Shown here piece after piece: positions 1 through 64,000 of a stretch of DNA of 64,000 nucleotides. This DNA comes from Syncephalis fuscata (Eukaryota > Zoopagomycota > Zoopagomycetes > Zoopagales > Piptocephalidaceae). A program made the translations under genes and the position numbers. Under the pieces are notes generated by a model. The model worked only from the letters and a program-made list of their open reading frames with translations, had not been told where the DNA came from and did not search any database. The DNA lies in assembly GCA_025786725.1 (NCBI GenBank), contig JAHLTZ010000012.1, positions 620,001 through 684,000 of the forward strand. The letters are read 5' to 3'. Positions within the stretch are counted from its first letter, which is position 1. Every line of letters starts with the position of its first letter.

Positions 1-2746
1 AATAGTACACATGTATTTACCGCATTGGCTATATTATTTAATAGACGTATTTTACAATAATTACCCATTTTTAAGAACAAAATAATTTTTATAAAATTGA
101 ATTTGATCTTTCTATTATAGCTTACTATTTAACTATTAATCTGTTCTATAATATGGCGACTGGCTGGGTAAATTAACTTTATTATTTACACTCCATTTAT
201 TAATAAATTAAACTCGGCTGTTTATAAATATTGACTGACAGGCTCACATCTCACAATCTACGTCACTACACTTTTCTTTCTCTTTCTTTACACTTAATAG
301 CATATATATACCGTATATATCTCTACCTTCATATATGCTACTTAGCTAGTGTCAGTAGTTGACTGACTGCTAGTCAAGTTCCAACACTTTTTACATCACT
401 TTTGCATTGCTTTCTTTAATCTTACCTTTTGCAAATTACTCTATTCACTCAGATCGTTAATATTATCAGCTTTATTGGCATAGTAAGTGCATTTCTGGCT
501 TTTTATGTTATGTTAAGTATATGCTTTGTTTGTGCTATAAGAACCAATGTAGATCGCACTACAATATTGGCGCTGAGGATTTATTCAGTGGCCATACCAA
601 AGGTGCGACCTAGTTCTGTTGCCAGTACAATCTGCAGTAACATTTTATAATAAGTTAAGGCATACAACAGATTTGGCAGCATATAGCCACCACATTCGTC
701 ATGTACAGCTGGTATATGCTTACAGTAGTAATAGCAGCAGTGCGATTTGTCATTGTTGATAATGTTGTATCTACATAGTTATCAGCACGATGGATATGTT
801 GGCTATATGCGCTGTTATCTCGTCACCGATTGCCTTCTTTGTTCTTTCTTTCTATATATTTCATTAATTTACATTTTAAACGTAAGTTATTTCTTTAGAT
901 TCTTAAATAAAGCTTATTACAATTTACTTAAACATACTATCGTTACTTATAACTATTAATCCAATGTATTATCAATTCTGCTAACTAATGGTGAATACAA
1001 ATCGACAAACGCTGTCTAAAAGTTCTTTCTTTATATTGAACATGTAACTGTAATCTATAACTCCAAGCCTCATTTTTGCATTTTATTTTAATAAACTAGT
1101 GTAGATCTAAATGAATAGCCAAAGAAATGGTATATTTAGCTATATGTTTACGCCATATATATATTTAAATAAAATCAACCATCACGTATAAATACTGATG
1201 TTCATATAAACATATGCATACGTGCATATCATTTGTATCGACAATCTTGGATTGTTGAATTCTAGACCACTGATGGTATGCGATGCTAGTCGCACCATGA
1301 TGATTGGTTGTCTGGATTACAATGAAGTTGCAGAGTACCATTGTCTGGTTTAAGAGCGTTGGACAAAGATTTTGCAGCCAGTCTGTCTCAGCTGTTTCAC
1401 CACCTTAGTATGGTAGGTAACTGAGCCATAGCTAGTTCCTATGCTTAGAATTAAACGAGTCGACACGCGTTTGCTTTGTTGTACGCGTCGAGTCACCATC
1501 CCGCGTATACTAGAATAGGAAAGCAAAGTTGAGATATTTTGGCTCACAAATTCACGATAGTATGACGATACGCTGTGTGTAGGCTATGCATATGAATGCA
1601 GCCTAGACGCGTCAATCAAGCATCACTTCATAGAAATGTACACGTAGATAGGCGACGAGAGAGAAAAAACTGTCGTTTGCATTAAATAGATTGGCGTTTT
1701 GATAATAACAATAGCAATATTACAATAATATTATTAAGTAGCAATATTCTATCATGTCTTTAATAATTATCTAATATACTAATAATAAATAATAAATACT
1801 ATTATCGATTGGTAAATACAGTCATCATTGTACTACTCTCAAGATACACAGAATGATAGATTATAGTTGACTTTTTTATCCAGCGATCGTGCATGAAGCA
1901 CTACTATATGTATTGCAACGACTACAGACTAGTCATGTCGGTATATCAGTCTCTTTAATAACAAATGGCAACGAATCGTCATCATGCTGCCAGGTGGCCT
2001 TGTACACAGTCGACGTACTGTAAATCCTATTGGTAGTAGAGAGCCATAGCTATGTATCATGAATTACCGGCAGCTGCATTTTCTAGTCGTTTGCAGCCCA
2101 TTGTTATCGTGCGTTTACTATCAACTAGTTGGTTGGCGATAACCTGCTTGTCCGCAAAAGAAATCGTTTCATTAGTCTCAATTCAAGTTTGAAGCGCTTA
2201 TTACTTGCACTTCCATGCAAAAGTCTTCATCATGTACGTACATGCATACCATTTACTGCGTTTTTTTAACAAACCACACCACGCCGCGCTGATTAAACAC
2301 CGAGACCTCTGTAACTGATCATCCGCGTGCTCTGTCTGGGGCCTTTGTCTAAAAGTGTGCACGAACCAGTCATCTACGTAAATAGCTTTCGGTACCGCTA
2401 TTTGCGAGAACTTACCAACAAATCACGATCTCTTTTTGTGATAATAATATTTACTGATTGGAGCCTACAATAGTATTGCATACGCTAAAGGGCAAACTTG
2501 TATCATTCTATCGCCATTAGTCGTACACAGTGATGCCGATGCTGCTTCTAGATTTATAATTAAACACCATTGCCGATCACTTATCTCTTTCTACCGACCA
2601 ACCGTTGCCATAGATTCTTATACTTTCTTGCTATTATTACTATTATTATTACACTCTACTGGTTGCATTAACTGGCAGGTGTAGTATCTTTTTTACATAT
2701 CTTTTTTGCTACAAAGCAATCGGTGAAACGTCGATAGAACTAAACT
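1..2746. other. Non-coding AT-rich stretch, no gene recognised
   Basis: About 2.7 kb of AT-rich DNA without a gene I can support. The only protein-like piece is 429-650 on the plus strand. It is open for 73 codons but lacks an ATG start, and holds two hydrophobic runs followed by a basic stretch. It could be a stray exon or relic of a seven-pass receptor like the gene downstream, but nothing connects it to other exons. No tRNA-like box A/box B pair was noticed by eye. Confidence 0.4.
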
Positions 2747-4329
2747 ATGAGCGACGTTAAATCGTTCAACTATTGTCGGTCAGTAAAGCGAGCTTTGATG
2801 ACGTGTAGCCATCATTTAACTATGTTATCCGTTTATAGTTGGTCGCTGAGCACTGCTAATTGCAACGATACGTCCTACTATGTGACGGTATACGCATTCT
2901 CGACAGTAATAGCCGGTCTTACCATTATTGTTGGCACAAGTCTATTGATGTGCAGACGCTGTGGCTGTTGCTGCTGTTGCTGTATCATTTGGCCGCACAT
3001 CCGCAAACCGGATTTAATTATTCATTCGCCGCTAGACCAGTTCCTCTTCTGGGTTACCGTGATGGCCATAGGCAAGTTGGCCGTAACCTATAGCACTGGC
3101 TATAATTAACGCGTTTTATTAAATAATACCTATAGGACGACTAACTATAAGCATCATGCTTATCATGAATGCTAATCTTTCTTCCATTTACTATGAAATT
3201 CTTTGGCAATTGCCACTAATTTCCGGTATTAATGCCATGTCTATTTACTGCCTTGATGTGTAAGTATACCGTCGATTCAATGTCTAATTTAGCACCTAAT
3301 TATTATTTTACTGATCAGCATTCAATGTACTCCACAAAGGACGTTTCCTAATTGGGCGCCTACTTCCCAAACCATTCGCGTGATACACCGATGTTTATTT
3401 ATCGTTTTTTATATTGTTATCATGGCACTTGCCATTATTTTTGGCTATTTTCTTGAACATGGCCCCGATACAATGGCCATTATATTCTATTGTACTCTTT
3501 ATTACATTTACGCCATTATTGGCCTCACTTTAATAGCAGCCTATCTAGTTTTTGGCAATCATCTTGTTGCGCTGGCCGCGCGTCAATTAGAGCTTTACGA
3601 AGCTAACAAAAGCTGTGACGATTTGGTTCAAGAAAAAACAATTTTACTGAAGCAATCAATTATACGTGTAAGTAATGAAAATATTGACTGACAGTATATT
3701 AATATATTAATTACCATATTAACTAACTTGTGTATTATATATATATATTAATAGATGCGTATACAAAATGTCGGTGGCATTGCTACCATTGCCATTTGTA
3801 CCACTTGTATATTTATTTGCGCAATAGGTCCTGAACTAATGTCCGAGAATGCTATTTTAAACAAAATCTTTTGCATTATATACAACATTATTCATCCTGC
3901 CTTCTTTTTAACAATCACAGTAAGCCGATAGATTATTATGTAAATTCTGTACTAATTAAATTTTAATATAATCCAATAGCTTGTAACAGCAAAATTGTAA
4001 GCTACAAACAAAAACATTTTATTAACTAATTACTTATACAACATCGATCTTTATCCAGTGAATCCGTGGCAACCATAGAAAATATACGGACATCACAAAA
4101 ACAAACTACAACAAATCGTCACTCGGCTCATACGATCAACGAAGATATCTATTACAAAGAGTTTATCATTTCCATGCCATCCGAACCTATTGCTTTCGAG
4201 ATGGATCCAGCAGATTTATTCACTACGTATGAGCAGCGTCATACTATGGCATCCAGCAGTCATCCTACCAGCGATGTACCTTCACTCAACCACCATGCCC
4301 ATATTACTTTTGAGTCTCCTCGAGCTTAA
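2747..4329 (+). CDS. Putative seven-transmembrane receptor-like protein
   Basis: A multi-exon gene whose pieces give seven hydrophobic spans: one in 2747-3080 (YYVTVYAFSTVIAGL), the next ending near 3080 (FLFWVTVMAIG), one in the exon ending at 3259, two in 3319-3668, and two in 3755-3918. A tiny 17-nt exon at about 3980-3996 joins the last span to the cytoplasmic tail at 4057-4329. Right after the first span comes a cysteine run (CRRCG followed by six Cys), a likely palmitoylated membrane border. A charged loop (ELYEANKSCDDLVQEK) lies between spans five and six, where G-protein receptors usually have their coupling loop. The tail is polar and ends in SPRA. The layout fits a fungal G-protein-coupled receptor, but I cannot name a family. 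The second intron boundary (3080-3150) is uncertain, and an upstream exon is possible. Confidence 0.6.
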
Positions 4330-4541
4330 TAAACGATAGCGTTGATTTTTTTCTGTTTATTTATAAAATAAATTGGTGATTAAAATAGTCATTGAAATGT
4401 TTAAGTGCATTATTTATTTGATTTTCTTTTTTTTTACCACTTTAGCTCATTCTTCATCGCGCTAGCCTTTTTCTTACTGTTAAACAACAACGACAACGAC
4501 AACACCATAACACCGAACCGTACGAGACTACCACTATCAAT

Positions 4542-6095
<1,554 letters not shown>

Positions 6096-6747
6096 CTATC
6101 CTATTGATGCTTATTATTGTATGAGTTGCTGTAGCTATAGTGGCCACTGCTACTGTTACTACTATTATTGCATTGCACTATTGCGATTAAATATAAACAT
6201 TTCTACCCTTTTTCTCAGTGTCATCGTCATCATATAAATGGTATTTGGCCTCTATTACTATTTCGGCCCTATTTTCGTATTTGTTTGATCAGAAAAAAGG
6301 CCAAATGAGTGGAGAGTAGGAGTGAATGAATGACAAATAACTACACCATGTGCCCACATCAGGTGGTCATTTCCCCCACGCTTGTTAATATTCTCTCTCT
6401 CTCTATACTACACAATACGTCTACAGACACCCTAGTTTCTATTACCACTCTACTATTACAGTATTGTTACTGTTAATATTACTGATACTCCTGCAGTCTG
6501 TCGTTTATTAATTAAACGTGTCTAATTCCATCTTGCTTTCTTTTTGTATTGACGTCAAAAAACTATTGTCTGTATTCACTGTGTATTAAGCGATTCATTT
6601 ATCCATTTCTATTACCGCACCTATTACTTTATTATTATTATTATATTATTATTATATTAGTTTATTATTAGTTTATTATTATTATTATATAAGTGGAGTA
6701 GTCTTAGTTAAAGATTGCCCTGCACAACCATCTAAGGCATTCTTAGT
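6096..6747. other. Intergenic region with a (TTA)n microsatellite
   Basis: Spacer between DIM1 and the ABC transporter gene. It holds an impure TTA/ATT microsatellite at about 6623-6690 and a short TCTC run near 6395. No coding signal seen; it probably contains the promoter of the downstream gene. Confidence 0.5.
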
Positions 6748-9700
6748 ATGGAAACTATTAAGGAAGAAGAGGTAAGTTATGGTTTATATCAATGGTGGGG
6801 GACCTGCACCTATCTTTAAATACCTTATCAATAATATAAAAAGTTACTAAATACTAATAACATATGTCTAGGCGGCTAACGACGTTTCCAATAGTACAAA
6901 TATCAATTGTTCAACTTGTGGCAATATTATTGGTGATAGCACTACCAATAGTTCAAGTAGTTGTAGTAGTTGTCGACATGGCACAAATGCATCCTATGCC
7001 AGTACTTCATACTTTACTGAAGGTATAAGTATTGCCGAGAAAGATGTACCAACACTGGCCTCCTACCGTTCATTATTTCGATATGCCAATTCATGGGACT
7101 ATATTATGATGGTGACTGGGCTTATTCTGTCCATTGGATCAGGTAAGTAATGGACTGTTTTAATCATTAGTGTTAATAGGATGTTGTTATGGCTATTAAG
7201 GACTTGTTTTTCCTTTAACTACGGTGATGTTTTGTACGTAACTATAATAGATCGATGACAGTTATTCTAATACCCTGCTATCTACTAGATAATATATTTG
7301 TTGTTATGGAACAGTATGTACGACGAGATATTCCGTTTAATGTTGCGCCCACGCTTTACGACGCTGGATTCAATTATGTAATATACATTGGGGTTATTTC
7401 AATTGTGGCACTGATTATAGGATTTGGTGTATCGGCATGTTGGGAAGTGGTGGCGGAAAGACAGGCCAAGGTAAGTTGAATAGAATGGATGATATACCAA
7501 GTATTAATACAATGTATATGGATCTATGATAGAATATGCGTGTTCAATATTATACAGCGTTACTTCGTTTATCTGTGCCAGAACATGATCGACTTGATGA
7601 AAAGGAATTGATGTCACGTCTATCTACTGATGTATTAAAGGCCCGTGAAGGCATGGGTGCCAATGTGTTACCGCGTATTGTTCAATCTGTAACCACATTT
7701 GTAACTGGTCTTATTATTGCATTTATACGAGGTAGATACTATAATTGACCTATTAACAATAATACGGTATTGATAGATTATTTAATTAGAGTGGCGTTTA
7801 GCGGCTATTATGCTTAGTATTGCCCCGGTATTACGTAAGTTATTATAACACTATATAAATGTTATACTTATGGTCTATAGTTATTGTGGTGGTGGTTATG
7901 GTTATTGTGGTGAATCGATACGCTCAACAAGGTACATAGTTATAATGGCTGTAATATCTATTAGATGGCCCATTGATGCTTATACTTTATAAATAGTGGC
8001 GGTGGCTTATATGCCGGCTGATACGATAGCGACAAAGGTTCTACGAGCAATTAGAACCATTGTATCATTTGGAACTATTGAGAAGGAGGTTGCTCGATAT
8101 GCGTAAGCTACTAGAAATAATAGCTAGATGTATTCTAATGGTGTTGTTATAGTCAACCATTGCAGCGAGTAGAGACACTTGCTTATCGCCGTGTAACAAC
8201 ACGAGCTATAGCATCTGCTGTAGTCTATTTTCTACTATGTAAGTGAATAATAATAATAGTACAATAATATAATGATATACTATTGTTGATTTATGGTTAT
8301 TTCTAGATGGTTCATATGCTGCTGCCTTTTGGTATGCGGGCACACTTGTACTACGTAATGAACTTACCACCGGTGGATTGGTTAATGTTTTTTTTGCTGT
8401 TGTACTTGGTAAGTTGATCTTTTACCCTAACCAATAAAGTAATAGTAATTAATAATATTAATAATTATTGTATATAATAGCATCTTGGCTGTTGGTGATA
8501 TTCCACCGGCTATTCAAAGGATGGGTGAGGCCCGTCGAGCAGGTATTCGTATATTTGATGTTATTGAACACGCTCAACGCATGTCCACTGAAGGTGGCTG
8601 TATCATCACTTCAGTACACGGTCGAATTGATTTCCGTTCAGTTGACTTTCGGTAATGAATAGGAATGGAATAATGAGTACAATAGGACTAAGTGATTGTA
8701 TTTATTAGATATCCAATAGCACCGAATCGACCTATTATTAAAAACTTTTCTTTAACTATTCTACCTGGTGAAACCATTGCTATTGTTGGCACAGAAGGGA
8801 GTGGTAAAAGTACACTGGCCCAATTATTACTTCGATTCTATGTGGCACAGTGTAAGTAATTATATTAATGATAGCATCTATATTTATATATTGTATATTG
8901 TATATTGTATATTGTATATAGTTGGTACTATTTTAATTGATGGTGCCGATATTAGCAAGGCTAATGCCCGCTCACTTCGTCAGGTAAATAGAATAATAGA
9001 CTATTTGTTATTATGATTACCAATGTTATTAATATTGTTATTAATATTGTTATTATAAAGCATATTGGCTATGTCACGTAAGTAACACATAGTTAATTAG
9101 TAAATAACCAATGACTATTAACTAATAACTAATAACTATTATATAAATGTAAAAATGTTATTTATTAGTCAACATCCAGTTATCTTTACTATGTCAGTGA
9201 TGGAAAATGTTCGTATGGGTGGTCGTAATCCAAATGTACCTCCAAGTAAAGAAGAAGTTGAAGCAGCCTGTAGAAAGGCCTATGCCCATGAATTCATATC
9301 ACAACTAGAAGATGGTTATGATACAATTATTGGAGATGGAGGTATTGAGCTTACCATTGGACAACAACAAGTAAGTCAATATATACAATATACAATATAC
9401 AATATACTAAATAACTTACTTGTATTAATAGAGAATTGCCATTGCTCGAGCCATTATACGAGAACCATCTATTCTAATTATGGATGAACCTACAAGGTTA
9501 GTTAATAATAACCATGGTATTTATATATAATTATATACATACATACATATATATATACTTATATGTATTTATATACTTTATGTAATTAGTTCATTGGCCA
9601 TTGGAGATGAAGAAAAGATTATACAGCAAGCATTAGAAGAGGCATCAGTTAAACGAACAACACTTATTGTAACTCATTGGCCATCTGCTGCTCAACATGC

Positions 9701-12665
9701 TCATCGTATTGGTAAGTAGTTAATTGAATGGTTAAACAACACTCGCTAATACTTATCTAGTTGTACTTAATGACGGTGAAATTATTGAATCAGGCACTCA
9801 TAATCAATTATTGGCCACTCGAGGTGCATATATGAAGTTACTAGTGGCCGAGAATGCTGAACGTGAAGCGGCCAAGAATGAAACACCAGATAATGACCAC
9901 TCTGATAATGAAGAGGATGAGGATAACAACAATGACGCCAATAATGAGGAAGAGGATGATTATGGTGGTGAATATATAGATCCATTTGCCGATAAACAGC
10001 CTAAACGGTCAACTAATCCTGAAACTAAAGTACCAGTCAAAGATTTAAAGAAGAAAAAGGACCCAAAGTCAAAAGATCAACCACCAGTACAAAGTATTCA
10101 AGATCCAGATCCACCCAAACATAAACTATTTATTATTCGTAATGGGGCTAAAGCAGGTCGTATTCAAAAAGATATCGATGGGGGAAAGTCACATGAATCT
10201 GATCATTTAGAGGAGACCGAGACTAAAGTGCCACTTATTCGACTATTGAAAGAAGCGGCACCTGAGAAATGGTTTGTACTGGGCGGCAGTCTAGCTTCTA
10301 TGATCAATGGATTGGTGTTACCATTCTTTGCCTGGATACTTGCCGAGTTACTAACGAGTCTAATGGGAGTTAAAAAGTAAGTTACCAAGTATACGCGATT
10401 TATATAGACTAATCGTTTTGTGTAGACCGGATACTTTGCGGCAACAATCTAACTTTTGGGCCTTAATGGTATTGACACTGGCCAATGTTTCATGTCTATG
10501 TCGATATGCTCAAGGTGCACTATTTGGACGGGCGGGTGAACGATTGGTGGGACGGTTACGCGTTAAAGCACTGCACAATATACTTCATCAAAGAATGGCC
10601 TTTTTCGATAAGCCTGAAAATAGTACCAGTAAGTCTATATTTATACGTATTATTATTATTATTATTGTACATAGTGTCGATTCATAGCTAATATGTTGAT
10701 GTAGCGGCACTTACTCAAACATTGGCGCTTGATCCAGTTAAAGTACCGCCCATTATTACAGAATTATGGGGAGAAGCATTACTTCATTTGGTGACTGTAG
10801 TAACTGGTGTATCAATTGCCTTTGCCAAAGGGTAAGCTGATAGATTATTGTGTCGATCTATATTTATACATAATATTGTGATTATTAATATATATGTCTA
10901 TATATATAGATGGAATTTTGCATTTTTAATTATTGCTTGTTTTCCGGCTGTATCAGGGGCCAGTGATTTACATGTTAATGCTATTCTAAGGTAATAAGCA
11001 TAACATTATAGTGTGTATTGACATTAATACTAATACTATTTATTTATTTATTAGACTTGGTAAACGATCGGCCAAAGCATTTGAACGAGCAGTCCGTATT
11101 GTTAAGCAAAGTGTACCGAATTTCCGTATGGTGATTGCCTTGGGTCGTGATCAAACATTTGAGGCTTACTTTGAAGGTGCATCTGTAGTTTATTGTGAAC
11201 ATGAATATGAATATTAACTTGTTTTGTATATTATAGCGGCCAGTATTGCTCCATATAAAGTGGCCATCCATGCTGCTCTTATTTCATCGGGTGGCTATGG
11301 ACTTTCACAAGGTAAATGGTTTAATCTATTATGGTTGGCCATGAATAGAATATACTAATGTTTATATAATAGGATTGCTTATTATGATCTATGCTGTCTC
11401 ATTTGGTTATGGCATGTCGGTGGTGGCCAGTGATGGTTATGCTCTACGCAACATGCTTATTATACTGTTTACCATTATGTTCACTATTACTAGTGGTAGT
11501 ACATTAATGAAGCTATGGGGTCAGTATGATGAGGCAACAACGGCAGCATTAAGGTAATTGTATAATAATCATATATATATTAGTACTAAACTAGTATTTA
11601 ATATAGCGTATTCCGTGTTATGGATGCACCAACACCGGATTCACGAGACTTACCAGATTCACCGGATAAAGCGACTCCATCACCGCCATCAGAAGATAAT
11701 AAGCCAAAATACGATAAAGGACAGATTACCTTCCGTAATGTGCAGTTTGCCTTTCCTATTCAGCCAAAAACCCAGGTATTTCGTCGATTGAATCTTCGTA
11801 TTCAACCAGGAAGATTAGTGGCCATTGTGGGTGCTACGCAAGCGGGTAAAAGTGCCCTAATTGGCATGATTCCTCGTTTCTACGATGCTAACAAAGGCCG
11901 AGTCGAAATTGATGGACAAGATGTGGGTGCATGGTCTATCGATACATTACGAGCGGGTATGTCGCTCGTTGAATGGGATGCGGCACTATTTGGCACAACC
12001 ATCAGTGAATGTCTCGAGTATGGAGCGGTGAAGGCAACAAGAAATGATGCTATTACCGCAGCACGTGTGGTAGGCTTGATAGTTGGTGTAGTAGCTTGCC
12101 CCAAGGCTACGATACACCCATTAAAGATATAAGTAGTGGGGAACTGAATGCCCAACGACGTCAATTAATTGCGCTTGGTCGAGCACTAATACGTCGTCCT
12201 AAAGTGCTACTACTTGATGATCCAACCGTCATCTTGACCCAGAAAGTGAGATTAAATTCCTAGAAGCATTAAAGAAATCAACTCGAGGTAAGGATATCAT
12301 TATATATATATAGTAATAGTACTCTTATTATTACTATTATTATTAGTTAAAGGATTTGAAAAGCGTACTTCACTTATTGCATCAAGTCGTATCTCTGTAG
12401 CCCAACATGCATCCACCATTGGTAAGTAGAAATGATATCCATTTATTATTATAACATTAATATTGATATATATATATATGTGAATGAACTTATAGTGGTA
12501 CTTCATCATGGACGAGTAGTGGAACGAGGATCACATTTTGATTTATTAGCCCGACGTGGTTACTATTACGCACTTGCTTGTAAACAAAGTGTACAACGCC
12601 GTGTAGAACCATGGGATTATATGTGGTCTATTGGCAAGAAATACGTACAGACACGTAGTATGTAA
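6748..12665 (+). CDS. ABC exporter, ABCB (MDR/P-glycoprotein) type full transporter
   Basis: Over twenty short exons encode TMD1-NBD1-linker-TMD2-NBD2, the layout of full-length ABCB exporters. The first exon is METIKEEE; a Cys/Ser/Thr-rich N-terminal tail precedes the first membrane domain. NBD1: Walker [10 protein letters not shown] (about 8790), Walker B ILIMDEPT, signature region LTIGQQQ in place of LSGGQ, H-loop histidine in THWPS. The linker (about 9850-10200) is acidic, then lysine-rich. NBD2: Walker [10 protein letters not shown] (about 11830), signature ISSGELN, Walker B VLLLDDPT with Asp where the catalytic Glu normally lies, and SSR where the H-loop His is expected. NBD2 therefore looks catalytically degenerate. 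Two one-base frame breaks lie in NBD2 (about 12070-12100 and 12225-12235), with conserved sequence continuing in the next frame; these are probably assembly indels. Substrate unknown. Confidence 0.88.
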
Positions 12666-12897
12666 TCATTTACACTACTTTTTACTATTTATACATTAAT
12701 CTATTTGATCATTTAATCATTCGTTGATCTATTATTTTATGGCATCATGTATCACATTGATTTCTTATTAACTACACCTGACCATTCTATACTATTCAAA
12801 TAAATACATACTATTTCATGCTATTATGATTGCTATAGTTATATATGATTATGATTATGATTATGATTAAAGCGTTTATTAGATGGTATCAACATCA

Positions 12898-13416
12898 TTA
12901 ATGCGATAGATATTTACGGCCTTTTAATCGACGACGAGCAAGGATTTTACGTCCATTTTTCGTTCGAAGGCGTGCTAGAAATCCATGACGGCGTTTACGC
13001 TTTATATTCGATGGTTGGTACTCGTTACCGTAAGTGACCCAACGAACTGATTGTAATTGCTGGAATATACTAGACGCGACGGCAGGTCCACCGGTAAGTC
13101 CGAATGGACGTGGCATTATTGGTCTACCGTTATTATTATACAAATAGTGTTAACATCAATACTGACACATTGTTAATAGCTATACTTACAGTGTGCTGCA
13201 TAGCAATGGAGTTGGACGGGTTATGGATGCGGTGAACGGAAGTAGCGAGGGACGTAGTCTAAAAAGTAATCTATATTAGAGATGACTTGTCTGCCGTATT
13301 CACCGGTATTCTCCTTACCCGGACGAGAAAGAACGGACTGGCGTGGACGCTAGCGTGAAAGGCGTCGTTCTTGTTGATACGGCACGCTGTATCGCAACAG
13401 CCCTATGAAATAACAT
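12898..13416 (-). CDS. Mitochondrial large-subunit ribosomal protein bL34m
   Basis: The C-terminal half carries the bL34 signature: [20 protein letters not shown] followed by [16 protein letters not shown], ending in YLSH. In ribosomes this short basic protein binds 23S-like rRNA. The ATG at 13416 ([16 protein letters not shown]) starts a basic, Ser/Thr-rich leader typical of mitochondrial import. Introns follow the SSG codon (GTAAGG donor near 13320) and the ACACT at about 13192, and the splice joins keep one frame. Start chosen because it gives the import leader. The TTG at 13143 is not a start but lies inside the second intron. The gene is divergent from the methyltransferase gene at 13520, with only about 100 bp between. 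Confidence 0.9.
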
Positions 13417-13519
13417 GTTGTAGAATCTTTACGATTGAACAAATAAAATAGAAAAGAGATTCGTTATTTTTTCTTTTTATTCTATCTCGATTCCATTTCA
13501 ACTTTTACCAATACAATCA

Positions 13520-14033
13520 ATGGACATTAGCGAGTTAGTTGACAAAAAGACCGCTTCTAGTGTTCGTGATGTTAATGCACCAGACGACGCGGCGTTTGGT
13601 GGTCGTTTATTAACGGATGAAGAACGAGTATTTGAATTCAATGCTTGGTAAGCTATTTAGTGTAGCGTTGTTAATGGTTGGCTAGTATGTATTAAACGGT
13701 CTTCTTGACACTATTAGGGACCATGTCGAGTGGACCGAGGAGCATAAACAGCATGCTGATATGGTTATTGAGAAGCAGTCGGCTATAGTTATGTCAAATG
13801 AAGAGAAGGGTAAGTATTTTGGTTAGGTTATTTATATTGATTATTTAATCTATTGATTATGGATCAATAATTAGAGCGTCTTGAGCATGAAGCGCCTCAA
13901 CAATGGGATGCGTTTTATAGAGTCAATCAGAATCGGTTTTTTAAAGATCGACGATGGTTACGCATTGAATTTCCTGAACTATTTGAAGTTACGGTTAGTA
14001 ATATAGCATATGCATAAATAAATATTATATCTT

Positions 14034-14081
<48 letters not shown>

Positions 14082-14916
14082 TAGAATGAGCCACGCACGG
14101 TGCTTGAGATTGGCTGTGGTGCAGGTAATACACTTTTTCCATTACTGGCCGCCAATCCCGATCCAAATCTACGTGTGCTAGGCTGTGACTTTTCGGCCGA
14201 AGCAGTCCGTGTTGTAAAGGTAATTAGCACTCTACAAATCATTTATAATAGCTAATAGAGTATAATATTAATAAATACAAAATTGACTAGGCAAATCCAT
14301 TACTGGATCCTCAACGCTCAGATGCTTTTGTATGGGATCTATCATCGGATACATTGCCGGAAAGCGTGTCAAAGGAGTCGATTGATGTTATTGTATTGAT
14401 ATTTGTACTTTCTGCTCTTTCACCACAACAATGGCCACAAGCTATCCAAAACCTAGTATCTGTAAGTAGCATTGTATTTGTGAGCTACGAGGTATTAATA
14501 GTTATTAATTAGATGCTTAAACCGGGTGGGGTTATTCTATTTCGAGGTAAGATGATAAGCCGGTTACTAGAGTGATCATTTATTAAGGCATATTTAGATT
14601 ATGGACGACATGATATGGCCCAGTTACGCTTTAAACCAGGTCGTAAAATCGACAATAACTTTTACGTTCGTGGTGATGGTACTCGTGTTTATTTCTTTAC
14701 ACCGGGTAAGTAATTTGAAATGCATTGCACTTTTCTAATCACTATGCTTTATTATAATTATTAGAGGAAATAGATGAAATGTTTGGCACAGTATTTGCCA
14801 TTGAACAAAATGCCGTTGACCGTCGTCTTATTGTTAATCGTGTACGTAAACTGAAGATGTATCGCTGCTGGCTACAGGGCAAATTCCGTAAATCTTTATC
14901 ATCTGCAGAAACATAA
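13520..14916 (+). CDS. tRNA 3-methylcytidine methyltransferase, METTL2/Trm140 type
   Basis: SAM-dependent methyltransferase of the METTL2/METTL8/Trm140 family, which makes m3C32 in Thr/Ser tRNAs. Seven or so exons. N-terminal [20 protein letters not shown] and [19 protein letters not shown] are hallmarks of the family. The SAM site [16 protein letters not shown] is followed by [11 protein letters not shown], then [31 protein letters not shown], and [13 protein letters not shown]. The C-terminal [18 protein letters not shown] is also typical. Length (about 330 residues) suits METTL2 without the actin-binding extension of budding yeast Abp140. All splice joins are in frame, with no visible break. 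Confidence 0.92.
14036..14083. repeat. (TA)n(TATG)n microsatellite in an intron
   Basis: About ten TA units followed by seven or eight GTAT units, inside an intron of the METTL2/Trm140-type gene just ahead of its acceptor. Confidence 0.85.
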
Positions 14917-15848
14917 ACGCCAGCGACATTATAAATAAACAATTATAGTAGTTATATATATATATATATATTATTGGCATATTACAATTAAGTGCATTGG
15001 ATATAGCTATGCTTAACTATTTATTTTAACAATAATGTCACTGGCTTATTTAGTTAATGAATCATCTTATTCTATGTTAATTTTATTAAAAGTATAATAT
15101 GGTTTTGGTGATTAAATGACTAGTATTTAATAACATCCAATTTATTAAACATAATAATGGGCAGTGAATAACATCAACCATTAAATACTCATCATTGTAG
15201 ATTCATTATCCATTGCGCATATATCCGCCATTTATTTACATTATTCCCATTCTGTTCCACATTAATATATATCATTCTATGCCATATTAGACAGTTTTAT
15301 TGTTTATATGTTCCAATACACGCACCTCATTCTTTTTATTGCGTTATATGCACTATAACGTCAATACCGTTATTCTTACCTTTCATTATTTATATTCATC
15401 CTATTATATTATATTTATACTTATTTGAAATTGCTTTATTTAAAACATTGTCCATTATTCTAACTCTATTTGTTCAGTATTTGTGTAATAATAATAATAG
15501 TGTAAAAATGTTACGTCTACAGCTATGACAGACACATTAATGTTTACGAATGAGAGAATTTGAGTTTGAATTTGTAAAACTATCAAATAAAATACGACTA
15601 TGTTTTGCTATCAACTGTGAACCAGTCACAATCTCTATTAGCCTTGTCTTTCTCTTTGACTCATCTTTACTAATAGCGACCTTTGTCTTTGTTCTAACCA
15701 ACCAACCATCTTTATTTCTACCATAATTCTCGTATATTTCAGTTATTTTGCATAAGCATTCGAATAAGCGTTAAACAACATTAACCGAATGATTTGTACG
15801 GTCATTTAACCTGATTGAACCTACATTGTAGCGAATACAATAAACAAC
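14917..15848. other. Intergenic region, no gene seen
   Basis: About 930 bp of AT-rich DNA between the methyltransferase and transporter genes. It includes a short (TA)n run at about 14955-14972. Nothing else supported. Confidence 0.4.
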
Positions 15849-18060
15849 ATGTCAAGGCCTGCTAGTACTCTAAACCCGCCGACCTCACGATCAAGTGCTG
15901 GACGCGAGACAGCACCGCTACTTCATTCGTCGTTGCCAAGACGGACGTCGTTTGCATCTGTTCGTCGGCGGTCTATTGCAACAACTGACGGTCATAGCAA
16001 TAATAGTCATGACGATGATCGTGATATGGCACAAGTTGTTTGTGGCAGTTTCTTTAACTTGACCGTTGGGTTGGCTGGCATGCAGTTTATCTGTAAGTAT
16101 GCCAAGTAGATAGTTGCATTAATTCCAACATTCTCCTGACAATAACATTTACATTAATACTTTCAGGGACGGTTGAATTGGGCTATGGCACACCGTATCT
16201 ACTTGCATTAGGTATGCCGCAGAATCTATTGCCGCTTGTATGGTCAGCTGGTCCATTATCGGGTAAGTGACATGAATACGTATCTATTTAACTATTTATA
16301 CTAATTAGCAATTATACCATTTAAACGGCAGGTCTATTGATCCAGCCAGCGGTCGGTGCTTATAGCGACGTGAGTACAAATCGACTAGGCCGTCGACGTC
16401 CATATATTATTGTTGGGCTATTTTGGTGCTACTTTCTGTATTGATGGTCGCTCATGCTCGATGGATTGCCATGCAGCTACTTGACGTGTGGACTCAACAA
16501 AAGGGCCACTACTCAAATGATGATCCAGTAGTAAGTAGATAGCATATGGCCACGTGAACCATACATAATACTGACCGATATTTAGATAGGTCAGATGGCC
16601 ATTGGCATTGCGGTAGCCGGATTCTTTATACTTGATTTCAGTATTAATGCCGTTCAAGCTTGTTTACGAGCATTGGTCGTTGATGTTGCTTCACTTGATT
16701 CACAGTCACGAGCCAATGCATGGGCCAGTCGTATGTTGGGCATTGGCAGTGTAATTGGCTATTTCACTGGTTATCTTGATCTGGTATTTCTATTTCCTGA
16801 GTTGGGCACTACACAAATGGAGGTGCTATGCTCGATTGGATCGATTGTGTTTGCAGTTTGCATTGCCTGGACCTGTTTAATGGTTCGTGAAGAGCGCTAC
16901 GTGCGTGGTATGGATGCACAGCAACAGTAAGTAGATGTACACTGTCTATTAGTATATAGCTTATTTTATGTTATAGTGCTTGGTATAAGCCATTGCGAGA
17001 TGTATTTCATGTATTATGGCATTTACCTGATCCTATACAACGTTTATGTACAACGCAATTCTTTGCATGGATGGCCTGGTTTCCTTTTCTTTTCTACAGG
17101 TAAATATTGTCTATATTAATGCTCGATTACTATTTAATTGGTATTTAATTGATATTCAATGATATATATAGCACAACGTGGATTATTAATGTACTTATGC
17201 GTGATCATTCACCGACTGAACCGGGATTTCTTGATGCTGCCACGAGAGCAGGAAGTTTTGCTCTTCTTTTAAATGCATTGTTATCGCTTTCTTCATCCAT
17301 TATTCTACCTCTATTTACAGGCTGGCTCAAAGAATTGCCGCACGTCGACGTCTTTCTGCCTCACATCGACCATCATTTGGTGCATTCGACGGGCATGGGA
17401 AGCATTGGTGGATAGCATTGTTGCTTCCTGGCGCTTACGCGGCGTATGGATATTCTCCAATGTATTCTTTGGCATTGTTCTACTTAGTACCTGGTTTGCC
17501 CGTGATGTATATGATGCTACTATCATCGTTGCTTTATGTGGTCTACCATGGGCGGTTGTTCTATGGGTGCCATTTGCTATGATAGGTGAACTATTGAATG
17601 TTACCAATGAAGAGCAGCGTGTATTCAAGTATATACCCAATACAGCAACATCGCCCTCAGCATCTTCTACTTCATTAGGCATTGATTATCCCAATAGTCC
17701 TAATAGTATCTCTTCAAGCTCGCTATTCCGCGAAGGATCTGCTGCACTAGCTAGAAATAGCCAGCTTCGTGAATCCATCATTGAGGCCAATCATAATGAC
17801 GATATTAGTCTAGAATCTGGTGTGGCTCTGGTATTATTAATATTTACGTAGTATTGCCTCAATTTGTCAGTACCATAGTGGCTACTATTATATTTGCCAT
17901 GTTCAACGATCCCAATAGTGTTGGTCATCACGATGATGGTATAGGCACAGGTACGAGCAATGAAGCAGTAGGCTGGGTACTACGTTTTGGTGGTGTTTGC
18001 GCTTTAATAGCGGCTATTATGGCATCACGATGTATTCAAGTGGATACACATCGCCCATAA
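15849..18060 (+). CDS. SLC45/SUT-type proton-coupled sugar (sucrose) transporter
   Basis: Glycoside-pentoside-hexuronide family transporter of the major facilitator fold, in the plasma or vacuolar membrane. A Ser/Arg-rich cytoplasmic N-terminus (1-70) leads into TM1. The family hallmark WTVELGYGTPYLLALGMP is followed by LVWSAGPLSGLLIQPAVG and the RLGRRRPYIIVG loop. Later come LRALVVDVAS, FAWMAWFPFLFY, ALCGLPWAVVLWVPFAMIGE and LPQFVSTIVATIIFAM. A Ser-rich loop (17640-17810) lies near the end. The frame changes by one base at about 16415, near 17335 and 17405, and at about 17835, in each case inside conserved sequence. I read these as base-calling deletions, since every domain is otherwise intact. 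The substrate, sucrose or another disaccharide, is inferred from the family. Confidence 0.87.
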
Positions 18061-18195
18061 ACGATTAGTACACATAGTAGCGATATTTACATTTATATTA
18101 GTTTAATAACAATTTATTTCAACACAATCTACAAAAGAAATAAAGTATATGATTCTTTTGAACAGTCGGATCAAATGGACATACACAATAGTTTG

Positions 18196-20028
18196 CTTTA
18201 ACTGATGATGCAATCACTGCTATTTCTCTTGGATGCCCGACCACTTTTACGACGAGCTTCGTTGTCGCTATCTGATTCACAATCGGTACTTGAGTTGTGA
18301 TTTGGTCTATGGCTATTTGAGCATGATTAGTGGTTATATTCTCTATATTTGAGTTTGGAATAGCACGGGCCTCTTCTCGTTCCATCTCTTCCTCTTCTTG
18401 TTGTTGTAGACTTAGTGCAAATGCAAAACTAATCAATTATTGTATTAGTATAATTGCTTTTAACTATACAAGTTATAAATACTTACTCTGCATCCAAGCT
18501 ATGCACTACTATATCCGATCGATTGCTGACATAGTCATTGACAACACGTTGTGCTTGGAACTTTGAATCGACCAGTTCACTGGTTGCACCGTGCACATCC
18601 GATAACACTTCCCAGATGGCTGATGACTGTGTCGCTAGACCAGCGTCTGTTACAAGTAAATAAAGTGTTTGATTGGGATGTTTAAAAAGTGTGGCAAACT
18701 AAATAGCTTAAATTAGTAAATTTATAATAAATGATAAATTGACTTACATGATTGTTACGGAATAAAATGCAAAGATTACCCGCTGGAATGGATTCAGAAA
18801 GCATTTGAAGTCCATAGAATGTTAATTGAGTTGGGTTAGATTCCAAGAATTGTTGTGCAATAAGTGCTGTTGTTCTATTATTAACTAGCGATCTATTGAT
18901 AGACTATGTGCTGTTATTCACTTACCATGATGTACTAGATTCATTCGCTGTGCACCGTCCATTTCAATTATGTCATCATCACGCGAACTGTCTCTTTGGC
19001 CTACACCATCGACTACTAGACCTTTACCAGCATGGTCACCTTGTGCTATCAATTCAACGATAGCATTATAGCTTTCACATCGATGGCACATAACTTGCCA
19101 GGTCTCTTCTTCGGCCGGATCGACACACCAGCCGTGCACTAATTCAACACCAAATGTTTGAAATAGAAGCAGCTCGTTACTGTTAGCAAATCCACGAGGC
19201 GATGAAAATTTAACATCAACGTCAAGACCATATTGCAAGCTTGGCAATAATCCAAGAACAGTTTGCAGGATAACTTGATCATTTGTAGGATCAGTCATTT
19301 GATCATCGGACTAATTAGTTGTTTATTAGCATTCATAATATAAATAAGCAACACTAATTACTTACAGTGTTTGTAGGTAGTGTTTGTAGTAATCGATCAC
19401 CCAGTAGAGCGATAAGATAGGATGCGCTCACCGTTGGACGATCTGGTGATTGTATTTCGATTTCACCGCGAAGGATCAGAACATTGCAAATGGCCAACAA
19501 AGGACACGGTCCATTTTCTATTATTACAATAAATAAAAACGATTATTACTCCTCATACTGTACTATTATAAATAACTTACTATTCTGCGTAATAATGTGA
19601 ACAACGCGACTATATCCAGTAATTGGGTCTTGCCATTCTATTGGTTTCAGCTTGTATTCATCAGTGCTGTCTTCTTCGTTATCTCTGGCATTATCGTTTC
19701 TGATAGAAGAAGATACTGCCGGTGTTTCCGTTGACGTAACGAATGGCATATCTGACTGTGTTGATACGATTGGATTGGCTGGAACAAGGGGCGTGCCATC
19801 TTGGCTATTTTCACTGTCCTGGCTGTCTGGTTGCGTTACTAGTTGTTCTTTAAGTGCTGTAGTAGGCAACTCTACGAGTACAGAATCCGCTATCTCGTCT
19901 TCGGGTGCTGTAACAACGATAGCGTCTGTGCTTAGATCGGTAGCAGCAGCAGTGGGCTCAAAAGGTGCTGTTGCTAAAACTGGCCCGTCAAGCTCCGGCT
20001 CACTTACTTCAGCATAAACCAATTGCAT
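18196..20028 (-). CDS. MINDY-family (FAM63) K48-ubiquitin deubiquitinase
   Basis: Cysteine protease family that trims long K48-linked ubiquitin chains. The acidic, disordered N-terminal exon (20028-19580) ends in WQDPITGYSRVVHIITQN. The catalytic exon follows with NGPCPLLAICNVLILRGEIE, including the catalytic Cys. Then come ASYLIALLGDRLLQTLPTN and, at 19298-18925, the catalytic core DVKFSSPRGFANS through FQTFGVELVHGWCVDP. C-terminal LSLQQQEEEEMEREEA looks like a ubiquitin-interacting helix. The last exon reads naturally only after a one-base shift near 18320. It is then Ser-, Asp- and Arg-rich and ends in CIIS at 18196, like a CaaX prenylation box. In the unshifted frame it runs to 18119 with atypical sequence. 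Start chosen at MQLVYAEV. Confidence 0.85.
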
Positions 20029-20279
20029 GGTACTGGAAGTAAAGTGGTATACTGCAAAGGGCTTGGTAAAAAGAAAGGTAGGAAAGAAAGGTTTGGACAA
20101 AGCAACAACAACAAGATTCAGTAGACAAAGAATAGAATGGTAAAGAAACGAGTGAAGTAACAGGTGTGAAAGGAAACTGTGACAGAAAGAAATACTTGGC
20201 GCTCAGTTGTGACTGTCGCGGAGTAGTAGTTTTACAAACCATTTTATTCAAATATACAAAAGGTGGAACTATAAATATA

Positions 20280-21878
20280 TTATTGCACTCTTTGTTGTCT
20301 GTGCTGCCATTGCATGACAATAAGATGAATTAGCAAGGGTGCAATTATCCAGACTAATAACACTGTACAATTGATCCACATTAATTGCTGCAGTGAACCA
20401 AAGAGTATAAATCGTAGTCCACGTATTGCATAGAAAACTGGAAATCCTTGACCCAGCCGATAGAACGCAGGAGACAGTGCAGTGTCGACCAGAATGTTAC
20501 TGGTGGGTATTAATAATAACAGCAAGAGTGCGCTAGCAAGGGGCAGTAATTTAATGCCTACCAATAAGCATAGTAGACTTAGAAGGCCAATAAACGCTAG
20601 ACCCGAATAGATTAGCCAAAGCAATGAAAGACTGGTGTAGCCTCCGTCCAATTGAGATTCATAGAAACAAAGCGGAGCTGACCAGATAAGCAAACAGAAA
20701 ATGGCTAGTCCAGTAATACCTTTTAAATAACGATATAAATTGGAGCGAGAAAACCATGGTCCCTGACAGTCAATACCTCTTGCGGTATCGCTTATAAAGT
20801 CGCATAGTATTATGGGACAATTTAGATTGTCGGCTTGCTCATCCAATTTGGGTGATGCATGATAAAGAGTAAGAACAATAATGGTGCAAGCAACATAAGT
20901 TAGCAATACTTGTAGATGAATAGAAAAACCTTGTCCAAACTGTTCCTCAATGTACATTGGCTTATTTTTGAGTTCTATAGGCTGTGACCATATTACTGTA
21001 CTTGCATTTTTAATGATCTCTACCGTGTCGTCATTTGCGTAAAAGTCCTGCCTTATTTGCGCATTAAGTTGATGTATTATCTGTTGCATAGACTGCATTA
21101 ACAACGTGTTTAAAGTGTGGTCACGGCTATGATCATAAAAATACTCCAAAGTAGGCGTCGGTCCTATAGTTGGCTCATCCTTCAGACCATATTGAATATA
21201 ATGAATAAATTGCTCCGTAAAATCATAGGGAATATTTACAATAGCCGCATACTCATTTTGTTGTAGCTTTCTTATAGCATCATTCAATGAATGGTTATCT
21301 GGATCGGATACCGCCTTCCAATTGATACGCCTTATAGGATTATTGATCATTTGCTTAGCGACAAATAATCCAAGTAAATTATTATCAGTAACTTTTGAGA
21401 TTGCCATACGAATTTTCGCTGCTAATGGTGTAGTGCTAATAAAGCCTTTATCGCTATTGATTAAACCAACGGGCAGCTGGTTAACACGAGCCGCTGGATT
21501 CCATAGAGCTCCTATGTACAGCCAACTATAGACGTATAGAGTAAGAGCCGAGATAGTAAATACGATCAATACTTTGTGCTGGGCTATCTGAGCCATAATA
21601 GATTTATAAATAGGATCATCGATTGATTTTTGATCGCTCTGCTGCTCCCGCTCTTCCATACCAATTATAATACTAGCTGGAATGGCATAGGATAGGTCAA
21701 ATGACTCAGAAAACTCATTTTTGATAATCTCCAAATGGGTTTCAATATCTTTGCTATATAAGTCATCTTCATGTTCATCGTCACTTAGTGCTATACTACT
21801 GGCATAGGTACTGCCCCGAAGCAGTTCCGAAGGTAGGCTAGCGATAGAATGCCCATAATCAGTGTTTTGGCTGGCCAT
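20280..21878 (-). CDS. Sng1-type DUF3533 membrane protein
   Basis: Single-exon, 532 residues. A cytoplasmic acidic N-terminus (about 1-100) is followed by a first membrane span (VLIVFTISALTLYVYSWLYI). Right after it comes LWNPAARVNQLPVGLINSDK, the hallmark of DUF3533/YhgE-Pip proteins. A long extracytoplasmic domain runs to about residue 320. A C-terminal block of five or six spans follows (from VLLTYVACTIIVLTLYH), ending in IHLIVMQWQHRQQ. In yeast the family includes Sng1, linked to nitrosoguanidine resistance and plasma-membrane lipid asymmetry. The precise role here is not shown. It is one of the few intronless genes in the window, in the same orientation as the MINDY gene 250 bp downstream. 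Confidence 0.8.
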   Translation of the reverse strand: MASQNTDYGHSIASLPSELLRGSTYASSIALSDDEHEDDLYSKDIETHLEIIKNEFSESFDLSYAIPASIIIGMEEREQQSDQKSIDDPIYKSIMAQIAQHKVLIVFTISALTLYVYSWLYIGALWNPAARVNQLPVGLINSDKGFISTTPLAAKIRMAISKVTDNNLLGLFVAKQMINNPIRRINWKAVSDPDNHSLNDAIRKLQQNEYAAIVNIPYDFTEQFIHYIQYGLKDEPTIGPTPTLEYFYDHSRDHTLNTLLMQSMQQIIHQLNAQIRQDFYANDDTVEIIKNASTVIWSQPIELKNKPMYIEEQFGQGFSIHLQVLLTYVACTIIVLTLYHASPKLDEQADNLNCPIILCDFISDTARGIDCQGPWFSRSNLYRYLKGITGLAIFCLLIWSAPLCFYESQLDGGYTSLSLLWLIYSGLAFIGLLSLLCLLVGIKLLPLASALLLLLLIPTSNILVDTALSPAFYRLGQGFPVFYAIRGLRFILFGSLQQLMWINCTVLLVWIIAPLLIHLIVMQWQHRQQRVQ

Positions 21879-22859
21879 ACTAATAAATGAATGGATATCA
21901 ACAGGAGGCGTAGATGCAATAGCGGTACCGCCATTGTATCTGTGCAGTTTAATAGCAAAATATAAACGTATTATGCATATCAGACATAGGCAACGGGAAC
22001 AATGAAAACTAATCTGATTGTTCTATATAGTAGCACTGCGAATAAGGCGGCAAAGACCATTGCAAAGGATGCAACAATATCGGCATATTAAACTTCCAAT
22101 AGCAATTTTCTAAACATACCATTATAACTAGACCGTTATAATCATTGTAAAATATAATTGTTTATTCCTAGTAGCTATAATGCATCGATAATCTTTTTTA
22201 TATATCTCTCATACCTTAAAATACCGATAAAACGCTAGTTTAAATTTTGATTTTTATATTATTGAGCCATTGTTGTTATAATACGCAGAACATTAAAGGT
22301 AATTATAGTATAATCAAGTGGTAAGATGCAATGGAATCTGAATCAAAGCCATAATAATAATAAAATAATAAAGTATTGCTAAAATCATGCATCCCTTTGC
22401 ATAAAATGATTACTAAATTCAAGTTCTCCATACTTAGTTGTAAGGAATACTATGATTTATAAACAATTTTTGCAAAAAAGTTTGACAAAAATCAATTACA
22501 ATGATCGTATTATTACAATTCTGGTAATATAATCATATTGTCATAATCATGTAGCTAGAAAATACTACATGCGATTAGACAGATTTATTAAATTACGCGT
22601 GAACAGATAAAATATGACAAATAATCAATTTTACACTAATATTGCTAAAATCAATAGTAAACTTTGCAAAACATATTAGGCTATTTAGTTGTAGCAACAT
22701 TAGCAATTATAATCTTTTGCATATGATCTGTTTAATCTGACCTAGCACTCACAAGTAAATCAGTAAACTAAAGATGATGAATTATAGTAAAACAACTTTA
22801 ATTCTAATCCAGTTTTAGCACTATCTATTATTACAGTTCACTTGTAAGTCATTGCTTGT
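21879..22859. other. Intergenic region, no gene seen
   Basis: About 980 bp of AT-rich sequence between the Sng1-type gene and the CAP-domain pseudogene. I see no coding or RNA feature. Confidence 0.4.
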
Positions 22860-23345
22860 TTAGCATTTTGGAAAGTTTTTTGGCAAATTATTGTTGCGGC
22901 CAAAGTTTTGTGCCCAGTAAGATATGCCATTAGTGCCTACAGCCAGACCGCTACCGAAATGCGTATAGTCGCCTAGTAGGTTAGCATAAGGCATAGGCGA
23001 TTTAGCCCATAAGTCCATGGCTAGCTCCACAGATGTCAGGCTGGGTACGATGTTCTTCCCAACATAGTCTCATGTGACACCGCCGGTGGAGCAGCGCTGC
23101 GTTAGCTCAGGCTTACCAAAAAATGAATGTTTGGGTTTATTATTATTAGCTTAAACTTGGCTATGCTCCTGTGCAGCTTTGTTTAGGCTGGGATGCATTG
23201 CAAGTGGTAAAAGCGCTCTTCTAGCGTGGAATTTGTCAACTAGGTAAATCATCTTTGTTGGATTGAAGTTAAATGGACCAGCGCTTACTTTAACGACGCT
23301 GGCGGCGAATGCGGTAAGCATAACAAGAGTAGTGAGGAATTGCAT
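22860..23345 (-). pseudogene. Broken secreted CAP/SCP (PR-1-like) domain gene
   Basis: The first 64 codons (23345-23151) encode a signal peptide (MQFLTTLVMLTAFAASVVKV) and the start of a CAP domain: LVDKFHARRALLPLAMHPSL, then NKAAQEHSQ. A stop codon follows. Downstream in the same direction, KPELTQRCSTGG, then DYVGKNIVPS, MDLWAKSP, NLLGDYTHFGSGLAVG and YWAQNFGR continue the fold, with the typical final Cys before the stop at 22860. Between the parts are a non-splice-like GTTTAAGC and a TGA at a position where the family has Trp. The missing middle and the in-frame stop argue for a decayed gene. An unannotated intron or indels remain possible, since other genes here carry indels. CAP proteins are secreted sterol- or lipid-binding proteins. 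Confidence 0.6.
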
Positions 23346-24840
23346 TATGATAATGATTGCAAGCTTAAAAGTTGTGCGTAGTTATTGGTGCGTTTAGTCG
23401 ATTTATCAGACTAGCTGTAATCAATAAAATGAAATAGTGGCGTAAGTTGCTGGAGAAGCTGTAGCTTTGTTGGGATGCTAAATCAACTATTGACCAAATA
23501 AATTGCTGTGTATTTATACTCAATCTTGTAGTAGCATCTGCTAAGATGTGTTTTATGGTTATAATTATGGCCAAGAGTATCCTTATTTTCTAAGTCCTGA
23601 GTAGTGTAATAAACAACGTCTCCGACCACGCCATGCTAAAACATAACAGCCCTTAATAGCATAAGATTTAATGTTTCAGGTAAACAACCAGTTATCACAT
23701 TTTTATCAAAGCCACACTTTTGCATATTATATTGCCACAACTTGCTAATAGTATTTATGTGTTATAGTTATATCGTTTATTCTTGGTATTAATGATCTTT
23801 TGCCAACAAATATATCAACACACCGATTAATGTGCTATATTGTAAAATTGGTTTTATTAATTATTGCATATTGCACGTTTTATATTCTTGCAGGATACAA
23901 GTTTGCGCTCGTTTTATTACAGCAAAGTTTTGATCCAACTTTCGCGGTACTGGTTTGAATTTTCATGCTTTGTTATATTTGCTGATTATAATCTATTGGT
24001 TTCATTAAACCAGCATCAGGACCAATTCTTATGAAATTATTCCGGTTATGTTTAATGCATACGTATTTGATATACAATAATATTTACAAACAAATAAAAT
24101 AAACAATATAGTATGCTGGTATAAAATAGTCAGTAGCAAGTGCTTAATAGTAAATAGCATGATGGTTATATCACTAGTGTGTATTATGCGAGCTATTTAA
24201 TTTAATAATTATGCTGAGATAGCAATATATTATGTTATATGGACTATTTTATCCGTGTAACATGTTATGGTCAGACATGGTTTGTACAAAGACAAACGCG
24301 TCTTTTACATATAATGATTTTATACCAACTTTTGTTATACTAGCTACAGTTAATATATAAAGTACACCTCTATACAATTAATAAACTATTTTCACAGTGC
24401 CTTTACACGACTCGAATATGCGACACAAGCTAAATTTATTGATTTTACAGAATCAATGGCGATGCATCATTGCGCCTTGCTCTTGCTTTCACCGACAAAT
24501 GTAATCATCGATATCTGCATGTATATCAGATAATATTTAACACCAAATTATTGAGTTTGCCCTTATTTAAAGGTAATTACTGCTATTAATACATAACCAG
24601 CTTATATTCAATAGAAAGAATGGGTAAATAAAAAATGTAAAAGTCAAAATACAATAGTTCCGCAAGATTAATCAATTTAATCCTGATGTTAATCACGATA
24701 ACAAAGATCGGCCAATCAAAAATGATACTGAATAAAATGGATGGTTTCTTTGGTAGCTGTCGGCTGTTTTTTTAACTTGCTATTTTCTTTTTCACTGCAG
24801 CAGTTACGCTCTTCTAATTGACTCAGTTCTATCATAAATA
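23346..24840. other. Intergenic region, no gene seen
   Basis: About 1.5 kb of AT-rich DNA. Nothing beyond short chance reading frames, none with protein-like composition. The last 100 bp should hold the ARG5,6 promoter. Confidence 0.4.
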
Positions 24841-27660
<2,820 letters not shown>

Positions 27661-27733
27661 TGTGTGTTTGATAATTTTGCAATAAAGTATTACTTCGTAC
27701 TTTTTATTATTATAAAAAACAAGAAAATTGAAA

Positions 27734-29560
27734 TTAATAAGTGGGTCGGGTAAGGCCGAATGGTGGTGTAATTGTTTGACTACCATTTACTGCAGTACCT
27801 GTATCCTGTGAACTAGACCGCCTATGACCCTTAGCTTGTGGCCATAAAAAGCAACATTTTAACGATTGACTTGACGAGAATCGCATTAAACGTGGCCGGT
27901 TTGTTGTTGCTGTTGTTCGTTTAGTATGGCTTTCAATATTTGGCGTAAGATAACTGTAATTCATCGTTACTGGACGTGGATCAATAGGTGTTTGACGCGA
28001 AACAGATGGTTTACGCAATACAAATATAGAAGAGTTATGGGTAATACCACCACTTCTTGGCACTTGAGTTGGTAGCCTACTGGATGAATATTCGCTTGGT
28101 GTAGCTGTTTCATTTGATGGCGCAATAACCGACGATGAATGTGTTAGATCGAGGTTGTAAATACTGCTACGGGCCGAATTGGCCGTATGTAATGAATTGG
28201 CCGATGAGTCTGATCGCCATTGCGGTGGTATCCAATCCATTGATTCATAAATCTGTAACATATCGACTGAACGTGATTTACGTTTGATTGTTGCGTCTAA
28301 TCCATCAAAAATACGGTGCCAATGGCGCAGCTCCTATTATCAATACAAGTCAATCAGACAATCTGTTATACACTAATATCCACGTTTAATCTTACCGTTT
28401 CATCCTCTGCTGTAATATGAATAGATTTTAAATTGACAATAATTTCAATCATACCAGCAGTCGAGTAATGATTACGGTCATTTCTTCGCCACCGAAGAGT
28501 AAATCCTACGCTCAAATCAATAGTATGGCGTGGCTCTGAGTCCTAATAAACATATAAACAAATAAATAATTTAAATGGTCGCTTATAAACTTACTGTGCT
28601 TGAATGATATTGATAAAGCTGCGATCCTTGCAATACAACCCATTGACGTTTCCAAAACGTCGGCTTAAGAAATGCTTTAGATTTTATTAACAAATATCCA
28701 TGTGCGTATGCTTCATGGTAAAGATGTTTCTAATATGCGTTATAGTAGATTAAATGGTAATACACGAATTACTTACTGGAATACAAACATAATCCAAACG
28801 ATGATGTAGTTCTAGTTCAATCTAAATAAACTAATAATTAACAATAATACTAGCTAATTAATGTAATACTATTTACCTTATCTTGAAACTCATAATATGA
28901 TAATGGTCTAGCATTATCAAGCCAATGTCCCTAATAGTAATAACAACGATAATACATGTGTTAATTTAAATACCATGTCTTTACTAGTAAATAGCTTGCC
29001 TTGGATGGACAAAACAAGCCAAAGCTAGATCGCCAGCGCGTTTCCCGTTCCTCTTCGTCATCATCGTCGTCATCATCAATACTATTGCGTCTGCTCTGAC
29101 TATTGGCATAAACATCGCGTTCTTTTCGATTACGTGATCGAAATATTGACGCTAATGTACTATTCGCTGATAGAAATGAGCGCTTATTTGATAGTGCAGG
29201 TGTTTTCCACAAATCACACCGTAGTAAAAGAAGATCGCGTGTTTGGCTTACAGTCACAGTGTCTGGGACTGAGCATGTGATAAACAAATGCTTGGCAATG
29301 TACCTCGCATGGACGCGGATTTGACGTGTGCCAGGTTGAATAATTTGTAAAAGTGAAGTAAATGAGGATTTTGTGGATAGCGTCGGCAGTATAGGCTTGC
29401 TAGACAAGCCCTCGTCCAATAAGCGTGCAATAGGCGTTGAAGACGACCGTTGGTGCATTAGTGGACAGCTTGACTTTTTACTTAACACTGGCAAAGCGCC
29501 TCGACTGGTTTGTGGTAAGCGTAAACCATGGCTTTGTATGGATGCAGAGTCGAAAGCCAT
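27734..29560 (-). CDS. PH-domain protein with N-terminal RA-like region
   Basis: About seven exons. The Ser-rich N-terminus (start MAFDSASIQ at 29560; the GTG further upstream is not a start) leads to a ubiquitin-fold-like stretch, RQIRVHARYIAKHLFITCSV. This is followed by KRSFLSANSTLASIF and an acidic run of Asp/Glu. A PH domain follows from about 28760 to 28290: GYLLIKSKAFLKPTFWKRQW with WVVLQGSQLYQYHSS, then strands ending HITAEDETELRHWHRIFDGL. The C-terminal 200 residues are disordered, Ser/Thr-rich and end in LTRPTY. The order RA-like then PH is seen in fungal signalling adaptors that bind small GTPases and phosphoinositides, but I do not recognise a named orthologue. Convergent with ARG5,6, with 73 bp between stops. 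Confidence 0.65.
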
Positions 29561-30128
29561 ACTGCTATTAACGAGAGACACCGTCTAATAATTGTAAGTC
29601 GACATCAACATACAACAGAACAAATAATAACGCTACTAGGCTGAGCGTATTGAATAAGTGGATAAAAGTTCGTGGCAATAACAATAAATGACGTTAAAGC
29701 TGCGGAGTATGAATAAAAGTCGTCCCAGAAACAATGTTATTAGTTGAAATGATCAATGAGTTTGAAAAGAAGAAAAGTAAAAGTAATTTGAATGGGTCAA
29801 ACGCAGTCAAGAATTATACGCGCGCCCACTCATTCACCCAAGTATTCAATTATCATGCAGCTAACCAAACTGTGAAACAAAGAAGACAGAATTAGAACGG
29901 AATGTGTGGAGATGTCGTGGTGCCTGTACTAATCCACATCATCCTTGGATGCATAAAAGATCTGCTCCGTCTCTGTCTCTGTCTGTCTCTGTCTCTTTTC
30001 ACTCACTCTCACTTTCTTTGTCACTTTTTGTGGTCGTTGACAAAAAGACTCACGAGGTACGCTGTGACTGGTTGCAGTTGTACTCCCTTTTTACACCTGC
30101 TGCTGTATAGAGTGCAGAAAGAGAAACT
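29561..30128. promoter_or_regulatory. Bidirectional promoter region with CT-rich tract
   Basis: Spacer between the divergent PH-domain and thioredoxin-fold genes. It holds a pyrimidine-rich tract with repeated TCTGTCTC at about 29963-30020 on the plus strand, common upstream of fungal starts. No coding feature supported. Confidence 0.35.
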
Positions 30129-30597
30129 ATGTTCACACTTTTCAAACGACCAACAGCAACTGGGTCCAAGGACTCGGCCACGCCTATGTGCTATCATGTG
30201 GTAAGCTAGAGTGGCGTGCGATAGTCCCTTTGATAATTATTACATAATAACATATGGAATGTGTAGGAGGGATTTCTGGAATGCGCCTATTTTCATGCAG
30301 CAGTGGACACGGCAGAGCAGCTGAAGAAGGAAGGTGCTGTCGTACGTGTACGCTCATTCGAAAATCGTGAAGTATGGCTTGAACGGCTACAGTCACTACA
30401 GCAGGTGAGACCCAATGATAGTATAGTTTGTTCTATCAACTAACTGGTTTATTATAATAAACAACTAGCGAGTACAAGGTGCTAGCGAGCATAAAACATC
30501 GCCTATGGTGTTTAAAGGCTGTCGAGAACAAGACTGGCAACTTGTGGGTGGCTATACCGAATTAAAAGAACGCACGGCAACAAATATACTACATTAA
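30129..30597 (+). CDS. Small glutaredoxin/thioredoxin-fold protein
   Basis: Three exons: 30129-30200, about 30268-30403 and 30470-30597, giving roughly 110 residues. After a short leader (MFTLFKRPTATGS) the second exon begins EGFLECAYFHAAVDTAEQL, which matches the first strand and helix of glutaredoxin-like folds, with a single Cys in place of the CxxC site. The third exon has the cis-proline region TSPMVFKGC and the GGYTELKER glutathione-side loop. Without a CxxC it would act, if at all, as a monothiol or non-enzymatic binder. Similar small proteins exist in protists and fungi without assigned function. Start chosen because the next upstream ATG lies in another frame. Confidence 0.5.
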
Positions 30598-30945
30598 AAT
30601 ATTACTAGCTATCAGTTATGAAATATTTATGTTAATAAAAAAATGAAATATACTACTTTGTAATGTTTAAGCATTATTTACACTGATGAACTAGAAACTA
30701 AAAGCGCTATTGCTTTATTCACATTGTTTTATCGTACTAGCAATGTTTTCAGGTACTAATAGATGCACTTACTTTTCAAAACAGCCATTTACACCGATAA
30801 ACATGTTCTATGATACTAATATATTACTTGATTAAATAAAAAACTTTTGTTTTACGAAAATGTAATAAAAAGTAAATATAATTTTATGTATTTTATCTAC
30901 GCCATTTATTAAATATTTCTAGTTTTAACTTTGAATTCACTTAGT

Positions 30946-31596
30946 ATGGCAGTATATTATGCACATGTTAATGGAATGCGAAAGACGATTGCTCATTTAA
31001 CCGTTAGCAATGCTCAAATATCTTATTTACCGCCTTTAGACATAGTGCTAGCCGAGATTCAACGACTAGAGCGACGAACGTTTCCTCGTTCCGAACACAC
31101 ATGGCCTGGAGAACAGCCGGCCCGTCTTAATCCTCGACAACACGTTATCTTTGCATTTTCTTTTCAAAAAACTAGTAAAGGCATAAATGACAATAAAGAT
31201 AATGAAGCTATAAACAAAGCACAGAATAAGCATAAGCAAAAAAGTAAAAAGAAACAGCAAACAGACAAGGATGCCACTTTAAAGACTGCGTCACAGCCTG
31301 TACCATTTTCTTTAATTGGTTATTTAACACTTCAGCTTGATCCGTCTCGATCGCAAATTATCAAACTTGCCGTAACGCCCGATCAACGAGGCAAAGGCAT
31401 TGGTAGCATACTAGTACAGCAAGCTACGTTGCTATCAGTTGTATTGGGCCGAGACCGTTGTGAATTGCATGTTGATCCGGATCGCGAATCTGCTCGCCGA
31501 CTATACAACCAATGTGGATTTGAAGAACGCGGCGTAGCTGATGATTATTATGGTCCAGGTCGAAACGCTATTGTTTTGCGTTGGCAGTCAAATTAA
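30946..31596 (+). CDS. GNAT-family N-acetyltransferase
   Basis: Intronless, 216 residues. The acetyl-CoA binding motif A is clear: IIKLAVTPDQRGKGIGSILV, with Q-R-G-K-G-I-G as the pyrophosphate loop. Motif B follows (CELHVDPDRESARRLYNQCG). The N-terminal part (LPPLDIVLAEIQRLERRTFP) fits a GNAT helix alpha-1. A Lys/Gln-rich low-complexity insertion (about residues 83-120) sits between strands beta-2 and beta-3. The substrate is not evident; the family includes protein N-terminal, histone and small-molecule acetyltransferases. Start taken at the ATG at 30946, not the TTG five codons earlier. The stop lies about 50 bp from the edge of the large tandem duplication. Confidence 0.8.
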   Translation: MAVYYAHVNGMRKTIAHLTVSNAQISYLPPLDIVLAEIQRLERRTFPRSEHTWPGEQPARLNPRQHVIFAFSFQKTSKGINDNKDNEAINKAQNKHKQKSKKKQQTDKDATLKTASQPVPFSLIGYLTLQLDPSRSQIIKLAVTPDQRGKGIGSILVQQATLLSVVLGRDRCELHVDPDRESARRLYNQCGFEERGVADDYYGPGRNAIVLRWQSN

Positions 31597-32337
31597 ATGC
31601 TACAAATCTAATCTATAATATTTTTATGGAAGATTTGTAAAAATACGTCGTTTATTTTATAATAGTATCATATTCGTGTTATACTAGGATAAGCGACTAA
31701 TTAGTAGCCATTAATGCTTAGGTGATAGAAGTAAATGTAAACAAGACAGCAGCCATTAAGTTGCTAGTCGTCACAATATAGTGCTAAGTTATTAAAAGTC
31801 AACAGTTATTTTTATATCAATATCAGTACAATATCATTTCATTATATAATAGTGATAGATTTGTTACTACCCATGGTATATCTACAAATAAGCGCGGTCA
31901 ACTTTATTGCCAATACACATCACTAAAATATTCACATTTAACATTGATATATCCATACCAATTTATGCTTATAGCTTACACAGTATAATCATACACATTT
32001 GTAAATTTAGCTATTTAATTAATAATTGTTATTATTGAATTTAAATAGAACATGGTTGTAGATGTATCGATTTGATTGTATATAGTTAAGATGAAACCAT
32101 AAGTTTATTACTATAAGCTTGCACAGTTGAATAGGGACAACTAGATGCAAAGTTGTTGGCAAAATAATGATTTCATTGATTAGAGACTGGATAAACCGGA
32201 GCATTGGCCAAAACTTGATATATAAATAAACTGGACGGCGTAGTTGTCAAATGGTCTTGCTTTTCACCGAATATATACCTAAAGTGTATTGGAATAGTGG
32301 TTTGACTGCACTACCAATGCTGACGTCTTGAAAGTAA

Positions 32338-35246
32338 TTATGGAGCTGTGTTTGTAAATAAAGATATTATATGTTGTATAATTAATGTATAAGCTATCAA
32401 TATAAAATGTTACTTACCGCCTATTATTATTAAGTTTTTAATACACATGGTGCATAATATGTGATTAATAAGCAATCAATTATATACAATCTGACTTACA
32501 ATACTCTAATGTTGATTTGTTGATGGATACAGTGCATGGTATATAATTAGTACATATTCAGTTAATATACAATACAAATGGGGACGTTGCTAGCCAGTAG
32601 GTAAGGCAGCGTTTCCCGAGCTGAAGGTTCCGGATTTAAACTGAGGTTTAAATCAGTTCTTAAGTGGAAAATCCCCTCCCAGCTTTCACTAGTTAACAAA
32701 TTGCAAACCAGAACCCAATAAGTAGGTCCGGAAACAAGACCTTGGCCAGAATAGCCGAGGAAAAGTCAATTGACACCAACTTCAAGAGAATAGTGCTGTG
32801 TAGCGCCATTTAAAAGAAGATGGTCCGCGTGGAATCTACATGGACCAGATTTGCGCAAAAACGTGGCAGTCCACCCGTTAAAAGTTTGGAAAAGTCCAAA
32901 TATAGTGGGAAGCAGCGCAAATTCTTTAATTATGTGCAGCAGGGGTTCACAAGCTCTTCAAAATAAAAAATAAAATACAATATCACTTACTGCCTATTAA
33001 TATTAAGTTATTGGTACACAATACATGATATGTAGTCAGTGTATATTCAGTTAATACATAATGCTACTTACTGCCTATTAATATTGAGTAATCAGTACAG
33101 TCGGTAAATAATATAAATAATATATAATCAGCTAATATACAATAAAACTTACAAACTATCAATATTAAACAATTGGTACAATTAGTAAATAGCATAGTTA
33201 ATATATAGTCAATTAATATACAATACAACTTACGGCCTATCAATATTAAACAATTAGTACAATAGTAAATAGTATAGTTAATGTATAGTTAATAATATAC
33301 AATACCACTTACCGACTATTAATATTAAACAAGTGGTACAATTAGTAAATAATATAGTTAATATAATTAATCAATATACAATACAACTTACCGCCTATTA
33401 ATATTAAATAATTGGTACAATTAGTAAATAGCATAGTTAATATATAGTCAGTGATATACAATAATACTTACAGACTATCAATATCAAACAATTGGTACAA
33501 TTAGTAAATAGTATAATTATTATATAGTTAGTTAATATATAATAATACTTACATACTATTATATTAAATAATTGGTGCAATTAGTAAATAGTATAATTAA
33601 TGTATAATCAGCTGATGTACAATAATACTTACATGCTATTATATTAAATAATCAGTATAATTAGTAAATATCATGATTAATGTATAGCTAGTTAACATAA
33701 AATATCACTTACTTCCTATTGATATAAAATAATCGGTACCATCAGTAAATAACATAATTAATATATAGTAAGTTGGTATACAATACCACTTACCATCTAT
33801 TAATATTGAATAATCAATATAGTTAGTAAATATTATAGTTAATATATAGTCAATTAATATGCAATGCTACTTACAAACTATTAATATTAAACAATCAGTA
33901 CAATCAGTAAATAGCATAGTTAATATACGGTATCACTTACCTTCTATTAATATTAAATAATTGGTACAATCAGTAAATACCATGATTAATGTATAGTCAG
34001 TTCATATACAATATCACTTACTAGCTATTAATAGTAAATAATTGTTATAGTTAATAAATAGTATAGTTAATGTATAGTCAGCTAATATATACTACCACTT
34101 ACGACCTATTAATATTAAGTTATTGATACAATCAATAAATAGCATGTTAATGTATAGTCAGTTAATATACAATATTACTTACATCCTATTAATATTAAAT
34201 CATTAATGCACATAGTACATGAATATAATTAGTGAGTGATTAGTTTATATACAATACAACCTACTCTCTATTATATTAAGTTATTGACACACACAATATA
34301 TAATATATAATTAGTGCATAATCAAGTAATATACAATACTACTTACTTCCTATTATAGTGAATTTTGATACACACAGCGCATGACATATAATTAATGCAT
34401 AATTAGTCATATACAATGATACTTACTGCCTATTAATATTAAGTTATTCATACACATAGTGCATAATATATAATTAGCCAATGCTCACTTAATATGCAAC
34501 ATAACTTACATTCTATTAGTATTAAGTTATATACCAGTGCATAGTATGAAATTAGCACATAATTGGTTAATATATAATACAACTTACCCTCTATGTCATT
34601 AAGTTATTGATATACATAATACATGGTAGCTAGTTAATGTATAAATCATCAGTATACAACATCACTTACCGCCTATTATTATTAAGTTTTAATACACATA
34701 GTGCATAGCATGCAATTAGTAAGTAATCAGTTATATACAATTCAACTTACATTTAGCTAATATTAAGTTATTGATAAATACAGTATATGGTACATAATTA
34801 GTATATGTTCTATTAATATGTAATACGACCTACCAGCTATTCATATTAAGTTATTGATCAACACAGTACATAAAATTTAATTGGTGTATAGTCAATTAAT
34901 GCACAGTAAAACTTACGATCTATTATATTAAATAATCGGTGTCATCAGTAAACAGCATAGTTAATATATAGTCAGTTAATATACAATACCACTTACCCCC
35001 TATTAACATTAGATAATTGGTATAATTAATAAATGGCATGTGATTAGTGTAGTCAAGTAATACGCAACGCAACTTACTGGCTATTATAATTATTAGTTAA
35101 AAATAGGGTTAATAAACAAATGCATGGTATATTTATTAATATTACAACATACAACGACGAACTAAGACTGGTTTAGCATCCACCATGGCTGTACTGGCCA
35201 CAAGCGCAACGACAATGGTGCAAACGATGGCAATGGAAAACTTCAT
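32338..35246 (-). CDS. Micro-exon gene A: secreted six-cysteine peptide, one codon per exon
   Basis: Exon 1 (35246-35153, 94 nt) encodes a signal peptide (MKFSIAIVCTIVVALVA, cleavage likely near VDA) and a dibasic site (VLVRR), ending in phase 1 at a GTATGT donor. Then come 29 micro-exons, nearly all 3 nt, each between an AG acceptor and a GTAAGT-type donor. The last exon starts at 32345. Joined in phase 1 they stay open and stop at TAA, 32340-32338. The product is about 64 residues. After a Kex2-like cut the mature part is about 33 residues with six Cys, spaced C-x2-C-x3-C-x8-C-x3-C-x3-C (first block CEECRKRC). All six Cys codons are split T|GC or T|GT across introns. Splicing exon 1 straight to the last exon would leave only the signal peptide, the dibasic tail and two residues, which argues that the array is coding. 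Function unknown; defensin-like, signalling or effector peptide possible. Confidence 0.75.
32418..35080 (-). repeat. 81-bp minisatellite A; each monomer is intron plus 3-nt exon
   Basis: On the minus strand each monomer runs GTAAGT, an AT-rich body and a TTAATATTAATAG-like end, followed by the 3-nt exon. Left coordinates of the micro-exons (3 nt unless noted): 32418, 32500 (6 nt, or 4 with the second AG), 32991, 33072, 33153, 33234, 33313, 33392, 33472, 33553, 33633, 33713, 33794, 33875, 33941, 34022, 34103, 34183, 34265, 34347, 34427, 34510, 34588, 34670, 34751 (6 nt), 34834, 34917, 34997, 35078. Spacing is 78-83 bp except for a 66-bp step at 33875-33941 and the SINE-interrupted step. Donor variants: GTAGGT at 34265 and 34834. 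Bodies are alike, while the triplets vary freely. Confidence 0.9.
32575..32974 (+). mobile_element. tRNA-derived SINE-like insertion in an intron of gene A
   Basis: A ~400-bp block, visibly richer in GC than its surroundings, interrupts one array monomer. It is flanked by an 8-bp direct repeat ATACAATA (32567-32574 and 32975-32982), which fits a target-site duplication. Near its 5' end TAGCCAGTAGG resembles a pol III A box, and about 35 nt on GGTTCCGGATTT is an imperfect B box. The 3' end is A-rich (AAAATAAAAAATAAAA). No reading frame of note. The insertion lengthens that intron from about 78 to about 485 nt, but leaves its splice sites untouched. It is absent from unit 2, so it post-dates the duplication or was lost there. 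Confidence 0.7.
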
Positions 35247-35384
35247 GGTGATATTGACTTGTTGAGACAAACAACTAAAAAGATAGTAGAGTGTGGTTGG
35301 TGTAGAGTGGAAAGTAGTGCGTGTTTAGCAGAAAATAGAGTGTGCTGGTGATATCGCAGTTGGTGGTTGTGTATATTTTGTAGG

Positions 35385-35393
35385 CTATTTATA
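35385..35393 (-). promoter_or_regulatory. TATA box of micro-exon gene A
   Basis: On the minus strand the sequence reads TATAAATAG, about 140 nt upstream of the ATG at 35246. The surrounding promoter block (35247-35480) is shared with gene B. Confidence 0.55.
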
Positions 35394-35539
35394 CTTACGG
35401 CTATGCTGCGATACTGGTATACTGTAGCATACAAGGCATATCATTGATGTGTAATATGAACCAATAAAGCAATCCAACTAATGGTTTAAGGTACGCATGT
35501 ACCAATATATTCATGGTGTAATAGAATATTCTTAGACTT

Positions 35540-37047
35540 GATTTCAACCTGCCTGGTCTTTACTTCAATCTGTCAGTCATTTACACGAATAACAGTAATC
35601 GTAATAATCCAGCACATATGCGATAAAAATAGACATATTCACCTGTATTTTTTGTTACACGGTCTAACTATTTGGTAAAAACAAGTATGTTGTTTGGCTT
35701 TGTGAAAACAATAATGATGTCTTTGCTGTCATTTCTACCGATTCAGTCCTTAATATCTGCATGCATACAGAATAGCACGCAACATTGATGCAAAAACAAG
35801 TTAATATGTCAAACTGGTATTTTATACAAGTTTTACTGCCATACATAGGCAGCCATAATTTTTTAAATTATAAAATGCGTTGATTGGTACATGTATGCAT
35901 TTCATTCGACACTATGCCGATTGTTATGGGGTAGTCATTGTTTCAAATTTACAAGTTCATTGCATTCAGGCATATCATGCTACATGTTGTGCGACCACCA
36001 TCATTCAAATGACGGCTAATCCAAATTACTTGGGTTTGACTATACAATAAATACTGTTTGTAGCATGATGCATACAGCATTTTGAGCAATGGAACATTCC
36101 AACAAGTCATTTTCATCATCAATTTCAGCTGTAAACTAGATTGCATTGGATAAATTACACACAATACAATATGCAGACACTAGATTAGACACAATAAAAG
36201 CTTTGGCCAATTACCAGCCATTTCGAGTGCATAGTGGCTGTGGATCGTATACTAACCGGTAACTATCCAAAGCCTAAGTGCTGCCCACATTTCTGAAACC
36301 ACTTCTAACAAGTTAAGCAAGAAGAACATAGAAAAACAATTGGCAGCTCAAAGGCCTACTGGTTTAGCTTATAGCAAGTCATTATCGCCATACCATGTTA
36401 GACTGAGTTTACCAACGACCCAACTATTGATGATGCAGCTAGAACGATAGCACTAAACGAAAGTAACGCATGAAAACAAAAAACATTATGCATAGCATTT
36501 AATAAAACTGCAAAATACACACATGCTGTTATGCTTTGGATTGTATAAGGGTAATTGAGGAAATGATGAACGAATGAGAAGAAATCAGACAATAGCGTAG
36601 ATATTGTCAGCAAGTGTTTAATGCACTCGACAATAAAAATGGTAAAATTTTGTTACGATGCCGAATTACAGTATTATGATTACGTAGTATCTATCATGCG
36701 ATTGATTCATAATGCCCACCATGTAATCGAACAGCTGCTAACGATAATATGTGAATATCCACAACAACAATATATTAAATACTAGTACTAACAATCATAA
36801 ACAAACAGCTATCCAAAAACATAGCTAGTAAATACTTGTTGTTTACTGACATATGATCAACCATATGAACAAGGCTCAAATTCCATTAACAATAGCATTT
36901 ACTATAAATTACTTGCTTTATTGGAATTATAATAAACATATCTACATCTTTGGTTATATATTATTTTCTCTGCTTTAGTTACAAATGATATTTAGCTGCT
37001 AAAGGCTTAACTCTGGTAATTGATAATTAAAAGGATAATTATTTATT
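35540..37047. other. Spacer of duplicated unit 1, no gene recognised
   Basis: About 1.5 kb upstream of gene A, nearly identical to 40530-42048. The longest open frames are around 60-71 codons, overlap one another on the minus strand and look like chance frames. I find no splice-joined gene, tRNA or transposase here. Confidence 0.4.
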
Positions 37048-37728
37048 GTTATTTTATAATAGTATCATATTCATGTTATACTAGGATAAGCGATTAATTA
37101 GTAGCCACTAATGCTTAGGTGATAGAAGTAAATGTAAACAAGACAGCAGCCATTAAGTTGCTAGTCGTCACAATATAGTGCTAAGTTATTAAAAGTCAAC
37201 ATTATTTTTATATCAATATAGTACAATATCATTTCATTATATAATAGTGATAGATTTGTTACTACCCATGGTATATCTACAAATAAGCACAGTCAACTTT
37301 ATTGCCAATACACATCACTAAAATATTCACATTTAACATTATATATCCATACCAATTTATGCTTATAGCTTACACAGTATAATCATACACATTTGTAAAT
37401 TTAGCTATTTAATTAATAATTGTCATTATTGAATTTAAATAGAACATGATTTAATATAGCAATTTGATTGTATATAGTTAAATGAAACCATAAGTTTATT
37501 ACTATAAGCTTGCACAGTTGAATAGAACAACTAATGCAAAGTTGTTGGAAAATAATGATTCCATTGATTAGAGACTGGATAAACCGGAGCATTGGCCAAA
37601 ACTTGATATATAAATAGACTGGACGGCGTAGTTGTCAAATGGTCTTGCCTTTTGCCGAATATATACCTAAAGTGTATTGGAATAGTGGTTTGACTGCACT
37701 ACTAATGCTGATGTCTTGAAGCCATTGA

Positions 37729-40249
37729 TTATTCTGTATTTACAAATAAAGATATTACACATGGTTAATGTATAAGTCATCAATACACAATTCAACTTAC
37801 GGCCTATTAATATCAAGTTGTTGATACACATGGTACATAGCATGTGATTAGTGAGTAACCAATTAATATACAATACAACTTACATCCTCTAATGTTGATT
37901 TGTTAATGGATACAGCACATGATATATCATTAGAGCATAGCCAATTAATATACAACATAACTTACTGCCTATTAATATTAAGTTGTTAGCATACACAGTA
38001 AATAGCATATGATTAGCGCATAATTAAGTAATATATAATATCACATACAATCTATTAATAAGGTTGTTGATGCATACAGTGCATAATATATAATTAGCGT
38101 ATAATCAATTAATACACGATATTACTTACGGGCTATTATATTAAATGGTTAATATAGCAGTAAATGGTATAGTTAATGTATAGTTAGTTAATATGCAATA
38201 GCACTTACTTGCTATTAATATTAAATAGTTGGTACAATCAGCAAATAGCATAATTAATGTATAGTCAATTAATATAATACCACTTACAGACTATTAATAT
38301 TAAATATTGGTACAATTAGTAAATATTATGTGATTAGCGCATGTCAGTTGACATATAATACAACTTACAGCCTGTTAATATTAGGTTGTCGATGTCACAG
38401 TAAATAGTATGTGATTAGCGTATAGTTAATAATATATATTATCACATACAACCTATCAATAGGGTTGTTGATGCATACAATGCATAATATATAATTAGCG
38501 TATAATCAATTAATACACAATACAACTTACTTGCTATTAAATATTAAATAATTGGTACAATCAGTAAATAACATAATTAATATATAGTCAATTAATATAC
38601 ACTACAACTTACACCCTATTGATATGAAATAATTGGTATAATTAAGTAAATATTATAGTTAATGCATAGTCAATCAATATACAATATCACTTACTATCTA
38701 TTGATATTAAACAATTGGTATAATTATTAAAAGCATAATTAATGCATATTCAATTAATATACACTAAAACTTACCAACTGTCGATATTAAATAATCGGTA
38801 CGATCAGTAAATAGCATAGTTAATATATAATCAGTTAATATACAATACAACTTACAGGCTATTAATATTAAATAGTTTTTACAATCAGCAAATATCAGTT
38901 AGCGTATAGTCAAGAAACATACAATATCACTTACGTTCTATTGATATTAAACAATTGTACAATCAGCAAATAGCATAGTTAAGGCATAGTTGATTAATAT
39001 ACAATACCACTTACTCCCTATTAGTATTAAATAATCAGTGCAATCAGTAAATGTCATGATTAATAGGTAGTTAATTAATATGCAATATCACTTACTATCT
39101 ATTAGTATTAAATAATTGGTACAATTAGTAAATAGCATAGTTAATGTATAGCCAGCTAATATAAAATATTACTCACACTCTATTAATATTAAATAATTAG
39201 TACAATTAGTAAATAGTATAGTTAATGTATATTCATTTAATATACAATATCACTTACCATCTATTGATATTTAACAATCAGTTCAATCAGTGCAATCAAT
39301 GCAATCAGTAAATAGCATAATGCATAGTCAATTAATACATAACATCACTTACCACCTATTGTAGTAAATTATTGATGCATACAATACACAACACGTAATT
39401 AGTATAGTCAGTTAATACACGATATAACTTACACACTAGTGAGTTGTTGATACAATACATGAATATAATTAGTGCATAGTCAGTTAATATACAACATAAC
39501 TTACTTCCTATGGCATTCAGTTATTAATAAACACAGTACGCGGCACATAATTAGTGCATAATCAAGTAATATACAATACTACTTACTTCCTATTATATTA
39601 AATTTTTAACGCACAGCGCATGACATATAATTAATGCATAATTAGTCAATATACAATGATACTTACTGCCTATTAATATTAAGTTATTCATACACATAGT
39701 GCATATATATAATTAGCCAATGCTCACTTAATATGCAACATAACTTACATGCTATTAATATTAAGTTGTTGATATACACGGTGCATGGTATATAATTAGC
39801 GCATAATCGGCTAATATACAATGTACTTACCCCCTATTATATTAAGTTATTGATATAAACAATACATGGTATAGAATTAATTTATAATTTATCAATATAC
39901 AAATCACTTACTGCCTATTAATATTAAGTTGTTGATACACATAGTGCATAGCATGCAATTAGTAATAATCAGTTATATACAATTCAACTTACATAGATCT
40001 AATATTAAGTTATTGATAAATACAGTATATGGTACATAATTAGTGAGTAGTTGGTTAATATGCAATACCACTTACCATCTATTATAATCATCATTTATAA
40101 ATACTGTTAGTAAGCATAATGCCATAATATATTTATTAATATTGCAACATACCACCACGGCGAACTAAGGCTGGATTAGCATCCACCATGGTTGTGACGG
40201 CCACAAGCGCAACGACAATGGTGCAAACGACGGCAATGGAAAGCTTCAT
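37729..40249 (-). CDS. Micro-exon gene B: paralogue of gene A, one codon per exon
   Basis: Exon 1 (40249-40153, 97 nt) encodes MKLSIAVVCTIVVALVAV, a cleavage region ending DANP and the dibasic ALVRR, again ending in phase 1 at GTATGT. 29 micro-exons follow. The last exon starts at 37733 and the TAA is at 37731-37729. The joined frame is open, about 63 residues. The mature part after the dibasic site is about 32 residues with six Cys, spaced C-x2-C-x3-C-x11-C-x4-C-x1-C (first block CRACRRMC). The Cys-x3-Cys and Cys-x-Cys pair recalls the CS-alpha-beta (defensin) framework, though the first spacing is shorter than usual. The second-last micro-exon depends on which AG of CATTAGAG is used: 3 nt keeps the frame given here, 5 nt would read on into the last exon. 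Relation to gene A is certain; function is unknown. Confidence 0.75.
37801..40078 (-). repeat. 81-bp minisatellite B; each monomer is intron plus 3-nt exon
   Basis: Same design as array A. Left coordinates of the micro-exons (3 nt unless noted): 37801, 37884 (3 nt, or 5 with the first AG), 37966, 38049, 38130, 38209, 38288, 38369, 38450, 38531, 38613, 38695, 38775, 38856, 38935, 39015, 39096, 39177, 39258, 39353, 39433, 39505, 39587, 39667, 39749, 39831, 39912, 39993 (6 nt), 40076. Spacing is 79-83 bp, except 95 at 39258-39353 (a small CAATCAGTG-type expansion) and 72 at 39433-39505. Donor variants: GTATGT at 38049 and 38450, GTGAGT at 39177. The 6-nt exon at 39993 is the counterpart of that at 34751 in array A. 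Confidence 0.9.
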
Positions 40250-40383
40250 GGTAATATGATTGTTAGACAAACAAATAAAAAGATAGTAGAGTGTGGTTGG
40301 TATAGAATGAAGAATAGTGTGTGTTTAGAAAGAAGTAGAGTGTGATGATATATTGCAGTTGGTGGTTGTGTATATTTTGTAGG

Positions 40384-40393
40384 CTATTTAAAT
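40384..40393 (-). promoter_or_regulatory. TATA-like element of micro-exon gene B
   Basis: Counterpart of the TATA box of gene A. On the minus strand it reads ATTTAAATAG, one step weaker than TATAAATAG, about 140 nt upstream of the ATG at 40249. A difference in promoter strength between the copies is possible but not shown. Confidence 0.4.
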
Positions 40394-40529
40394 CTATGGT
40401 TATGCTGAGGTACTGGTATACTGTAGCATACGAGGCATATCATTGATGTGTAATATGAACCAATAAAACAATTAAATAATGATTGAAATACACATGTGCC
40501 AATAGATTTGTGGCATGATACCATGGTTT

Positions 40530-42048
40530 CAGTCTTGATTTCAACCTGCCGGTCTTTACTTCAATCTGCCATCATTTACACGAATAACAGTAATCGTAAT
40601 AATCCAGCACATATGCGATAAAAATAGACATATTCACCTGTATTTTTTGTTACACGGTCTAACTATTTGGTAAAAACAAGTATGTTGTTTGGCTTTGTGA
40701 AAACAATAATGATGTCTTTGCTGTCATTTCTACCGATTCAGTCCTCAATATCTGCATGCATACAGAATAGCACGCAACATTGATGCAAAAACAAGTTAAT
40801 ATGTCAAACTGGTATTTTATACAAGTTTTACTGCCATACATAGGTCAGCCATAATTTTTTAAATTATAAAATGCGTTGATTGGTACATGTATGCATTTCA
40901 TTCGACACTATGCCGATAGTTATGGGGTAGTCATTGTTTCAAATTTACAAGTTCATTGCATTCAGGCATATCATGCTACATTTTGTGCGACCACCATCAT
41001 TCAAATGGCGGCTAATCCAAATTACTTGGGTTTGACTATACAATAAGTACTGTTTGTAGCATGATGCATTACAGCATTTTGAGCAATGGAACATTCCAAC
41101 AAGTCATTTTCATCATCAATTTCAGCTGTAAACTAGATTGCATTGGATAAATTACACGCAATACAATATGCAGACACTAGATTAGACACAATAAAAGCTT
41201 TGGCCAATTACCAGCCATTTCGAGTGCATAGTGGCTGTGGATCGTATACTAACCGGTAACTATCCAAAGCCTAAGTGCTGCCCACATTTCTGAAACCACT
41301 TCTGACAAGTTAAGCAAGATAGAACATAGAAAAACAATTGGCAGCTCAAAGGCCTACTGGTTTAGCTTATAGCAAGTCATTATCGCCATACCATGTTAGA
41401 CTGAGTTTACCAACGACCCAACTATTGATGATGCAGCTAGAACGATAGCACTAAACGAAAGTAACGCATGAAAACAAAAAACATTATGCATAGCATTTAA
41501 TAAAACTGCAAAATACACACATGCTGTTATGTTTGGATTGTATAAGGGGTAATTGAGGAAATGATGAACGAATGAGAAGAAATCAGACAATAGCGTCAGA
41601 TATTGTCAGCAAGTGTTTAATGCACTCGACAATAAAAATGGTAAAATTTTGTTACGATGCCGAATTACAGTATTATGATTACGTAGCTATCTATCATGCG
41701 ATTGATTCATAATGCCCACCATGTAATCGAACAGCTGCTAACGATAATATGTGAATATCCACAACAACAATATATTAAATACTAGTACTAACAATCATAA
41801 ACAAACAGCTATCCAAAAACATAGCTAGTAAATACTTGTTGTTTACTGACATATGATCAACCATATGAACAAGGCTCAAATTCCATTAACAATAGCATTT
41901 ACTATAAATACTTGCTTTATTGGAATTATAATAAACATATCTACATCTTTGGTTATATATTATTTTCTCTGCTTTAGTTACAAATGATATTTAGCTGCTA
42001 AAGGCTTAACTCTGGTAATTGATAATTAAAAGGATAATTATTTATTGT
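40530..42048. other. Spacer of duplicated unit 2, no gene recognised
   Basis: Near-identical partner of 35540-37047, with scattered single-base changes and one-base indels. As in the first copy, only short overlapping frames are present. Confidence 0.4.
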
Positions 42049-42219
42049 TATTTTATAATAGTATCATATTCATGTTATACTAGATAAGCGATTAATTAGT
42101 AGCCACTAATGCTTAGGTGATAGAAGTAAATGTAAACAAGACAGCAGCCATTAAGTTGCTAGTTATCAGTGTGCCATAAGTAACTGCAATAGTTTAATTG
42201 CATTTTTTAATTACATGCA

Positions 42220-42469
42220 ATGTCTAACAAACTATTTGAAAAAGCTATGTTTACCAGTATCGAAGAACTGAGGGTTGCCATTGATGAGTCTAGAATTTTT
42301 GGTAATTGTAAATGGTGTTGCTACATTCTTAAATATAAAACCAAAAGATGTACAATTAAAAGCATTAAGTACAGGTTTAATTATTCAATATGCACTAGCA
42401 ATTGTAATAGCTCAACAGATGTTATTATTTCTTATTGCAAAGCTTAGTTTGTTTTTGATTCAATAGAAA
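42220..42469 (+). other. Short possible gene remnant of unknown kind
   Basis: Two overlapping frames look like one short protein broken by a base change. The first begins MSNKLFEKAMFTSIEELRV. The second continues hydrophobic from GVATFLNIKPKDVQ to a stop near 42466. I recognise no family. It lies between the end of the tandem duplication and ATG7 and may be a relic. Confidence 0.25.
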
Positions 42470-42872
42470 AAATGACATTGCCACAACAGCAGTGATAAAA
42501 TGATGTAACTTTAACCAAGTAACTAAAAAAGAAAAGAAAGAAGTAGTGGCTTATTCAGATGTTTTAATATCAACTTAATAAAATATTTTATCTTTATTAT
42601 CATTCACCACTCATCAGCATCGTGTTCAATAAATAATGCGTATTTTAATTGCGCAAAACATTATCAAATAAACTTAAGACCAAACACACTAAATTATTAA
42701 TAAATTATTTATAAAAACAAATTATACAATACTAGAATGTTCAGATAGTAGAATATATATGTTTATCATTGCTGATCATTGTATTCAATGGGCGTATCCG
42801 CGTGACCGTTTAAATGAGCACACGTCACCGCAACTGGCAATGCGTGCAACTTTCATTTCTCATCTCAACACT

Positions 42873-45529
42873 ATGGAGTCGTCGTCAGTACTTCAATTTG
42901 AACCATTCAAGAGTGCGGTGGACCCTACGTTCTGGCATCAGCTTGGCAAAAAAAAACTTGATCTATACCAGCTGGATCAGTCAGAACGGCCTATTTATGG
43001 TCATTATACTACGGCCACTCGGGCAAAAAAGTCGGCCGAGCGTGATTTGGCTGCACCAGCTCAATTGACTGTAGATGGAGAGGCATTCGAAGAAGTAAAA
43101 CCTTCTGGGTAAATATTACTGTTTGTATAGTATATAGATGGTCTGATATCTAAGTATCTAACTAGACGAACCAACACGGTCATTGTTGAGGGTGCACTGC
43201 TGAACACCAATACCATTGAAGAGTTCAAAACTATTGACAAGCAAGCCCTTCTTAAGAAAACTAGTGACAAGGTAATATTAATGCTTTATTGCTAATTATA
43301 TAGCCTAAATAACCGTATGTATATATTCGGCTGTTTAGATTGTGGCAGCTATTGAAAGTGGTGAAGCATGGCAACATCCAAAGCTACTCTGTAATTTCAT
43401 TGCATTAGCATTTTCAGATTTGAAAAAGCATAGATATACTTATTGGTTTGGATTTCCTGCACTTGTGGCAGCACAGCCAGCACAAATCAATTCATGGTCT
43501 CGTATTAACACCGCATGGTCTAGTCAAAAGGTAGTATAATTATATGCAATTATTAGCATTAACCAACTAGAATCGATAGATTGTGGCATTTCAAAAGAGC
43601 ATGGAAGATTACAATCAGAGACATGCAGGACAAATACCGCCATTTTTTGGTATTATTGAAAGTGACAATGAAGATAGTGTTGCTATTATGAGCTTAAAGA
43701 CGTTTGTCAACATCAAGACACGATAAAGTAAGTATATAGTATAGTATTGTTTAATGTTATCTAATAGTCCATCTATTAGTTAATTATTGGATTTACTGAT
43801 CCTAGCGGATTAGAGGGACATCCTGGATGGCCACTACGAAATTTGGTTGCTTTATTAGCTCGTCACTTTAGTAGAAACACTATTCGAGTGCTTTGTTACA
43901 GGGATGCGATTGGAGCAACTGAACAAGATACATTTAGTGCATTGGCTAACATAGCATTTACATCAACTGCTAGTGGTAACTTGATAGAATTAGATTGATA
44001 GTAGCTCATTTGTTTTAATAGGCCAAGACTACAAGGTAGTTGGTTGGGAAAAGAACATTCACGGCAAATTGGCACCCGTGTAGCTGATTTAGGTAGTATG
44101 ATGGATCCAAGAAGGTACTTTTCATAACAACCGTTTTTATTTATTAGTTAATGGTTATTGTAGATTGGCTGATACGGCCATTGATCTTAATTTGAAATTG
44201 ATGAGATGGAGATTGGCCACTACACTTCAGCTTGAAAAGGTGGCCTCCACCCGTTGTTTATTACTAGGTGCTGGTACGCTTGGATGTTATGTTGCACGCT
44301 GTTTATTGGTAGATAGTATTTATTACAAGTAGTTTACTGTCTAATGCTATAATCGAATAGGGATGGGGCGTTCGTCATATTACATTTGTTGATAGTGCTA
44401 CCGTTTCATTTTCCAATCCAGTACGACAGCCATTATTCAATTACGAAGATTGTTTGGATGGTGGACAACCCAAAGCTCAATGTGCAGCACATAATCTTTC
44501 CAAGGTCTATCCCGGCGTGGTATGTATATTATAATGAGTTTAATAGATGTTGCTAATCAGTAGTGTTCATGAATAGATAACTGCCGGCCATAGTATCCGT
44601 ATTCCAATGCCTGGTCATACAGTTACCAACGATCAACAAACACAAGATGATATTAAAGCGCTTATTAATCTTATCGATGAACATGATGCTATTTTTCTTT
44701 TAATGGATAGCCGTGAAAGCCGATGGTTGCCAACACTATTAGGCGCCCAGCATGGCAAGGTAATATGGGCCAAACATTGATATCGGTAATAGCTAACTGA
44801 TTCGATAGATTGTTATTAATGCCGCTTTAGGATTTGACACATTTTTGGTGATGCGTCATGGTATACCTATTGATGGAGCAGATGCACCTATTGGCTGTTA
44901 CTATTGTAACGATGTAGTGGCACCGGCCGATGTAAGTTATATACAGTATGCAAAAGACTAACCAGCTAACAGTATATTAGTCGTTAAAGGACCGGTCTCT
45001 CGACCAGCAGTGTACGGTTACACGCCCTGGATTAGCGGCCATTGCATCAGCTATGGCAGTGGAGCTGCTTGTATCTATACTGCATCACCCATCAGGGCAA
45101 GTATAAAGCAAATAGCTATTATAACCATAGCCAATTAACTCGTCAATCTTAGGGCAAATGCTCCACCTGCCACTGAAGATGCACCAGAACCACATGATAC
45201 TGAACGACCATTAGGCGTTATTCCACATCAAATACGTGGACATTTAGCCAGTTATCGTAATATATTGGTAAATGGACCAGCCTATAATCGCTGTATTGCC
45301 TGTTCTTCACAAGTAAGCACTATCAAATGTTAATAATAATAACTGTGTATTTACTTGTTTTAATTAGATACGACAAGCGTATAAAGAAGATGGCTACGCC
45401 TTCCTTAAACAAGCCTTTAACGATCCAAAAACACTTGAGCGTCTTAGTGGTTTAGAAGAGCTATTAAACGAGGACCCACAAGTAGACTGGGATCTAGGCT
45501 CTGACGGCGACGATGCTGATGACTTTTAA
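42873..45529 (+). CDS. ATG7: Autophagy E1-like activating enzyme Atg7
   Basis: Atg7 activates Atg8 and Atg12 by ATP-dependent thioester formation. The N-terminal domain begins [15 protein letters not shown], right after the ATG at 42873, and has the YWFGFPALV strand. The adenylation domain shows [20 protein letters not shown] (nucleotide loop GAGTLG), then [36 protein letters not shown] and [15 protein letters not shown]. The Cys pair of the zinc site is seen in [12 protein letters not shown] and later CIACS. The catalytic Cys lies in [16 protein letters not shown]. The acidic C-terminus ends DDADDF. About eleven exons. One base appears missing near 43718, before the GTAAGT donor: the conserved HQDTIK reads in the neighbouring frame. 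Confidence 0.94.
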
Positions 45530-45722
45530 CTTAATGTTGTGACTCTGCATTAATGGTATTAATAGTAAAAGTCATTATTGTTATTGATCTTATTAATAAT
45601 ATAAATATACTGGTCTATCTTTACATTTAATAACATTTTAATTATATTTAAGTTGACATTTATTGGAATTCACTATTTTTACCAGCAATTTACTGTTTTT
45701 TGTTTTATTTATACTATCGACT

Positions 45723-47354
45723 ATGTTCAAATTAATAATAAATAGGTCGACACCACGTTTTATATCATGTTCCATCAAACGACCATTGACTACGATAGAC
45801 CTCCGGAGTGATACTGGTAAGTGTGGCTATACAGTGGTATAGATGGGCTAGATTATGGTATTGATAGTCACTATTCGTGTAATAGTAACAACACCTACAC
45901 CAGCAATGCTTATGGCGGCGCAGGAATGTGCAGTCGGTGATGACGTCTATGAGGAGGACCCAACTGTCATTGCCTTGGAACAGCGTATTGCCGACATGAC
46001 GGGACATGAAGCGGCCTATTCTGTGCTAGCGGTACTATGTCTAACCAGTTAGCATTTCGCACTCATTTAAAGCAACCACCCCATAGTGTGCTATGTGACC
46101 AGCGTGCTCATGTCCATCAATATGAGTGTGGCGGTTTGGCATTTCATTCACAGGCCAACACTATAGCCGTTACACCTAGAAATAACATGCATTTGACGGT
46201 CGATGATATTGAGGCATGTGTTGTAATGGAGGATATACATAATGCACCTACGCGGGTTATTTCACTTGAGAATACACTAGATGGCACAGTAAGTGGAATA
46301 AAGTATTATGATTATTTAAATGTTTATAGTGTCGATTTAGATATTTCCATGGAAAGATTTAAGGTATAATATAGTGTGTCTATACTATTAGTGTTTGTTA
46401 ACAGGCTACGGATTATATTAATATGATTAGAGAAATTAGCAAGCTGGCTCACCACAAATCTATTTTATTACACCTTGGTAAATAATTAATGTAATTTACT
46501 TGATAACGTGTTTACACTTTGAATTATAGATGGTGCCCGCTTATGGAATGCATCTGTTGCTACGGGTATAAGCATGAAGCAGTATGGATCTTTATTTGAT
46601 TCGGTAAGTATTAGAATAGATAGATAGATAGATAGATGGATATGTATATTTATAATTATAATTGTATTAGATATCATTATGTCTTTCAAAAGGTATTTCT
46701 AAAATACACTGCTTAATAACTGTAACTGTTAAAATACTTATTATTCATTTAGGCATGGGATGTCCAATTGGGTCCGTGTTAGTTGGTATGTTACTAGTAA
46801 TTACAATTACATCTATCGATATTAATGATATTTAATATTATTAGGTTCTAAACCATTTATTAAAAAAGCAAGATGGTTTAGAAAGTTATTTGGTGGAGGG
46901 TAGGATGCTATTTATTACAGATAAAACGGTTAATTATGTTGACATAATATATAGTTGGCGTCAAGCCGGTATTCTAGCAAGTATGGGATTAGTGGCACTC
47001 GAGGACTATCCTCAACGTATGGCACAAGATCATTTACACGCAACGCAGCTTGCTAAAGCCTGGAAAGATCAAGGATTTGTTTGCCAGTTACCAGTGCAAA
47101 CGAATATGGTATTTATCAATACGGGTACTTGTTCAGCAACTCAGATAGCCACTCATCTACAACAATGCAATATACGGGTCATGCCATTCAGTGAATCAAT
47201 AATACGAATGGTTGTACATCATCAAATCACCTCAACAGACATTGAACGATTGACAAGTACACTACCACGTGTATTACACGCATCATTAGAACCTTCATTT
47301 GAAACTGAAGCAACCTCAACATCAACCACAACAACAACGTACTATAAAAAGTGA
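45723..47354 (+). CDS. Low-specificity L-threonine aldolase, PLP-dependent
   Basis: Cleaves threonine to glycine and acetaldehyde (Gly1 type). Exon 1 (45723-45816) starts [17 protein letters not shown], a possible mitochondrial leader, and ends with the hallmark IDLRSDT. Exon 2 from 45886 gives [20 protein letters not shown] and [19 protein letters not shown]. Then come [45 protein letters not shown] and [18 protein letters not shown]; the Lys of that motif (about 46689) binds PLP and its codon lies at an exon end. The C-terminal domain begins [10 protein letters not shown], then [17 protein letters not shown] Thr-rich tail ends YYKK. A one-base loss near 46030 separates SVLA from [14 protein letters not shown]. 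About seven exons. Confidence 0.9.
46617..46637. repeat. (GATA)n microsatellite in an intron
   Basis: Five GATA units within an intron of the threonine aldolase gene. Confidence 0.8.
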
Positions 47355-47570
47355 ATCACGTGATTGACAGGCGCTGTTCAAAGCTTCTACTTGTTCGTTT
47401 ACAGATTAGTTGCGTCATCTTTACCTCATTACATTCATAAAAAACTACTGCCTTGCTTCGTCTATTGTACCATTGTCTGTCTTTTATTTATCCTTGTAGT
47501 TAGGCGCTTCATTAAGAGCGCAATTGCGCTATAAAGCGCAGATTATCTGTAACTGAATTGACTTCAAACG

Positions 47571-58411
<10,841 letters not shown>

Positions 58412-58473
58412 ATATAAATATATTTTTGTACATTGAAATAGCGTTTTTCTATTACTATTCATTTTATTACTCA

Positions 58474-59745
58474 ATGTCGTGTCCCATTGGTCCCGCTTTA
58501 CCGCCTCATTTAGCAAAAGCAAAAGCAACTAATGATACGTTGCAAGATCATGATGAGGTTAATAAATTAGAAGAGCCAATTAGTAAAAAGATAGTAGAGA
58601 AAGAGGAGGAAAGAGAAGAGAAGGACGAAGAAGAGGACGACAACGAAGATAGTGCGTCATCTTATGGTCCAAGTCTACCACCCGAGTTACTGGCAAGACG
58701 TCAAACAACAGTAGCTAGAAAAGTAATTGGACCTGCATTACCAAGTACAATTCAAACAAGTAGCTATGAACAGCAAGAAGAAGAAGACGATAGTTTAGGA
58801 CCGATGCCGTTAACCGGCGAAGCAGCAGAAACTATGGTAACGATACTTAGACTACAACTACAAGTAAATAATGTCTATTAAATGATATGTATTAGGCAAA
58901 GATTGAACATCTACAACGTATAGCCGAAATAGAAGCAAGAGCAGCGGGTAAAACTGTAGGAAAGGTAATAAAAATGTATGTTTAATAGATTAATAGATTA
59001 ATAGATTACTATAATTATGGATTATTAGAGTGACGATAATAAAGAAGTGTCATCAAAGCCTACTCGCGGTGAATGGATGCTTGTACCGCCAACAGCAGAC
59101 TTGTCAATGGGTAAATCATTAATAGGAATAGATATACATATAATAATATAAAAGTTAGATCCACTTAAGAAACGGCCAACGGGTTTCCGACAAGTAGAAG
59201 GTCGAGGTTATCGTGGTCCACGCGAAGAACATGACAACTTTCTATGGACTGAATCACCGGCCGATAGGGAAAAGCGACTTATTCGTGAAGTAAGTAGTAA
59301 TGATAAATATACATATATACATATAAATAGATCGATATTAATAAATGTTGTTTATTAGCATGAAGAAAAAGAACATGGACGGCCTTCAACTAGGCGCCCT
59401 GCCCCATCTACTTTTCCAGCAAAGAAATCTTCATCGTCTAATCCAGTGGCAAGTATTAATTCGTATGTCTTATTAATTGTAACACTAACTATTAAAGCAC
59501 AGGTGGCATCTCGTGGTCCATCTTTAATGGAACAGCATTTAGCAACACTACAAGATAAAAAGAAGGATAAGAGTCAAAAACGATCTACTGCAAGTAATAG
59601 CAAGAATGGCGACGATGATGACGAACAAAATTTATCATTTGATCGTGAACGTGATATGGCCGTTCAACGTGTGGATATTAAACGACAGCGTACAATGTTA
59701 CAAAAGGGCAATTTACTAAATGATCGATTCAGTCGTGGAAAATAA
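58474..59745 (+). CDS. GPALPP-motif (DUF3752) nuclear protein
   Basis: Named for repeated GPALPP motifs: IGPALPPHLA at the start, then YGPSLPPELLARR, IGPALPSTI and LGPMPLTGE. Acidic Glu/Asp tracts lie between them. The central exon has TRGEWMLVPPTADL followed by KKRPTGFRQ and DNFLWTESPADREKRL, and the C-terminal DUF3752 region gives RGPSLMEQHLA, FDRERDMAVQRVD and LNDRFSRGK. Six or so exons separated by introns of about 30-70 nt. Family members are nuclear and suspected splicing-associated proteins; biochemical role unknown. The start at 58474 (MSCPIGP) is the first ATG ahead of the first motif. Confidence 0.82.
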
Positions 59746-60087
59746 AGTGATTTTGTAGTATTTGAATTTATTAAGTTCATTTATGCCATCATCATTCTAG
59801 TATGTTGTCTATTTAATAATTAAATTTTGGTTTCATAAAACTGAACAGTTTGTTATTTGTTTTAATTTTTATAACATAACAATGCTGTACCAATTATTCA
59901 ATAAAATAAAAAAGTTTTTGTAAATACAATAATTTATTGAATAAAACGCTTGTTTCAATGTTGGGTTGTAAATTGTAATAAATTGAATACAATAAGAAAA
60001 TAAATGCCACTAATCATTATAGAAATCGTGATAAACTATGCTTATGATCTGGATAAATTAAAATCGACTATAAAAGCATAATAGTCA

Positions 60088-61119
60088 TTACATATCAATA
60101 GGAATTCGTTCACGTAGTGTTTCGCGGAATCGGTCCTCCCAAGGCTTAGGCACCAAAACAATAGGCAGTACCCTGCATAATACACATAGCTGTTAGTTAG
60201 TAATTGGCAACAAATAGTTGGTAAGAGATTACGTACCATGTTGCCACAAGAATAATGCCATTACCACGATCGGCTGTCTTGATAATTGTAAATTGCATTG
60301 CTACAAAGGTAGCGATCATATTGACAAATGGGTAGATCAATGGGACGGTTTTTGAAAGTGCGCCGAGGAAATAAAGCACACCGGTGGCAACATCACCTTC
60401 ATCTTCAAGTTTTTGTAATGTTCTGGGAGGAATATAAATTTCATAGCCCCACCAATAAGTATGGGCTTCGATACTTTCCGGTGGGAGATCATCGTCGTCC
60501 TCTTCGTTAGGGCTGTTGCTGCAGCGACCATTGCGTCCAATACTTTTGGATCGTTCGTCAGCCAGCAAATCGGGCATCGACATACTACGCCAATCGTGTT
60601 GGAACATTTGCTGCATTAGTGACTGGGTCTTGAATGGATTGGGCATGAGTCGTAGAATATCGAGTACAGTAGAAAGCGTGTCTGGCTTTTGTAGACGCTT
60701 TAACGCTTTCTGCTGTGAAAGCATACGTTGCTTGTCATTTTTGCTATGATGGTGACGATGCTTATGTCGTCGGTGGTGTCGATTTTTCGCAGCTTCTTAT
60801 CGCCCGTTTCCTCGGCTACCGAAATTGCTGCGGCCATCAAGGCGCCATCGGTTGGCTTGGTACTGGGCGAGAAGGCAATACGACGACCATCGGCCAATTC
60901 ACCAGCCGTGGCGGCTTGTTCGTTGTTTACGTTTACCGGAGTCGCTGCAATTGCCAAGACTGCATTGGTATTAAGCACGGTACCGTCGCTTAGAGTAGAG
61001 CCGGAGGCGTAAAGCATACTGGCCGACTGCTGGCCAATAATAAGGTCGCGGACGGTGTCGGCCAACTTCTCAGCACGACGCTGTTCAGCACCGGGCATTA
61101 GTTTTTTGAAAAACGACAT
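60088..61119 (-). CDS. Unrecognised membrane-associated protein
   Basis: Starts MSFFKKLMPGAEQRR at 61119, with an amphipathic helix (KLADTVRDLIIG), then an Ala/Thr-rich linker. A His/Arg/Lys-rich stretch reads cleanly (NRHHRRHKHRHHHSKNDK) only after one base is gained in the A-run near 60787, so a homopolymer indel is likely. The second half has LDILRLMPNPFKTQSLMQQM, an acidic loop (EEDDDDLPPE), then YWWGYEIYIPPRTLQKLED. Two membrane-type segments follow: ATGVLYFLGALSKTVPLIYP and FVNMIATFVAMQFTII. The last exon adds VLPIVLVPKPWEDRFRETLR and ends RIPIDM. The intron at 60237-60174 joins TG and G into one Trp codon. It reads as a conserved protein, not a chance frame, but I cannot name the family. 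Confidence 0.65.
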
Positions 61120-62754
61120 GGCAGCTGGACAATATACAGTGCACCTCAAGCAATTGGCAATAGGCTACAGGATGAAGCAAATAAGTTTAGCGTTGGCCAC
61201 ACAGGAGAATACAAATAGATACTAGAATAAGAACAAAGACGGAGTTGAATGCAAGCGTTATATCGAACAACAACAAACTACAAACGTAAAATTAGAAGGC
61301 ATGTTATGAAAAGCCTGATGGCCAAGATAGCATGCCCCAAAACTCGCTTTCCTCGTGTGCATGTCAGCTGATGTGCACCACATTGGATGTAGTAAGAATA
61401 AGGCGAAGTTGTAGCACTGTCATAATTACTCTGAAGGGGAGCATGACTTTGGAATTCCATTCATCTGTAGCCATTATTAGCATCCATACAAATAGTAATC
61501 GTTTTTAACACGGGTGAATCTAATGACGTTTATTTTGCACTGCAATGTTACTGTTAAAATAATGTAATAAAACGCTAAACGATTCATATCCAAAGTCGTA
61601 ATTTTAATTGATTCTAGCCAATTGACAAATTATTCATTAATGACATTGTAATGTAGAACACACGCTTATTGATGTTTACAATGTATTACGCAAAGTCTTG
61701 GCAATAAATCTTGTATATCTTTTACAGTGTTTGTTTTCATCAGCAATAAATGTATGGGCAACTACAATAATAGTTTTATTAGTAATCTAGGCTATTATAG
61801 TTACACTTTGTTTTTGCATTCTATTACTTTGAATAATCCAATATACAGGTAATGCAATGATAATCAATGTTGGATTTATGTTTATCATTTAAATGTTGTT
61901 TGCCTTTTAATTAGTATTAAAAATAAAGTTTATTGCTACAAACATCATAAATAAATAATCAATAATAGGTCATCGCAGTATTTAGTATTGACTTGCTAAT
62001 TAGTAACATACAAATAGCGTAAACGTTACTTCAGAAATGGTTTTGTTTATACTACTGTGTCTTAATCAATTCCTATACATTATTTTCCCCTTGCTCCATC
62101 ATAGCTAGACAATGTCTATTAATAACAACTCATTCGATAGATTGTTTCGGCTTGCTGCTAGTTCGCCTAGACTAATCAACTGCATTTATTATTTTGGTAA
62201 AAATGCTATCAATAGATTAGTAAGAAATTAGCGCATTGTTTAATAAAGCAAATTGCTATAAAGCAGATCAAAAGCATTGTCCGATATTGGCCATAAGAGC
62301 AATTGTACATCCCGACATGTTAACAATGCAGCTACAATACAAAGCTTTATTATATTAAAGAAAGGTTTTGGAGTATTGGCTGGCATTCGTCAATGGTACC
62401 ATTGCGTTATTTTCTGGCGCTTCCATCGCTAAGATTGGCGCATCTATAAATAGTGTTACCTGTGCAGATGGATGTACTCGAGTGTTTGTGGATGATTGAA
62501 GCAATCGTTACTGGAAACGTCCTTTTTTGGAAACTGCAAGGAGTAAGGTAACAAGGATTTTCCCATTGCCTTATTTTCCGTAATAAAAGCCTCATGCCAT
62601 GCCCATATTTTGCCGCCTAAAAGTACATTCTTTCTAGTCCTAACTAAGCTGTGCTCGGTTCTTTCTTTTATTAACCACTTTAACTACTCTACTACTCCAC
62701 TACTCTATTCTGCGGTACTCGTTCCTATTAACTAACTATTCTATTTCCATCACT
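61120..62754. other. Intergenic region, no gene seen
   Basis: About 1.6 kb of AT-rich DNA between the membrane-protein gene and the small secreted protein gene. Short minus-strand frames at 61278-61460 and 62407-62595 have no protein-like features. The last 60 bp hold an ACTACTC-type pyrimidine-rich leader before the next ATG. Confidence 0.4.
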
Positions 62755-62949
62755 ATGAAGGCTGCCTACTCGTTTTCGCTACAACTAATTGGCCTGGTGA
62801 CTTTTGCAATGTTGATTGTCAGCGCTGAAGCCAATCCCTTAAATGCGCAAAACTGGAGTCCTAACCGTGATTTTGCTCAAGAAGCACTTGCTGCCTATCA
62901 AAAGGGCGAGTCCAACAAGCCATTTTCTACCGTACTTCCACCACAGTAA
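62755..62949 (+). CDS. Small secreted protein, 64 residues, unknown
   Basis: Single exon. The first 26 residues form a signal peptide (MKAAYSFSLQLIGLVTFAML, then IVSAEA) with a likely cut before NPLNAQNW. The mature part of about 38 residues is polar, with NRDFAQEALAAYQKGESN and an end of TVLPPQ. It has no Cys and no homology that I recognise. A pyrimidine-rich stretch with ACTACTCTACTACTCC precedes the ATG, as in strongly expressed fungal genes. An intron and further exon downstream cannot be excluded, but the stop at 62947-62949 is clean. Confidence 0.5.
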   Translation: MKAAYSFSLQLIGLVTFAMLIVSAEANPLNAQNWSPNRDFAQEALAAYQKGESNKPFSTVLPPQ

Positions 62950-64000
62950 AAGCAACAACGAGTGTATGACAATAGTCGTGTAGAGCACACCATGTATAGT
63001 CCAAGTGGATAAGGCTCATAATACTCTTAAATAATAATAAAGCTATTATTATTTCTTTCGATATACACTATTACTAGTTGTTATCGCAATATATGATAAT
63101 CATCATTATCCGGCTATTTCCACACCTTAATGTAAAGAATACTGCAAATCTACTCTTACTGCTGCATTGCTTTAAATATAGAATACTACATATGATTACT
63201 TTCATTACTAAAATATACACTAATAGCTTTAGTAACAAATAGATATTTGCTACGACAATATGCTATGATGTTTATAAATAGTAGCTTTTTTTACTTTTTG
63301 TTTGAGGATTAATTAAATAATAGGCTACTATTAACGATTATTTCCAGTTGTTGCAACATTTAAAATATTACTCACGTTAAAAACTCCTGTTATAATCCTC
63401 GCCTATTCTCTGTCATTCTCGTTCATTGAAAATGCAACACATGGCAATAACAAAACACAGTCGACATTTTTGGCTATTTGGACACTGAACTATTGCCCCA
63501 ATACCATTTACTTATAAAACTAGATTTTATTGTGAATATTACTGTGTTTTACGCTCCTATCCCCCAATTCACACAGCAGCAACAAGCTAATAATAGATTG
63601 ATCCATCTTATCCGAAAGCAGATCTTGACTGGTGGTAAAACTGTTTCTACTATAACTAGGCACAAGTCCACATTGAACGTTGAATCCACATGGACAACTG
63701 CCTAAACACGCACGTCATCTTCCAGTTAGTTTTGCTTGAATGTTTTGCCAGCTAAACCCGTTGCTTTTCGCCTCATTCGTTCTCGTCTTTGTGGCGGGTA
63801 TTTTTCCCACGGCCGGCCTACCCCAGAATACGCATGATGCGCTGACTGTTGAGCAAAACTACACAGTAAACTGGCAGCCCAATTAATAAGCTGGTAACCG
63901 GAAAAACTAGCTGAACTGTAAAGGTTGAAATAGGAAAACAGCAGTTTTATTAATAAAATTGCCACAAGTAATAAATATTATGCGATTGTGTGTATAAAGG
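62950..64000. other. Right end, no gene seen
   Basis: AT-rich DNA with short frames only. A plus-strand frame at 63478-63705 lacks an ATG, and a minus-strand frame at 63965-63726 has no recognisable content. A gene starting beyond the window edge is possible. Confidence 0.35.

Follow-up and report, generated by a model that had tools for sequence, protein, structure and literature searches.

One-codon exons and a large family of predicted secreted cysteine-rich peptides in the fungus Syncephalis fuscata

Gene A, on the minus strand of a 64,000-nucleotide stretch of the S. fuscata genome (contig JAHLTZ010000012.1, positions 620,001 to 684,000; hereafter the window), is very probably a functional gene from a large family whose products are secreted cysteine-rich peptides, predicted from sequence to be made by constitutive splicing of one-codon exons and probably processed by Kex2. 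An earlier note on this DNA had treated gene A alone; its micro-exon array is real, and the gene is one of many of the same build.

In the predicted gene structure, a signal peptide and a short pro-region with Arg-Arg at its end come from exon 1. About 30 consecutive exons, almost all of them one codon long, would then supply the mature peptide, and each is flanked by a TAG acceptor and a GTAAGT-type donor. The spliceosome would remove the introns of about 78 nt and keep all micro-exons in order, giving for gene A the product MKFSIAIVCTIVVALVASTAMVDAKPVLVRR-SRDPAKCEECRKRCPKVYGTLFCVGLCSKYCAP. An Arg-Arg pair before a mature peptide suggests Kex2-type cleavage, which may occur at this position here; a disulfide-bonded fold and a role outside the cell would also be expected.

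Structure of gene A

The coding sequence of gene A (35246..32338, minus strand, as for all features of genes A and B given below) consists of exon 1, 29 micro-exons and a last exon, separated by 30 introns. Exon 1 (35153..35246, 94 nt) encodes the predicted signal peptide and the short pro-region, whose last residues are LVRR, and ends with one further base (MKFSIAIVCTIVVALVASTAMVDAKPVLVRR followed by T). A TATAAATA box is present 147 nt upstream of the ATG (35386..35393). TATA-like motifs at -200..-120 were identified in 16 of 27 array genes and in nine of 21 intronless paralogues.

Of the micro-exons, 27 measure 3 nt and two measure 6 nt; they are placed from 35080 to 32418. In order of transcription they are CCA (35078..35080), GGG (34997..34999), ATC (34917..34919), CTG (34834..34836), CTAAAT (34751..34756), GCG (34670..34672), AGG (34588..34590), AAT (34510..34512), GCA (34427..34429), GAA (34347..34349), AGA (34265..34267), GAT (34183..34185), GTC (34103..34105), CTA (34022..34024), AAG (33941..33943), TTT (33875..33877), ATG (33794..33796), GAA (33713..33715), CAT (33633..33635), TAT (33553..33555), TCT (33472..33474), GCG (33392..33394), TCG (33313..33315), GCC (33234..33236), TTT (33153..33155), GCA (33072..33074), GCA (32991..32993), AGTATT (32500..32505) and GCG (32418..32420). 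From 32345 onwards, the last exon contributes CT CCA TAA (32338..32345) as its coding part; the TAA ends at 32338, so that the stop falls 8 nt into the exon. The coding total is 195 nt, of which 101 nt (about half) lie outside exon 1.

The period of the array is about 81 bp, apart from one short intron (63 nt) and one of 485 nt (32506..32990), in which about 400 bp are a SINE-like insert. With these two exceptions to the period, the coordinates bear out what the earlier note had described, namely 29 micro-exon sites at steps of about 81 bp, with 30 introns in all and the stop codon reached 8 nt into the last exon. One micro-exon, the fifth (34756..34751), had been left ambiguous between 4 and 6 nt. 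It is best read as 6 nt (CTAAAT), because many relatives also have 6-nt exons early in the array, of the type xxxAAT or xxxGAT.

A second gene in the window, gene B (37733..40249), has the same build as gene A. Its exon 1 (40249..40153) is followed by 29 micro-exons between 40078 and 37801 (28 of 3 nt and one of 6 nt), with the last exon starting at 37733.

Family size and gene models

The unbiased test of 3-nt exon length is provided by pattern counts over the whole genome (28.95 Mb), rather than by gene models. We identified 3,116 sites with the pattern TATTAATAG-NNN-GTAAGT (at most one mismatch), against eight for the reversed pattern. The same signals enclosing a 4-nt exon gave 31 sites, against 18 reversed. 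Thus, chance is excluded for the 3-nt exons.

Searches of the genome with family members also returned many loci. Gene A as a DNA query gave at least 108 matching pieces (best 40 of 328 candidates scored), and a 148-bp query spanning exon 1 and some of the 5' UTR produced at least 40 matches with 89-100% identity (40 of 249 candidates scored). The protein of an intronless paralogue, L035, gave at least 150 matches (150 of 309 candidates scored). Among the 150 matches listed, 22 are open to query residue 58 or beyond (several being near copies), and most of the others stop at or just past the signal-peptide exon. The narrow pattern is matched by 401 of the 590 micro-exons of the 19 main models described below; extrapolation from this fraction gives a rough total of 4,600 micro-exons in about 150 genes, an estimate that probably contains haplotype duplicates of the assembly as well as broken copies. 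We conclude that the array gene family probably exceeds 100 genes.

Gene models were built for loci found via the conserved exon-1 motif, using splice-site scores and exon and intron length priors but no codon or stop information. The scoring was loosened to admit weak and 6-nt exons, and then GCAAGT donors, with translations visible during the loosening. The 31 stretches modelled (the window and L009-L038) yielded 25 automatic models with at least 20 micro-exons. In L012 and L015 the exon-1 donor was placed manually for modelling, L029 and L035 are intronless, and L019 and L027 gave no model. Three of the 25 automatic models (L010, L020 and L026) contain a 2-nt exon, those of L010 and L032 have one stop each, and L032 also has exons of 1 and 20 nt. 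We read these four, along with L019 and L027, as broken copies or failed models. The 19 main models are the 25 without the near copies L016 and L021 and without the odd-length L010, L020, L026 and L032.

Exon 1 is similar across the 25 models, with the signal peptide assigned by eye. The genes encode 21-42 micro-exons each. In the 19 main models 567 of 590 micro-exons are 3 nt long, a share that partly reflects the preference of the length prior for 3 and 6 nt.

Reading frame of the joined exons

Every array intron is in phase 1, so each residue is formed by base 3 of one exon and bases 1-2 of the next. The single-codon exons proposed earlier therefore stand with an amendment: in length they are one codon, while the codons themselves are split and each residue is shared by two neighbouring exons. 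In the 19 models the 590 micro-exons join into 613 phase-1 codons without a stop. Shuffling exon order within genes (5,000 shuffles) gave a mean of 35.9 stops and a minimum of 21. The phase-1 codons include 106 for cysteine, compared with a shuffled mean of 51.2 and a maximum of 69. Phase 0, in which each triplet is read as a codon, has six stops and three cysteines, and phase 2 has 56 stops and 17 cysteines. Because nearly every residue spans an intron of about 78 nt, joined transcripts alone explain the stop and cysteine data well.

The cysteines also form a pattern. Six are encoded in 14 of the 19 spliced models, four in three, seven in one, and three in one whose model ends early. As in other small secreted cysteine-rich peptides, the number is even (17 of 19) and the spacing conserved, with the consensus CxxCxxxC..CxxxCxxxC over 26 chosen mature peptides. 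The two CxxxC spacings recall alpha-hairpinins, in which a pair of disulfides links two CxxxC helices; the sole match to a solved structure, a vicilin-like protein, has an E value of 0.45 and is not significant. A protein homologue search with the spliced product of gene A found no candidate with enough common words. Pfam returned no family for two of the family proteins, and NCBIfam none for the 26 mature peptides.

Intronless paralogues

L029 and L035, both fetched via exon 1, encode the mature peptide as an uninterrupted frame. Twenty further loci chosen for long open matches to L035 brought the candidate intronless loci to 22. All but L058 (21 of 22) have a short open frame, a like signal peptide and at least four cysteines, this minimum being part of the filter by which the frames were picked. 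The intronless paralogues encode a like six-cysteine pattern contiguously.

We compared the spliced peptides of 27 array genes with the 21 intronless mature peptides. Nine of the 27 reach 25 bits (two pairs among the nine are near copies) and 18 score below it. The controls seldom reach 25 bits: one of 1,080 exon-order shuffles, one of 1,080 residue shuffles, and none of 27 in each other phase, the best control score being 25.4. Gene A matches L050 at 32.3 bits (RDPAK-CEECRKRC / KDPAKLCDKCIDKC). L036, with 42 exons, matches L054 at 41.6 bits, and both peptides end in CTYSECMEK.

The likeness to intronless paralogues is thus found only in the ordered phase-1 reading, as are the absence of stops and the cysteine excess. 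An ordinary gene in the window (ARG5,6) has the same splice signals. All of these observations support the earlier proposal of a secreted peptide built almost wholly from one-codon exons.

We think that the intronless paralogues probably arise by copying of spliced mRNA back into a family locus, with the opposite direction as a live rival. That rival, in which a peptide gene without introns acquired one at every codon, appears unlikely but deserves to be weighed. All 21 intronless loci match an array gene both upstream and downstream of the frame, and in 17 of them a local alignment to the 3' UTR of array genes scores at least 50. The upstream match extends over 150-421 bp in 15 of the 21, and over 52-110 bp in the other six. 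Such array-like flanks show that the intronless genes are not simple retroposed copies, as expected if introns were gained. The tree is compatible with either route. Computed on exon 1 together with 200 bp of upstream sequence (48 rows), it has 24 weak branches among 45 inner ones and a bootstrap that has not settled; at least three changes between array and intronless state fall on well-supported branches, and parsimony gives eight. Against intron gain, all of the introns share phase 1, most are separated by a single codon, and as tandem units they are mutually alike, a layout better explained by duplication of units than by independent insertions.

Order and inclusion of the micro-exons

Consecutive joins (exon i to i+1) carry stops in 0 of 590 cases, compared with 39 of 571 when one exon is skipped (i to i+2) and 4.9-7.4% for the longer joins, i+3 to i+8. 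Cysteine codons occur in 106 of the 590 consecutive joins, and in 28 to 56 of the 457 to 571 longer ones. These counts bear on combinatorial splicing, in which micro-exons would be skipped freely and one gene would give many peptides. Exon lengths are multiples of 3 and internal introns share one phase, such that any subset of exons would keep the frame, which speaks for such skipping. However, single skips bring in stops at about the shuffled rate and cysteine codons are commonest in the consecutive join, which makes free skipping very unlikely. Because skip joins carry stops and consecutive joins none, full and ordered inclusion is the form under selection; comparison among family sequences thus supports the predicted frame, order and full inclusion of the exons.

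It could also be supposed that the array is skipped whole or has decayed, with exon 1 plus the last exon, or the intronless paralogues, alone functional; four loci (L010, L020, L026 and L032) do look broken, but 613 codons in 19 genes without a stop and with excess cysteine, together with ordered spliced products that resemble the intronless proteins, leave this idea with hardly any credibility. Removal of the intervening units from DNA by programmed elimination, instead of splicing, would account for contiguous copies in the same genome, but these sit at other loci with their own sequences and the unit ends are spliceosomal (GTAAGT, GC-AG variants, TAG) and shared with an ordinary metabolic gene, so we regard it as almost certainly wrong.

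Splice signals and intron removal

We return to constitutive splicing of the arrays, the reading that we prefer. Donors in the 19 models are GTAAGT in 494 of 590 cases and GCAAGT in 11, and acceptors are TAG in 576 of 590. The introns have a median length of 78 nt, and eight of 590 exceed 120 nt. They resemble U2-type introns, with GT-AG or GC-AG ends and a donor consensus like that of the introns of ARG5,6, the metabolic gene in the same window, which carry the same signals and include one GC-AG intron (read by eye). TACTAAT-like motifs are frequent in the array introns, with the best match at several distances from the acceptor. Since exon bases are only mildly biased, the splice signals appear to be mainly intronic. 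Retention of an intron gives an in-frame stop in 485 of 590 cases.

Exon definition on 3-nt exons is hardly possible. An acceptor and the next donor lie 3 nt apart and could hardly both be occupied at once, from which we infer that neighbouring introns would be removed one by one. Sequential intron definition is thus a reasonable interpretation for these arrays.

Evolution of the arrays

Whole intron-plus-codon units appear to be added to and lost from the arrays. Duplication or loss of such a unit would lengthen or shorten the array and change one residue with the frame intact. In four gene pairs compared, identity specific to their position is mostly preserved in the units at both array ends. 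In the group of L017, L020, L025 and L034 the middle units resemble one another and their number varies, and L014 and L016 differ by three units.

Exons in unit pairs with similar flanks diverge 4.6 to 7.5 times as much as introns, and in unit pairs with identical flanks the exons are also identical in 35 of 36 cases. Where unit orthology is clear, exons diverge 1.8 to 10.5 times as much as intron positions taken together, and 0.6 to 2.6 times as much as the fastest quarter of those positions. The middle units are so similar that their homology is unsure. Positive selection on codons is suggested by these comparisons, not proven. A claim of proven positive selection or of codon hypermutation was dropped, as the excess over the fastest intron positions is small or absent.

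Each codon stands alone between similar introns that hold the splice signals, and for this reason single codons could be free to change. One potential role, which we put forward tentatively and with more doubt than confidence, is that the array serves as a device for evolution at the level of codons. Single codons may be duplicated, deleted, swapped and mutated without touching frame or splicing, so that new cysteine-rich peptides would arise residue by residue and be periodically fixed as intronless copies.

Comparison with known micro-exon systems

Exon-skipping protein variants are typical of the micro-exon genes (MEGs) of schistosomes, and the exons of aphid bicycle genes measure about 5-90 bp, so they are not single codons. 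MEGs resemble the array genes in having many short exons, mostly multiples of three, in encoding secreted proteins and in being hard to annotate (PMC10526429). Shared with the array genes are the signal peptide in exon 1 and the very short exons of 3n length, 567 of 590 being 3 nt in our models. MEG exons are given as 3-81 bp in the abstract of that article and as 6-81 bp, mostly 15 bp, in its body, with 10-20 exons per gene and introns of 0.1-5 kb (PMC10526429). The array genes differ from MEGs so described in their one-codon exons, 21-42 per gene, in uniform introns of about 78 nt where MEG micro-exons are parted by long ones, and in the selection of full inclusion alone. The earlier note had drawn a contrast with schistosome MEGs as having larger and fewer micro-exons; this holds broadly, except that an exon of 3 nt as such has a precedent in the range given by the same abstract.

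Aphid bicycle genes, like the array genes, form a large and fast-evolving family of putative effectors, and their relatives have multiple microexons and signal peptides; they are insect genes of different structure (PMC9168663). We file the array genes as an extreme form of micro-exon gene, belonging to neither the schistosome MEG nor the aphid bicycle family.

Single tiny exons and stepwise removal of introns are described in other systems. Arabidopsis APC11 has a single-nucleotide exon and shows that exons of 1-3 nt are within reach of a spliceosome, but in one tiny exon of one gene; before it, the smallest constitutive exon was 6 nt and the smallest alternative exon 3 nt, and Guo and Liu suggest intron definition and stepwise removal for its inclusion (PMC4674806). 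At the ratchet points of recursive splicing (zero-length exons) an acceptor is likewise followed at once by a donor, but 0 nt is left there, whereas each array step leaves three coding nucleotides (PMC8605326). Fungal stwintrons are also removed in consecutive reactions, and some have spread in families; they are nested introns with a common splice site, whereas array introns are complete and parted by coding triplets. The Trichoderma Xlr2 gene provides a microexon in a filamentous fungus, where, according to the abstract, functional microexons had not been described earlier; it is a single regulatory microexon and not an array (PMC11121469). Arrays of one-codon exons were not described among the open-licence literature matches listed, which is weak evidence of absence.

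If transcripts confirm the arrays, they would be a limiting case of split genes, in which each amino acid has its own exon; a fungal spliceosome that has no usable exon would achieve this thousands of times within a single small genome. The handling and accuracy of splice sites 3 nt apart, some 30 times running, would become testable, as would the question of whether intron arrays serve peptide diversification. The family would then also suggest that annotation programs can miss an entire set of secreted peptides.

Other genes

Chitin synthases, an acetylglutamate kinase and a DUF3533 protein mark the DNA as fungal. Chitin synthase gave 21 matches; four bacteria among the control genomes were hit as well, so that the weight lies with the strong full-length scores. 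A search for the flagellar protein IFT46 stayed silent in the control genomes too and carries no weight. A protein neighbouring the array genes is assigned to DUF3533 (Pfam), and a homologue search with it retrieved the window's own copy alone among 8,000 candidates scored. The acetylglutamate kinase encoded in the window is best matched by ARG5,6 entries.

Insertions, copies and pairs of array genes

One intron (window 32506-32990) of gene A, a minus-strand array gene of the window, holds a SINE-like element of approximately 400 bp in antisense orientation. An element of this type and length also lies within seven other array genes of the same genome (L010, L018, L021, L022, L023, L025 and L028), and is present twice in L028. 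By eye, the element has an A-rich tail and a tRNA-like start. It is antisense and located in one intron, and its position along the array differs from gene to gene. The large introns that carry it are about 80-95% alike between array genes.

Locus L020 looks like a broken copy, because the exon of its unit 12 (a unit being one intron plus its codon) is only 2 nt long and shifts the frame, and the cysteine pattern of its close relative, L034, is lost downstream of this point. Between unit 29 of L020 and unit 25 of L034, no differences were found over the 120 intron bases flanking the exon; the codons themselves (GCA and ACC, respectively) differ at two of three bases.

Similar array genes are paired in opposite orientation on contigs C1 (476k and 533k) and C2 (521k and 539k) of this genome, with tens of kb between the members, which suggests inverted duplications or assembly fold-backs. 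The C1 pair consists of L010 and L038, whose introns differ by 12%.

GC-AG donors occur at 11 of the 590 array introns in the 19 main gene models. By reading, a GC-AG intron was also identified at window 27545-27603, in the ARG5,6 gene. A long BEACH-domain gene (window 48145-56885) seems to be split by introns.
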